Assembly (NCBI GenBank): GCA_040901445.1
Contig: JBBDYQ010000003.1
Coordinates: 1 to 49,498 of the forward strand
Reading direction: 5' to 3'
Source: Thermoleophilaceae bacterium
GTDB taxonomy: Bacteria; Actinomycetota; Thermoleophilia; Solirubrobacterales; Thermoleophilaceae
Length of the DNA stretch: 49,498 nt
How positions within the stretch are numbered: the first letter of the stretch is position 1; the number at the start of each line of letters is the position of its first letter. The notes under the pieces were generated by a model. It was not told the origin of the DNA. It did no database searches and saw only the letters and a list, made by a program, of their open reading frames with translations. Positions 1 to 49,498 of the stretch are shown piece after piece. Both the position numbers and the translations under genes were made by a program.

Positions 1-96
1 CGAACCCCAGCTGAAAAGATGGCGGAACTGTTGCGTTGACCGCCTGAAGCCGCCGCCCCCCTATCCAGGACGGTTGCCTTCTTCGATCCGTCGCCG

Positions 97-378
97 CTAG
101 CGCGATCCCCCCGCTACCGCGGGCAGGATCGTGACCTCGTCGCCGTCGTCGACGGGCGTGTCGAGACCCTCGAGGAAGCGGATGTCCTCGCCCTCGACGT
201 AGACGTTCACGAAGCGGCGCAGGTCGCCGTCCACCGCGATGCGGTCGCGCAGGCCGTCGAAGCGGTCGTAGAGCCCGTCGAGCACCTCGCCGACGGTGGC
301 GGCCTCGTCGACGGTGGCCTCCGCCTCGCCGCCGGTGACGGCCCTCAGCTGCGCCGGGATCTTGACCGTGATCGCCAT
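97..378 (-). CDS. MoaD/ThiS-family sulfur-carrier-like protein
   Basis: A 93-residue beta-grasp (ubiquitin-like) protein. The sequence starts MAITVKIPAQL, has the family's hydrophobic C-terminal strand (EVTILPAVAGG), and matches the MoaD/ThiS/CysO group in length. In that family the C-terminal Gly-Gly is adenylated and thiocarboxylated to deliver sulfur. Here the Gly-Gly is not terminal: it is followed by Ser-Arg. Family members with extra residues (CysO-like, HcyS and QbsE systems) rely on a JAMM-type peptidase to expose Gly-Gly, and no such peptidase is visible in this window. The start lies 23 bases after the threonine-synthase-like gene on the same strand, so the two are probably cotranscribed from the SAM-riboswitch promoter, although a TATATT hexamer also lies 10 bases before this ATG. 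The client is probably the upstream PLP enzyme (inference). The alternative is a generic molybdopterin-synthase small subunit. Confidence 0.85.
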   Translation of the reverse strand: MAITVKIPAQLRAVTGGEAEATVDEAATVGEVLDGLYDRFDGLRDRIAVDGDLRRFVNVYVEGEDIRFLEGLDTPVDDGDEVTILPAVAGGSR

Positions 379-401
379 GGGGGCAGGCAATATACCCGCC
401 G

Positions 402-1634
402 CTACGCGGCGACCGCCGCCCGGCCGAGCGCGCCCTCGAACGAGCTCACGGTGGGGTCGATCTCGTGGGTCTGGAACGTGCCCCGCACGGTGTCGAGCGT
501 CTTCAGGCCCTCGCCCGTGATGACCGCCACGACGCGCTCCTCCGGGTCGATCGAGCCCGCCGCGGCGAGCTTGGCCAGCACCGCCGCGGTGACGCCGCCG
601 GCCGTCTCGGTGAAGATGCCCGTCGTCTCGGCCAGCAGGCGGATGCCCGCGCAGATCTCCTCGTCCGTGACCGACTCGATCGTGCCGCCGGAGCGGCGCG
701 CGAGCTCGAGCGCGTAGGGGCCGTCCGCCGGGTTGCCGATGGCGAGCGACTTGGCGATGGTGTGGGGCTTGACGGGCTTGCACACCTCCCAGCCCTCCGA
801 GAAGGCCGTCGCGACCGGAGAGCAGCCCGCCGCCTGGGCGCCGTCCATGACGGGGACCCTGCCCTCGAGCAGACCGACCTCGAGCCACTCCTCGAAGCCG
901 CGCGCGATCTTCGTGAACAGCGAGCCGGAGGCGATCGGCGCCACAACGCGATCGGGCAGCTCGAAGCCGAGCTGCTCGGCGATCTCGTAGGACAGCGTCT
1001 TCGAGCCCTCGGCGTAGTAGGGCCGCACGTTGACGTTCACGAACGCCCACTCGCGGTCGTGCGAGAGCTCGGTGCAGAGCCGGTTGACGTCGTCGTAGTT
1101 GCCGCGCACGGCCACGAGGTTCGTGCCGTAGACGCCCGTGGCGAGCACCTTCTGCTCCTCGAGGTCCGCGGGGATGAACACATAGGACGCCAGGCCCTCC
1201 GCGGCGGCGTGCGCCGCCACCGCGTTGGCGAGATTGCCGGTAGACGCGCAGGCCACGACCTCGTAGCCGAGCTCACGCGCCTTGGCCAGCGCGACCGCCA
1301 CCACCCGGTCCTTGAAGGAGTGGGTCGGGTTGGCGGCGTCGTTCTTGACCCACACCTCGCGCAGCCCCAGCCGCTCGGCCAGGCGGTCGGCCTTCACGAG
1401 CGGGGTGAGCCCCGGCGCCAATGCGGAGCGCGGCGCGCGCTCGAACGGCAGGAAGTCGGCGTAGCGCCAGATGGAGTGCGGGCCGGCCTGGATCCTGCGG
1501 CGCGCGTGAGCGGCGTCGATCCCCGACAGGTCGTAGGCCACCTCGAGCGGGCCGAAGCAGCCATCGCAGACGTAGCGGGCCTCGAGCGGGTAGGTCTCGT
1601 GACATTCCTTGCACTGGAGCGCTTGAACGGACAT
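402..1634 (-). CDS. thrC: Threonine synthase (or threonine-synthase-like PLP enzyme)
   Basis: A 410-residue fold-type II PLP enzyme. The N-terminus has two CxxC pairs (C8/C11 and C23/C26) typical of this threonine synthase subgroup. The PLP lysine is K108 in NPTHSFKDR, and a glycine/serine phosphate-binding segment (CASTGNLANA) follows. Threonine synthase converts O-phosphohomoserine to threonine in the cytoplasm. Two context clues are unusual: a SAM-I riboswitch lies just upstream, and a MoaD/ThiS-like carrier gene follows 23 bases downstream. O-phosphohomoserine is also a precursor for homocysteine, so this copy could transfer sulfur from a carrier thiocarboxylate instead of adding water (inference). 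The ATG is preceded by AAAGGA at 1640-1645, five bases away. Threonine synthase remains the default call. Confidence 0.88.
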   Translation of the reverse strand: MSVQALQCKECHETYPLEARYVCDGCFGPLEVAYDLSGIDAAHARRRIQAGPHSIWRYADFLPFERAPRSALAPGLTPLVKADRLAERLGLREVWVKNDAANPTHSFKDRVVAVALAKARELGYEVVACASTGNLANAVAAHAAAEGLASYVFIPADLEEQKVLATGVYGTNLVAVRGNYDDVNRLCTELSHDREWAFVNVNVRPYYAEGSKTLSYEIAEQLGFELPDRVVAPIASGSLFTKIARGFEEWLEVGLLEGRVPVMDGAQAAGCSPVATAFSEGWEVCKPVKPHTIAKSLAIGNPADGPYALELARRSGGTIESVTDEEICAGIRLLAETTGIFTETAGGVTAAVLAKLAAAGSIDPEERVVAVITGEGLKTLDTVRGTFQTHEIDPTVSSFEGALGRAAVAA

Positions 1635-1648
1635 CTGGTTCCTTTCGG

Positions 1649-1691
1649 GTCTCCGCCTGCATGTGTGACGGAGACGAGCGCTCCAGTCACA
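1649..1691 (-). promoter_or_regulatory. Riboswitch expression platform (mutually exclusive hairpins)
   Basis: Two competing hairpins can be drawn between the SAM aptamer and thrC. Hairpin A pairs GTCTCCG with CGGAGAC (1649-1655 with 1669-1675) and ends four bases before the AAAGGA ribosome-binding site. Hairpin B pairs TGTGAC with GTCACA (1686-1691 with 1664-1669), extended by GGAG/CTCC. It consumes the 3' strand of aptamer helix P1 and the arm of hairpin A. SAM binding would hold P1, free hairpin A and occlude initiation. Without SAM, hairpin B would leave the start region open. No U-tract follows, so translational control is more likely than termination. Drawn by hand; no folding energies were computed. 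Confidence 0.6.
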
Positions 1692-1811
1692 TCTTCCAGT
1701 GCCCTAGCTCGGGGCCTGATGGAATTGGCACCGTTCCCGTCGGCCAGTGGCCGATCGAGGATGGTTGCCGGGGTTTCACAGGGCCATTTCCCTCCACCCC
1801 TCTCGATGCGA
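1687..1811 (-). promoter_or_regulatory. SAM-I (S-box) riboswitch aptamer
   Basis: On the minus strand the leader shows the S-box hallmarks in order: ATCGAGAGGGGTGGAGGGA, then TGGCCCTGTGAAACCCCGGC followed by AACC, then GGTGCCAATTCC. Helix P1 can be drawn between TCGCATC (1805-1811) and GATGTGA (1687-1693), with one G-U pair. The roughly 125-base size fits SAM-I aptamers. It lies in the leader of the threonine-synthase-like gene, an atypical target, since S-boxes usually sit on methionine, cysteine or SAM genes. Confidence 0.92.
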
Positions 1812-1831
1812 GCGGTTATGTCGAACGATGA

Positions 1832-1859
1832 AGAATAGCGGCGTCCGCGGCGGATTCAA
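1832..1859 (-). promoter_or_regulatory. Probable promoter of the SAM-riboswitch transcript
   Basis: On the minus strand there is a -35-like TTGAAT (1854-1859), a 16-base spacer and a -10-like TATTCT (1832-1837). Initiation would fall about 15-20 bases before aptamer helix P1. The -35 overlaps the stop codon of the upstream methyltransferase gene. Confidence 0.55.
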
Positions 1860-2623
1860 GGGTCCCCAACGGGCCGCCTGCAGACCGCGAACAGGTCGAG
1901 GGCCTCCGGAAGGGGGCCGTCGCGCAGCTCGAAGTCCCCCACCGCGATCGCCCGGGCCGCCGGGTCGGGGCGCCTCCGGGCGCGCGTGAGCGAGAGGTCG
2001 TAGGCGAACTGCTTGGCCCGCCTGGGCAGCAGGCGGCGCAGCCGCAGGGGGTCGAGCCGGAGCCGGCGGTGCATGAGCCGCTTCTCCTTTGCCACCAGCT
2101 CGAGGTAGCGCGGCGAGCCATAGACGCCCTTCATCCCCACCTCCCCGAACGAGCGCGAGCACAGGGCGCGCAGCTGCTCGGGGTCGTACTCGACGTGGTG
2201 GTAGGGGTCGATGATCTCGTCGGGCTTGAGGAAGGTGAGGCGGTTGGGGGTCACGAAGATCGCGGTGCCGCCGGGCTCGAGCACCCGGGCCACGCCGGCC
2301 AGCACCCGCTCGGCATCCGGAACGTGCTCGATCGACTGCACCGAGAGCACCGATGGGAACGAGCCCCCCGGGAAGGGCAGCTCGCGCATGTCGGCCACCA
2401 CGGTCTCCCGGTCCTGGGAGGCGAGTGCCTCCGGCGAGAGGTCCACGCCCACGGTCTCGCGCGGCGCCAGGTGGTGGTGGGAGTGGCCGGTGCCGGCGCC
2501 CAGGTCGAGCACGCGGCCGGGGCCCAGGATGGCAGCCGCCGCCACGTACGCCGCCTCGGTGCGCCGGAAGGTGGGGTTGAAGCCACCCTCGCTGGTCACG
2601 ACGCGCTCGCCGGTGACGATCAC
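1856..2623 (-). CDS. Class I SAM-dependent methyltransferase
   Basis: A 255-residue cytosolic methyltransferase. Motif I is VLDLGAGTGHS, followed by an acidic motif II strand (TVGVDLSPEAL), VVADMRELPFPGGSF, and a post-motif segment with LEPGGTAIFVTPN. This is the Methyltransf_11/UbiE-like fold. The GTG start at 2623 overlaps the stop of the preceding GT2 gene as GTGA, so it is translationally coupled as the third gene of a GT-C / GT2 / methyltransferase operon. The target is probably a sugar or lipid-linked glycan (inference from context). The C-terminal 80 residues are Arg-rich (RRLRLDPLRLRRLLPRR), possibly for membrane or phosphate binding. The substrate cannot be read from the sequence. 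Confidence 0.88.
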   Translation of the reverse strand: MIVTGERVVTSEGGFNPTFRRTEAAYVAAAAILGPGRVLDLGAGTGHSHHHLAPRETVGVDLSPEALASQDRETVVADMRELPFPGGSFPSVLSVQSIEHVPDAERVLAGVARVLEPGGTAIFVTPNRLTFLKPDEIIDPYHHVEYDPEQLRALCSRSFGEVGMKGVYGSPRYLELVAKEKRLMHRRLRLDPLRLRRLLPRRAKQFAYDLSLTRARRRPDPAARAIAVGDFELRDGPLPEALDLFAVCRRPVGDP

Positions 2624-3387
2624 GCCTGGAACCGCCTGCTGCGCCAGACGCCGCGGCGGTGAAGCACGAGCCGCCCGAGGGCGGCCAGCGTCTTGAGCCC
2701 GTAGACGGCCGCCGGGCGGAACCCGATCGAGGAGGCGTCGTCGAAGTAGCGCGAGCGCGCGGGCACCTCGGCGATCCGAAAGCCGAAGTGCACCGTCTGG
2801 AACAGGACCTCCGAGTCGAATGAGAAGCCGAGCGAGTTGCGCAGGAACGGGATCGACATGAGCAGCTCGCGCGAGTACGCGCGGTAGCCCGTGTGCATCT
2901 CCGACAGCCCGGTGCCCAGCACCGCGTTCTCGACGCCGGTGAGCGCCCGGTTGGCCACGTACTTGTAGCGCGGCATGCCGCCCTCGAGCGCGGCTCCGGG
3001 CTCCGCCAGACGCGAGCCCAGGACCATGTCGGCATCGCCGCGCAGGATGGGCTCGACCAGGCGCGGGATCAGCGTGGGCTCGTACTGCCCGTCGGGGTGG
3101 AGCATGACCACCACGTCCGCGTCCACCTGCAGGGCGTGGAGGTAGCAGGTCTTCTGGTTGCCCCCGTAGCCCACGTTGTGCGGGTGCCAGATCACGTGGA
3201 GGGGAAGGGTGCGGGCCAGGCTCACCGTCTCGTCGGTGGAGGAGTCGTCCACGAGCACCACCTCGTCCACCCAGTCGCGCGGGATGCCCTGCACGGTGCG
3301 CTCGAGCGTGCGCGCCGCGTTGCGGGCGGGCATGACCACGACGACCTTGCGGCCGTCGCGCAGCGCGATGTCGGGCTCGTGCGTCAC
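2620..3387 (-). CDS. Glycosyltransferase family 2 (polyprenyl-phosphate hexose synthase-like)
   Basis: A 255-residue GT-A enzyme resembling DPM1/polyprenyl-phosphate mannose or glucose synthases. The N-terminal nucleotide-binding strand is KVVVVMPARNAARTL, followed by VVLVDDSSTDET, the HNVGYGGNQKT loop, and a metal-site region VVMLHPDGQYEP where DGQ takes the DxD position. The acceptor-side segment MHTGYRAYSREL follows. There is no C-terminal membrane pair. It probably transfers a hexose from a nucleotide sugar to polyprenyl phosphate on the cytoplasmic face, to supply the adjacent GT-C-like membrane protein (inference). The GTG start at 3387 overlaps the GT-C stop by four bases, and its own stop overlaps the methyltransferase start. 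Confidence 0.88.
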   Translation of the reverse strand: MTHEPDIALRDGRKVVVVMPARNAARTLERTVQGIPRDWVDEVVLVDDSSTDETVSLARTLPLHVIWHPHNVGYGGNQKTCYLHALQVDADVVVMLHPDGQYEPTLIPRLVEPILRGDADMVLGSRLAEPGAALEGGMPRYKYVANRALTGVENAVLGTGLSEMHTGYRAYSRELLMSIPFLRNSLGFSFDSEVLFQTVHFGFRIAEVPARSRYFDDASSIGFRPAAVYGLKTLAALGRLVLHRRGVWRSRRFQA

Positions 3388-5297
3388 GCCGCGGGAGGGT
3401 AGAGCTCGTAATAGTCGTCCTCCCACACGGGAGCCAGGTCGGACACGCACGCGGCCATGCGCTCGTACTCCGGGGTGGGCGGCTGCTTCTGGAGCACCAG
3501 CCAGCCGCGGTCCAGGCGCGCCCGCAGCGCGGCGCAGCCGTCGTCGGCCGTCGCGAGCGGCACGCGGTGCCGGAGGCGGTCGCCGCCGGCCAGGGCGTTC
3601 GTGCCCGGGCCCATGGCCACGTCGCGGTCGCCGCCCTCGTAGCCCGGCTGCACCGCCAGCGTGTCGAGGAACGGGGCATCCCCGAGGCCGACGTCGCCGT
3701 GGCGCTCCACGTACCCGGGCGCGGCGGCGGCCAGCGCCGCGACCCCCGCCACCGCAGCCACCGGGGCCGCCCAGGACGGCGCCGGCAGGCGCACGCGGCC
3801 CAGAGCCCACCCCGTCCCCGCTCCCACCACGAGCAGGCCGGCGATCGATGCCACGCTCGGCCGGAACGGGAACCCGAGCGACAGGACGCGCAGCCCCGAC
3901 AGGACGGTGGCGAGCGCCAGCGTGACGATCGCGGCGCGCCTCACCCCGCGGCCGGCGCCGCGCGCGCACACCGCCACCGCCAGGGTGGCCGCGGCGATGG
4001 CGGGCAGCAGGTAGCGGGTGGCGCCGATGGCCAGGTCCGTGGAGGCGTCGATGCCCGTGTACGGCGCGGCCATCCAGGCCAGGAGGGCGAGCATGGCTGC
4101 CGCGCCCGAAGCCAGGGCGGCCCGCGAGCGGCGCAGCAGCGGGAGCAGCGCGGCCCCCGCGATCAGCACCGCCGCCCCGGCCAGCAGCAGCAGATAGTCG
4201 TCCACGCGGCCGTCGAGCATTTGCGCGGGATGGTCGAGGAAGCTGGCCTCGACCTCCGCGAGCCGCGGCGGCACGGGGTCGCCGAAGGGGGTGGCGACGA
4301 ACGGCCACAGCGGCGAGCCGTGGTCCACCAGGTTGCGGATGGACCACACGCCCCCCACGGCGACGGCTCCGGCGGCCGCGATGGCGATGGGCGCGACGAC
4401 GTCGCGCAGCTTGCGCCGGTGCCGCCACGCGGCCGCGCCGAGCGCGAGCGCCAGCAGCACGGCCGGGGTGGTCTTGGTCCCGAACGCCAGGCCCGCGGCC
4501 ACGAGCGCGGGCGCGAGCAGGAGCGGGCGGCCGCCATCGCGCAGCGACGCCGCACAGAGGGCGGCGGCCGTGACCAGCCAGGCGAGCGCGGCCAGGTCGG
4601 TGAGAGGGCTGCCGAGCTGACCGACCACGAGCGGAAGTGTGAGCAGCGCGACCACCGCCACGCCGGCCACGCGCTGAGGCACGTCGAGCGACCGCAGGCC
4701 GACCCACGCCGAGACGCCGAGCAGGACGGCCATCAGCGGCGTCCACACCGAGGCGACCACCCACGATCGCGAGATCGCGAGCGCCCAGCCCGTGAGCAGC
4801 TCGTTCGTGAGCGGGTAGTTGCCGAACGGGACGCCGGCGATCACCTGCACGTCGTCCCCGGGAGAGCCCCCGTGCACCCACAGCCCCGACAGCGCCAGGT
4901 GGTACACGAGCCCGTCGACCCCCAGCGACGGGTAGCGCAGCTGCCACCCCACCCACCCGGCGAACAGCACGACCAGCGAGCCGGTGACGGCCCTTCTCCG
5001 CAATCCCGCCGCGGCCCACCAGGCGGCGAGCTCCGCCCCGAGCGCCCCCGGCGGGAGCGTGAGCCGGGCCGCGAGCCACGCGGCGGCGGCGCCGAGCGTC
5101 AGGGCGATCGGCGATGCGCCAAGGTCCACCAGGCCCAGCAGCAGCGCCTCGATGCCGGCGATCGCGCAGCCGAAGGCCGCCGCGGCGGACACGGCGGCCG
5201 GCCCGCGGGCGTCGCAGCGCGCCGCAAGCCGGATGCCCGCTCCGGCCAGAGCCGCCACCGCGAGCCCGAGGAGCACGTGGGACCCCAGGACCGTCAC
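3384..5297 (-). CDS. Multi-spanning membrane protein, GT-C glycosyltransferase-like
   Basis: About 637 residues with roughly a dozen Ala/Leu/Val-rich hydrophobic segments. A first outer loop contains acidic residues (SLGVDGLVYHL), as in ArnT/PMT-type GT-C enzymes, which use polyprenyl-phosphate sugars. A soluble C-terminal segment of about 110 residues ends WEDDYYELYPP. The partner GT2 gene downstream would make the donor (inference). I chose GTG at 5297 over ATG at 5306 because a TACGAT hexamer (5305-5310) ends seven bases before the GTG and would remove the ATG from the transcript. The protein is first in a three-gene overlapping operon and divergent from corA. Family assignment rests on topology and context only; an O-antigen ligase-like or unknown transporter role is possible. 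Confidence 0.75.
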   Translation of the reverse strand: MTVLGSHVLLGLAVAALAGAGIRLAARCDARGPAAVSAAAAFGCAIAGIEALLLGLVDLGASPIALTLGAAAAWLAARLTLPPGALGAELAAWWAAAGLRRRAVTGSLVVLFAGWVGWQLRYPSLGVDGLVYHLALSGLWVHGGSPGDDVQVIAGVPFGNYPLTNELLTGWALAISRSWVVASVWTPLMAVLLGVSAWVGLRSLDVPQRVAGVAVVALLTLPLVVGQLGSPLTDLAALAWLVTAAALCAASLRDGGRPLLLAPALVAAGLAFGTKTTPAVLLALALGAAAWRHRRKLRDVVAPIAIAAAGAVAVGGVWSIRNLVDHGSPLWPFVATPFGDPVPPRLAEVEASFLDHPAQMLDGRVDDYLLLLAGAAVLIAGAALLPLLRRSRAALASGAAAMLALLAWMAAPYTGIDASTDLAIGATRYLLPAIAAATLAVAVCARGAGRGVRRAAIVTLALATVLSGLRVLSLGFPFRPSVASIAGLLVVGAGTGWALGRVRLPAPSWAAPVAAVAGVAALAAAAPGYVERHGDVGLGDAPFLDTLAVQPGYEGGDRDVAMGPGTNALAGGDRLRHRVPLATADDGCAALRARLDRGWLVLQKQPPTPEYERMAACVSDLAPVWEDDYYELYPPAA

Positions 5298-5304
5298 GCC
5301 GGGC

Positions 5305-5310
5305 ATCGTA
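5305..5310 (-). promoter_or_regulatory. -10-like TACGAT before the GT-C-like gene
   Basis: TACGAT on the minus strand lies seven bases before GTG 5297, fitting the start-proximal TAnnnT pattern seen across the window and supporting a leaderless transcript. Confidence 0.4.
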
Positions 5311-5333
5311 GGCGAGGGGTCGGAGCCGCGAAG

Positions 5334-5339
5334 TAGAAT
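5334..5339 (+). promoter_or_regulatory. -10-like TAGAAT upstream of corA
   Basis: TAGAAT on the plus strand gives a corA leader of about 35 bases that includes a small reading frame with its own ribosome-binding site. Confidence 0.45.
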
Positions 5340-5356
5340 CCCTGCAGGAGACCGCG

Positions 5357-5458
5357 ATGCTCGACGACCCGTTCAGACGCCATGCCCAACCTGCCCAAGC
5401 CACGTCTGAGGCGCTCCGGGCGCGGCGTCGAGCCGCATCGGCCCGCGCCCAGCGCTGA
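5357..5458 (+). CDS. Possible 33-codon leader ORF overlapping the corA start
   Basis: ATG at 5357 is preceded by GCAGGAG at a normal distance, a better ribosome-binding site than corA itself has. The frame starts MLDDPFRRHAQ, is rich in Arg and Ala, and ends in TGA at 5456-5458, overlapping the corA start at 5382 in another frame. It could be a leader peptide affecting corA translation, or merely chance. No homolog is recognised. Confidence 0.25.
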   Translation: MLDDPFRRHAQPAQATSEALRARRRAASARAQR

Positions 5459-6374
5459 GCCGCGCGTCGAGGTCGTCGAGCACGGCGGCCTGCGCTGGAT
5501 CAACATCGAGCGCCCCGGCCCCGGCGAGCAGGCGTGGCTCGAGGAGCACTTCGAGTTCCATCCCCTCGCCTATGAGGACGTCCGCTCGCGCAACCAGCGG
5601 CCGAAGATCGACGAGTACGAGGACTACCTGTTCATCGTGCTCCACTTCCCGGTCTTCGACAAGGCGGTGGGGCGCCTGAACAGCGGGGAGCTCGACATCT
5701 TCATCGGGCCGGACTTCCTCATCACCCTGCCCAACACGCCGCTGCCGCCCGTGGAGTACCTGTTCGAGCGCTGCCGCGGCTCCGCCGACGTCCGCGAGCA
5801 GCTCTTCGGCAGCGGCACGGGCTTCCTGCTCTACAAGATCGTCGACGACTCGTTCGACTACTGCTTCCCGATGCTGCGCAAGATGGGCAACAAGCTCGAC
5901 CGCGTGGAGGAGGAGATCTTCGAGGGCCGTGCCGAGGAGGTCGTGCGCGACATCTCCAACGTCAAGCAGGAGATCATCAACTTCCGCAAGATCATCCGCC
6001 CGCAGCGGCCGGTCCTGCGCGACCTCGAGCGCACCAAGCAGCGCTACCTGGCCGAGGGCCTCGAGCTCTACTTCGAGGACATCGAGGACGCGTCGGAGCG
6101 GATCTGGGACATGCTCGAGAACTACAAGGAGGTCGTGGAGGCGCTCGAGGCCACCAACGAGTCGGTGATCTCCCACCGCGTGAACGACATCCTGCGCGTG
6201 CTCACCTCGATCAGCGTCATCGTGCTGCCGCTCACCCTCATCGCCAGCGTGTTCGGCATGAACGTGCACGTGCCCGGCCAGGGCGACGTCGCGGCGTTCT
6301 GGGTCGTGATGGGCGTGATGGCGGCCCTGCTCGGCGGCATGCTCTACGTGTTCCGCCGGCGAGGTTGGCTCTGA
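5382..6374 (+). CDS. corA: CorA-family magnesium/cobalt transporter
   Basis: A 330-residue CorA-type channel of the inner membrane that imports Mg2+ (and Co2+). A large acidic cytoplasmic N-terminal domain contains FHPLAYEDV and RNQRPKIDEYEDYLFIVLHF. A long helical stalk follows (KQEIINFRKIIRPQRPVL), then two C-terminal membrane helices. The signature GMN occurs in SVFGMNVHVPG after the first helix, near residue 288, and the short tail is basic. Length is normal for the family. It is divergent from the GT-C operon, and its last codons overlap the next gene on the same strand. A TAGAAT hexamer and a small overlapping reading frame lie in its leader. Confidence 0.95.
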   Translation: MPNLPKPRLRRSGRGVEPHRPAPSAEPRVEVVEHGGLRWINIERPGPGEQAWLEEHFEFHPLAYEDVRSRNQRPKIDEYEDYLFIVLHFPVFDKAVGRLNSGELDIFIGPDFLITLPNTPLPPVEYLFERCRGSADVREQLFGSGTGFLLYKIVDDSFDYCFPMLRKMGNKLDRVEEEIFEGRAEEVVRDISNVKQEIINFRKIIRPQRPVLRDLERTKQRYLAEGLELYFEDIEDASERIWDMLENYKEVVEALEATNESVISHRVNDILRVLTSISVIVLPLTLIASVFGMNVHVPGQGDVAAFWVVMGVMAALLGGMLYVFRRRGWL

Positions 6375-7513
6375 GTCGTCTCGTATATGTCACGGGCAAA
6401 TGGCCCGTGCTGTCGGAGACGTTCGTGAGCGGAGAGCTGCGCGAGCTGCGCCGCCTCGGGGAGGATCCGGCGCTCGTGGCGATCGTGCGCGGGGCGGATG
6501 CGCCACCGCCCGGCTGCCCCGACGCCCGCTACGCCACGGAGCTGCGGGCCGGCGAGCAGCTGCTCGCGCTGGCGGCCCTGCTTGTGCGCCGGCCGCTGCG
6601 CACCCTGCACGCGCTGGCACGCCCCGGGTTCGGCGGCTCGGCGCGCGACGTGGCGGCGCTGGCCCCCCTTGCGCGGGAGCTGGCCGGGGCCCGCCACGTG
6701 CACGCCCACTTCGCCGACCGCCCGGCGGCGCTCGCCGCGCGCCTGGCCGCACTCACCGGCTCGTCGTTCAGCTTCACCGCGCACGCGTGGGACGTCTTCA
6801 CGGGCTGGGACCGCGTGGACGAGAAGCTCGAGGCCGCGGCGTTCGGCGTCACGGTCTGCGAGTACAACCGCCGCTACATCGCCGGGCGCGCTCCGGAGCA
6901 GGCGGACAAGCTGGAGGTGGTTGTCTGCGGCGTCGATCCCGGCGAGTTCCGCCGCTCGCGGCCGTATGACCCGGACGGGCCGCTGGTCGCGGTGGGCCGC
7001 CTCGTGGAGCAGAAGGGCTTCGCCGACCTGGTGCAGGCCGCGGCCATCGGCCGGGGGCGGATCCCCCAGGTGGTGATCGCCGGCGAGGGCCCGGAACGCG
7101 CGCGCCTCGAGGCGCTCATCGCCGAGTCCGGCGCGGACGTGCGGCTGGCCGGCGCCCTCCCCCACGCGCAGATCAGGGCGCTGTACGAGTCCGCCTCGGC
7201 GGCGGTGCTGCCGTGCGTGGTGGCCGTCGACGGCAGCCGCGACTCCATGCCGGTCTCGCTCAAGGAGGCGATGGCGCTCGAGCTGCCGGTGGTGGGAACG
7301 AACGAGGTGGGAATCCCCGAGATGGTCGGGCCAGACCGCGGCCTGCTCGTGCCGCCCGGGGACCCGGAGGCGCTCGCGGCCGCGCTCATCGACCTCCACG
7401 GACGGCCCGCGCAGGAGCGCGCCGCGATGGGGAAGACGGGTCGGGCGTTCGTGGCCGAGCGCTGCAACCTGCGCACGGAGACCGCGCGGCTGCGGGCATT
7501 GTTTCCTCTCTAG
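6365..7513 (+). CDS. Glycosyltransferase family 4
   Basis: A GT-B fold enzyme of about 382 residues. The N-terminal acceptor domain begins LVYVTGKWPVLSETFV, a phrase typical of exopolysaccharide and colanic-acid glycosyltransferases. The C-terminal donor domain has VAVGRLVEQKGFADLV, VVIAGEGPERARLEAL, and the nucleotide-sugar E-x7-E region around SLKEAMALELPVVGTNEVG. It transfers a sugar from a nucleotide donor to a surface glycan or lipid in the cytoplasm. The start is uncertain: TTG at 6365 overlaps the corA end by ten bases, and CTG at 6371 would overlap the corA stop as CTGA. The following phosphomannomutase gene could supply GDP-mannose precursor. Confidence 0.88.
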   Translation: MALSRLVYVTGKWPVLSETFVSGELRELRRLGEDPALVAIVRGADAPPPGCPDARYATELRAGEQLLALAALLVRRPLRTLHALARPGFGGSARDVAALAPLARELAGARHVHAHFADRPAALAARLAALTGSSFSFTAHAWDVFTGWDRVDEKLEAAAFGVTVCEYNRRYIAGRAPEQADKLEVVVCGVDPGEFRRSRPYDPDGPLVAVGRLVEQKGFADLVQAAAIGRGRIPQVVIAGEGPERARLEALIAESGADVRLAGALPHAQIRALYESASAAVLPCVVAVDGSRDSMPVSLKEAMALELPVVGTNEVGIPEMVGPDRGLLVPPGDPEALAAALIDLHGRPAQERAAMGKTGRAFVAERCNLRTETARLRALFPL

Positions 7514-7516
7514 AGT
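7511..7516 (+). promoter_or_regulatory. -10-like TAGAGT before the phosphomannomutase gene
   Basis: TAGAGT includes the stop codon of the GT4 gene and lies eight bases before GTG 7525, the start-proximal TAnnnT arrangement. Confidence 0.4.
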
Positions 7517-7524
7517 CCCCGGCC

Positions 7525-8901
7525 GTGATCGACCCCGGCATCTTCAAGGCCTACGACGTTCGCGGCCTCTACGGCGAGCAGATCGACGAGGACCTCGCCC
7601 AGCTTATAGGCCGCGGCTTCGCGCGCGTGCTGGCGGACGAGTACGGCGTCCCGGCGTCGGAGCTCGAGGTGGCGGTGGGCCGCGACATGCGGCTGACGGC
7701 GCCCGCCATGGCCGACCGCTACGTCGAGGGGATCCGCGACGAGGGCGCCGACGTGGTCGACATCGGCATGGTGGGCACCGAGCAGCTCTACTTCGCCGTC
7801 GGGTCGCGCGAGCTCGACGGCGGCCTCATGTGCACCGCCTCACACAATCCCGCGGCCTACACGGGCGCGAAGCTCGTGAAGCGCGGCGCCGTCGCGCTGT
7901 CGGGCGATGCCGGCATCGGGGAGCTGCGCGAGATCGTCATGGCGGGCCTCCCGCCGGAGCCGTCGGCCACGCGCGGGATGCACCACGCGGACGACGTCGC
8001 CACCGATTTCGAAGCCGCCTGCATGCGCTTCATCGATCCCTCCGCGGTGCGCGAGATGAAGGTCGTGCTCGACGGCGGCAACGGCATGGCCGGGCCGATG
8101 GCCGGGCCGCTGCTCGACACATTGGCGATCGAGCAGGTCCAGACCTACTGGGAGCCCGACGGCAGCTTCCCCGACCACGAGCCCAACCCGCTGCTGCCGG
8201 AGAACCGCCACTTCATCGTGCAGAAGGTGCTTTCGGAGGGAGCCGAGCTCGGGATCGCCTGGGACGGCGACGCCGACCGCTGCTTCTTCATCGACGACCA
8301 GGGACAGTTCGTGGACGGCGACTTCCTCACGGCGCTGCTGGCCGAGTCGATACTCGGGAAGGAACCCGGCGCCGCCATCCTCCACGACGTGCGCGCCTCA
8401 CGGGCGGTCCGCGACGTGGTGGAGCGCGCCGGCGGCAGCGCCCACGTGAACCGCGTGGGCCACGCGTTCTTCAAGACGCGGATGCGCGCCGAGGGCGCGG
8501 CGTTCGGCGGCGAGGTGTCGGGCCACTACTACTTCCGTGACTTCTACTGCGCGGACTCCGGCACGATCCCGGCGCTGCTCATCCTCGAGCTGCTCTCGCT
8601 CAAGGGCCGGCGGCTCAGCCAGCTGCTCGCGCCGTTGCGCGAGCGCTACTTCATCTCGGGCGAGATCAACTCCGAGGTGGCCGACGCCGGCGCGAAGATG
8701 CGCGAGCTCGCCGAGCGTCACGGCGACGGCGACGGGGAGGTGACCACGCTCGACGGCATCTCGGTGGACTACGAGGACTGGCACTTCAACGTGCGCCCGT
8801 CCAACACCGAGCCGCTTCTGCGCCTGAACCTGGAGTCGCTCGTGTCGCCCGACCACATGGCGGAGAAGCGCGACGAGGTGCTTGGGCTGATCCGGTCGTG
8901 A
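7525..8901 (+). CDS. manB: Phosphomannomutase/phosphoglucomutase
   Basis: A 458-residue alpha-D-phosphohexomutase interconverting hexose 6-phosphate and 1-phosphate, feeding GDP-mannose or UDP-glucose synthesis. It starts IDPGIFKAYDVRGLYG. The phosphoserine loop is CTASHNPAAYTG, the Mg2+ loop is WDGDADRCFF, the sugar-binding loop is GGEVSGHYYF, and the C-terminal phosphate loop is VRPSNTEPLLRL. All four functional loops are intact. Start: GTG 7525 agrees with the conserved N-terminus and with TAGAGT eight bases upstream. The stop overlaps the next gene start as GTGA, so the MBL hydrolase is translationally coupled. Mannose versus glucose specificity cannot be decided from the sequence. Confidence 0.93.
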   Translation: MIDPGIFKAYDVRGLYGEQIDEDLAQLIGRGFARVLADEYGVPASELEVAVGRDMRLTAPAMADRYVEGIRDEGADVVDIGMVGTEQLYFAVGSRELDGGLMCTASHNPAAYTGAKLVKRGAVALSGDAGIGELREIVMAGLPPEPSATRGMHHADDVATDFEAACMRFIDPSAVREMKVVLDGGNGMAGPMAGPLLDTLAIEQVQTYWEPDGSFPDHEPNPLLPENRHFIVQKVLSEGAELGIAWDGDADRCFFIDDQGQFVDGDFLTALLAESILGKEPGAAILHDVRASRAVRDVVERAGGSAHVNRVGHAFFKTRMRAEGAAFGGEVSGHYYFRDFYCADSGTIPALLILELLSLKGRRLSQLLAPLRERYFISGEINSEVADAGAKMRELAERHGDGDGEVTTLDGISVDYEDWHFNVRPSNTEPLLRLNLESLVSPDHMAEKRDEVLGLIRS

Positions 8902-9902
8902 CGGCCGCCGACCCGTTCGCCCCCGCGTCCGCGGCGGGCATCCAGCGGCTGGCCATCCCCACGCCGTTCGCGGTCGGCAGGGTCAACTGCTACCTCATCG
9001 AGGACGAGCCGCTGACGCTCGTGGACGCCGGCCCGAACTCCGGCCGCTCCCTGGACGAGCTCGGCACGCAGCTGCGGGCGCTCGGTCACGAGATCGAGGA
9101 CATCCAGCTCGTGGTGATCACCCACCAGCACATCGACCACATCGGCCTCGTGGACATCGTGGCGAGCCGATCGGGCGCCGAGGTGGCGGCCATCGACGTG
9201 CTCGTGCCGTTCGTCGAGCAGTACAACGAGCGGGCCGCCGACGACGACGAGTACGCCGGAGCCACGATGCTGCGCCACGGGATTCCCGGCGACGTCGTGG
9301 CGGCGCTGCAGTCGGTGTCCAACGCGTTCCGCGCCTGGGGCGCGCGCGCCGACGTCACGCGCGTGCTGCACGAGGGCGACGAGATCGAGCTGCGCGACCG
9401 CACGCTGCGCGTGCACCACCGCCCCGGGCACAGCCCCACCGACACCGTCTTCTGTGACGCCGAGCGCCGCATCCTGATCGCGGCCGACCACCTGATCGCG
9501 CACATCTCCTCGAACCCGTTGATCGCCCGGCCCGCCGATGCCTCGCTGGACCCCGACGACCGCCCTCAGTCGCTCGTGACCTACCTCGAGTCGCTGGCGC
9601 GGACGCGCGAGATGGAGCTCGACCTCGTCCTCCCCGGCCACGGTGACCCGATCGGCGAGCACCGCCCGCTCATCGACGAGCGCTTCAAGCTCCACGCCCG
9701 CCGCGCCGAGAAGCTGCACGGCCTGATCGCCGAGCGCCCGCGCACCGCTTACGAGCTGGCGCAGGCGCTGTGGGGCAACATCGCCGTCACGCAGGCCTAC
9801 CTCACGCTGTCGGAGGTGCTCGGCCACACCGACATCCTCCTGAACGAGGGCCGCGTGCGAGAGGTCACCGAGGACGGCGTGGCGCGCTTCGAGGCCGCGT
9901 GA
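8898..9902 (+). CDS. MBL-fold metallo-hydrolase
   Basis: A 334-residue metallo-beta-lactamase-fold protein resembling the LACTB2 group. The zinc-site motif is THQHIDHIGL, followed by HHRPGHSPTDTVF (third ligand region), AADHLI (bridging Asp) and a late His in LPGHGDPIG. The last 70 residues (RPRTAYELAQALWG to the end) look like a winged-helix tail. GTG 8898 overlaps the stop of the phosphomannomutase gene by four bases. The substrate is unknown; relatives act on thioesters, RNA or glutathione conjugates. Its coupling to a hexose mutase is probably operon economy rather than shared function. Confidence 0.88.
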   Translation: MTAADPFAPASAAGIQRLAIPTPFAVGRVNCYLIEDEPLTLVDAGPNSGRSLDELGTQLRALGHEIEDIQLVVITHQHIDHIGLVDIVASRSGAEVAAIDVLVPFVEQYNERAADDDEYAGATMLRHGIPGDVVAALQSVSNAFRAWGARADVTRVLHEGDEIELRDRTLRVHHRPGHSPTDTVFCDAERRILIAADHLIAHISSNPLIARPADASLDPDDRPQSLVTYLESLARTREMELDLVLPGHGDPIGEHRPLIDERFKLHARRAEKLHGLIAERPRTAYELAQALWGNIAVTQAYLTLSEVLGHTDILLNEGRVREVTEDGVARFEAA

Positions 9903-9912
9903 GCCCGCGGGC

Positions 9913-10251
9913 CTATGCCGGGGCGGGGCCGTCGGCCGGCGGAGGCAGGCGATCGATCAGCCGGAGGAGCGCCTCACGCTGCGCGCGGGACTCCGCCCGG
10001 AGGTCCCGCATCTCGCCGACGACCTCACGCATGAACCGCTCCTGCCGCGTGACGAGATCGCGGGTGAAGACGCGGAAGTCCGCCACCGCCCGCGAGTGCT
10101 CGGTGAAGACCCGGGCGTTCTCGGCGAAGACCCGCGAGTTCTCGGCGAAGACCCGGGCGTTGTCGGCGATCACCGCCGAGTTCTCGGCGATGACCCTCGA
10201 GTTCTCCGCCAGCGTCGCGTCGAGGCGCGTGAGGATGTCGTCACCGGCCAC
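9913..10251 (-). CDS. Small coiled-coil protein with heptad repeats
   Basis: A 112-residue protein without recognised family. After MAGDDILTRLDATL come six near-perfect seven-residue repeats (residues 15-56) of the form AENSRVI/AENARVF, then a basic helix (RDLVTRQERFMREV) and a Pro-rich tail. Hydrophobic Val/Ile/Phe at fixed heptad positions with Asn-Ser at others predict a parallel coiled coil. No signal peptide or membrane segment is seen. GTG at 10251 lies seven bases after CACAAT. The gene is convergent with the MBL gene and divergent from the lipid kinase. Similar repeats occur in phage tail or structural proteins, but no function is assigned. Confidence 0.75.
   Translation of the reverse strand: MAGDDILTRLDATLAENSRVIAENSAVIADNARVFAENSRVFAENARVFTEHSRAVADFRVFTRDLVTRQERFMREVVGEMRDLRAESRAQREALLRLIDRLPPPADGPAPA
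10084..10209 (-). repeat. Six tandem 21-bp coding repeats
   Basis: Six 21-base units resembling TTCTCGGCGAAGACCCG plus four bases encode the six heptads of the coiled-coil protein. They are in frame and diverged at third positions. Confidence 0.8.
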
Positions 10252-10263
10252 CAGCGGGATTGT

Positions 10264-10280
10264 GGCACGCCGATCGTGCC
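10264..10280. promoter_or_regulatory. Inverted repeat between divergent genes
   Basis: GGCACG, five bases, CGTGCC forms a perfect 6-bp inverted repeat between the coiled-coil gene and the lipid kinase gene. It could be an operator for both, or a short hairpin. Confidence 0.3.
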
Positions 10281-10329
10281 GTCAGTGCGATGTACGTAAC
10301 AAGCGCGCCACGAGGGAGTAGCAGAGTCA

Positions 10330-11319
10330 GTGAACGCCACCGAGACCGTGCTCGAGCGCGCCGAGGACCTCGCCGAGCGGGTCCTTCCGGCGCGCACACC
10401 GAAGAAGCGGATGCTCGTGATCGTGAACCCGTACGCGACCACGGTTTCCGACCGCCTGAAGAACCTCGTGGTCTACGCCCTCCAGGGCCGCTTCGAGGTC
10501 GAGGCGCTGGACACGCAGGCGCGCGACCACGCCACCGAGCTCTGCCGCGAAGCCGCCAAGGAGGGCTATGACGTGGTGGTGGCCTTCGGCGGCGACGGCA
10601 CGGTGAACGAGGCGGCCAACGGGCTCGTGCGATCCGAAACCCCGCTCACCTGCCTGCCGGGCGGCTCCACCAACGTCCTCTGCCGCACGCTGGGCATCCC
10701 CAACGACGTCGTGGACGCCACGGAGCACCTGTTGCGCATGGCTGACGACTTCCGCCCCCGGCGCGTGGACACGGGCCTTGTGAACGGGAGGCACTTCACC
10801 TTCTCGTCCGGCGTGGGCCTGGACGCCAGCGTGGTCGAGCGAGTGGACCGCCACCCTCACCTCAAGACGCGCTTCACCAAGAACTACTTCACCTACGCCG
10901 CGGTCACGACGTTCACGCGCAAGTACCTCGTCAAGCCTCCGCGCGTCCGGCTGGAGACCGACTCCGGCTCAGTCGAGGGCGTCACGGTGATCGTGCAGAA
11001 CTCCGACCCCTTCACCTACTACGGCCGGCGGCCGCTGCGGATCTGCGAGGGCGCCGGCCTCGAGACCGGCACGATCTCCCTGGCGGTGCTCAAGCGCGCC
11101 ACCGTGCTGGAGATGCCCACGATCCTCCCGCGCGTGTTCTCCTCCAGCGCCGAGACGGTGCAGCGCCACCGCCAGATCGAGGGCTTCACCGGCATCGAGC
11201 ACGCCCGCGTGACCAGCCTCGCCGGCAGCTTCCCGGTGCAGGTGGACGGCGACTACATCGGCGAGTTCGAGGAGGTCACCTACGGGGTGGCCCCGCGCTC
11301 GCTGGCCGTGGTCAGCTGA
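10330..11319 (+). CDS. Diacylglycerol kinase-family lipid kinase (YegS/DagK-like)
   Basis: A 329-residue lipid kinase. The catalytic-domain motif is VVVAFGGDGTVNEAANGL (GGDGT at residues 87-91), followed by CLPGGSTNVLCRTLGIP, which contributes to the nucleotide and lipid site. The first strand is MLVIVNPYATTVSDRL. The C-terminal half has HFTFSSGVGLDASVVERV and EVTYGVAPRSLAVV, consistent with the two-domain DagK fold. It phosphorylates diacylglycerol or a related lipid at the membrane using ATP. GTG 10330 has GAGGGAG upstream. The gene ends one base before the convergent rel gene, leaving no room for a conventional terminator. Confidence 0.9.
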   Translation: MNATETVLERAEDLAERVLPARTPKKRMLVIVNPYATTVSDRLKNLVVYALQGRFEVEALDTQARDHATELCREAAKEGYDVVVAFGGDGTVNEAANGLVRSETPLTCLPGGSTNVLCRTLGIPNDVVDATEHLLRMADDFRPRRVDTGLVNGRHFTFSSGVGLDASVVERVDRHPHLKTRFTKNYFTYAAVTTFTRKYLVKPPRVRLETDSGSVEGVTVIVQNSDPFTYYGRRPLRICEGAGLETGTISLAVLKRATVLEMPTILPRVFSSSAETVQRHRQIEGFTGIEHARVTSLAGSFPVQVDGDYIGEFEEVTYGVAPRSLAVVS

Positions 11320-11320
11320 C

Positions 11321-13732
11321 TCAGACGCCCGGAGTGACGCGGTACGCGTCGAACACGCTCTCGATGTTGCGCAGCCGCTGCACGCAGTTCTTGAGCGAGG
11401 CGGTGTCCCCCACCTCCACCACGAAGCGGTTCTTGACCATCGGGTGCAGTACCGTGCAGCGGGCCTCGAGGATGTTGATGCCGGTCTCGGCGAAGGTGCG
11501 CGACAGGTCCTCGAGCAGGCCGGTGCGATCCCACCCGTCCACCTGCAGCTCGACACGGAACGCCGCGGCCGTGTCGCCCTCCCATGCCACGCTCGTGAAG
11601 CGCTCGGGGTTCTTCATCAGGGCGCGCGCGTTGGGGCAGTCCTCGCGGTGGATCGTGATTCCCTTGCCGAGCGAGATGTAGCCGACGATCTCGTCGCCCG
11701 GGACCGGCCGGCAGCACTTGGCCAGGCGCAACATGACGTCGTCGATGCCCTCGACCTTGATGCCGTAGGCCGAGGACGCCTTGGTCTTGCGCGCACCGAC
11801 CTCCTTGCGCTGCAGGAGGTCGTCCGCGCCCGTGGGCTCGACGGCGGACTCGCCCTGCTTGAGCCGCTGGAGGACCTTGTTGACCACGACCTTGGCCGAG
11901 ACCTTGGCCTGGCCGAGGGCGACGTAGAACTCCTCGCCCTTCTTGAAGCCCATCTCGCGGATGACGTCCGCGAGCAGCGGCGAGCCGACGATCTTCTGGG
12001 CCGGCAGCCCCTGGCGCTTGAGGTTCTCCTGGAGGATGTCGCGGCCGGTGCGCTCGGAGTCCTCGCGCCGCTCGCGCTTGAACCAGGCGCGGATCTTGGA
12101 CTGGGCGCGCGGAGTCTTCACCAGCCCGAGCCAGTCGCGCGAGGGACCGCGCTCCTTCTTGGATGTCAGGACCTCCACGATGTCCCCCGACTGCAGCTCG
12201 TAGTGGAGCGGCACGATCTTGCCGTTGACCTTCGCGCCCACGCAGCGGTGGCCCACGTCCGTGTGCACCGAGTACGCGAAGTCCAGCGGGGTGGCGCCCG
12301 CCGAGAGCGACTTGACCTCGCCCTTGGGCGTGAAGACGAAGACCTCGTCCTCGAACAGGTCGGCCTTGAGGTTCTCCGCGAACTCCTGCGGATCGGTGAG
12401 GTCCTTCTGCCAGTCGACCAGGTGGCTCAGCCACTCCACCTTCTCCTCCACGCCCTTGGGCGCCGCGGCGCCGCCGCCCTTGCCGTAGGCCTGGCCCTTG
12501 TAGGTCCAGTGCGCCGCCACGCCGTACTCGGCGGTGGCGTGCATCTCGCCCGTGCGGATCTGGATCTCGAGCGGGCGCCCCTCGGGCCCGATCACCGTGG
12601 TGTGGAGAGCCTGGTACATGTTGAACTTGGGCATGGCCACGAAGTCCTTGAAGCGCCCCGGCAGCGGCTTCCAGAGCGAGTGGATGATGCCGATGGCGCC
12701 GTAGCAGTCCTTGACCGAGTCCACGAGCACGCGCATGGCGGTGAGGTCGTAGATCTCGTTGAACTCGCGCCCCTTCTTGGTCATCTTCACGTAGATGGAG
12801 TAGAAGTGCTTGGCGCGGCCTGAGATCTCCGCGCCGATGCCCACGGCCTCCAGCTCCTGCTGCAGGTAGCGGCCGGCACGCGTGACGTAGTCCTCGCGAT
12901 CGGTGCGCTGCTGGTTGACGAGCTGCTTGATCTCCGTGTACTTGCGCGGGTGCAGCGTGGCGAAGGCCAGGTCCTCCAGCTCCCACTTGATCGCGTGGAT
13001 GCCCAGGCGGTGCGCGAGGGGCGCGAAGATCTCGAGCGTCTCCTTCGCCTTCTCGTTCTGCTTCTGCTTGGGCATCGCCTCGATCGTGCGCATGTTGTGG
13101 AGGCGGTCCGCGAGCTTGATGAGGATGACCCGGATGTCCGAGGCCATCGCGACCATCATCTTGCGGTAGTTCTCGGCCTGGCGGTCGTCGCGGCTCTGGA
13201 AGGTGATGCCGGTGAGCTTGGTGACACCGTCCACGAGGTTGGCGATCTCGTCGCCGAAGGCGTCGCGCACCTCGCCGAGCGACGCGCTGGTGTCCTCCAC
13301 GGTGTCGTGCAGCAGCGACGCGCAGAGCGTGGCCGTGTCCAGGCGCATGCCCGCGCAGATCTTGCCGACGCCGACGGGATGTGTGATGAAGTCCTCGCCC
13401 GAGCGGCGGCGCTGGTCCGCGTGGTGGTCGCAGGCGAACACGAAGGCGCGCTCGAGCAGCCCGCGGTCGATCTGCTCGACGGCCTCGGACGCGTGCTCCT
13501 CCACGACCGCGAGCAGGTCCCCGAGCAGCTCTCGCTCGGAGTCGGTGAGCCCGACGGTGGGGCCTGCGGGGCCGTGCGCGTGGGCCTCGTCCACCGGCCG
13601 GTGGCGGAAGTCCGGCTCCGGCCCGCCCACGGCCGCGGCCGCCTTGGCCCGCGCGGCCGCCTTCGATCCGTTGCCGTTGCCGGGCACGCGCCGCTTGGAC
13701 GACGACCCCTCGGCTTTCGGGACCTTTGGCAT
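11321..13732 (-). CDS. rel: Bifunctional (p)ppGpp synthetase/hydrolase Rel
   Basis: An 803-residue RelA/SpoT homolog. Domains in order: a Lys/Ala-rich N-terminal extension of about 50 residues; an HD hydrolase domain (HHADQRRRSGEDFITHP, LLHDTVEDTS); a synthetase domain (GRAKHFYSIYVKM, GRFKDFVAMPKFNMYQALHT); a TGS domain (VFVFTPKGEVKSL); a conserved-Cys region (LAKCCRPVPGDEIVGY); and a C-terminal ACT domain. The synthetase loop carries RFKD, the RxKD signature of bifunctional enzymes, and the hydrolase ED pair is present, so both activities are expected. ATG 13732 is preferred over GTG 13756 because TAGACT (13740-13745) ends seven bases before it. Downstream of recJ, as in many bacteria, but apt is absent between them. 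Confidence 0.97.
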   Translation of the reverse strand: MPKVPKAEGSSSKRRVPGNGNGSKAAARAKAAAAVGGPEPDFRHRPVDEAHAHGPAGPTVGLTDSERELLGDLLAVVEEHASEAVEQIDRGLLERAFVFACDHHADQRRRSGEDFITHPVGVGKICAGMRLDTATLCASLLHDTVEDTSASLGEVRDAFGDEIANLVDGVTKLTGITFQSRDDRQAENYRKMMVAMASDIRVILIKLADRLHNMRTIEAMPKQKQNEKAKETLEIFAPLAHRLGIHAIKWELEDLAFATLHPRKYTEIKQLVNQQRTDREDYVTRAGRYLQQELEAVGIGAEISGRAKHFYSIYVKMTKKGREFNEIYDLTAMRVLVDSVKDCYGAIGIIHSLWKPLPGRFKDFVAMPKFNMYQALHTTVIGPEGRPLEIQIRTGEMHATAEYGVAAHWTYKGQAYGKGGGAAAPKGVEEKVEWLSHLVDWQKDLTDPQEFAENLKADLFEDEVFVFTPKGEVKSLSAGATPLDFAYSVHTDVGHRCVGAKVNGKIVPLHYELQSGDIVEVLTSKKERGPSRDWLGLVKTPRAQSKIRAWFKRERREDSERTGRDILQENLKRQGLPAQKIVGSPLLADVIREMGFKKGEEFYVALGQAKVSAKVVVNKVLQRLKQGESAVEPTGADDLLQRKEVGARKTKASSAYGIKVEGIDDVMLRLAKCCRPVPGDEIVGYISLGKGITIHREDCPNARALMKNPERFTSVAWEGDTAAAFRVELQVDGWDRTGLLEDLSRTFAETGINILEARCTVLHPMVKNRFVVEVGDTASLKNCVQRLRNIESVFDAYRVTPGV

Positions 13733-13739
13733 GGGTTTC

Positions 13740-13745
13740 AGTCTA
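13740..13745 (-). promoter_or_regulatory. -10-like TAGACT before rel
   Basis: TAGACT on the minus strand is followed by seven bases and ATG 13732, a leaderless arrangement that decides the rel start. Confidence 0.5.
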
Positions 13746-13954
13746 GTCCTGGACACATCGGCGCCGGCCGCCTCGTACTAGACGCATGATCGACGTTCGC
13801 GGCGCTCGCCTGAAGGCCCGGGCCCGGCTGCCGATCAAGAAATCGAGCCATGGGGCTTGGACTCGCGCCGGATGCGCGTGATGCCCCTCCGGCGCGGGGC
13901 CCGCGGGACGCACGAATGCGAAACCGGGCCCTCTTCCTTGCCCTCATGCGGGCG

Positions 13955-16474
13955 TCAGGCCGCGCGCCGGGCCGCCGCGGGCGAGGCCGTGACGCAGCAG
14001 CGCTCCAGCCAGGCGCGCGCGTCCGCGAGGCGCGCCGCGTAGGCGCGGTACGCGGGCGAGCGGTCCAGCTCGGTGCGCCCGGCGCCCGGCAGCACGTGAC
14101 AGCGGACGGCGTGGGTGTCGAGCTCGACGAGGCCGAGCTCGCAGAACACCCGCAGCAGGCGGCCGCAGAGCGCCGGGCTGCGCGGATAGCGTCCGTTGCC
14201 GCGCAGCAGTGCTGCCAGCGCTTCGCCGGCACCGCCCCCTGCGTCGCGCAGGGCACGGTAGGCCTCCGCGAGCGCGGGGCGGAGGTCGAGCTCGGCCGCG
14301 GTCACGCTCAGCGCGAAGGCGGCCTCGGGCTCCCCCCACGCGAGGTGGGCGTAACGGCCGCCGGGCGCCGCCGCGAGCAGGTCCTGCCCGCTGGGATGGG
14401 GCGGCGGGTCGAGCGCGACTAGGTGATCGAACTCCGCGGCGAGTCCCGGCTCGGCGGCGAGGGCGTGCCAGTCCGCCACGGCAAGGCCGCACGCCGCGTC
14501 CGGCCGCAACGCCGCGCCCATCCCGCCGAGCACCGCTTCGAGGCCCTCCTGCCTGCGGGCGACGTCGGCTGAGATCACGAGGACCGCCTCGCCGGTGGAG
14601 ACCAGATCGCCGGCCACGCCCGCGATTCCGTGGCCGCGGCGGTCCACCAGGTCACGCTGCTGCACTTCTCCCCGCCACACGGCAACCAGTGCAGCAGGGT
14701 GTGTGCCGGCGGGGTCCGCATCGAGCTCCGCGAGGGCGGCCGGCCAGAAGGACGGCTCTTTCCCGACCACGCGGCAGGCGCCGCCCGCGGTGGCGCGCAG
14801 CGCTCCGAGCACGAGGCGCGGCTCGACGGCGCCGTTCCACTCGTTGCGCTCGAGCCGGACGCAGACGTCGTGCGGGGCGTCACCCAGAGCGCGCAGCGGG
14901 CCGGGCGGCGTGCGGAACGCCACGGCGCGAGCCCGCGCGCCGCCGCTCGAGAGCGCGAAGCGCGCGTGCGCCCCCTCCCGCCCCATCGGGCGGACATCCC
15001 CCACGCGGGCGCCGGGCACGAGCAGGCGCGGCTGGGGGTTGCCCGCCCCGAAGGGCGCGAGCCGCTCCAGCTCCTCGGCCAGGTCGAGCCCGAGCGCGCC
15101 GGCGGGGGTCACCGCATCCACGCGCTGCACCGGCACGAGATCGCCCGGGGCGAGCCGCGCGGCGGCGTGCGCCGCGAAGTCCATCCGGAAGGCGTGCACG
15201 CGCTCCGCGTCGATCTCGAGGCCGGCCGCCACCCGGTGCCCGCCGAAGCGACGCAGGTGACCCGAGCAGGACGCCAGGCCCGCGTGCAGGTCGAATGCGG
15301 GGATGCTGCGGCCCGAGCCGCGTCCGCCGCCGTCTTCGTCGAGCGCGATGAGGACGCACGGGCGATGGTGGCGTTCCACCAGCCGTGAGGCGACGATGCC
15401 GACGACACCCGGGTGCCACCCCTCCCCGGCCAGGACGTACGCGGCCTGGGCGTCCTGCTCGGCGCGAGCCGCCTCGGCGGCGAAGGTGATCCGCGTCTCC
15501 ACGTCCTGGCGCCGGCGGTTGAGCAGGTCGAGCTCGTCGGCGATCTCCGCGGCCCGCCGCTCGTCGGGCGTGAGGACGAGCTCGAGCGCGGCGTCGGCCC
15601 GCTGCAGGCGCCCGGCCGCGTTGATCCTCGGCCCCAGCCGGAAGCCGAGCGAGCCCGCGTCGAGCGTCCCCGGCTCGACCCCGGCCACGCGCATGAGGGC
15701 CCGCAGGCCGGGCTTGGGGGTGCGGCCAAGCGCCACCAGCCCCTCGCGCACGAGGCGCCGGTTCTCTCCCACCAGCGGGACCACGTCGCACACCGTGGCG
15801 AGGGCCACGAGGTCGAGGTCCTCCTCCGCAACCCGCGGGTCCTCCCCCGCCGCCGCGTAGAGCGCCTGCGCCAGCTTGTGCACCACGCCCGCCGCGCACA
15901 GCTCGGGGCACGGGTAGCCGCCCAGCGCCGGGTGCACCACCGGGCACGCCGGCAGCTCAGCGCCCGGGCGGTGGTGATCGGTGACCACCACCTCCACGCC
16001 GAGCTCCCCCGCCCGTGCCACCTCTGCCACCGAGCCGATGCCGCAGTCCACCGTGACGATCAGGCCGGTGCCCGCCGCCGCCAGCCGCTCCACGGTGGCC
16101 ACCGACAGGCCGTAGCCGTCCTCCCCGCGGCTGGGCAGGTGGAAGCTCGGTTCCGCGCCCAGGCGCCGCAGCGCCCGCACGAGCACGGCGGTGGAGCAGA
16201 CCCCGTCCACGTCGTAGTCGCCGTGGACGGCTATCGCCGAACCGCGGCGCACGTGATCGAGGATCCGCTCGCACGCGGCGTCCATGCCGTCGATCAGGCG
16301 CGGGTCGTGGCGGTCCGCCGCAGCGAGGAAGGCGCGCGCGGACGCCGGGTCTGTGTGCCCGCGCCGGGCAAGCACGGCGGCCACGACGGGCGAGAGCCCC
16401 AGCTCGGCCTCCAGCCGCGCGGCTGCGGAGTACGGATAGGGAGAGCAGTCCCAGCGGACACGGTCGAGGGCCAT
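13955..16474 (-). CDS. recJ: Single-stranded-DNA-specific exonuclease RecJ (long form)
   Basis: An 839-residue DHH-family 5'-3' single-strand exonuclease for recombination and repair. The motifs are in order: IAVHGDYDVDGVCSTA (motif I), IVTVDCGIGSVAE (II), VVVTDHHRPG (III) and LATVCDVVPLVGENR (IV). The DHHA1 part follows (RGSGRSIPAFDLHAGL, CSGHLRRFGGH), then the OB-fold nucleic-acid domain. About 250 further residues extend beyond the usual core, with no catalytic motif that I recognise, similar in placement to the extra domain of Firmicutes RecJ. ATG 16474 lies eight bases after CACAAT. Just downstream of secDF and the small membrane gene; rel follows after 222 bases (13733-13954) in which I see only the rel promoter. 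Confidence 0.95.
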   Translation of the reverse strand: MALDRVRWDCSPYPYSAAARLEAELGLSPVVAAVLARRGHTDPASARAFLAAADRHDPRLIDGMDAACERILDHVRRGSAIAVHGDYDVDGVCSTAVLVRALRRLGAEPSFHLPSRGEDGYGLSVATVERLAAAGTGLIVTVDCGIGSVAEVARAGELGVEVVVTDHHRPGAELPACPVVHPALGGYPCPELCAAGVVHKLAQALYAAAGEDPRVAEEDLDLVALATVCDVVPLVGENRRLVREGLVALGRTPKPGLRALMRVAGVEPGTLDAGSLGFRLGPRINAAGRLQRADAALELVLTPDERRAAEIADELDLLNRRRQDVETRITFAAEAARAEQDAQAAYVLAGEGWHPGVVGIVASRLVERHHRPCVLIALDEDGGGRGSGRSIPAFDLHAGLASCSGHLRRFGGHRVAAGLEIDAERVHAFRMDFAAHAAARLAPGDLVPVQRVDAVTPAGALGLDLAEELERLAPFGAGNPQPRLLVPGARVGDVRPMGREGAHARFALSSGGARARAVAFRTPPGPLRALGDAPHDVCVRLERNEWNGAVEPRLVLGALRATAGGACRVVGKEPSFWPAALAELDADPAGTHPAALVAVWRGEVQQRDLVDRRGHGIAGVAGDLVSTGEAVLVISADVARRQEGLEAVLGGMGAALRPDAACGLAVADWHALAAEPGLAAEFDHLVALDPPPHPSGQDLLAAAPGGRYAHLAWGEPEAAFALSVTAAELDLRPALAEAYRALRDAGGGAGEALAALLRGNGRYPRSPALCGRLLRVFCELGLVELDTHAVRCHVLPGAGRTELDRSPAYRAYAARLADARAWLERCCVTASPAAARRAA

Positions 16475-16529
16475 GGCCGCCCATTGTGGGCCCGGGGGGC
16501 GACGGAACCGCCGCGCGCGCCCGTGCGCT

Positions 16530-16799
16530 CTACGTGGCCGGCTGCTCGCCGCGGTGCACGCCGTAGGCGTACGAGGCCGCGAGTCCCACGAGCGAGCCCG
16601 GGATGGCCACCAGCGCCTGGATCAGGTCCGTGTCGTTCTGGCCGGGCACCGTGAGGCCCGAGATCAGGAAGCCGATCGCCACGGAGCCGGCGATCGCAGC
16701 GAGGAACGCCCCGACGATCCCGCCCCAGAAGCGGTCGGGCACGAAGATCGCGAAGTGCCAGACGGCGATCCCCATCATCACCCAGACGAGCATGCTCAT
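16530..16799 (-). CDS. Small membrane protein of unknown function
   Basis: An 89-residue protein with three hydrophobic segments (MLVWVMMGIAVWHFAIFV, GGIVGAFLAAIAGSVAIGFL, LVAIPGSLVGLAASYAYG), predicted to span the membrane two or three times. The ATG overlaps the secDF stop as ATGA, so translation is coupled to SecDF. It has no YajC signature although it sits in the sec operon. A role in translocase assembly is conceivable only from position. No family recognised with confidence. Confidence 0.75.
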   Translation of the reverse strand: MSMLVWVMMGIAVWHFAIFVPDRFWGGIVGAFLAAIAGSVAIGFLISGLTVPGQNDTDLIQALVAIPGSLVGLAASYAYGVHRGEQPAT

Positions 16800-19700
16800 C
16801 GGCGGCCGTGCTTCCTGCGGCGCTGGTTGCGGGCGCGCTTCTGCTTGGAGCCGCCCGACGTGCTCGTGACCGCCGAGGGGCGGCCTGCGCCGTCGCCAGC
16901 GCCGTCGCCATCGCCGTCGCCGTCGCCCCGCTCGGCGGGAGCCCGCGGCTCGGGCTCCGGCTGCGGCTCGGGCTCGGACTCCGCTTCCGCGGGCGGCGCC
17001 TCCTCGGCCGTGGCCGCCGGAGCGCCCGCTCCCGCGCTGCGCTCGGCCCGGGTGGTCCGGCGGGCGCGCTGAGCGCCGGCGGGCTGGCGCTGACGGCCGG
17101 CCCGCTCCTCGTCGCCGTCGCCCAGGGCGGTCTCCGGGAAGGCCGGCACCACGCCGCCGTGGTCCTCCTTCACGATCTGACGGCGGCGCCGCCACAGCGG
17201 CTCGCGCTCCTTCCAGTGGGTGAGCACCGGCGCGGCGATGAAGATCGACGAGTACGCGCCGGACGCCGTGCCCACCAGCAGCGCGAACGCGAAGTCCTGC
17301 AGCGTCTCGCCGCCGAAGAACATCAGCGCGGCGACCGGCATGAGCGTGGAGAAGCTCGTGGCGAGCGAGCGCGTGAGCACCTCGGACATCGACCGGTTCA
17401 CGATCTGCGAGAAGGTCGCGCGCGGCATGCGCGGCACGTTCTCGCGTATTCGGTCGAACACGATGATCGTGTCGTAGAGCGAGTAGCCCAGGATGGTCAG
17501 GAAGGCCGCCACCGTGGAGGTGGTGAGCTCGCGGTCCGCGATGGCATAGACGCCCGCGGTGATGAGGATGTCGTGCGCGATCGCGATGAGCACCGGCACG
17601 GCGAACTTGAACTCGAAGCGCAGGCCGATGTAGATCGAGATCAGGATCAGCGACGCGATGATCGCGACGACCGCCGTGCGCGCGATCTGCTCCCCGAACG
17701 TCGGTCCGATGACCTCGGTGGAGTACTCGGCGCGGTCCACGCCGAACTCCGCGTCCAGCGCCTCGCGGACCTCGGTGACCTCCTCCGGCGTGAGCGTCTC
17801 GGTGGCGATCTGGATGCCGTCCTGGACCTCCTCGCCCTCGATCGCCTGGATCTTGGCGTCCTGAAGCGCGGCCGGCAGAGCATCGCGCACCTCGTCCACG
17901 CTCGCGGGCTGCTCGAGCGGGGTCTTGATCCTCGTGCCCGACTCGAAGTCGATGCCGAAGTTGATGCCGAGCCCCGCGATGGCCAGGGCGCCCGCGACGA
18001 GGATGAGGCCCGAGCCGGAGAAGAACCACTTCGACGTGCCGTAGAAGTCGAAGCGCCAGCGGCGGTGCCTCTCCCCCGCCCCGAGCGCGAAGCGCGAGCC
18101 CAGGACGCGGCTGCGGCTGAGCAGGCCGAGGATCGCGGACGTCGCGACCACGGCCGTGAGGAGCGACACGATGACGCCGACGCCGAGGGTGAACGCGAAG
18201 CCCTTGACCCCCGCGGTGGCGAGCATGAACAGGATGAAGGCGACGCCGATCGTGACGACGTTCGCGTCGATGATCGTCGCGAGCGCCTTGCGGTAGCCGG
18301 TGGCGATCGACGCGGGGATCGATCTCCCCGTGCGCGCCTCCTCCTTGATGCGCTCGAAGATCACGATGTTCGCGTCCGCCGCGACGCCCAGCGTCAGGAC
18401 CATGCCCGCGATGCCGGGCAGCGTGAGCGTGATCGGGATGAGCTTCACCAGGGCGAACAGGAACGCCCCGTAGATGACGAGCGTGAAGCTGGCGACCACG
18501 CCGAGCACGCGATAGAAGGTGAGCAGGAACAGCAGGACGAGCACGAACCCGGCGGCCGCCGCCACGAGGCCCTCGTCCAGGGCCTGCTGGCCGAGGGTGG
18601 CCGACACCTGCGTCTGGGAGATCAGGCGCAGCTCGATCGGGAGCGAGCCGATGCGCAGCTGCTCCGCGAGGTCCTGGGTCTCCTGGAGCGACCCGATGTT
18701 GGTGATCTGCGCGCCCGTGCGGCCGTCGATGCCCTCGGGGTCGCTGACGAAGTTGATCGTGGCGAGCGAGACGATGCGGTTGTCCAGCGTGATCGCGAAG
18801 CGCTGGAACGCCTGCTCGCGGTCGGAGCCCGGCGGGACGAGGATCTGGGAGCCGCGCTCGGCCAGGCGCTGGGTGACGGCGGCGAAGGCCGCCCGGCCCT
18901 CGTCGGTGAACTCCATCGTGACCACGGGGAGGTTGGTCTGCGGATCGCTGTTCTGCTCGGGGTTCTCGATGTCCGAGCCGTCCAGCGCCGAGTCGTCCTC
19001 GATCACGAAGTAGCTGCGCGGCGCGCTGGCCGGCGCACCCGTTCCCTGCTCGGCCTCGACGATGACGATGCCCTGCGGGACCCTGACGACCGTGCTCCCG
19101 GGCGGCGGTCCCGCGCTGCCCAGCGCTTCGAGCTCGGCGGCGCATTCCGTGCCCTCCGCGTACTCGCGCGGCTCGCCCCGCTGCCCCTCGGCCGGAGCGG
19201 CCTCGAGGAAGTCCGTGAGCAGCTCCTCGCAGCTCGGCCCCGGAACGTACTGGCGCTGGCGCGCCTCGAGCGGGGTGGACTGCTCGGTGCCGAAGATGGG
19301 CTGGCGGTTGGGCCCGAAGAGGTAGTACCTCTCGGTGCCCGTGTCGTTGAAGCGGTCGTAGAACTCGAGTACCGCCTGGCGGTCGCCGGGGTCCACGCCC
19401 GCCTCGCGGAGCCGCCCTTCGTCCACCCCGCCCGGCGGGATGTCGGTCTCGTCCGCCACCGGCTCCGCGTCGGCTGCGCGCTGCGCGGCCTCGTACAGCG
19501 CCGTCGATCCGGCGATCGGGACGTTCGTGGCCTGGATCGCCTGCGGATCGGCGGCGATGATCGGGTCCTCGCCGACGACCTCGCTGTCCTCGTTGACGAT
19601 GTTCGCTTCCCAGTCGTAGAACTGGAGCTGCGCGGTGGTGCCCACCTGCTCGATGGCGCGCTCCGCGTTGTCGACGTTGGGGAGCCCGACGGAGATCTGG

Positions 19701-19975
19701 TCCGCGCCCGCCCGCTGGATCTCGGGCTCGGAGACGCCGAGCGAGTCCGTGCGCTTGCGGATCGTCTGGATCGCGTCGTCGATCGCCTCCGGCGTCACCT
19801 CCGGGACCTTCGGAGTCGGGCGCCCCTCGTAGACGAGCTCTACGCCGCCTTCGAGGTCGAGCCCGAGCTTGGTCGCCTGCGACAGCGGGCTGCCCGGGAT
19901 GATCACGAGCAGCGCGGCCGCGAAGGCGACGAGCACGAGCAGTACGACGGCGAGGTTGCGGCGGCGGTCGGTCAC
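16796..19975 (-). CDS. secDF: Fused protein translocase subunit SecD-SecF
   Basis: A single 1,059-residue chain containing both SecD and SecF. The SecD part starts with one membrane helix (LVALVLLVAFAAALLVIIP region), then GLDLEGGVELVYEGRP, a long acidic outer P1 domain with insertions, and a five-helix bundle with EGLVAAAAGFVLVLLFLL and GVAADANIVIFERIKEE. SecF begins near residue 638 (FYGTSKWFFSGSGLIL) with FGIDFESGTRIK, and ends in another five-helix RND-like bundle with YSLYDTIIVFDRIREN. It couples proton flow to protein export. The C-terminal tail of about 120 residues is low-complexity Pro/Glu then basic (KQKRARNQRRRKHGRR). It follows the Zn-ribbon/PAS gene by ten bases. Most bacteria have separate secD and secF. 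Confidence 0.96.
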   Translation of the reverse strand: MTDRRRNLAVVLLVLVAFAAALLVIIPGSPLSQATKLGLDLEGGVELVYEGRPTPKVPEVTPEAIDDAIQTIRKRTDSLGVSEPEIQRAGADQISVGLPNVDNAERAIEQVGTTAQLQFYDWEANIVNEDSEVVGEDPIIAADPQAIQATNVPIAGSTALYEAAQRAADAEPVADETDIPPGGVDEGRLREAGVDPGDRQAVLEFYDRFNDTGTERYYLFGPNRQPIFGTEQSTPLEARQRQYVPGPSCEELLTDFLEAAPAEGQRGEPREYAEGTECAAELEALGSAGPPPGSTVVRVPQGIVIVEAEQGTGAPASAPRSYFVIEDDSALDGSDIENPEQNSDPQTNLPVVTMEFTDEGRAAFAAVTQRLAERGSQILVPPGSDREQAFQRFAITLDNRIVSLATINFVSDPEGIDGRTGAQITNIGSLQETQDLAEQLRIGSLPIELRLISQTQVSATLGQQALDEGLVAAAAGFVLVLLFLLTFYRVLGVVASFTLVIYGAFLFALVKLIPITLTLPGIAGMVLTLGVAADANIVIFERIKEEARTGRSIPASIATGYRKALATIIDANVVTIGVAFILFMLATAGVKGFAFTLGVGVIVSLLTAVVATSAILGLLSRSRVLGSRFALGAGERHRRWRFDFYGTSKWFFSGSGLILVAGALAIAGLGINFGIDFESGTRIKTPLEQPASVDEVRDALPAALQDAKIQAIEGEEVQDGIQIATETLTPEEVTEVREALDAEFGVDRAEYSTEVIGPTFGEQIARTAVVAIIASLILISIYIGLRFEFKFAVPVLIAIAHDILITAGVYAIADRELTTSTVAAFLTILGYSLYDTIIVFDRIRENVPRMPRATFSQIVNRSMSEVLTRSLATSFSTLMPVAALMFFGGETLQDFAFALLVGTASGAYSSIFIAAPVLTHWKEREPLWRRRRQIVKEDHGGVVPAFPETALGDGDEERAGRQRQPAGAQRARRTTRAERSAGAGAPAATAEEAPPAEAESEPEPQPEPEPRAPAERGDGDGDGDGAGDGAGRPSAVTSTSGGSKQKRARNQRRRKHGRR

Positions 19976-19985
19976 GGGCGGATGG

Positions 19986-20429
19986 CTACCTGGGGGTGAG
20001 GACGAGCAGCAGCCCGCCGTCCTCGTCGTAGGCGGGGAACATGTCCGCCTTGGCGGGCTCGGGCCGGTCGCCCTCGGCGTGCACGACGACCGTCTTGTCG
20101 AGCACCCGCACGCCCCACTCGAGGACGGTGCCGATGTGGTCGTCGCCGTTCTCGAACCTCAGGCCGAGCACGTCGCGCACCGGGCGTCCGATCACATCCT
20201 CGGTGCCGAGTCCCGTGAGCTCGCGCGAGCCCCGCCCCGCGCCGATGACGCGGGCCTCGGAGTCGCACACGAAGAAGGCGGCGTTGGGCGCCGGGTAATA
20301 GTCGTCGAGCAGCTCGAACAGGAAGCCGAACCCGCATTTCTGGCAGCCCCTCGGCTGGTTGCGAAATCCCTGCGTGCGCTCCTGGGAGATGCTGCGCGCC
20401 CCGCAGTTCGGGCAGATGAAGTTCGGCAT
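19986..20429 (-). CDS. Zinc-ribbon plus PAS-domain protein
   Basis: A 147-residue protein. The N-terminal zinc ribbon has CPNCG (C6, C9) and CQKCG (C29, C32). A PAS-like domain follows (AAFFVCDSEARVIGAGRGS, RPVRDVLGLRF) ending in VVVHAEGDRPEPAKADMFPA. There is no output domain, kinase or HTH, so it may be a small sensor or adaptor working through protein contact (inference). It is the first gene of the secDF operon, ten bases upstream of secDF. ATG 20429 is preceded by TATCCT at eight bases, giving a leaderless start. A PAS protein leading the sec operon is unusual in my experience; function unknown. Confidence 0.75.
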   Translation of the reverse strand: MPNFICPNCGARSISQERTQGFRNQPRGCQKCGFGFLFELLDDYYPAPNAAFFVCDSEARVIGAGRGSRELTGLGTEDVIGRPVRDVLGLRFENGDDHIGTVLEWGVRVLDKTVVVHAEGDRPEPAKADMFPAYDEDGGLLLVLTPR

Positions 20430-20437
20430 CGGGTCGG

Positions 20438-20443
20438 AGGATA
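20438..20443 (-). promoter_or_regulatory. -10-like TATCCT before the Zn-ribbon/PAS-secDF operon
   Basis: TATCCT on the minus strand is eight bases before ATG 20429. The divergent dipZ gene has CATAAT (20515-20520) eight bases before its GTG. Confidence 0.45.
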
Positions 20444-20528
20444 GGCGCTCGGGTCTCAAGATCGCGTTAAGGGGAACCATCGGCAATCTTCCGCGAATGT
20501 TCACCGCGCGACCCCATAATCCCCCTGC

Positions 20529-22241
20529 GTGCTGCTCCTCCTCGCATTCGCCCTCGTGGCGGGAATCGGCACGGCTTTCTCGCCGTGCGTGCTGCCCGTT
20601 CTCCCCCTCGCGCTGTCCGCCGGAGCCACCGGTGGGCACCGCCGTCCCCTGGGCGTCGCCACCGGGCTTGCGCTGTCGCACACCTTCGCGCTGGTGCTGC
20701 TGGTGTACCTGCTGGCGGCGCTGGGGCTGCCGGACGACCTCTTCCGCACGCTGGCCGTGGCCGTGCTCCTGGGCTTCGGCCTGTCGCTGGTCGTGCCCGC
20801 CGCCTCGGCGCGCGTCGAGGCCTTCCTGAGCCGCTTCGCCCGGCAGCCGTCGGCGCCGTCGGGCGAGGGCTTCTGGTCGGGCTTCGCGCTCGGCACGGGG
20901 CTGGGCTTCGTGTACGCGCCGTGCGCGGGCCCGATCCTCGCCGGGGTGATCACGGTGTCCGCGGCGCAGGACTTCACGGCCGGACGGCTGGCGGTGGCGC
21001 TCTCCTACGGGATCGGCTCCGCGATCGGCGTCTACGCGCTGATGCTCGGCGGCCGGCGGCTGGCCCGGCGGCTGTCGCGCCGCAGCGGCCGGCTCCAGCA
21101 GGCGCTTGGCGCGGTGATGGTGGTGATGGCGGTGCTGCTGTTCGCCGACGTGGACACCCGCTTCCAGACCGCCATCGCCAGCGACCTCCCCAGCTTCCTC
21201 GTCAACCCCACGGAGCGGATCGAGGATGCGGTGGGCGACGAGGCCGCGGCGGTGCGCGGCGGGCGCGTGGCCGAGTCGGGCGGGATCGACGAGGCCGCCG
21301 CCGGCGAGCGGCTGCCGGTGTTCGGCGCCGCGCCGGAGCTCGTGCCAGGCGGGCGCTGGCTCAACTCCGAGCCGTTGTCGCTGCGCGAGCTGCGGGGCAA
21401 GGTGGTGCTCGTCGACTTCTGGACCTACACCTGCATCAACTGCATCCGCACGTTCCCCCACCTCAAGGCGTGGGATACCGAGTACCGCGACGACGGCCTG
21501 GTGATCGTGGGGGTCCACACCCCCGAGTTCGCGTTCGAGAAGGACGCGGGCAACGTGCGCGACGCGATCGAGCAGAGCGGCCTGCGCTACCCGGTGATGC
21601 AGGACAACGACTTCGCCACCTGGAACGCCTACGGCAACCGCTTCTGGCCCGCCAAGTACCTCATCGACGCCGACGGCCAGCTCCGCTTCGTCCATTTCGG
21701 GGAGGGCGAGTACGAGGAGACCGAGAAGGCCATCCGCTCGCTGCTGGCCGAGGCGGGCAGCCGGCGTCTGGGCGGCATGACCGAGGCGGATGGCGAGACC
21801 ATCGCTCCGGGCGTCACCACGCCCGAGACCTACCTCGGCTCCGCCCGGGCGGAGGGCTTCGAGACGCCGGTGTTCGACGGCACGCGCGTGTACCCCCCTC
21901 TCGGGCGAGCCCTCCCCGACGATGCGTTCGCGCTGCGCGGCGAATGGACCATCGACCGTGAGTCCGCGAGCGCGGGCCGCAATGCCGCGGTCGTGGCGAA
22001 CTTCGCCGCCCGCAGGGTCTTCCTCGTGCTCGACGGCGGCGGGAGCACGCGCGACGTGCGCGTGTACCTGGACGGGCGGCCCCTGCCCGACCGCCTCGCG
22101 GGCGAGGACGTGCGCGGCGGCCTGGCGCGCGTGCGCGAGCAGCGCCTCTACCGCCTGGTGGACCTGCCCGCGGTGGGCCGCCACGAGCTGCGGCTGGAGC
22201 TCGAGCCGGGCGTGTCCGGCTACGCGTTCACGTTCGGCTGA
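20529..22241 (+). CDS. dipZ: CcdA-thioredoxin fusion protein (DipZ-like)
   Basis: A 570-residue membrane thiol-disulfide protein. Residues 1-205 form a six-helix CcdA/DsbD-beta domain with the two redox cysteines C20 (TAFSPCVLPVLPLAL) and C132 (VYAPCAGPILAGV). A linker leads to an extracytoplasmic thioredoxin-like domain with the CxxC site C302/C305 (FWTYTCINCIRTFPH). A C-terminal beta-rich domain of about 130 residues follows, as in mycobacterial DipZ. It carries electrons from cytoplasmic thioredoxin across the membrane to reduce extracytoplasmic thiols, for example in cytochrome c maturation or oxidative defence. GTG 20529 lies eight bases after CATAAT, probably leaderless. The gene is convergent with ruvB, with a stem-loop between them. 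Confidence 0.92.
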   Translation: MLLLLAFALVAGIGTAFSPCVLPVLPLALSAGATGGHRRPLGVATGLALSHTFALVLLVYLLAALGLPDDLFRTLAVAVLLGFGLSLVVPAASARVEAFLSRFARQPSAPSGEGFWSGFALGTGLGFVYAPCAGPILAGVITVSAAQDFTAGRLAVALSYGIGSAIGVYALMLGGRRLARRLSRRSGRLQQALGAVMVVMAVLLFADVDTRFQTAIASDLPSFLVNPTERIEDAVGDEAAAVRGGRVAESGGIDEAAAGERLPVFGAAPELVPGGRWLNSEPLSLRELRGKVVLVDFWTYTCINCIRTFPHLKAWDTEYRDDGLVIVGVHTPEFAFEKDAGNVRDAIEQSGLRYPVMQDNDFATWNAYGNRFWPAKYLIDADGQLRFVHFGEGEYEETEKAIRSLLAEAGSRRLGGMTEADGETIAPGVTTPETYLGSARAEGFETPVFDGTRVYPPLGRALPDDAFALRGEWTIDRESASAGRNAAVVANFAARRVFLVLDGGGSTRDVRVYLDGRPLPDRLAGEDVRGGLARVREQRLYRLVDLPAVGRHELRLELEPGVSGYAFTFG

Positions 22242-22252
22242 GACCCGCTGTG

Positions 22253-22286
22253 GTCACTTTTGGTCGCACGACGACCACGAAGTGAC
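22253..22286. terminator. Stem-loop between convergent dipZ and ruvB
   Basis: GTCACTT (22253-22259) pairs with AAGTGAC (22280-22286), with an inner GGTCG/CGACC stem and a CACGA loop. There is no clear U-tract except TTTT at 22258-22261 within the stem. Its position between two converging genes suggests a bidirectional terminator. Confidence 0.55.
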
Positions 22287-22307
22287 GCGGCGGCATGAGC
22301 CCGGGCG

Positions 22308-23351
22308 TCAGAAGAGCCGCGCGCCGTCGGACGGCGCCTCGAGCCCCAGGTGCCCGTACGCCGCCGGCGTGGCCACGCGCCCGCGCGGGGTTCGCAGCAG
22401 GAAGCCCTGCTGGAGCAGGTAGGGCTCGTAGACGTCCTCGATCGTGTCCTCCTCCTCGCTGACCGCGACGGACAGGGTGGAGAGGCCGACGGGGCCGCCC
22501 GCGAACTTCTGGCAGAGGGCGCGCAGGATGTCGCGGTCGAGGCGGTCCAGGCCCGCGCCGTCCACCTCGAGGAGATCGAGCGCCTCCGAGGCCACGTCCT
22601 CGTCGATACGTCCGGCGCCGCGCACCTCCGCGTAGTCGCGCACCCGCTTGAGCAGGCGGTTGGCCACGCGCGGGGTGCCGCGCGAGCGCGCCGCCAGCGC
22701 CACGGCGCCGGCCTCGTCGATCTCCACCTCGAGGATGCCGGCGGAGCGGAGCACGATGCGCGCGAGCTCGCGCGGGTCGTAGAGGTCGAGGCGGTGGCTG
22801 ACCCCGAAGCGGTCGCGCAGCGGCGTGGTGAGCAGGCCGGCCCGCGTGGTGGCGCCGATCAGCGTGAACTGCGGCAGGTCGAGCGTGACCACGCGGGCCC
22901 CGGCCCCCTGGCCCACCGTGATCGGCAGCCTGCGGTCCTCCATGGCCGGATAGAACGTCTCCTCGAGCGCGCGCGGGAGGCGGTGGATCTCGTCGATGAA
23001 GAACACCGAGCGCGGCTCGAGTGCGGTGAGGTAGGAGGCCACGTCGCCCTTGCGCTCCAGCGCCGGTCCCGCGGTCTGGATGAAGGGCACGTCGAGCTCC
23101 GCGGCCACGATCTGGGCGAGCGAGGTCTTGCCGAGGCCCGGCGGCCCGGCGAGCAGCACGTGGTCGAGCGCCTCACCGCGGTTGCGGGCCGCCTCGATGA
23201 ACACGCCGAGCTGCTCCTTGACCGGGCCCTGGCCGACGAAGTCCTCGAGCCGCCGCGGCCGCAGCGAGCGGTCGAGGTCCGTGTCCTCGACGGCGGGCGC
23301 GGCGTCCTGCAGCCGCTCCACGCCGGGGGTTCGGATGGGACCGCCGCTCAT
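22308..23351 (-). CDS. ruvB: Holliday junction branch migration ATPase RuvB
   Basis: A 347-residue AAA+ motor that, with RuvA, drives branch migration of Holliday junctions. Walker A is [10 protein letters not shown] (about residues 68-77), Walker B is [10 protein letters not shown], sensor 1 is [11 protein letters not shown], and the arginine finger lies in [15 protein letters not shown]. The C-terminal winged helix has [18 protein letters not shown] and [20 protein letters not shown] 23351 overlaps the ruvA stop as ATGA, so it is the third gene of a ruvC-ruvA-ruvB operon with four-base overlaps throughout. Length and motifs are normal. Confidence 0.98.
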
Positions 23352-23923
23352 CCGCGCGCGCCCTTCAGGGCGTGTGCGATCAGGTCCTCCGGAGTGTCGC
23401 CCTCCGCCTGCTCGAGCAGCTTGTCGATCTCCTGCGGGTTGAAGCCGAGCCCCGCCAGGCCCTGGCGCGCCAGGGCGCGCGGGTCGTCGGCCCGGGTGAT
23501 CACGATCTCGTCCGCCACCGCGCCACCCACCTTCTCGCGCAGCTCGACGATGATCCGCTCGGCCGTGCGCTTGCCGATACCGGGCACGGCCTGGAAGCGC
23601 GGGGCGTCCCCGGCCGCGATGGCCGACAGCAGCTCGCGCGTGGAGCCGCCCGAGAGCACGGCCAGCGCCACCTTCGGGCCGACGCCCTGGACGCCGTTGA
23701 GCAGGAGGAAGAGCTCGCGCTCCTCCTCGCTGGCGAAGCCGAACAGGTACATGCCGTCGTCGCGCAGGACGAGGTGGCTGTGGAGCAGGCAGTCCTTGCC
23801 CGCGGCCGGGACCGCGCGCAGCGTCTCCGCCGAGACGGCGAGGCGGTAGCCCACCCCCGCGCACTCGACGACCACGTGGTCGGCCCGGCGCACCGTGACC
23901 CGGCCGTTGACCGACGCGATCAC
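23348..23923 (-). CDS. ruvA: Holliday junction DNA-binding protein RuvA
   Basis: A 191-residue protein that binds the four-way junction as a tetramer and recruits RuvB. It starts [19 protein letters not shown] (OB-fold). Two helix-hairpin-helix motifs follow in [19 protein letters not shown] and [20 protein letters not shown]. The C-terminal RuvB-contact domain is [20 protein letters not shown], joined by a short flexible linker. GTG 23923 overlaps the ruvC stop as GTGA, and its stop overlaps the ruvB start. The whole ruvCAB set is intact. Confidence 0.97.
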
Positions 23924-24411
23924 GCCAGGGCCTCCCGCAGCCCCTGTCCGTTGGCGTGGCAGATGGCCACCGCCAGGGCATCGGCCGCGTGGTCGGGCTC
24001 GGGCGGCTCGGGAAGCGCGAGCAGGGCGCCCACCATGCGTTGCACCTGGTCCTTGGCAGCCGCGCCGCTGCCGCACACCGCCTGCTTGACGGCCTGGGGC
24101 GTGTAGGAGAAGCAGGGGACGCCCGCCAGGCCGGCGGTGAGCAGCACGGCGCCGCGTGCCTGGCCGACCGCGAAGGCACTGCGGGCATTGGTGCCGAAGA
24201 AGAGGTCCTCGACGGCCACCGCGTCGGGGGCGTGCTCCTCGATGAGCCCGCCCAGCCGCTCGTGGATGCGCGCGAGCCGCAGCTCGAGCCGCTGGCCGGC
24301 ACCGGTGCCGATGACGCCGCCGTCGAGCGCGGCCATGCGGGCGCCCTGCGCGTACACCACGCCGAAGCCCGTGTTCGCGGTGCCTGGATCGATGCCGAGG
24401 ACGACCACCAT
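23920..24411 (-). CDS. ruvC: Crossover junction endodeoxyribonuclease RuvC
   Basis: A 163-residue resolvase that cuts Holliday junctions symmetrically. RNase H-like catalytic acids are visible: D8 in [15 protein letters not shown] in [16 protein letters not shown], and the C-terminal D pair in [16 protein letters not shown] 24411 lies seven bases after CAGAAT. It is the first gene of the ruvCAB operon. No LexA box is seen upstream, so it is probably not SOS-regulated here (inference). The separation from yebC by a membrane gene and a tetR gene is a deviation from the usual yebC-ruvC adjacency. Confidence 0.97.
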
Positions 24412-24450
24412 CCCGGTGATTCTGCGCCGCGGGTCGGATGCCTCCCGCGG

Positions 24451-24828
24451 CTACTGCGGCGCCAGCGAGGGGCCCGGCCCGGCGAAGCCCAGGAACCAGA
24501 CCGTGAACCCCACCACGGCGATCCCGGCGGTCACGACCAGCACCCGCTCGAGCACGGACGTCTCGCTGGGCGGGAGCCCGCGGGCCTCGCGCAGCTCCTC
24601 ATGGCGGCGGCTCAGGTACGAGAGCACCATCGCCAGGAGCACGACCGAGACGACCACGCCGGCGAACATCACGAGCAGAGCCGTGCCCACATCGCCGGTC
24701 TCCCCCTGGACCTGGGAGCCGATCCACAGCCACCCCGCGGGCACACCGGCCCACAGCACCAGGCTGCCGACGACCATGATGAAGAGGACGATCACGCCGC
24801 TCGCCCCGGTTCGAAGCGCATCTCTCAT
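24451..24828 (-). CDS. Small integral membrane protein of unknown function
   Basis: About 125 residues with three hydrophobic helices ([59 protein letters not shown]) and an acidic/basic loop [17 protein letters not shown] between the second and third. ATG 24828 is chosen because TACCGT lies nine bases before it. ATG 24846 would add six residues and overlap the promoter region of the divergent tetR gene. No family recognised. Divergence from a TetR regulator makes it a candidate target of that regulator. Confidence 0.65.
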
Positions 24829-24841
24829 CGGGTTCGAACGG

Positions 24842-24847
24842 TACATT
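24842..24847 (+). promoter_or_regulatory. -10-like TACATT before the tetR-family gene
   Basis: TACATT is followed by seven bases and GTG 24855, the start-proximal TAnnnT pattern. Confidence 0.4.
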
Positions 24848-24854
24848 CGGGAGC

Positions 24855-25496
24855 GTGGCGACGCGTGAGCACGGGAACTGGAACCGCCTCGAGGTGGACG
24901 AGCGCCGGCGCCAGCTGATCGCCGTGGGCGGCAGCCTGTTCTCCGACCGCTCGTTCGACGACATCTCGATCGACGAGATCGCGGCCGCCGCCGGCATATC
25001 GAAGGGCCTGCTCTACCACTACTTCCCGAGCAAGCGCCACTTCTACGTGGAGACCATCCGCACGGCCTCCGGCGAGCTCCTGAGCGCCACCGCGGGCGCG
25101 GAGGCCGAGAGCGACGATCCCGTGAGCGCAGGGCTCGACGCGTGGCTGGACTACGTCGAGCAGCACGAGCGCGGCTACATCATGCTCATGCAGGGCGGCA
25201 TCGGGTCCGACGAGGAGGTGCGCACCATCGCCGAGCAGACCCGTGAGCGCTACATGCAGCGGATCATGGGCCCGATCGCGAGCCCCTCGCCCGTGCTGCG
25301 CCTGGCCGTGCGCGGCTGGATCGGCTTCGTGGAGGGCGCCACGCTCGACTGGCTGCGCGACCGGCGCCTGGGCCGCGACCGCCTGCGGACGCTGCTCGTC
25401 GGCTCGCTGCGAGCGGCGCTGGAGCAGGCGCGCGAGCTCGATCCGGAGCTGGCCGAGGAGCTGTCCAAGCTGCCCGCGGCCCGGGCGGGGCGTTAG
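24855..25496 (+). CDS. TetR-family transcriptional regulator
   Basis: A 213-residue one-component regulator. The N-terminal helix-turn-helix is clear: SFDDISIDEIAAAAGISKGLLYHYFPSKRHF spans about residues 34-66. The C-terminal ligand-binding region has DAWLDYVEQHERGYIMLMQGG, typical of TetR_C. It is divergent from a small membrane protein gene that it may control (inference). Its TAG stop overlaps the TAA stop of convergent yebC by two bases, so the genes end back to back. The ligand cannot be predicted. Confidence 0.9.
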   Translation: MATREHGNWNRLEVDERRRQLIAVGGSLFSDRSFDDISIDEIAAAAGISKGLLYHYFPSKRHFYVETIRTASGELLSATAGAEAESDDPVSAGLDAWLDYVEQHERGYIMLMQGGIGSDEEVRTIAEQTRERYMQRIMGPIASPSPVLRLAVRGWIGFVEGATLDWLRDRRLGRDRLRTLLVGSLRAALEQARELDPELAEELSKLPAARAGR

Positions 25497-26242
25497 CCCG
25501 CGACGCGCTCGAGCACTTCCGCGTCCACGTCGAAGTTCGCGTGGACGGCGTCCACGTCGTCGTGGTCCTCCAGAGCCTCGAGCAGGTTCATGAGCGTGGC
25601 CACGCGCGCCTCCTCGACCTCGACGCGGGTGCTGGGGCGCTGCGCGATCTCCGCGGACTCCAGCTCCATGCCCGCGTCCACGAGCGCCTGCCGCACGGCA
25701 CTGAACTCGCCCAGGCCGGTGACCACCTCGTACACGCCCTCGTCCTCGATGACGTCCTCGGCCCCGGCGTCGATGGCCGCGATCAGGTCGTCCTCGGTGT
25801 AGCGCGAGGCATCCACCACGATCGAGCCCTTCTTCTCGAAGATCCACGCCACCGAGCCGGGCTCGCCGAGGTTGCCGTTGTGCTTGGTGAAGATGTGTCG
25901 CACCTCGGAGCCGGTGCGGTTGCGGTTGTCGGTGAGCGTCTCCACCAGCACGGCGACGCCGGCCGGCCCGTAGCCCTCGTACACGACCGCCTCGATGGCC
26001 GCGGCGTCGGCATCGGCGCCCGTACCCTTGGCGATGGCGCGCTCGATGTTGTCCTTGGGCATGCTCGCGTCCTTGGCCCTCTGGACCGCGAGCGCGAGCG
26101 CCGGGTTGCCCTCGGGGTCCCCCCCGCCCTCACGCGCCGCCACGGTGATGGCCCGCACGAGCTTGGTGAACTGGGCGCCGCGCCGCGCGTCGACCACCTT
26201 CTTCTTGTGCTTGATCGATGCCCACTTGGAATGCCCGGCCAT
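25493..26242 (-). CDS. yebC: YebC/PmpR family protein (TACO1-like)
   Basis: A 249-residue protein of the YebC/TACO1 family, linked both to transcription control and to translation of difficult motifs such as polyproline. The conserved start is MAGHSKWASIKHKKKVVDARR. FTKLVRAITVAAREGGGDPE, VQRAKDASMPKDNIERAIAKG and YEGYGPAGVAVLVETLTDNRNRT segments follow. The three-domain length is normal. ATG 26242 is fixed by the conserved N-terminus and by TAGAAT (26251-26256) eight bases upstream, a near-consensus -10, so the mRNA is probably leaderless. It belongs to the conserved pdxST-yebC-ruvCAB neighbourhood. Confidence 0.97.
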   Translation of the reverse strand: MAGHSKWASIKHKKKVVDARRGAQFTKLVRAITVAAREGGGDPEGNPALALAVQRAKDASMPKDNIERAIAKGTGADADAAAIEAVVYEGYGPAGVAVLVETLTDNRNRTGSEVRHIFTKHNGNLGEPGSVAWIFEKKGSIVVDASRYTEDDLIAAIDAGAEDVIEDEGVYEVVTGLGEFSAVRQALVDAGMELESAEIAQRPSTRVEVEEARVATLMNLLEALEDHDDVDAVHANFDVDAEVLERVAG

Positions 26243-26250
26243 GGCGGGGC

Positions 26251-26256
26251 ATTCTA
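26251..26256 (-). promoter_or_regulatory. -10-like TAGAAT before yebC
   Basis: TAGAAT on the minus strand ends eight bases before ATG 26242, one of the clearest start-proximal -10 hexamers in the window. Confidence 0.55.
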
Positions 26257-26278
26257 GGACCACCTGAGGGCGTCGTCC

Positions 26279-27382
26279 TCACACCACGAACTGGCCGTCG
26301 CGCTGGAGCTCGGTGCCGTCCACGCTGATCGAGCCGCCCTCGCGCAGGTCGCAGACCATGTCCCAGTGGATGGCGGAGTCGTTGGTGCCGCCGGTGTCGG
26401 GGTAGCTCATCCCCACCGCGAGGTGGACGGTGCCGCCGATCTTCTCGTCGAGCAGGATCTCCTTGGTTCCGGTGGCGATCCCGTAGTTCGTGCCGATGCC
26501 CAGCTCGCCGAGGCGGCGGGCGCCGTCGTCGGTGTCGAGCATCTCCAGCAGGAACGCCTCGCCGCGCTCGGCGGAAGCGTCCACGACCTTGCCGTCCTTG
26601 AAGCGGAAGCGCACCCCCGAGACCTCGCGCCCGCCGTAGGTGGCCGGGAACGAGAACGCCACCTCGCCCTCGGCGGAGTCCTCCACGGGGCCGGTGAAGA
26701 ACTCGCCGTCGGGCATGTTGCGCTCGCCGTAGCAGGGGATGAACGTGCGGCCGGCGACGTTCAGGCGCAGATCGGTGCCGGGGCCGGTGATGTGGACCTC
26801 CTCCCTGCCCTGGATCCAGTCCGCGAGGCGGCGTACCTCGTCCGACTGGCGGGTCCAGGCGCTCACCGGGTCGGGGTCGTCGGCGAGGCAGGCCGCGTAG
26901 TAGAAGTCCTCGTAGCGGGCGAGCGACATCCCGGCCTCGGCCGCGTACGCGTGTGTGGGGAACAGCGTGAGCGCCCAGCGGTACGAGCCCTCGGCCGAGC
27001 GCTTCATCGTGGTGTCCATCAGGGGCTTGCGGGCCTTCTGGGCCTGCGCCTGGCGCTTGGGGTCGGCCTGCGAGAGCGCGCGCGGGTTGGCGTCGGCCAT
27101 GATCGCGATGCGCACATCGGACTCCTCGGCGGCCCACGTCGCCGTGGGTGGGATCCATTCCAGCTGGGCGTCGGAGGCCAGCTCGTAGAACGAGGCCAGG
27201 GCGCCCTCGGTGGAGACCTGGAGCACGGGCAGCCCGCCGGCGCGCAGCACCTCCTCGTACACGGCCTGCAGAAGCGGCTCGGCGGTGGTGGTGGACTGGA
27301 TCACGCAGACGTCGCCCTCGCGCACCTGGGTGGAGTGGTGGACGAGGATCCGGGCAAGCGCCTCGGCGCGCTGGTCTCTCAC
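26279..27382 (-). CDS. M29-family metallo-aminopeptidase
   Basis: A 367-residue peptidase of the thermophilic aminopeptidase family (AmpS/AmpT, PepS), cytoplasmic and active on N-terminal residues. Metal-site segments are present: RNMPDGEFFTGPVEDSAEG (ligand Glu), LGELGIGTNYGI (Glu), VHLAVGMSYPDTGG (His) and AIHWDMVCDLR (His and Asp). GTG 27382 overlaps the pdxT stop as GTGA, so it is the third gene of a pdxS-pdxT-peptidase operon. Coupling of an aminopeptidase to PLP synthesis is not explained by a known pathway. I infer convenience of expression or a role in amino-acid recycling. Confidence 0.9.
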   Translation of the reverse strand: MRDQRAEALARILVHHSTQVREGDVCVIQSTTTAEPLLQAVYEEVLRAGGLPVLQVSTEGALASFYELASDAQLEWIPPTATWAAEESDVRIAIMADANPRALSQADPKRQAQAQKARKPLMDTTMKRSAEGSYRWALTLFPTHAYAAEAGMSLARYEDFYYAACLADDPDPVSAWTRQSDEVRRLADWIQGREEVHITGPGTDLRLNVAGRTFIPCYGERNMPDGEFFTGPVEDSAEGEVAFSFPATYGGREVSGVRFRFKDGKVVDASAERGEAFLLEMLDTDDGARRLGELGIGTNYGIATGTKEILLDEKIGGTVHLAVGMSYPDTGGTNDSAIHWDMVCDLREGGSISVDGTELQRDGQFVV

Positions 27383-27966
27383 GATGCAACCTCCTCCACG
27401 GTCTCCGGGGAACGGGACCGCTCGCGCGCGAGTTGCACGAGCCAGTCGTGCACGCGGGCGTCCTCGGTGAGCTCCGGGTGGAAGGCCACGGCGAGCAGGC
27501 TGCCCTGGCGGACCGCGACCGGGTGCCCGTCGAGCTCGGCGAGCACGTCCACCCCGTCGCCGTGCTCCTCGACCCACGGCGCGCGGATGAACACGGCGCG
27601 CAGCGGGCCGCCGTCGATGCCTGCCAGCTCGACGTCGGCCTCGAAGCTGCGCACCTGGCGGCCGAAGGCGTTGCGACGGGCGCTGACGTCGAGCAGGCCG
27701 AGATGGTCGCGGTCGAGCACGATCAGGCCGGCGCAGGTGCCGAGCACGGGCGTGCCGGACGCGGCGAGATCGCGCAGCGGCTCCACGAGCCCCTCCCGCT
27801 CCATGCCCAGGGTCATCGCCGTGGACTCGCCGCCGGGGATGATCAGCGCGTCCAGCCCGTCCAGCCCCGCCGGCGTCCGGACGGCGCGCGCAACGGCGCC
27901 CAGGGAGGCCAGCATGGTGGCATGGGCCTCGAAGTCGCCCTGGATGGCGAGCACCCCGACGAGCAC
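27379..27966 (-). CDS. pdxT: Pyridoxal 5'-phosphate synthase glutaminase subunit PdxT
   Basis: A 195-residue class I glutamine amidotransferase that supplies ammonia to PdxS. The nucleophile C78 lies in VLGTCAGLIVL, and the His-Glu pair is H163/E165 in AVAFHPELTED. IIPGGESTAMTLGM forms the oxyanion region. It starts MLVGVLAIQGDFEAH, the conserved N-terminus. It lies three bases after pdxS and its stop overlaps the M29 peptidase start, so the three genes are probably one transcript. All catalytic residues are present. Confidence 0.97.
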   Translation of the reverse strand: MLVGVLAIQGDFEAHATMLASLGAVARAVRTPAGLDGLDALIIPGGESTAMTLGMEREGLVEPLRDLAASGTPVLGTCAGLIVLDRDHLGLLDVSARRNAFGRQVRSFEADVELAGIDGGPLRAVFIRAPWVEEHGDGVDVLAELDGHPVAVRQGSLLAVAFHPELTEDARVHDWLVQLARERSRSPETVEEVAS

Positions 27967-27969
27967 CGG

Positions 27970-28854
27970 CTACCAGCCGCGGTTCTGGATGAGCCCTGCC
28001 TCGCCCAGCTCGGAGATCTCGATGCCCCTCATGGCCGCGCCGAGGTCCCGGGAGGCCTGGGCGATGCGGGCGGGGTCGTCGAAGTGGGTGGTGGCCTCGA
28101 CCACGGCGGCGGCGGTGCGCTCCGGATCCTCGGACTTGAAGATGCCGGAGCCCACGAAGACGCCCTCGGCGCCGAGCTGCATCATCAACGCGGCGTCGGC
28201 CGGGGTGGCCACGCCCCCGGCCGAGAAGTTGACGACGGGCAGGCGCCCGTGCTCGGCCGTGAGGCGCACGAGGTCGAGCGGCGCCTGAAGGTTCTTTGCC
28301 GCGGTGGGGAGCTCGACCTCGTCCATGGCCGCCAGGCGGCGGATCTCGCCCTGGATCTGGCGCATGTGGCGGACGGCCTCCACCACGTTGCCGGTGCCGG
28401 CCTCGCCCTTCGTGCGGACCATGGCGGCGCCCTCCGCGATGCGCCGCAGCGCCTCGCCGAGGTTGGTGGCGCCGCACACGAACGGCACGGTGAACCCCCA
28501 CTTGTCGATGTGGTTGGCCTCGTCGGCCGGTGTGAGGACCTCGGACTCGTCGATGTAGTCCACCTCGAGCGCCTGCAGCACCTGCGCCTCGACCAGGTGG
28601 CCGATGCGGGCCTTGGCCATCACCGGGATCGTGACGGCGGCCTGGATCTCCTCGACCTTGGTGGGGTCGGCCATACGGGCGACGCCGCCGGCGGCGCGGA
28701 TGTCGGCCGGGACGCGCTCGAGCGCCATGACGGCGCAGGCTCCGGCGGACTCGGCCATGCGCGCCTGCTCGGCGGTGACCACGTCCATGATCACCCCACC
28801 CTTGAGCATCTCGGCGAGGCCTGCCTTCACTCGGAACGTCGCGGTGTCCTTCAT
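27970..28854 (-). CDS. pdxS: Pyridoxal 5'-phosphate synthase lyase subunit PdxS
   Basis: A 294-residue TIM-barrel enzyme that condenses ribose 5-phosphate, glyceraldehyde 3-phosphate and ammonia to PLP. The Schiff-base lysine K81 lies in [11 protein letters not shown], and D24 in [12 protein letters not shown]. The phosphate loop is [19 protein letters not shown]. It works as a dodecamer with PdxT. ATG 28854 follows TATCCT by eight bases, consistent with a leaderless transcript starting the pdxS-pdxT-M29 operon. No PdxR/MocR regulator is seen nearby; the divergent neighbour upstream is an RpiR regulator on the same strand, 59 bases away. Confidence 0.98.
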
Positions 28855-28862
28855 CGCAGCGG

Positions 28863-28868
28863 AGGATA
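28863..28868 (-). promoter_or_regulatory. -10-like TATCCT before pdxS
   Basis: TATCCT on the minus strand ends eight bases before ATG 28854, repeating exactly the arrangement and sequence seen before the Zn-ribbon/PAS gene. Confidence 0.5.
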
Positions 28869-28913
28869 CCGGCGCATCCGCAGGATCCGGATGCCGGTCA
28901 ATCGGCAGCTGAC

Positions 28914-29768
28914 CTACTTCAGCTTGAACGCTTTGATGCGGTCCGCGTAGGCGGACTCGTCAAGCGCGTACACGCCGTAGGCCAGCGACTGGATCAGCGA
29001 GAGCAGGGCGGCGTGAGAGCGCACGTACGCCGGGCTCGAGGAGGAGTAGTAGAGCCGCAGCTGGGCGAGCTTGGCCACCTCGGACAGGCTCGCGTCGGCG
29101 ATCGCGATCGTCTGCGCACGGCGATGGCGGGCCAGCTTCATGGAGCGCACCACCAGCGGATGCGGCCGGCCGGCGGAGAAGCCGATCAGGAGCGTGCGCT
29201 CGTCGATGCGGCCGAGGCGCGCCAGCCCCTCCTGGCTCGGGCTGGCCACCACCTCGCAGCGGAAGTCCAGCAGCATCAGCAGATGACGTAGGTAGCTGGC
29301 GAAGAACGCCATCTGGTCGGTGCCGCAGAGGACGATCCGCTCCGCGTGCGAGATCGTGTCGATGGCGGCGTTCACCTCGTCGCGATCGATTTTGCGCGCG
29401 GTCTCCTCGACGTTCACGTGGTCGGCCGCGAGGGCAGCCTCGAACTCGGTCTGGTCGATCGGGAACAGCGGCTGCGCCGTGAGCTCGGGAAGCGTGCCGT
29501 TGGACCCGTCGCGCAGCCGCCGGTACTCGTCGCGGGCGGACGCCTGGAGCTCGGGAAAGCCCTCGAAGCCGAGCGCCTGCGCGAAGCGGACGACCGTGGA
29601 GCTGGAGGTGCTCGCGCGGCGGGCGAGCTCCTCGGCCGTGTGGAACGCCGCCTCCTCGAGATGGTCGACGATGTACTGCCCTACGTCCTTCTGGGACCGC
29701 GAGAGGTCCTCGAAGCGTTCGCGGATCTCGGCCGACAGCGTGAGGGCGGCGGTGCCGTTGCGAGTCAC
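28914..29768 (-). CDS. RpiR/MurR-family transcriptional regulator
   Basis: A 284-residue regulator with an N-terminal helix-turn-helix ([30 protein letters not shown]) and a C-terminal SIS sugar-phosphate-binding domain ([52 protein letters not shown]). Members sense phosphorylated sugars or amino-sugar phosphates and control carbohydrate or cell-wall genes. GTG 29768 is chosen from domain alignment; an open frame continues upstream through what is probably promoter DNA. It is divergent from the secreted RTX protein gene with 100 bases between. The neighbouring pdxS gene is not an obvious target, although ribose 5-phosphate is a PdxS substrate. Confidence 0.88.
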
Positions 29769-29868
29769 GGGCAACAGATTCGCGCGGAGCCGCACAGTTC
29801 CTTCCGCCCGCTGGACGGATGCCCCATTCGTGTGGCGAGAACCGGCTGCTCGCGGTATACCGGACGGG

Positions 29869-32766
29869 ATGGCCCGCCTCGCCCTGCTCGCGCTTGCGCT
29901 GCTCGCGCTCCCCGGCCCTGCCCTCGCCGCCACGAGCGACGGCTTCAGCTCCCGTTGCGGGGTGGAGCTCGCGCGCGGGGTCACGGGGGTGCCCGGCGGA
30001 CCGGTGTGCGGGACCGACGAGGGCGACGACCTGACCTTCGGCGGCGAGGACGCGCCACTCTCCTTCTTCGGCGAGAACGGACACGACACCGTCGAGGGCA
30101 CGCGCTACGGCGACACCCTGGACGGAGGCGGCGGCAACGACGAGCTGCACGGCGGGCGGGGCGATGACCGCATCGACGGCGGCGACGACTCCGACGTGCT
30201 CTTCGGCGGCCTGGGCGACGACGTGATCATCGAGCGCCGCTTCGGCGTGCGCGAGCGCTTCTTCGGCGGGCCCGGCGACGACGTGATCGCCGGCGGGCGC
30301 GGCAACGACGAGCTGCACGGCGGCAGCGGCGACGACGTCCTGCTCGGCGGGACCTCCAACGACCGCCTCTACGGCGGCCCCGGTGACGACGTCCTCTACG
30401 GCGGGCCGGGACGCGACGTCTTCGACTGCGGGCCCGGCAACGACACCGTCTACCGGATGCGCGGCAGCCGACCTGACCGCGATGCCTTCATCCCGAGGTC
30501 GGCCGGCTGCGAGAGGATCATCACGGGCGACCCCACCTCGCGCTTCGCGCTCAATGACATCCGCGGGCGCAACCGCAACGACACGCTGGTGGGCACGCCC
30601 GGGCGCGACCTGCTCCAGGGCAAGGGCGGAGACGACCGCATGTTCGGCGGCGCGGGCGACGACGAGCTCGAGGGCGACGGCGCCACGCTCCAGGGCCACG
30701 ATCTGCTCATGGGCGGATCGGGCAACGACCGACTGGCGGGACGCTCGGGCAACGACCGCCTCTACGGCGACGCCCGCTCGGCCACGGCGGGTCCGCCCGG
30801 CGCCGACGAGCTGGTGGGCGGGTCCGGCGCCGACCTGCTGGTGGGCGGGCCGGGCAACGATCTGATCCTCGCCCGCTACGACGGCGACCGCGTTCTCGCC
30901 GGGGCCGGCAGCGACGTGGTCAACCTGCTCGGCGGCGATACCACGGACGGCGGGCGGCGGGTGACCGTGGACTGCGGGCCGGGGCGCGACGTCGTGGTCA
31001 TGAACCCCGCGCGGCGCGGGAGCTTCCGCAACTGCGAGTCGTTCGCCGAGCAGTTCTCCACGGCGGACTTCGGCTTCGCGTTCCGGCCCTCACCGGAGGT
31101 GTACCCGGAGGGACTCCCGGTGGCCACGGTCGCCCGCGCCCGCCCGTCAGCTCGCAAGCGCGGCTCCCAGCAGCCGCCCGTGCCCGCGCCCGCGGAGCCG
31201 GACGGCGGCGCCTCCAGCCCGTCGATCAGCGGCGACGGCAACCGCGTCGCGTTCTCCGCGGACGCGGGCAACCTCGCCCACGGCGACGTGAACGGGGAGC
31301 GCACGGACCCGTTCGTCCGCGACCTGACTTCGGCCACGACGCTGTTCGCCGACGTCACGCGGCGTGACCGCCCGAGCGCCCGCGGCGGCCGCTTCGGCCG
31401 TACGCCGGCTCGGTCGCTGAGCGTGGACGGGCGCTACGCGGTGTTCTCGAGCAACGGCACGGACCTGGACGGCCGCATCCGCCACCACGCGATCTTCCGG
31501 CGCGACCTCGCGCGCGGGGTCACGCAGCGCGTGTGCCGCGCCGGCAACGACGACTCTGAGAACCCGGCCATCAGCGCGGCCGGCCACCACGTGGTGTTCG
31601 AGTCGCGCGCGACCACCATTGCCGGGCGCGACGCCAACCGCCAGACCGACATCTACTGGTGCGACATGTTCACGGGCGAGACCCGGCGCGTGTCGCTGCC
31701 CGAGCGCGACACCCCGAACGACGTGGGCAGCTCGCTGGACCCCTCCCTGAGCGCGGACGGTCGCTTCGTGGCCTTCACCAGCGACGCCGGCGGGCTCGTG
31801 CCGGGCGACGGGGGCCGCGCGGGCGTGTACTGGCGCGACATGCAGAGCGGCGAGACCCGGCTCGTGGACGTGCCCGCGGGCGCCGCCGGCTCCGACGGCA
31901 ACGGCCAGAATCCGCGCATCTCGCCGGACGGGCGCTACGTGGTGTTCGACTCCGACGCCACCGACCTGCCCGGCGGGGAGCTGAACGGGACCACCGTGGA
32001 CGTCTTCCGCAAGGACGTCGTCGAGGGCACGGTCACCCTCGTCTCGAGAGCGGCCGGCGGCGGCGGCGCGAACGGTGACTCCACGGCGGACTCCGTCAGC
32101 GGGGACGGGCAGGTGACGGGCTTCAGCTCCTCGGCGTCCAACCTGGTGGCGGGCGACGGCAACGGGCGAGGCGACGCCTTCGTCCGTGCGCTGGGCCCGG
32201 GCGTCACCGCACGAGTGTCCCTGCGCGCCGACGGCGGTGAGCCGCAGGGCTCCAGCTCGGGCGTCGCGCTCTCCTTCGACGGGCGCTTCGCCGCGTTCGC
32301 CTCGCGGGCGTCGGACGTCGTGCCCGGCACGGCGGCCTCGCCGCGCACGCGCGTGTACCGCAAGGACCTGCTCACGGGGGCGGTGGAGCCCGTGACCGTG
32401 GGCATCGACCTGCCGCCGCACTCGCTGGTCGCGGAGCCGTTCGGGGACGTGCCGCGGCGGCGGGCGCGGCTCGTGGCCGGCACGGTGCGCGACGACGGAG
32501 GTGTGGCCGCGGTCGAGGTGGCGATGTCCCGCCGAGCCGGCAGCGCGTGCGTCTGGCTCGGGCGCGCGGGTGGCCTGCGCCGCGGCCCCTGCAACCGCCC
32601 GCAATGGCTGCGGGCCCGTCTCACCAGCGGGCTGCGCTACACGCTGCGGATCGGGCGGCTGCTGCCGCGCGGGGTCTGGACCGTGCGCTCGCGCGCGTAT
32701 GACGCCACGGGCAATGTGGAGGCTCCGAACGCAGGCGAGAACATCGTCTCCGTGCGGCTGCGCTGA
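29869..32766 (+). CDS. Secreted RTX-repeat / beta-propeller protein
   Basis: A 965-residue exported protein. The signal peptide is MARLALLALALLALPGPALA with likely cleavage after A20. Residues about 45-360 hold many calcium-binding RTX nonapeptides (forms of GGxGDDxLxGG, such as LHGGRGDDRIDGGDDSDVLF). Residues about 445-840 hold repeated S-x-S-x-DGR-x-VAF units (SPSISGDGNRVAFSADAGNL), a WD40/TolB-like PD40 propeller. The last 110 residues look like an Ig-like domain with two Cys. There is no sorting signal or membrane anchor, so it is probably released or bound to the wall. ATG 29869 follows TATACC by seven bases. It is a candidate Ca2+-dependent adhesin or matrix protein; no enzyme motif is seen. 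Confidence 0.9.
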   Translation: MARLALLALALLALPGPALAATSDGFSSRCGVELARGVTGVPGGPVCGTDEGDDLTFGGEDAPLSFFGENGHDTVEGTRYGDTLDGGGGNDELHGGRGDDRIDGGDDSDVLFGGLGDDVIIERRFGVRERFFGGPGDDVIAGGRGNDELHGGSGDDVLLGGTSNDRLYGGPGDDVLYGGPGRDVFDCGPGNDTVYRMRGSRPDRDAFIPRSAGCERIITGDPTSRFALNDIRGRNRNDTLVGTPGRDLLQGKGGDDRMFGGAGDDELEGDGATLQGHDLLMGGSGNDRLAGRSGNDRLYGDARSATAGPPGADELVGGSGADLLVGGPGNDLILARYDGDRVLAGAGSDVVNLLGGDTTDGGRRVTVDCGPGRDVVVMNPARRGSFRNCESFAEQFSTADFGFAFRPSPEVYPEGLPVATVARARPSARKRGSQQPPVPAPAEPDGGASSPSISGDGNRVAFSADAGNLAHGDVNGERTDPFVRDLTSATTLFADVTRRDRPSARGGRFGRTPARSLSVDGRYAVFSSNGTDLDGRIRHHAIFRRDLARGVTQRVCRAGNDDSENPAISAAGHHVVFESRATTIAGRDANRQTDIYWCDMFTGETRRVSLPERDTPNDVGSSLDPSLSADGRFVAFTSDAGGLVPGDGGRAGVYWRDMQSGETRLVDVPAGAAGSDGNGQNPRISPDGRYVVFDSDATDLPGGELNGTTVDVFRKDVVEGTVTLVSRAAGGGGANGDSTADSVSGDGQVTGFSSSASNLVAGDGNGRGDAFVRALGPGVTARVSLRADGGEPQGSSSGVALSFDGRFAAFASRASDVVPGTAASPRTRVYRKDLLTGAVEPVTVGIDLPPHSLVAEPFGDVPRRRARLVAGTVRDDGGVAAVEVAMSRRAGSACVWLGRAGGLRRGPCNRPQWLRARLTSGLRYTLRIGRLLPRGVWTVRSRAYDATGNVEAPNAGENIVSVRLR

Positions 32767-32778
32767 AGCCCCCGCGGC

Positions 32779-32784
32779 TACCCT
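32779..32784 (+). promoter_or_regulatory. -10-like TACCCT before the asparagine synthase gene
   Basis: TACCCT ends seven bases before GTG 32792. The GTG must be the exact start because the next codon encodes the catalytic Cys2. Confidence 0.5.
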
Positions 32785-32791
32785 GCGGCCG

Positions 32792-34696
32792 GTGTGCGGA
32801 TTCGCCGGCTGCGTGCTGCCCCCCGGGCAGTCCCCCGACCGCGCCGTGCTCGAGCGCATGGCGCGCGCCATCGAACACCGGGGGCCCGATGCTCACGGAG
32901 TGGCGATCGCGGGCTCGGCCGGCCTTTGCCACGCGCGCCTGTCGATAGTGGACCCCAGCCCGTCCGGCGCCCAGCCGATGACCGATGGCTCCGGGCGCTG
33001 GCTGCTCTCCTACAACGGCGAGGTCTTCAACCACCTCGACCTGCGCGCGTCACTCGCGGGCGTGCCGTGGCGTGGCCACAGCGACACGGAGACGCTGGTG
33101 GAGGCTCTCGCCGCCTGGGGCGAGGACGCCGTGCCCCGCTGCAACGGCCTGTTCGCCTACGCCGCGCTGGACACCGAGCGCCGCCGGCTGCTGCTCGTGC
33201 GCGACCGCTTCGGGGTGAAGCCGCTCTACTTCGCCCGCCACGACGGCGGCCTGTGGTTCGCGAGCGAGATCCGCGCGCTGCTCGCGGCCGGGGTGCCGCG
33301 GCGGGCGCGCCGGGAGACGCTGGCCCACCACGTGGTGCACGGCTGGGCCAACGGCCGCCTCACCCCGGTCGAGGGCATCGACCGGGTGCTGCCCGGGACG
33401 CTCCTGGCCGTGGACCTCGACAGCCTCGACGCCGAGGAGCGCCGCTGGTACGACCCGGCGGACGCCGTGGACTCCGAGCGCGCGGCGGGCCTGTCGCGGC
33501 TGCCGCGCGAGGAGCTGGCCCGCCAGGTCGAGGACGAGCTGCGCGCGTCGGTGCGCCGGCGGCTGATGGCCGACGTGCCGGTTGGCACGATGTGCTCGGG
33601 CGGCATCGACTCCAGCGTGGTCACGGCGCTCGCGCGCGAGGAGCATCCCGAGGTGATCGCCTTCAACGCGTCGGTGGCCGACCAGCCCCACGCCGACGAG
33701 GGGCCGTGGGCGGAGCTGGTCGCGGGCGCGCTCGGGGTGGAGCTGCGCACCGTGGGAATGACCGCCGAGGGCTGGCGCGCGGGCCTGGTGGAGGCGGTGC
33801 TCCACCACGAGTACCCGCTCATGCACGAGAGCTCGGTGCCGATGGCGCAGATCGCCGGCCTGGCGCGCGAGGGCGGGGTCAAGGTGCTGCTGTCGGGCGA
33901 GGGGGCCGACGAGCTGTTCGGCGGCTACGGCTTCCTCCACCGCGCCGACTACCTCGGCTACCTGCGCGCCAACCGCCGGCTGGGCACGGTCACGCGGCTC
34001 GCCGCCGGCAAGCTGCGCCGCGACGGGCCGCTCGGCATCGCCCGCTCGGCGGCCGGCGCGGCGCGGCGGCGCGCCAGGGCGCGGCGGGGCATCCGCGACT
34101 CCACCGACCCGATGGGCAAGCCGCTGGGCTTCCCGGGCCCGGGGGCGTCCGAGCACGCGGCCCGCTACGAGATCGGGCTGCGCGAGCGGGCGGCCGCCGC
34201 CTACGCGTACTCCGATCCGTCGCGGCGGGGTCTCGAGGCCGGGCTGCTCGGCGATCTCGGCACCTACCTCCCCCACCTCCTCAACCGCCAGGACAAGAAC
34301 ACGATGCAGTGCTCGATCGAGACACGCGTGCCGTTCCTCGACCCCGCCGTGGTGTCGCTCGCGCTCAACCTGCCGCTCGAGGCGCGGGTGGAGCCGCGCC
34401 GCAAGGGCGTGCTCCGGGACGTCGCCCGGCGCCTCCTCCCTCCCGAGGTCGCCGACCGCCGCAAGGTGGGCTTCGGATTCGACGTTGCTGCGTACGTGCG
34501 GCCCGCCGCGCGGCCGGAGTTCCTGCGCGACGGCCTGCTGCGCGAGGAGCTGGGGGTGCCCACCGGGGCGTGGCGGGAGGCGGTGGGGATGGTGGCCGGC
34601 CACGACGTGCTGAGGCTGTGGACGGCGGAGATCTGGTGCCGCCTGTTCCTCGCCGCCGACGGTGTGGCGGGGGTGGAGAGGGCGCTGTGGCGTTAG
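32792..34696 (+). CDS. asnB: Asparagine synthase (glutamine-hydrolysing)
   Basis: A 634-residue amidotransferase. The N-terminal class II glutaminase begins MCGFAGCV with the essential Cys2, and has AIEHRGPDAHG, LCHARLSIVDPS and LSYNGEVFNH. The C-terminal ATP-pyrophosphatase domain has GTMCSGGIDSSVVTALA and LLSGEGADELFGGYGF. It makes asparagine from aspartate, or amidates other acyl groups in surface-polymer and natural-product variants. GTG 32792 is forced by Cys2, and TACCCT lies seven bases upstream. It follows the RTX gene by 25 bases. The 634-residue length fits the exopolysaccharide/natural-product subgroup, so a role in surface modification is also possible. Confidence 0.93.
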   Translation: MCGFAGCVLPPGQSPDRAVLERMARAIEHRGPDAHGVAIAGSAGLCHARLSIVDPSPSGAQPMTDGSGRWLLSYNGEVFNHLDLRASLAGVPWRGHSDTETLVEALAAWGEDAVPRCNGLFAYAALDTERRRLLLVRDRFGVKPLYFARHDGGLWFASEIRALLAAGVPRRARRETLAHHVVHGWANGRLTPVEGIDRVLPGTLLAVDLDSLDAEERRWYDPADAVDSERAAGLSRLPREELARQVEDELRASVRRRLMADVPVGTMCSGGIDSSVVTALAREEHPEVIAFNASVADQPHADEGPWAELVAGALGVELRTVGMTAEGWRAGLVEAVLHHEYPLMHESSVPMAQIAGLAREGGVKVLLSGEGADELFGGYGFLHRADYLGYLRANRRLGTVTRLAAGKLRRDGPLGIARSAAGAARRRARARRGIRDSTDPMGKPLGFPGPGASEHAARYEIGLRERAAAAYAYSDPSRRGLEAGLLGDLGTYLPHLLNRQDKNTMQCSIETRVPFLDPAVVSLALNLPLEARVEPRRKGVLRDVARRLLPPEVADRRKVGFGFDVAAYVRPAARPEFLRDGLLREELGVPTGAWREAVGMVAGHDVLRLWTAEIWCRLFLAADGVAGVERALWR

Positions 34697-34699
34697 GGT
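34694..34699 (+). promoter_or_regulatory. -10-like TAGGGT before the lipoprotein gene
   Basis: TAGGGT includes the asnB stop codon and ends seven bases before ATG 34707. Confidence 0.4.
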
Positions 34700-34706
34700 G
34701 CCGCCG

Positions 34707-35171
34707 ATGACACGACTTCTGATCGCACTGCTCGCCGCCGCCCTGCTCGTCGCCGGATGCGGAGACGACGACGAGAGCGCCGACAACGGCGACTCGGCCA
34801 CCACGGCTCAGACCGAGGCGCAGACCGCCCCCACCGACACCGGTGAGGACACCACTCCGGACGACGACGAGCCGGAGGGTGAGGACGGCGACGCTGAGGG
34901 CGATGGCGACGACGCGGCCCCGGGCGGGACCCCGGAGCAGCTCGAGCAGGCCGTGGAGGCGTGCAAGGAGAACGTGTCGCAGGCCCCCCAACTCTCCGAT
35001 GACGCCAAGGACGACCTCGTGGACCTCTGCGAGCAGGCCGCCTCCGGCGATCCGGAGGACCTGCGCGAGGTGAGCCGCGAGGTCTGCAAGCGGATCATCG
35101 AGGACACCCTCCCCGAGGGCGAGCAGCGCGATCAGGCGCTGCGGCTCTGCGACCAGACGGGCGAGCAGTAG
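34707..35171 (+). CDS. Putative lipoprotein, acidic
   Basis: A 154-residue protein with a lipoprotein signal: MTRLLIALLAAALLVAGCGD, lipobox LVAGC with Cys at residue 18. A very acidic, low-complexity stretch follows (DDDEPEGEDGDAEGDGDD), then a helical Cys-containing domain (QAVEACKENVSQ, LVDLCEQAASG, SREVCKRIIE, ALRLCDQTG). The four regularly spaced Cys suggest two disulfides on the outer face. It is probably anchored in the membrane by its lipidated Cys. ATG 34707 lies ten bases after asnB. No recognised family. Confidence 0.8.
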   Translation: MTRLLIALLAAALLVAGCGDDDESADNGDSATTAQTEAQTAPTDTGEDTTPDDDEPEGEDGDAEGDGDDAAPGGTPEQLEQAVEACKENVSQAPQLSDDAKDDLVDLCEQAASGDPEDLREVSREVCKRIIEDTLPEGEQRDQALRLCDQTGEQ

Positions 35172-35196
35172 GCGCTACGGGCAGTTTTGCCGTTCA

Positions 35197-35239
35197 CTGT
35201 GTCGTTCCGACCCGACATATTCGGGTGAGAACGACACAG
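35197..35239. terminator. Long stem-loop between convergent genes
   Basis: CTGTGTCGTTC (35197-35207) pairs perfectly with GAACGACACAG (35229-35239). An inner ACCCG/CGGGT stem follows after a 2x2 mismatch, with loop ACATATT. It lies 25 bases after the lipoprotein stop and 23 before the convergent VOC stop. No U-tract; a bidirectional terminator is likely, a protein-binding site possible. Confidence 0.6.
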
Positions 35240-35261
35240 CCGCCAAGATCCGGGGCGAAAC

Positions 35262-35636
35262 TCAACGGCGGCGCTCCTTCTGCTGCCAGAGGGCGATCTC
35301 CCCACCCGCGGGCGCGGCCACCACGCTGCGCCAGCCGGCCACGCCCTCGCGCGGCTCAAGGAGCACCGAGGCGCCCAGGCGGCGCGCCCGCGCCGTGACG
35401 TCCGCGATGTCTTCGACCTCCACATACGGCAGCCACAGCGGCCGCGTCGTCTCGCACTCCACCACCCCGCCGCCGCCGAGCGCCTCGCCGAGCTCGAGCG
35501 CCCAGTACCCGCCGCAGCCGGCCTCGATGCGCTGCGGGCGCCAGCCGCAGAGCTGCGCGTAGAACGAGCACGCGCCCGGCAGGTCGCCGGTGTGCAGCTC
35601 CAGGTGAACGACGGGATGCGAGATGCCTGTGGTCAC
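35262..35636 (-). CDS. VOC-family (glyoxalase/bleomycin-resistance fold) protein
   Basis: A 124-residue single-chain VOC protein with two beta-alpha-beta-beta-beta units. It starts HPVVHLELHTGDLPGACSFY, then YWALELGEALGGGG, and LPYVEVEDIADVTARARRLGA with a late EIALWQQ strand. Metal-ligand positions His/Glu can be placed, but activity cannot be predicted. GTG or ATG choice at 35636 follows the conserved N-terminus. It is divergent from the ECF sigma gene with 66 bases between, so both may be controlled together. Confidence 0.85.
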   Translation of the reverse strand: MTTGISHPVVHLELHTGDLPGACSFYAQLCGWRPQRIEAGCGGYWALELGEALGGGGVVECETTRPLWLPYVEVEDIADVTARARRLGASVLLEPREGVAGWRSVVAAPAGGEIALWQQKERRR

Positions 35637-35688
35637 GTCCTGCTCTCTATGACCCGCACCGGTCCCGAAACTAATCGCCGCAGCCCTC

Positions 35689-35694
35689 TACATT
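35689..35694 (+). promoter_or_regulatory. -10-like TACATT before the ECF sigma gene
   Basis: TACATT ends eight bases before ATG 35703; same sequence and spacing class as the tetR-family promoter. Confidence 0.45.
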
Positions 35695-35702
35695 GTCGAG
35701 GC

Positions 35703-36824
35703 ATGAGCGCCTCCGCCACACCCATGACCGCACAGGAGAACGAGCTGCTCGCGGCGGCCCGCGAAGGCGACGAGGACGCCTTCCGCCGCCTGGTCGAGCC
35801 GCGGCACGCCGAGCTCCACGCTCACTGCTACCGGATGCTCGGCTCCGTCCACGATGCCGAGGACGCGCTCCAGGAGGCGCTGCTGCGGGCGTGGCGGGGC
35901 CTGAAACGGTTCCAGGCCAGGAGCTCGCTGCGGTCGTGGCTCTACACGATCGCCACCAACACGTGCCTCGACGCGATCGCGCGGCGGCCCAAGCGCGTGC
36001 TCCCGCTCGACTACGGCCCGGCCGCCGATCCCCACAACGACGGGCTCGGCCTGCCACCCGCCGAGTCGCTGTGGATGGACGCCTATCCCGACGAGGCACT
36101 CGGCCTCGAGGACGGATTCGCCGCGCCGGAGGCCCGCTACGAGCTGCGCGAGAGCGTCGAGCTGGCGTTCGTGGCGGCGCTGCAGCACCTGCCGGCAAAC
36201 CAGCGCGCCGCGCTGATCCTGCGCGAGGTGCTCGGCTTCTCGGCCCGGGAGACGGCGGAGTCGCTCGAGACCACGGTCGCCTCGGTCAACAGCGCCCTGC
36301 AGCGGGCGCGCGCGACCGTGGACGATCGCCTTCCCGAACGGAGCCAGCAGGCCACGCTGCGAGCACTGGGCGACGACGGCCTCCGCGAGGTCGTGAACGG
36401 CTACATGGATGCCATGCAGCGGGGCGACGTCGATGCGGTCGTGGACATGCTCGCCGAGGACGCCGCGTGGTCGATGCCGCCGCTCCCCGCTTGGTTCTCC
36501 GGCCGCGACGCGCTGATCGGCTTCATGAACATGGGGCCGCTCTCGGGCGACTGGCGCTGGCACCACCGTCCCGCTCGCGCGAACGGCCAGGCGGCCGTCG
36601 GGAGCTATGCCTGGTATGCGGAGGATGGGTGCTACCGCCCTTTCGCGCTCGACGTGCTCACGGTGGACGCAGGCGGGCGGATCGAGGCGATCACCTCGTT
36701 CATCACGCGCGACACGCTGAGCCGCGAGCGCCACTTCTACGAGCGCTGGCCCGAGCAGCGCTTCGACGAGACCGCGGTGACGGCCGCCTTCGCGCGCTTC
36801 GGGCTGCCGGACCGGCTCGACTGA
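35703..36824 (+). CDS. ECF sigma factor with SnoaL-like C-terminal domain (SigG-type)
   Basis: A 373-residue sigma-70 factor. Region 2 is DAFRRLVEPRHAELHAHCYR to FQARSSLRSWLYTIATNTCLD. A linker follows (LPLDYGPAADPHNDG). Region 4 is AFVAALQHLPANQRAALILREVLGFSARETAESLETTVASVNS with a clear helix-turn-helix. The last 130 residues form a SnoaL/NTF2-like domain (DAMQRGDVDAVVDMLAEDAAW), as in the mycobacterial SigG group, where the domain takes the place of a separate anti-sigma factor. No anti-sigma gene is adjacent. The following VOC gene and hydrolase may be its targets (inference). ATG 35703 is supported by TACATT at eight bases. Confidence 0.9.
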   Translation: MSASATPMTAQENELLAAAREGDEDAFRRLVEPRHAELHAHCYRMLGSVHDAEDALQEALLRAWRGLKRFQARSSLRSWLYTIATNTCLDAIARRPKRVLPLDYGPAADPHNDGLGLPPAESLWMDAYPDEALGLEDGFAAPEARYELRESVELAFVAALQHLPANQRAALILREVLGFSARETAESLETTVASVNSALQRARATVDDRLPERSQQATLRALGDDGLREVVNGYMDAMQRGDVDAVVDMLAEDAAWSMPPLPAWFSGRDALIGFMNMGPLSGDWRWHHRPARANGQAAVGSYAWYAEDGCYRPFALDVLTVDAGGRIEAITSFITRDTLSRERHFYERWPEQRFDETAVTAAFARFGLPDRLD

Positions 36825-36893
36825 CCGATTAGTCCTGGCCCGGCAGGGGGTCTCCAAGGACGACGGCCCCATACCCGACGAGAGGAGCCCGTC

Positions 36894-37286
36894 ATGTTCG
36901 AGAACACCCAGGCCTACAGCGGCTTTGCCGCCGACGACCTGAAGAAGGCGCGGGAGTTCTACGGCGAGACGCTCGGCCTGAAGACGTCCGTGCTCGACGA
37001 GGAGAGCGGCCTGCTGGCGCTGAACCTCGCCGGCGACAGGGACACGCTGATCTACCACAAGCCGGACTTCACGCCGGCCACCTACACGATCCTGAACTTC
37101 CCCGTGGACGACATCGACGCGGCCGTGGACGAGCTGGCGACGCGCGGCGTGAGCTGCGAGCGCTACGACGGCTTCGAGCAGGACGAGAAGGGCATCTTCC
37201 GCGGGCTGGAGGCGGGCACGGGGCCGGACGTCGCCTGGTTCGAGGACCCGGCCGGCAACATCCTGTCCGTGCTCCAGGAGCAGTAG
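36894..37286 (+). CDS. VOC-family protein
   Basis: A 130-residue VOC-fold protein: AYSGFAADDLKKAREFYGET, LGLKTSVLDEESGLLALNL, TILNFPVDDIDAAVDELATRG, AWFEDPAGNILSVLQE. The D-P-x-G-N-x-L end is the typical glyoxalase/dioxygenase signature strand. The ribosome-binding site GAGGAG is six bases before the ATG, unlike the leaderless neighbours, so it is translated from a longer mRNA, perhaps cotranscribed with the sigma gene 69 bases upstream. The stop TAG is followed at once by the GTG of the hydrolase gene. Substrate unknown. Confidence 0.88.
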   Translation: MFENTQAYSGFAADDLKKAREFYGETLGLKTSVLDEESGLLALNLAGDRDTLIYHKPDFTPATYTILNFPVDDIDAAVDELATRGVSCERYDGFEQDEKGIFRGLEAGTGPDVAWFEDPAGNILSVLQEQ

Positions 37287-37360
37287 GTGCTCGAGCTGGA
37301 CACGCCGCAGGTCCGGCGCGCGCCCACCTGCATCCCGCCGGCGAGCCGAGAGCGGCGCTG

Positions 37361-37921
37361 GTGCTCGGCCACGGCGCCGGTGGGGGGATCGCCGCGAAGG
37401 ACCTCGTGTCCGCGACGGAAGCCGCCCTGGCGGAGGGCGTCAGCGTCGCGCTCGTCGAGCAGCCCTACCGCGTCGCGGGCCGGCGCTCTCCCGCTCCGGC
37501 GCGCCAGCTCGACGCCGCCTGGACGGCGGTGGTCGCCCGCCTGCTCGCCGGCGAGCTGCGCGGCCTGCCGCTGGTCGTGGGCGGGCGGTCGGCGGGCGCG
37601 CGGGTGGCCTGCCGCACCGCGGAGGCAACCGGCGCCGCCGCCGTGCTCTGCCTCGCATACCCCCTGCAGCCGCCGCACCGGCGTGCGGGCGCCGCGACGC
37701 CGAGCCGGCTGCCCGAGCTCGATGCCGTGAGGGTGCCGACGCTGGTCGTGCAGGGTGAGAGCGACCGGTTCGGCATCCCGCCCGCGGGCCCGCGTCGCGT
37801 CGTGGCGCACGTGGCCGGCGACCACAGCTTAAGGACGGACCTCGAAGCGGTGGCGGCCGCCGTGCGAGGCTGGCTTGGCGATAGCGTGCTCAGCCCTGCA
37901 GCAACTGCCCCCCGGGGGTAA
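37361..37921 (+). CDS. Alpha/beta-hydrolase (KANL3/Tex30-like), frameshifted at its N-terminus
   Basis: The intact frame encodes 186 residues with VLGHGAGGG (oxyanion loop), GGRSAGARVACRTAE (nucleophile elbow with Ser), LVVQGESDRFG (acid) and AGDHSL (His), a complete catalytic triad. The same frame remains open upstream and encodes the family's N-terminal strand (GPARAHLHPAGEP), but has no start codon there. A natural start, GTG 37287, directly after the VOC stop, reads MLELDTPQ in another frame. Restoring one G near 37310 joins the two into a full-length protein of about 211 residues. Hence either a one-base deletion (decay) or a sequence error. Coordinates given are for the intact part, with GTG 37361 as the formal start. 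Confidence 0.7.
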   Translation: MLGHGAGGGIAAKDLVSATEAALAEGVSVALVEQPYRVAGRRSPAPARQLDAAWTAVVARLLAGELRGLPLVVGGRSAGARVACRTAEATGAAAVLCLAYPLQPPHRRAGAATPSRLPELDAVRVPTLVVQGESDRFGIPPAGPRRVVAHVAGDHSLRTDLEAVAAAVRGWLGDSVLSPAATAPRG

Positions 37922-37965
37922 GCTCGTGCGTCTCGCCCACCCTTTGACCCTCGGGATGGACTCAG

Positions 37966-39456
37966 ATGTCGCTTGAACACGTGGACGTGCTCATCGTCGG
38001 GGCCGGACTGTCGGGCATCGGCGCCGGCCGCCACCTGCAGGCCAACTGCCCCGGCAAGTCCTATGCGATCCTCGAGGCCAGGGGCAGCAGCGGCGGGACC
38101 TGGGACCTGTTCAGGTATCCCGGCATCCGCTCGGACTCCGACATGTACACGCTGGGCTACGCGTTCAAGCCGTGGACCGACGCCAAGGCCATCGCGGACG
38201 GGCCGGCCATTCTCGACTACGTCCGCGAGACGGCGCGGGAGAACGGGATCGACCAGCAGATCCGCTTCCACCACCGCGTCGTGCGCGCCGAGTGGTCGAG
38301 CGCGGACGCGCGCTGGACGGTGGAGGCCGAGCGGACCGACAGCGGCGAGACCGTGCGCATGACCTGCGGCTTCCTGCTCACGTGCAGCGGCTACTACCGC
38401 TACGACGAGGGCTACACGCCGGACTTCCAGGGCACCGAACGCTTCGCCGGCCGGATCGTGCATCCGCAGCACTGGCCCGAGGACCTCGACTACGCGGGCA
38501 AGCGCGTGGTGGTCATCGGCAGCGGCGCGACGGCCGTGACTCTCGTCCCCGCGATGGCGGAGGCCGCCGCGCACGTGACGATGCTGCAACGCTCGCCCAG
38601 CTACATCGTCTCGCTGCCGGCGGAGGACCCGATCGCCGGCTTCTTCCGGCGGGTGCTGCCCACCAGGGCCAGCTATGCGGTCACGCGCTGGAAGAACGTC
38701 CTGCTCACCATGCTCACGTTCCAGCTCAGCCGCAGCCGGCCGCGGTTCGTGAAGGCGCTGGTGCGCAAGGCCGTGGAGCGGCAGCTTCCGCGCGGGTACG
38801 ACATCGACACGCACTTCAACCCCCGCTACAACCCGTGGGACCAGCGGATGTGCCTCGTGCCCGACGGCGATCTCTTCAGCGCGATCTCCGCCGGCCGCGC
38901 GTCGGTGGCCACCGACCAGATCGACACCTTCACCGAGCAGGGGCTGAGGCTCGCCTCGGGGGCCGAGCTCGAGGCCGACGTCGTCGTCACCGCCACCGGC
39001 CTCAACCTGCTCGTGCTCGGCGGGATGAAGCTCGCGGTGGACGGCAGGGACGTCGAGCTCCCCGAGACCATGGGCTATAAGGGCATGATGCTCAGCGGCG
39101 TGCCCAACCTGGCGATCGTGATCGGCTACACGAACGCCTCCTGGACGCTGAAGTGCGACCTGACCTGCGAGTACGTCTGCCGGCTGCTCAACCACATGGA
39201 CGAGCACGGATACCGCCAGTGCACGCCCAAGCGGGACCCATCGATGCCCGCGGAGCCGTTCATCGACTTCTCCTCCGGCTACGTGCTGCGGTCCATCGAC
39301 AAGTTCCCGAAGCAGGGAGCGAAGCCGCCGTGGCGGCTGCACCAGAACTACGCGCGCGACATCCTGGCGCTCAAGTTCGGCGCGGTGGAGGACGGCGCGC
39401 TGGAGTTCTCCAAGGGCGGGGCGGCGGTGGACGAGGTGGAGCAGGTCGCCGCGTAG
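37966..39456 (+). CDS. Flavin-containing Baeyer-Villiger monooxygenase (EthA-like)
   Basis: A 496-residue FAD/NADPH monooxygenase. The FAD site is VDVLIVGAGLSGIGAG, followed by GGTWDLFRYPGIRSDSDMY, the Baeyer-Villiger fingerprint FAGRIVHPQHWPED, the NADPH site VVVIGSGATAVTLVPAM, and DVVVTATGLNLL. It closely resembles mycobacterial EthA, which oxidises ketones to esters and activates thioamide drugs. ATG 37966 lies 45 bases after the hydrolase. Esters made by it could be cleaved by the adjacent alpha/beta-hydrolase (inference), the usual pairing in ketone degradation. No adjacent EthR-type TetR regulator is seen. Confidence 0.93.
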   Translation: MSLEHVDVLIVGAGLSGIGAGRHLQANCPGKSYAILEARGSSGGTWDLFRYPGIRSDSDMYTLGYAFKPWTDAKAIADGPAILDYVRETARENGIDQQIRFHHRVVRAEWSSADARWTVEAERTDSGETVRMTCGFLLTCSGYYRYDEGYTPDFQGTERFAGRIVHPQHWPEDLDYAGKRVVVIGSGATAVTLVPAMAEAAAHVTMLQRSPSYIVSLPAEDPIAGFFRRVLPTRASYAVTRWKNVLLTMLTFQLSRSRPRFVKALVRKAVERQLPRGYDIDTHFNPRYNPWDQRMCLVPDGDLFSAISAGRASVATDQIDTFTEQGLRLASGAELEADVVVTATGLNLLVLGGMKLAVDGRDVELPETMGYKGMMLSGVPNLAIVIGYTNASWTLKCDLTCEYVCRLLNHMDEHGYRQCTPKRDPSMPAEPFIDFSSGYVLRSIDKFPKQGAKPPWRLHQNYARDILALKFGAVEDGALEFSKGGAAVDEVEQVAA

Positions 39457-39494
39457 CCTCCGGGGCGCCGGGCGCTTTCCGTCCCCGCGCCATG

Positions 39495-39508
39495 CGAACA
39501 TCTGTTCG
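39495..39508 (+). promoter_or_regulatory. LexA (SOS) box at dinB
   Basis: CGAACATCTGTTCG matches the Gram-positive/actinobacterial LexA consensus CGAAC-N4-GTTCG with perfect arms. Its last base is the first base of the dinB GTG start codon, so LexA would cover the -10 region and transcription start of a leaderless transcript. Confidence 0.85.
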
Positions 39509-40698
39509 TGTCAGGGGACGCCACGATCCTGCATGCCGACCTCGACGCGTTCTATGCGTCGGTGGAGCAGCGGGACGACCCTGGCCTGCGCGGCCGCCCC
39601 GTGATCGTCGGGGCGGGCGTGGTGCTCGCGGCCAGCTACGAGGCCAAGGCCCGCGGCATCCGCACGGCGATGGGCGGGCGCACGGCGCGGCGGCTGTGTC
39701 CCGAGGCGGCCGTCGTCTCACCGCGAATGCGGGCCTACAGCGAGGCGAGCAGGGCTGTGTTCGAGGTGTTCGCCCACACCTCGCCGGTGGTCGAGGGCCT
39801 GTCGATCGACGAGGCGTTCCTCGACGTGCGCGGGATGGCGCGGATCTCGGGCTCGCCGGCGCAGATCGCGGCGCGGCTCCGGCGCGACGTGCTCGAGCGC
39901 GTGGGCCTGCCCATCACGATCGGGGTGGCCAGGACGAAGTTCCTCGCCAAGGTGGCCAGCGGGGTGGCCAAGCCCGACGGCCTGCTCGTGGTGCCGCCCG
40001 ATGGCGAGCTGGCTTTCCTTCACCCGCTGGAGGTCGAACGCCTGTGGGGCGTGGGCCCGGTCACGGCGCGAAAGCTCCGCGAGCTGGGACTCACCACCGT
40101 GGGGCAGGTCGCCAAGCTCACCGAGGAGGCGCTCGTCGCGATCCTCGGGCGGGCGTCCGGCCGGCACCTCCACGCACTCGCCCACAACCGCGATCCTCGC
40201 CGCGTGCGGCCTCGCCGCCGCCGGCGGTCGATGGGCGCACAGCGCGCACTGGGCCGCCGGTCGCGGCCCCCCGACGAGCTCGACGCGCTGGTGGTCGCCC
40301 TCGTCGACAGGCTCGCGCGCCGGCTGCGCGCAGCCCGGCGGGTCTGCCGCACGGTCGTGCTGCGGCTGCGCTTCGCCGACTTCTCGCGGGCCACCCGATC
40401 GCAGACGCTTGCCCAGGCCACCGCGGACACGCGCTCGATCCTCGCCACGGCGCGCGCGCTGCTGGCCGCCGCCATGCCCACGATCGAGCGCGACGGCCTC
40501 ACGCTGGTCGGAGTGGCCCTCGCCAACCTCGCCGACGACGGCGCCGTCCAGCTCGCGCTGCCGTTCGAGAGCGAACGCGCCCTTGCTCTCGACGCCACGC
40601 TCGACGCCCTGCGGGACCGCTTCGGTTCCGGGGCCATCACACGAGCCGTCCTGGTGGGGCAGGACCCGGGAGTCTCGGTGCCGCTGCTGCCGGACTGA
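39508..40698 (+). CDS. dinB: DNA polymerase IV (Y-family)
   Basis: A 396-residue translesion polymerase. Catalytic carboxylates are in ILHADLDAFYASVEQ (first Asp) and GLSIDEAFLDV (Asp-Glu). The fingers include LAASYEAKARGIRTAMGG, the thumb has LWGVGPVTARKLRELGLTTVGQVAKL (helix-hairpin-helix), and a Little Finger domain ends the protein. No beta-clamp motif is obvious at the C-terminus (GQDPGVSVPLLPD). GTG 39508 is the only start compatible with the conserved N-terminus and lies at the edge of a LexA box, so the gene is SOS-controlled and probably leaderless. Length is typical. Confidence 0.96.
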   Translation: MSGDATILHADLDAFYASVEQRDDPGLRGRPVIVGAGVVLAASYEAKARGIRTAMGGRTARRLCPEAAVVSPRMRAYSEASRAVFEVFAHTSPVVEGLSIDEAFLDVRGMARISGSPAQIAARLRRDVLERVGLPITIGVARTKFLAKVASGVAKPDGLLVVPPDGELAFLHPLEVERLWGVGPVTARKLRELGLTTVGQVAKLTEEALVAILGRASGRHLHALAHNRDPRRVRPRRRRRSMGAQRALGRRSRPPDELDALVVALVDRLARRLRAARRVCRTVVLRLRFADFSRATRSQTLAQATADTRSILATARALLAAAMPTIERDGLTLVGVALANLADDGAVQLALPFESERALALDATLDALRDRFGSGAITRAVLVGQDPGVSVPLLPD

Positions 40699-40720
40699 GG
40701 AGCCGGCGTATCCCCACAGC

Positions 40721-40737
40721 CGCCCGCCCGCCCGCCC
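40721..40737. repeat. Short CGCC tandem repeat
   Basis: Four CGCC units after dinB, followed at 40749-40766 by two CGCCGAGCT units. The 144 bases between dinB and the acetyltransferase hold no gene that I can support; simple repeats are prone to slippage. Confidence 0.6.
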
Positions 40738-40842
40738 GCGCGCGCTTCGCCGAGCTCGCCGAGCTCGCCGCCGCCGCCCCCTCGCCGAAGGGCGCCGCGG
40801 GCTGATCCTGCGGCGCGCCGCTACCCGCAGGGCGCCGGCCCG

Positions 40843-41413
40843 GTGCCTGCGGCCGGGTGCCGTTGCGAGGATGCATCCGTCATCGAACTCCGTACCGCGC
40901 ACACCGCCGACCTGGATGCCGCGACCCTCGCGGCGGCGCGCGCCCTGCTCGACGCGGTCTTCGAAGGCGAGATGACCGACCACGACTGGGAGCACGCCCT
41001 GGGCGGGCATGCATGCCCTCGTGTGGGAGGAAGACGAACTCGTGGGGCACGCGTCCGTGGTCCAGCGCCGGCTCCTGCACGGCGGGCGGGCGCTGCGCAC
41101 GGGCTATGTCGAGGGCGTCGCGGTGCGCGCGGGCCAGCGCCGGCGCGGCCACGCCGCGGCCATGATGCAGGCACTCGAGCGGGTGATCCACGGCGCTTAC
41201 GAGCTCGGTGCGCTGGGCGCCACCGACGAGGCGCTGGACTTCTATGCGGGCCGCGGCTGGAAGCGGTGGCAGGGGCCCACCTCGACACTCACCCCGGCCG
41301 GCATCGCGCGCACCGAGGAGGAGGACGGATCCGTCTTCGTCCTCCCGGTGGCCGTTCCGCTGGACCTGTCCGGTGAGCTGACCTGCGACTGGCGCGACGG
41401 CGACCTGTGGTGA
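40843..41413 (+). pseudogene. Aminoglycoside 2'-N-acetyltransferase AAC(2')-I, frameshifted
   Basis: Two frames together encode an AAC(2')-I-type GNAT enzyme. The first (from GTG 40843) encodes IELRTAHTADLDAATL to TDHDWEHALGG. The second (from ATG 41009) encodes MHALVWEEDELVGHASVVQ, TGYVEGVAVRAGQRRRGHAA (acetyl-CoA loop), LDFYAGRGWKRWQGPTS, and a C-terminus ending CDWRDGDLW. The joined product of about 190 residues closely resembles mycobacterial AAC(2')-I in order and phrases, including the WEH-LGG-MHAL junction. The join requires removal of one G in a GGG run near 41004-41006, so there is a one-base insertion. Either a decaying gene or a sequence error. If real, only the second half, which carries the acetyl-CoA site, could be made. 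Confidence 0.85.
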
Positions 41414-41467
41414 TTCGATGCCCAGATCGTCGACGCCGGCCGTACATCGTATGGATCGAGGATCAGC

Positions 41468-42088
41468 ATGAGACTTCCGAACGCAGCACACCGATCTCAC
41501 CCCTGGCGTATCCGCGAGATCACGCCAGACTTCACCCTGGAGGATGTCTGGGCCCTTCCCGTGCACGGTGGCGCCGAGGACTTCCAAGCCGCGCTCGAGC
41601 TGATGTTCTCCTTCGATCCGGCCAACGCGGAGTCCCTGCCGACGCGTGTCCTGTGGCGGGTCCGCGACCGCCTCGGCAGGTGGTTCGGCCTCGGCAGGAT
41701 CTCGGCCGCGGTCGACAGGGGTCGGGATGATGCCGCAGGCAGACTGCCGATTCCGGGCACGAACCAAACCTCGCTGACCGACCGGCTGCCAGACGATCTG
41801 CGCGACACGGCGGCGGATCTGGATTTCGGCTCGCTGCCCTTCGAGCCCCTCTATCGCACCGACGTCGAGTTTGCCGCGGAAGTGTCGAACCAGACCGTGC
41901 ACGGCGTGATGCACCTGGCCTGGGTCGATCAGGGCGAAGGCCGCTACCGGGGACAGATGGCCGTCTACGTCAAGCCACGTGGTCCGTTCGGGAAGGGATA
42001 CATGGCGCTCATCAAGCCGTTCCGGTATTGGGTTGTGTACCCGGCGCTCATGCGGCAGGTAGAACGAGCGTGGAACACACGGAGCTAA
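41468..42088 (+). CDS. DUF2867-family protein
   Basis: A 206-residue protein matching what I know of the DUF2867 family: WRIREITPDFTLEDVWALPV, a long middle with LGRWFGLGRISAA, LTDRLPDDLRDTAADLDFGS, PLYRTDVEFAAEVSNQTVHG, MHLAWVDQGEGRYRGQMAVYVKPRG, ending in a hydrophobic helix with FRYWVVYPALMRQVERAW. The fold is probably START-like (helix-grip) and the protein may bind a hydrophobic ligand. It starts at ATG 41468, with GAGGA upstream. It follows the broken AAC gene. No pathway assigned. Confidence 0.75.
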   Translation: MRLPNAAHRSHPWRIREITPDFTLEDVWALPVHGGAEDFQAALELMFSFDPANAESLPTRVLWRVRDRLGRWFGLGRISAAVDRGRDDAAGRLPIPGTNQTSLTDRLPDDLRDTAADLDFGSLPFEPLYRTDVEFAAEVSNQTVHGVMHLAWVDQGEGRYRGQMAVYVKPRGPFGKGYMALIKPFRYWVVYPALMRQVERAWNTRS

Positions 42089-42145
42089 GTCACGGAAACC
42101 TCGGCGTACCGTCGGGGTGCCTCGACGACTGACGGAGGAGGCAGG

Positions 42146-42320
42146 GTGGCGGACGAGACCGGCGGCGCCAGGACGACCTTCGAGTGGTTGCCCGGTGAGC
42201 TCCTGCTCGTGCAGCGCTGGCACATACCCGGTTCCCGAGGCGCCCGACGGGATCGCGATCTACGGATACGACCACGCGACCTATGAAAAGGACTTCGACA
42301 TCACCTACAGGAAGGTGTAA
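42146..42320 (+). pseudogene. Remnant of a DUF1579/SnoaL-like protein gene
   Basis: GTG 42146 opens a frame reading RTTFEWLPGELLLVQRWHIP, and the continuation PVPEAPDGIAIYGYD lies in the neighbouring frame after one inserted G near 42229. The joined sequence resembles the start of small stress-related proteins with F-E-W-L and PEAPDGIA motifs, but stops after about 60 residues (ITYRKV), well short of a normal length of 130 or more. This is a degraded fragment. The 229 bases that follow (42321-42549) hold nothing that I can support except the ribosome-binding site of the next gene. Confidence 0.55.
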
Positions 42321-42549
42321 GAGCTCCTCACGTCGACGAGATGGAGCATGTTCAGGCTTGTCTCCCGCCGCTACGAGAGAGCGAGTCTGATCGTGACGAG
42401 CAACAAGCCGTTCTCTGCCTTCACGCCCAGGCGGTCCGCTGGGTTGCGGGGAGTGGGGGCGGTAGCCTGGGCGAAGGCGGCCTACGTCGCCGCGGCCAGC
42501 GCGCCGCGGCGGGGTGAGCAGGAAGGCACCACGGACAGGAGGCATCTGC

Positions 42550-43344
42550 ATGGAGAGGACTGCTGCGGCTGGGGCTGCGCAGGGCCAGTTCGCCGTCACG
42601 GACGCCGAGCGGCAGGTCGCCGACCTGCTGCCGATCGAGGCGGATCCGCAGCTCGCGCGTGCCGCGCTGGGTGCTGCGCCGTTCTGGTTTCACACCTTTG
42701 CGCTGAACCGCGCGGAGCGGATCTACACGCCGGGTGCCGCGCGCGATCATCGCTACCGCGTGTCGGCGCTTCCGGCCGACTTCCGGGGTCGCAGCGTGCT
42801 CGACGTCGGCACCTTCGACGGCTTTTATGCCTTCCTCGCCGAGCGGCGTGGCGCGGACCGGGTCGTCGCCGTCGATAACGAGCAGTACCGGCTCTGGGTC
42901 GCTGCTCGTTGGGGAATCGAGTTGGGGGGCGGGGAGGGCTTCGGTGCGGTCCACGGCCTGCTCGGCTCGTCTGTCGAGTATCGCCGGCTCGACGCGTTCG
43001 AGCTCGACCGGCTGGAGGAGCGCTTCGACTTCGTCTACTGCTTCGGGATCCTGCACCGCGTCGAGAATCCGCTCGGGCTGCTCCGCGTCCTGCGCGAGCG
43101 AACCGCGCGCGGCGGGACAGTGCTGCTCGAGACCTACGGCATCCGCCCCGAGGATCGCGACGGCGCCGCGATCCGGGTGTCGGAGCCCGGCGAGATCTAC
43201 GCGCGCGACGACTTCGTGTACTGGGGCTTTGGGGAGGCCGGCCTCGGGCGTTTGGCCCGGATCGCGGGCTTCGAGCGGGCCGAGGCGCTCGCCGAGGTCG
43301 AGGTCGACGGGCACCCCCGCATCGTCTGCCGGCTGAGCGCTTGA
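42550..43344 (+). CDS. Class I SAM-dependent methyltransferase (CmoB/DUF1698-like)
   Basis: A 264-residue methyltransferase. Motif I is SVLDVGTFDGFYAFLAERRG, then VVAVDNEQYRLW and FDFVYCFGILHRVENPLGLL, and GGTVLLETYGIRPEDRDGAA. It resembles the catalytic part of CmoB-type enzymes and many natural-product methyltransferases. Substrate unknown. ATG 42550 has a strong ribosome-binding site (AGGAGG seven bases upstream), so its mRNA has a leader, in contrast to the leaderless genes. The N-terminal 50 residues (WFHTFALNRAERIYTPG) are typical of DUF1698 relatives. Confidence 0.85.
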   Translation: MERTAAAGAAQGQFAVTDAERQVADLLPIEADPQLARAALGAAPFWFHTFALNRAERIYTPGAARDHRYRVSALPADFRGRSVLDVGTFDGFYAFLAERRGADRVVAVDNEQYRLWVAARWGIELGGGEGFGAVHGLLGSSVEYRRLDAFELDRLEERFDFVYCFGILHRVENPLGLLRVLRERTARGGTVLLETYGIRPEDRDGAAIRVSEPGEIYARDDFVYWGFGEAGLGRLARIAGFERAEALAEVEVDGHPRIVCRLSA

Positions 43345-43422
43345 GAGCGCCCCAGCGAGCCGCGCTCTTCACGGCGCGGGAGTTACAGGCGGGTAACCGC
43401 CTCGACTAGAGTCGAGCCCGCT

Positions 43423-44391
43423 ATGAAGGCGGCGGTGATCTACGAGAACGGCGGCCCGGACGTGCTGCGCTATGAGGACGTACCCGATCCTGAGTGTCCC
43501 GACGGCTGTGTGCTGATCGACGTCGAGGCGATTAGCGTCGAGGGCGGGGACCTGCTGGCCCGTGCCGGGTCGCCGCCGCCGTCGGTCCCGCACGTCGTGG
43601 GCTACCTCGCCGCGGGCACAGTCGTCGAGGTCGGCGCCGGCGTCGAGGGCCGCGCGGCCGGCGACCGGGTCGTGACCCTCAATATGGCGGGCTCGCACGC
43701 CTCCAAGCGGGCCGTTCCCGCCATGTCCACTTGGCCGATCCCCGACGGGTTGGACGCGGCTGTCGCCGCGTGCGTCCCGGTCGCGTTGGGAACTGCCCAG
43801 GAGTGCCTGTTCACCGCCGGCAACCTGGATGCCGGGCAGACGGCCCTGATCCATGCCGGGGCGGGAGGCGTTGGGATGGCCGCGATCCAGCTCGCCAAGC
43901 ATGCCGGTGCGACCGTGATCTCGACCGCGTCCAGCGACGAGAAACTCGAGCGCCTGAAGGAGTTCGGCCTCGATCACGGGATCAACTACGCCAGCGAGAG
44001 CTTCGTCGAGCGAACGCGCGAGCTGACCGACGGGCGCGGCGCTGACGTGATCCTCGATTCGGTTGGCGGCCAGAACCTGGTCGACAGCATCGGCGCGCTC
44101 GCCTACCGCGGGACGCTCGTCAGTGTGGGGGTGGCGGGCCGCGCCGGCTCCAGCGTCGAAGCGAGGGATCTGTGGGCGCAGAACAACACGCTGCGCGGCG
44201 TCTTCCTCGGCGGGGCGCTGCTGACGGAGTACCCCCGCGTCCACGCGATGATCGCTGATTTGTTGGAGCGGGTCGCGAGCGGCGGGCTGCGCGTCGAGAT
44301 CGACCGGGCGTTCACGCTCGCCGAAGCGGTCGCCGCGCACGCGTACATCGAGAGCCGCCGGGCGTTCGGTCGCGTTGTGATGACGCCGTAG
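43423..44391 (+). CDS. Zinc-type alcohol dehydrogenase-like / quinone oxidoreductase
   Basis: A 322-residue medium-chain reductase. The GroES-like catalytic domain begins MKAAVIYENGGPDVLRYEDV. The Rossmann domain has TALIHAGAGGVGMAAIQLAKHAGATVI (AxGGVG NADPH motif) and GADVILDSVGGQNLV. The zinc-binding Cys cluster of true alcohol dehydrogenases is absent, so it belongs to the zinc-free QOR group, reducing quinones or enones with NADPH. ATG 43423 lies ten bases after TAGAGT. No obvious pathway link to neighbours. Confidence 0.92.
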   Translation: MKAAVIYENGGPDVLRYEDVPDPECPDGCVLIDVEAISVEGGDLLARAGSPPPSVPHVVGYLAAGTVVEVGAGVEGRAAGDRVVTLNMAGSHASKRAVPAMSTWPIPDGLDAAVAACVPVALGTAQECLFTAGNLDAGQTALIHAGAGGVGMAAIQLAKHAGATVISTASSDEKLERLKEFGLDHGINYASESFVERTRELTDGRGADVILDSVGGQNLVDSIGALAYRGTLVSVGVAGRAGSSVEARDLWAQNNTLRGVFLGGALLTEYPRVHAMIADLLERVASGGLRVEIDRAFTLAEAVAAHAYIESRRAFGRVVMTP

Positions 44392-44553
44392 TCCCTCGCC
44401 GACCGGGATTGCGAGAGTTCGACTTGTCCCTCACCCTCCTTCCGGCGATCAGACCCGGCTCCTCGTTCATCGTGAAGTAGCCGGCGTCGGGGTCGTGGCC
44501 AGGGTCATACGAGGGCGCTCCTCGAGCCCGCGCCCTCCTTAGGCGCAGCGGCG

Positions 44554-44559
44554 TAACCT
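44554..44559 (+). promoter_or_regulatory. -10-like TAACCT before the molybdoenzyme gene
   Basis: TAACCT ends seven bases before GTG 44567. In the rest of the 175-base gap to the preceding gene I see no gene I can name. Confidence 0.4.
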
Positions 44560-44566
44560 CGGGGCC

Positions 44567-45622
44567 GTGACGCCTCGCGCGACGGACTGGGGCCTGGCGT
44601 TGCTGGTCGGGCTGCTGTTCGCGACCGGCGTGATGAGCCTGTTCGCCGGTCGCTCCGGAGACGCCTGGGTGTTCGCGCTCCACGGCGCCGGCGGCTTCGC
44701 GCTCGGGGGCATCCTCGTGTGGAAGAGCCGCCGTGTCTGGCGGCGGCTCGTGCGCCCGTGGGACCGCAGGACCGCGGCCGGGGCGGGGGCCGCCACCTTC
44801 GTCGCCCTCTCGCTGCTCTCGGGCTGGGCATGGTCGAGCGGCGTCCAGCTCTCGTTCGCCGGCTACAACCTGCTCAACTGGCACTTCGTGCTCGGCACCG
44901 CGCTGACGCTCGTGGTCGTCGGCCACGCGCTCTTGCGCGCGAAGCCGCTGCGGCGCGCGGATCTCGCGGGGCGGCGGCAGTTCCTGCACGTCGGGGCGGT
45001 GGCGCTCGGCGCCTACGCCGCGTGGTGGATGCAGCGCCCCGTCGGTGAGCTGCTCGAGCTGCGCGGCGCCAAGCGGCGCTTCACGGGCTCGTACGAGCGC
45101 AGCTCGTTCACCGGCAACGACTTCCCGACCACGTCCTGGGTCGCCGACAAGCCGCGCGTGCTCGACCCGGGCGAGTGGCGGCTCGAGGTCGCCGGCCTCG
45201 TCGAGCGCCCGCTCGAGCTGACCCTCGACGAGCTCGCTGCCGGCGACGAGCTGGTCGCGACGCTCGACTGCACAGGCGGGTTCTATTCGCATCAGCGCTG
45301 GCGCGGGATCGCGCTCGAGCGGCTGCTCTCGCAGGCGCGTCCGCTAGGGACGGCCACGCATTTGCGGGTGATCTCGCATACCGGCTATCGCTGGGGCTTC
45401 GCGCTCGACGAGCTGGAGGACCTCCTGCTCGCGACCCATGTCGGTGCCGAGGAGCTGTCGCACGGCCACGGCGCGCCGCTGCGCCTCGTCGCGCGCGATC
45501 GGCGCGGGTTCCAGTGGGTGAAATGGGTCGTGCGGATCGAGTTGCACGACGGGCCGGATCGCGGCGCGGCGGCGTCCACGGTCTGGAGCAGCTTCACTGA
45601 CGAGGGCCGCGGAGCCACGTGA
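44567..45622 (+). CDS. Membrane-anchored molybdopterin-dependent oxidoreductase (sulfite-oxidase fold)
   Basis: A 351-residue fusion. The N-terminal 150 residues contain four hydrophobic helices (ATDWGLALLVGLLFATGVM, WVFALHGAGGFALGGILVW, GAGAATFVALSLLSGWAW, NWHFVLGTALTLVVVGHALL) with His residues placed as possible heme-b ligands, and an RRQFLHVG segment. The C-terminal domain is the sulfite-oxidase/MsrP molybdopterin domain: SSFTGNDFPTTSWVADKP, a Moco-ligand Cys in LVATLDCTGGFYSHQRW, SHTGYRWGFALDELED, and GFQWVKWVVRIELHD. It probably oxidises or reduces a sulfur or other substrate outside the cytoplasmic membrane, with electrons passing through the N-terminal part (inference). GTG 44567 follows TAACCT by seven bases. 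No moa/moe genes are nearby. Confidence 0.85.
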   Translation: MTPRATDWGLALLVGLLFATGVMSLFAGRSGDAWVFALHGAGGFALGGILVWKSRRVWRRLVRPWDRRTAAGAGAATFVALSLLSGWAWSSGVQLSFAGYNLLNWHFVLGTALTLVVVGHALLRAKPLRRADLAGRRQFLHVGAVALGAYAAWWMQRPVGELLELRGAKRRFTGSYERSSFTGNDFPTTSWVADKPRVLDPGEWRLEVAGLVERPLELTLDELAAGDELVATLDCTGGFYSHQRWRGIALERLLSQARPLGTATHLRVISHTGYRWGFALDELEDLLLATHVGAEELSHGHGAPLRLVARDRRGFQWVKWVVRIELHDGPDRGAAASTVWSSFTDEGRGAT

Positions 45623-45691
45623 GGCGTCCACGGCAAGGCAGCAGGGCGCTCCGCGCCGAGCAGGGGAAAGGCACCGGCAGCGCTGTAGACG

Positions 45692-45716
45692 CCCGCTCCC
45701 GCGCGCGTAGAGCGGG
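45692..45716. terminator. Stem-loop after the molybdoenzyme gene
   Basis: CCCGCTC (45692-45698) pairs with GAGCGGG (45710-45716) around an 11-base GC-rich loop. It lies 70 bases after the molybdoenzyme stop and 76 bases before the end of a convergent gene. No U-tract; terminator assigned from position. Confidence 0.4.
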
Positions 45717-45791
45717 AGGGGCCGGCGCCTGGCAGGACCGCGGCGCCATGCGCGCATCCAAGCCAGCGCAGGTTGTCGCTCTATCGGTCTA

Positions 45792-46064
45792 TCAGGAGTC
45801 GTACTCGCCGACGGATTCAGCCTTCACGGGCGGCCCTTGGAGTCCGGCTTCCTGGAAGATTGCCGGGACCTCAGGATCGGAGATGAACTTCTCGTAGCCC
45901 TCAATCTCCCAATCGAAGGCCACCCACACCCGGCTGGGGTCATCGGGATCGCGGAAGACCTGGGCGCCCTTGGACCCGTGCTCCTGTCTCTTCTCGGCGC
46001 CCTTGGTCGAGAAGGTCTTCAGGAACTGATCGAAGTCGGCGACCTTGGTGCTGGCGAGGATCAT
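45792..46064 (-). CDS. Small dimeric alpha/beta-barrel-like protein (ABM-like)
   Basis: A 90-residue protein: MILASTKVADFDQFLKTFST, KGAQVFRDPDDPSRVWVAFD, EIEGYEKFISDPEVPAIFQEA. The beta-alpha-beta-beta pattern and size fit the antibiotic-biosynthesis-monooxygenase/dimeric alpha-beta barrel group, but no catalytic residue is recognisable. ATG 46064 has GGGAGGAAG upstream, a good ribosome-binding site. The tRNA-like repeat begins about 80 bases upstream of it. Function unknown. Confidence 0.65.
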   Translation of the reverse strand: MILASTKVADFDQFLKTFSTKGAEKRQEHGSKGAQVFRDPDDPSRVWVAFDWEIEGYEKFISDPEVPAIFQEAGLQGPPVKAESVGEYDS

Positions 46065-46146
46065 GTTTTCTTCCTCCCTCGGGTGAGCTGTCACCGAAGC
46101 GTATGAGAAGCGACGCCAACCTCGCAGGCCAGGCCCTGGGGAATGC

Positions 46147-46278
46147 ACGCGGGGCACGATTCGAGCCTGAAGCGGCCGCATCCCGAAGGCGCGAAACACG
46201 CACAAGTGCGGCAAACAGCGGGATGGGCCGGGCTGGACTCGAACCTGCGCCCTACGGATTATGAGCTGCCGTTGGGGG
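46147..46278 (-). repeat. Direct repeat copy 1: tRNA-Met 3' half and downstream sequence (att-like)
   Basis: On the minus strand, 46224-46265 reads as the 3' half of a tRNA with CAT anticodon: anticodon loop CTCATAA, TCCGT stem side, T-arm GCAGGTTCGAGTCCAGC with one mismatch, and acceptor side GGCCCA. There is no matching 5' half. About 75 further bases downstream are shared with copy 2 (ATCCCGAAGGCGCG, GCAAACAGCGGGATGGGCC). This is what a tyrosine-recombinase attachment site looks like when crossover is in the anticodon loop. It is more diverged than copy 2. The 147 bases from 46279 to the HxlR gene show no gene. Confidence 0.75.
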
Positions 46279-46425
46279 TCACGTACATGGCAGCGACCGT
46301 TCCACCTGGACCATTTGGGACGCGAAAGGGCCCCGTCCGCCAGGAACTGTCGACGGACTCTCGCCGAGGAGGATCTGGCCGCGCCGAGGCCACGGTCGAA
46401 GGCCTGCGGTTGCTCGCGCTCTCGG

Positions 46426-47160
46426 TCATTCGGCGATCCTCACCCTGGCGGGGCCCCGAAGGCGGGCCGCCGCCCTACGGCGGTCGGGGGCCGAGCGGCT
46501 GGCGGGGGCGAACGCGCTCCACGCGAACCAGCGAGCGAAACCGCGCTGCAGCGCTCGCGGGCCGCTCATCGTCAGCTTGCCGGCCCGGATGGCAGCGCCA
46601 AGCTCAGCACGTCCCAGGTAGACGCGATAGAGGGTGGCGGTGTCCACCGCGACGTCGAGGTCGACGTCGAAGCCGGGATGCTGGAGGCAGACCGAGACCT
46701 CCGAGGGCTCGAGCACCATCCAGTAGCGCTTGGCCGGGTTGCGGAAGTTGAACTGGACCACGGTGCGGACCGCCGGAACCTCGTCGTGATCGACGTGGCG
46801 GGCCATCCAGACGATCAGGAGATCGGGATCGAGCTCCTCGGCACGCGGATCGGTGAACGACCAGGTAACCCCCCACTCGCCGAGCGCCTGAACGACCGGC
46901 TCCAGGTCGCGGCCGGCGGGGGTCAGCCGGTACCCCAGCGTCCTGCCCTTGGGGCCCGTCCGCCGCTCGATGATCTCGGCCCGCTCCAGCGCTCGGAGCC
47001 GATCGGCGAGGACCGAGCGCGAGATCCCCGGCAGGCCGCGGTGGAGCTCGTTGAACCCACTCGCGCCACCCAACATCTCGCGCACGATCAGAAGCGTCCA
47101 GCGGTCGCCGAGGACCTCACTCGCCTTTGCGATCGGGCAGTACTGCGCATAGCTCCGCAC
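46426..47160 (-). CDS. HxlR-family transcriptional regulator with C-terminal domain
   Basis: A 244-residue protein. The N-terminal HxlR winged helix starts with the characteristic Cys: QYCPIAKASEVLGDRWTLLI, then RSVLADRLRALERAEIIERR and LGYRLTPAGRDLEPVVQALG. The last 130 residues form an SCP2/sterol-carrier-like domain (VVQFNFRNPAKRYWMVLEP). HxlR proteins often sense redox or aldehyde stress and repress a divergent gene. Here the divergent gene is the FAD oxidase 104 bases away, with an inverted repeat between them. GTG 47160 follows TACGAT by nine bases. The gene pair is flanked by att-like repeats. Confidence 0.88.
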   Translation of the reverse strand: MRSYAQYCPIAKASEVLGDRWTLLIVREMLGGASGFNELHRGLPGISRSVLADRLRALERAEIIERRTGPKGRTLGYRLTPAGRDLEPVVQALGEWGVTWSFTDPRAEELDPDLLIVWMARHVDHDEVPAVRTVVQFNFRNPAKRYWMVLEPSEVSVCLQHPGFDVDLDVAVDTATLYRVYLGRAELGAAIRAGKLTMSGPRALQRGFARWFAWSAFAPASRSAPDRRRAAARLRGPARVRIAE

Positions 47161-47192
47161 GTTGAGCGCATCGTAGACCCGAATCCGGCACA

Positions 47193-47220
47193 GGTTCGAA
47201 ACTCGAACCGGTTGGTTCGG
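47193..47220. promoter_or_regulatory. Probable HxlR operator in the divergent intergenic region
   Basis: GGTTCGA (47193-47199), AAC, TCGAACC (47203-47209) is a perfect 7-bp inverted repeat, followed by a third half-site GGTTCGG (47214-47220). It sits between the HxlR regulator and the oxidase, placed to control both promoters. Confidence 0.55.
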
Positions 47221-47252
47221 ATCTCGGTCTATCCCTGCGGCCGCGCCGGGCC

Positions 47253-47258
47253 TAGCGT
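47253..47258 (+). promoter_or_regulatory. -10-like TAGCGT before the oxidase gene
   Basis: TAGCGT ends six bases before ATG 47265, just downstream of the candidate HxlR operator. Confidence 0.4.
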
Positions 47259-47264
47259 GATCGC

Positions 47265-48671
47265 ATGCTCACCGAGACAGGCATACCCGACGTAACGACC
47301 ACCGACCTGGAGCGCCTGCGCGACTCCCTCCACGGACCCCTGATCCTGCCCGGCGAGAAGAGCTACGACGAGGCGCGCTCGATCTGGAATGGCGCGATCG
47401 ACCGCCGCCCGGCCTGCGTCGCGCGCTGCACCGGCGTCGCCGATGTGGTCGCCGCGGTCCGCTTCGCGTGCAACCGCGACGTCGAGGTGTCGGTCCGATC
47501 CGGAGGACACGGCGTCGGCGGCCAAGCGCTCTGCGACGGTGGCCTCGTAATCGACCTATCGGCGATGAAGGGCATTCGGGTCGATCCCGCCCGACGCACG
47601 GCGCGCGCCGAGGCCGGTGTGCTCTGGGGCGAGCTCGACCGCGAAACGCAGCTCCTCGGCCTGGCCACCGTCGGCGGGATCGTCACCCATACCGGCATCG
47701 CTGGGCTCACTCTCGGCGGCGGGATCGGATGGCTGATGCGCAAGCACGGCGCGACCGTCGACAACCTCGTCGCCGCGGACGTCGTGACAGCCGACGGCGA
47801 GCTCTTGAGCGCAAGCGAGGAGGAGAACCCCGATCTCTTCTGGGGCATCCGCGGCGGCGGCGGCAACTTCGGGATCGTCACCTCGTTCGAGTACCGCCTG
47901 CACCCGGTCGGACCGATCGTGCTGGCGGGGCCGATCTTCCATCCGCTCGCAGACGCACCGGAGGTGCTGCGCTTCTACCGCGAGTTCATCGCCGACGCGC
48001 CCGACGAGCTCACCACGATCTTCGCCCTGCGCATGGCGCCACCCCTTCCGTTCCTGCCCGAGGAGGTGCACGGGAAGCCGATCGTGATGGTCGGGTCCTG
48101 CTACGCCGGAGCGCCCGAGGACGGCGCCGAGGTGGTGCGGCCGCTCAAGGAGTTCGGCAACCCGATCGTCGACCTGCTCGAGCCGAAGCCGTATCGGGAG
48201 CTGCAGTCGATGTTCGACCCCGGGGCGCCGCACGGCTGGCACTACTACTGGAAGTCGGTCGAGCTGCCGCCGCTCACCGACGGCGCGATCGAGACGCTCG
48301 TCGCGCAGGCCTCGAAGATCACCTCACCGCAGTCGTACTGCATCGTCTTCCAACTCGGCGGCGCCCTCGGTCGCGTGGATGAGGGCGACACCGCGTTCAG
48401 CCAGCGCGGCACCGCCCACAACGTGGGCATCGATGCGGCCTGGACCGAGGACGACCCCGAGGGGGACCGGCACATCGCCTGGGCACGGGACTTCTACGAC
48501 GCGATGCAGCCGCACGCGGGCGACCACGTGTACCTGAACTTCCTCGGCGAAGAGGGAGCCGACCGGGTGCGCCAGGCCTACGGCGCCGGCAACTACGAGC
48601 GCCTGGTCGAGCTCAAGCGCGCGTACGACCCAACCAACTTCTTCCGGCTCAACCAGAACATCGAGCCGTAG
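47265..48671 (+). CDS. FAD-binding oxidoreductase (berberine-bridge/BBE type)
   Basis: A 468-residue PCMH-fold flavoenzyme. The FAD domain has VSVRSGGHGVGGQALCDGG, with H82 the expected covalent 8-alpha His attachment, and TVGGIVTHTGIAGLTLGGGI plus LFWGIRGGGGNFGIVTSFEY. The C-terminal BBE segment ends ELKRAYDPTNFFRLNQNIEP. The usual second covalent Cys is not evident, so one linkage is likely. It probably oxidises a sugar, alcohol or alkaloid-like substrate, and produces H2O2. ATG 47265 follows TAGCGT by six bases. It is divergent from an HxlR regulator that probably controls it. Confidence 0.92.
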   Translation: MLTETGIPDVTTTDLERLRDSLHGPLILPGEKSYDEARSIWNGAIDRRPACVARCTGVADVVAAVRFACNRDVEVSVRSGGHGVGGQALCDGGLVIDLSAMKGIRVDPARRTARAEAGVLWGELDRETQLLGLATVGGIVTHTGIAGLTLGGGIGWLMRKHGATVDNLVAADVVTADGELLSASEEENPDLFWGIRGGGGNFGIVTSFEYRLHPVGPIVLAGPIFHPLADAPEVLRFYREFIADAPDELTTIFALRMAPPLPFLPEEVHGKPIVMVGSCYAGAPEDGAEVVRPLKEFGNPIVDLLEPKPYRELQSMFDPGAPHGWHYYWKSVELPPLTDGAIETLVAQASKITSPQSYCIVFQLGGALGRVDEGDTAFSQRGTAHNVGIDAAWTEDDPEGDRHIAWARDFYDAMQPHAGDHVYLNFLGEEGADRVRQAYGAGNYERLVELKRAYDPTNFFRLNQNIEP

Positions 48672-48684
48672 CGCGACTGGGGAC

Positions 48685-48815
48685 ACGCGGGAGGCGATCC
48701 GAGTCCGAAAACGGCCACATCCCGAAGGCGCGGAAACCGCACAAACGCGGCAAACAGCGGGATGGGCCGGCTGGACTCGAACCAGCGCCCTACGGATTAT
48801 GAGATGCCGTTGGGG
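48685..48815 (-). repeat. Direct repeat copy 2: tRNA-Met 3' half and downstream sequence (att-like)
   Basis: The same arrangement as copy 1, better preserved. On the minus strand 48763-48803 reads CTCATAATCCGTAGGGCGC, then T-arm GCTGG-TTCGAGT-CCAGC with a perfect stem, then GGCCCA. No 5' half is present. The downstream 75 bases match copy 1 with scattered differences and one- or two-base indels. Together the copies flank the 2.4-kb HxlR/oxidase segment in the same orientation. A complete tRNA is not present, so I do not call a tRNA gene. Confidence 0.75.
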
Positions 48816-48887
48816 CGGGCGGTTGCCCCTTGTTCCGCGAGGTTGCTGGGAGTGGCGGCGGTTCGGTGAGGGTCGTTTCGACGATTT

Positions 48888-48907
48888 GGGAACACGCTGG
48901 GGAACAC
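48888..48907 (-). other. Two GTGTTCCC direct repeats near the att-like site
   Basis: On the minus strand GTGTTCCC occurs at 48900-48907 and 48888-48895, spaced 12 bases. Short direct repeats close to an att core resemble arm-type binding sites of tyrosine integrases, but no integrase gene is visible. Confidence 0.3.
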
Positions 48908-48949
48908 TGCTTTGCCCGCCGGCTGACCCTCCGGCTCGCTGGCGATTAG

Positions 48950-49498
48950 CTATGAGCGATGACAGTCGTTGACCATTCGGCGGCTCATGCAGGGACACGG
49001 AGCGTCATCCGGTAGCGCGGTGAGGTCGGGAAACTCATCGAGCTTTCGGCAGTAGCTTGTAGCCCGGCTGAAGATCTCAGCGACGGGTTCCTTGTCGAAC
49101 CCGAATGTCTGAGCCAGCACGCGGCAGACGAAGTAGTAACCGCCGGCGCCCTGAGCCAAGGATTCCGGCCACAGCCTGTCGGGGCCGACGCGGTTGAGAT
49201 GCACCCTGCCATCGGCGCCCACGGTGACGGTCTGCCGGTAAGCGGTGGGAGAGCTATGCAGGAGGAGGTTGTTTCGACGCTGGATGACGTCGTAGACATA
49301 GTCGAGGTAGTAGCCGGCGTCGGGTTCCTCCGACCAGCGATTCTTCACGAGCTCGAAGCAGTCCTCGAAAGACGTGCGATGCCACGGTGCCTTGAACGCC
49401 CGACCCCGCCCTCCGTAGAGTTCGATCAGTCCGCTGAGCTCTTTGGAGTTCCCCCGTTTCGGTGGACACGGGTTGGTTATGCGGCCACAGCCGCGGTT
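48950..49498 (-). CDS. Unknown protein, partial at the right edge
   Basis: The frame ending at 48950 stays open to the edge of the window, giving at least 182 residues. GTG 49348 is probably an internal Val codon, because the upstream sequence (ELYGGRGRAFKAPWHRTSFE) reads as normal protein. Visible segments: NPCPPKRGNSKEL with Cys, CFELVKNRWSEEPDAGYYLD, NNLLLHSSPTAYRQTV, GAGGYYFVCRVLAQTFGFDK, and a C-terminal CPCMS. Codon use is less GC-extreme than in the housekeeping block. It lies beyond the second att-like repeat, so it may belong to an integrated element. No family recognised. Confidence 0.6.
   Translation of the reverse strand, partial: NRGCGRITNPCPPKRGNSKELSGLIELYGGRGRAFKAPWHRTSFEDCFELVKNRWSEEPDAGYYLDYVYDVIQRRNNLLLHSSPTAYRQTVTVGADGRVHLNRVGPDRLWPESLAQGAGGYYFVCRVLAQTFGFDKEPVAEIFSRATSYCRKLDEFPDLTALPDDAPCPCMSRRMVNDCHRS

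What the first reader, a model, noticed from the sequence alone, without database searches (positions are those of the whole stretch)
46147..48815. tRNA-Met 3'-half direct repeats flank a regulator/oxidase pair: cryptic integrated cassette
Two same-orientation copies of about 130 bases start in a CAT anticodon loop and run through the tRNA 3' end and 75 bases beyond. They bracket the HxlR regulator and BBE oxidase with no integrase inside. This is the pattern left by tyrosine-recombinase integration into a tRNA gene, possibly tandem or accreted insertion, and the segment may be excisable.
Basis: partly seen in the sequence, partly recalled or inferred. Interest (0 to 1): 0.6.

Follow-up and report, generated by a model that had tools for sequence, protein, structure and literature searches.

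The report
Stacked tRNA-Met integration island with remnant
Two partial copies of a tRNA gene mark the ends of old mobile-DNA insertions stacked one behind another at the same tRNA-Met gene, and the 2.5-kb piece between them (a regulator and an oxidase) is most likely a stranded remnant of one such insertion: a known, ordinary mechanism at a site that many related bacteria also use.

Summary
Two same-orientation copies (minus strand, 46277-46146 and 48815-48683, about 87% identical) carry the tRNA-Met(CAT) 3' half plus about 75 bp. The genome holds one more copy: the intact tRNA-Met on contig C22, followed directly by a tyrosine integrase and an excisionase gene. Both window copies share an 11-bp left arm (CCCCAACGGCA) that is not tRNA sequence, as expected of attR sites made by elements of one specificity. 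A related MAG (YX3bin6, Int about 70% identical) shows the simple form in one contig: tRNA-Met, integrase, excisionase, 13.4 kb, then an 88%-identical tRNA-3'-half repeat. Orphan tRNA-Met 3' halves occur in 11 of 81 genomes of the order, up to three in series; in all four same-contig cases they lie downstream of and in line with the intact tRNA. So the tandem/accreted-insertion reading is supported, and the segment is best read as a CIME-like remnant. The 75-bp extension tracks the integrase rather than the host locus, which suggests a third, older insertion left of 46146. Excision is untested. The join between the two contigs is inferred, since both end in insertion-sequence termini. The mechanism is known; I found no paper describing this site in this lineage.

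The parts
48683..48815 (-). repB: attR-like site. Element left arm CCCCAACGGCA, CTCATAA overlap (anticodon loop), tRNA-Met 3' half, about 75 bp extension
46146..46277 (-). repA: second attR-like site with the same left arm, tRNA-Met 3' half and extension
47265..48671 (+). FAD-binding/BBE oxidase gene (berberine-bridge-like), cargo between the two sites
46426..47160 (-). HxlR-type regulator with C-terminal SCP2/alkyl-sulfatase-C-like domain, cargo, divergent from the oxidase
48816..49498 (.). inner end of the outer (younger) element: lower G+C (0.63 against 0.72 for the window), with an ORF of unknown family at 48950-49498 (-) running into an IS terminus
49444..49498 (.). repeated (IS-terminus-like) sequence at the contig end; 52 bp identical to C22:1-52 and the end of C21
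45792..46064 (-). 90-aa ORF starting 82 bp beyond repA, in the place an integrase holds after the intact tRNA; homologue in 1 of 30 family relatives. Possibly the remnant of a still older insertion

Best explanation
Site-specific accretion at a tRNA-Met(CAT) gene. An older element (el1) integrated by a tyrosine integrase crossing over in the anticodon loop (CTCATAA). It restored the tRNA with its own 3' half and displaced the old 3' half to its far end (repA). It later lost its integrase. A second element with the same core specificity (el2) then integrated into the restored tRNA. El2 now supplies the intact tRNA 3' end, integrase and excisionase on contig C22, and its inner end is the right edge of the window; el1's tRNA 3' half was displaced to repB. 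The HxlR/BBE segment is what remains of el1, flanked by two attR-type sites, so it works like a cis-mobilizable element (CIME) that the neighbour's integrase could in principle excise or carry along. Shown: the repeats, the intact tRNA with int and xis, the shared left arm, the intact one-contig element in a relative, and the same serial arrangement in other relatives. Inferred: that C22's end and C3's end belong to one element, the order of events, and that the sites still recombine.
For: Three copies only, one the intact tRNA-Met, followed at once by an integrase (PF00589, 3.6e-24) and an excisionase-family gene (TIGR01764, HTH_17). repA and repB share 11 bp (CCCCAACGGCA) next to the core that the tRNA lacks. 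Int homologues of 70-73% identity lie directly 3' of tRNA-Met in two relatives, and more distant ones beside tRNA-Met, -Lys and -Thr. MAG YX3bin6 has attL and attR 13.4 kb apart on one contig, attR 88% identical over 93 bp. Orphan 3' halves are found in 11 of 81 genomes, none with the reversed-pattern control. Serial orphans share left arms in G067 (three copies) and G071 (two). In G016, G020, G004 and G035 the orphan is on the intact tRNA's contig, downstream and on the same strand. In G053 two orphans 1.6 kb apart flank an AbiEi/AbiEii pair.
Against: C22 and C3 are not physically joined in the assembly; both end in repeated (IS-terminus-like) sequence. No empty site in a syntenic relative: no genome of the same genus was available, and the flanking genes are not syntenic in family members. 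The inverted-repeat core around the window's own sites is not significant (p=0.10 and 0.55), although it is in G020, G035 and one G053 site (p<=0.003). repA and repB differ from each other by 13%, so they are old and may no longer recombine.
Confidence: 0.85

Rival explanations
1. A single complex element (for example a composite island or a phage satellite) arrived already carrying an internal att copy. The HxlR/BBE pair came in with the integrase in one event rather than as an older stranded insertion.
For: Both sites share the same left arm, and the review in PMC5704250 says transfer of whole composite elements cannot be excluded. The tools give no way to date the events.
Against: The 13% divergence between repA and repB, and the three different extensions in the three copies, fit separate events. 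The one-contig relative (YX3bin6) has only one attR.
Confidence: 0.15
2. The tRNA 3'-half copies arose by ordinary segmental duplication or gene conversion of the tRNA locus and have nothing to do with an integrase.
For: The repeats extend about 75 bp beyond the tRNA, longer than a minimal att core.
Against: The copies break off at the anticodon-loop crossover point and are joined to a shared non-tRNA arm. The integrase abuts the intact gene. The extension is shared with relatives carrying a 70-73% identical integrase (alignment scores 30-45, above each null) but not with ten tRNA-Met loci tested without such an integrase. Orphans in relatives stop at the same point.
Confidence: 0.03
3. Three insertions rather than two: repA is also an internal boundary, the DNA left of it (from the 90-aa ORF at 45792-46064) belongs to a still older element, and the true outer end is lost or beyond recognition.
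For: repA carries the integrase-linked 75-bp extension (score 72, null maximum 26), which unrelated native tRNA-Met loci lack. The 90-aa ORF has a homologue in only 1 of 30 family relatives. G067 shows three orphans in series.
Against: No further tRNA-like 3' half with the CTCATAATCC block exists in the window. Genes left of it (molybdopterin oxidoreductase, alcohol dehydrogenase-like) look ordinary, and G+C does not change. The extension could instead be native in this genus and captured by the element.
Confidence: 0.45

Closest known systems
CIME accretion (ICESt1-related elements of Streptococcus thermophilus; reviewed in PMC5704250)
   Same: Serial att sites at one target gene, with an outer element that has an integrase and an inner segment that has lost its integrase but keeps flanking att-like sites.
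   Different: Here the target is tRNA-Met with a crossover in the anticodon loop, in an actinobacterium. No relaxase or conjugation gene has been seen in the window genome's elements, and mobility is untested.
Dehalococcoides ssrA genomic islands (PMC3146451)
   Same: Many tandem islands behind one RNA gene, each closed by a 3'-end repeat. The conserved region around the repeat is longer than the repeat itself (84 bp), with a shared non-target motif upstream of each repeat. Some islands lack the integration module and were proposed to be CIMEs.
   Different: Those use a serine recombinase and tmRNA; here a tyrosine integrase and tRNA-Met.
Islander-type tRNA islands with anticodon-loop crossover (PMC4383910)
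   Same: Tyrosine integrase, restored tRNA, displaced 3' fragment in the same orientation, anticodon-centred site (2083 of 3919 catalogued islands).
   Different: Islander accepts tandem arrays only if each member has its own integrase; the middle segment here has none.

Membership tests
tRNA-targeted integrative island (tyrosine integrase) | intact tRNA gene with an integrase gene close to its 3' end | tested here: met
   C22 tRNA-Met 304774-304847, Int ORF directly downstream, PF00589 3.6e-24
tRNA-targeted integrative island (tyrosine integrase) | displaced 3' tRNA fragment in the same orientation at the far end, on the same contig | tested here: inconclusive
   Fragments found on C3, not on the same contig as the tRNA; both contigs end in repeated sequence. 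Met in relative YX3bin6
tRNA-targeted integrative island (tyrosine integrase) | empty site in a close relative | tested here: inconclusive
   no genome of the same genus among those searched; flanking genes not syntenic in family members
cis-mobilizable element (CIME) | flanked by att-type sites on both sides | tested here: met
   repA and repB, same core and same left arm
cis-mobilizable element (CIME) | no integration or transfer genes inside | tested here: met
   only HxlR and BBE ORFs with family matches between the repeats
cis-mobilizable element (CIME) | derived by decay of an ICE or IME | tested here: inconclusive
   no integrase or transfer gene remnant recognised in the 2.4 kb; origin from an ICE, IME or phage cannot be told
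cis-mobilizable element (CIME) | sites still recombine (excision or accretion shown) | not testable with these tools
   needs PCR or reads
integrative conjugative or mobilizable element (el2) | relaxase or conjugation genes | not testable with these tools
   el2's interior is not assembled next to int; a TrwC relaxase is seen in the comparable element of G067

The most novel reading that the evidence does not exclude
tRNA-Met(CAT) is a lineage-wide accretion hot spot in this order (Solirubrobacterales-like, Thermoleophilia), where several unrelated integrases keep stacking elements and leaving small integrase-less cassettes (HxlR/oxidase here, AbiE in G053, a helicase in G067) that behave as a loadable array of mobilizable cassettes.
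Probability: 0.35. Interest if true: 0.45.

Novelty: new member of a known kind. Interest (0 to 1): 0.32.

Why it matters
It shows how small metabolic or defence cassettes without any mobility gene of their own come to be fixed next to a tRNA in a little-studied actinobacterial class, and gives a simple search (orphan tRNA-Met 3' halves) for more. The anchoring sites name the boundaries of accessory DNA that ordinary annotation misses, since no tRNA finder calls them.

Tried and rejected
Dispersed repeat: rejected, three copies in the genome. Complete tRNA genes at the repeats: rejected. Known RNA family at the repeats: Rfam finds only a SAM riboswitch at 1686-1812. Phage origin: the integrase has only distant phage relatives (at most 33% over 59%), one 25% match in viral contigs, and the tRNA-half sequence is absent there. 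Joining C3 and C22 through shared contig-end repeats: both ends fall in IS-type termini, C3 shared with C21 and C22's start, C22's end shared with C18, so no unique join. Further tRNA 3' halves in the window: none. A symmetric core at the window's own sites: not significant. HxlR/BBE as a conserved pair in relatives: not seen. The automatic 'FULL' flag for one G053 site is a false match to its upstream sequence; the alignment shows it is an orphan.

Full report
The observation. Two direct repeats lie at 46146-46277 (repA) and 48683-48815 (repB), both reading on the minus strand, 87% identical over 132 bp. Their alignment score of 180 far exceeds the shuffled maximum of 28. Read 5' to 3' each is: an 11-bp arm CCCCAACGGCA, one variable base, CTCATAA (the anticodon loop, CAT), the tRNA 3' half to GGCCCA, then about 75 bp. 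Neither is a tRNA gene. Between them lie an HxlR-type regulator and an FAD/BBE oxidase, divergently transcribed, and no integrase. The one refinement is that the shared block begins 11-12 bp before the anticodon loop with bases that are not tRNA.

The intact partner. A whole-genome search with repB finds, besides the two window copies, one further strong match: an intact tRNA-Met(CAT) at C22:304774-304847. The same 75 bp follow it, then a tyrosine integrase (PF00589, E 3.6e-24) and, on the opposite strand, a short excisionase-family gene (HTH_17; TIGR01764). This is the expected attL of an element that has restored the tRNA with its own 3' half. The window is the whole of contig C3, whose right end (49444-49498) is a 52-bp repeat also found at two other contig ends, one of them (C21) a contig carrying an istA/istB-like IS21-type pair. 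C22's right end is likewise a repeated terminus, shared with C18. The interior of the element is therefore not assembled, and the join C22-C3 is inferred.

Relatives. Integrases 70-73% identical lie directly 3' of tRNA-Met in G123 and G124, and more distant ones sit beside tRNA-Met, tRNA-Lys or tRNA-Thr. G123's contig C7 has the same length (44531) as JAUJPF010000028.1, MAG Solirubrobacteraceae bacterium YX3bin6, so I take them to be the same record. In it the tRNA-Met, integrase, HTH_17 gene and other genes (including a CHAT-domain protein) are closed 13.4 kb away by a tRNA-3'-half copy, 88% identical over 93 bp. That is the unstacked form of the same kind of element in one contig.

Serial copies. 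A pattern search over 81 genomes (the window's and 80 relatives) for the 3' half, and another for the 5' half, gives orphan 3' halves in 11 genomes (G000, G001, G004, G016, G019, G020, G035, G053, G067, G071, G075); the reversed-pattern control finds none (sequences). Where the intact tRNA is on the same contig (G004, G016, G020, G035) the orphan is downstream and on the same strand in every case. G067 has three orphans in series (5.5 and 2.1 kb apart) and G071 two (1.2 kb apart), each series with nearly identical non-tRNA left arms, as in the window. Cargo differs: in G053 two orphans 1.6 kb apart enclose an AbiEi/AbiEii pair, in G067 a 1026-aa ResIII/DEAD helicase, and G067's tRNA-proximal element carries a TrwC relaxase.

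How many events. The window needs at least two insertions: el1, whose remnant is the HxlR/BBE segment and whose arrival made repA, and el2, whose arrival made repB and whose integrase is on C22. The 75-bp extension behind the tRNA is shared by all three copies in this genome and by the loci of the 70-73% identical integrases (scores 30-45, each above its null). It is not shared by ten tRNA-Met loci tested without such an integrase; an eleventh, L096, which has a more distant integrase, is borderline. It therefore looks element-derived. Since repA carries it too, a third and older insertion to the left is a real possibility (about 0.45), although no further tRNA fragment is in the window.

Mechanism. 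The anatomy is that of tyrosine-integrase crossover in the anticodon loop, the commoner of the two classes in the Islander catalogue (2083 of 3919 islands, PMC4383910). Accretion with an integrase-less member is the route described for CIMEs (PMC5704250) and for Dehalococcoides ssrA islands, where the conserved region likewise exceeds the repeat and a non-target motif precedes each repeat (PMC3146451). Not shown: excision, circular forms, an empty site, or which kind of element el1 was. A symmetric core is significant at three relatives' sites (p<=0.003) but not at the window's own.

The segment is accessory. Only 2 of 30 family relatives have an HxlR homologue at E<=1e-40. BBE oxidases are common in the family, but none of the 14 other loci examined has this HxlR within the stretch held, about 1.5 kb on each side.

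Verdict. Supported, ordinary in mechanism, and new as a site description in this lineage as far as the two literature searches show (no relevant paper). Interest is modest.

Noticed in passing
L122:9910-9951 (G035:C1:1135409-1135450) and L121:614-573 (G053:C24): Orphan 5' halves of tRNA-Met that break off at or just after the anticodon loop and are followed by hairpin-like sequence (in G035 CCCCGCTCCGAAAGCGGGG); in G053 no intact copy was matched by the two half patterns. Split tRNA genes not restored by the insertion, or deletion scars.
   Followed up: partly
L120:9544-11123 (G053:C4): AbiEi/AbiEii defence or toxin-antitoxin pair between two tRNA-Met 3'-half repeats, with a distant tyrosine integrase just outside.
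   Followed up: partly
L130 (G067:C116) and L131 (G067:C137): Three serial tRNA-Met 3'-half repeats with integrase-less segments (one with a 1026-aa helicase), and a tRNA-proximal element with integrase, excisionase-like gene and TrwC relaxase.
   Followed up: partly
L127:2060-6078 (G020:C122): A 4-kb element between intact tRNA-Met and an orphan 3' half whose integrase lies at the far end, next to the orphan, rather than next to the tRNA.
   Followed up: no
L123:6998-8542 (G000:C23): A second integrase (38-44% identical) with a closely related excisionase (79%) beside tRNA-Arg(ACG) in the same genome.
   Followed up: no
L124 (C21), L149 (C18), C23 start: Short contigs carrying related istA/istB-like IS21-type genes sit at assembly breaks; C3, C22 and C21 share a 52-bp terminus.
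   Followed up: partly
window 1686-1812 (-): SAM riboswitch (RF00162, 76.7 bits).
   Followed up: no
window 48950-49498 (-): ORF of unknown family ending in a CxC...CHxS-like cysteine motif, running into the repeated sequence at the contig end.
   Followed up: no
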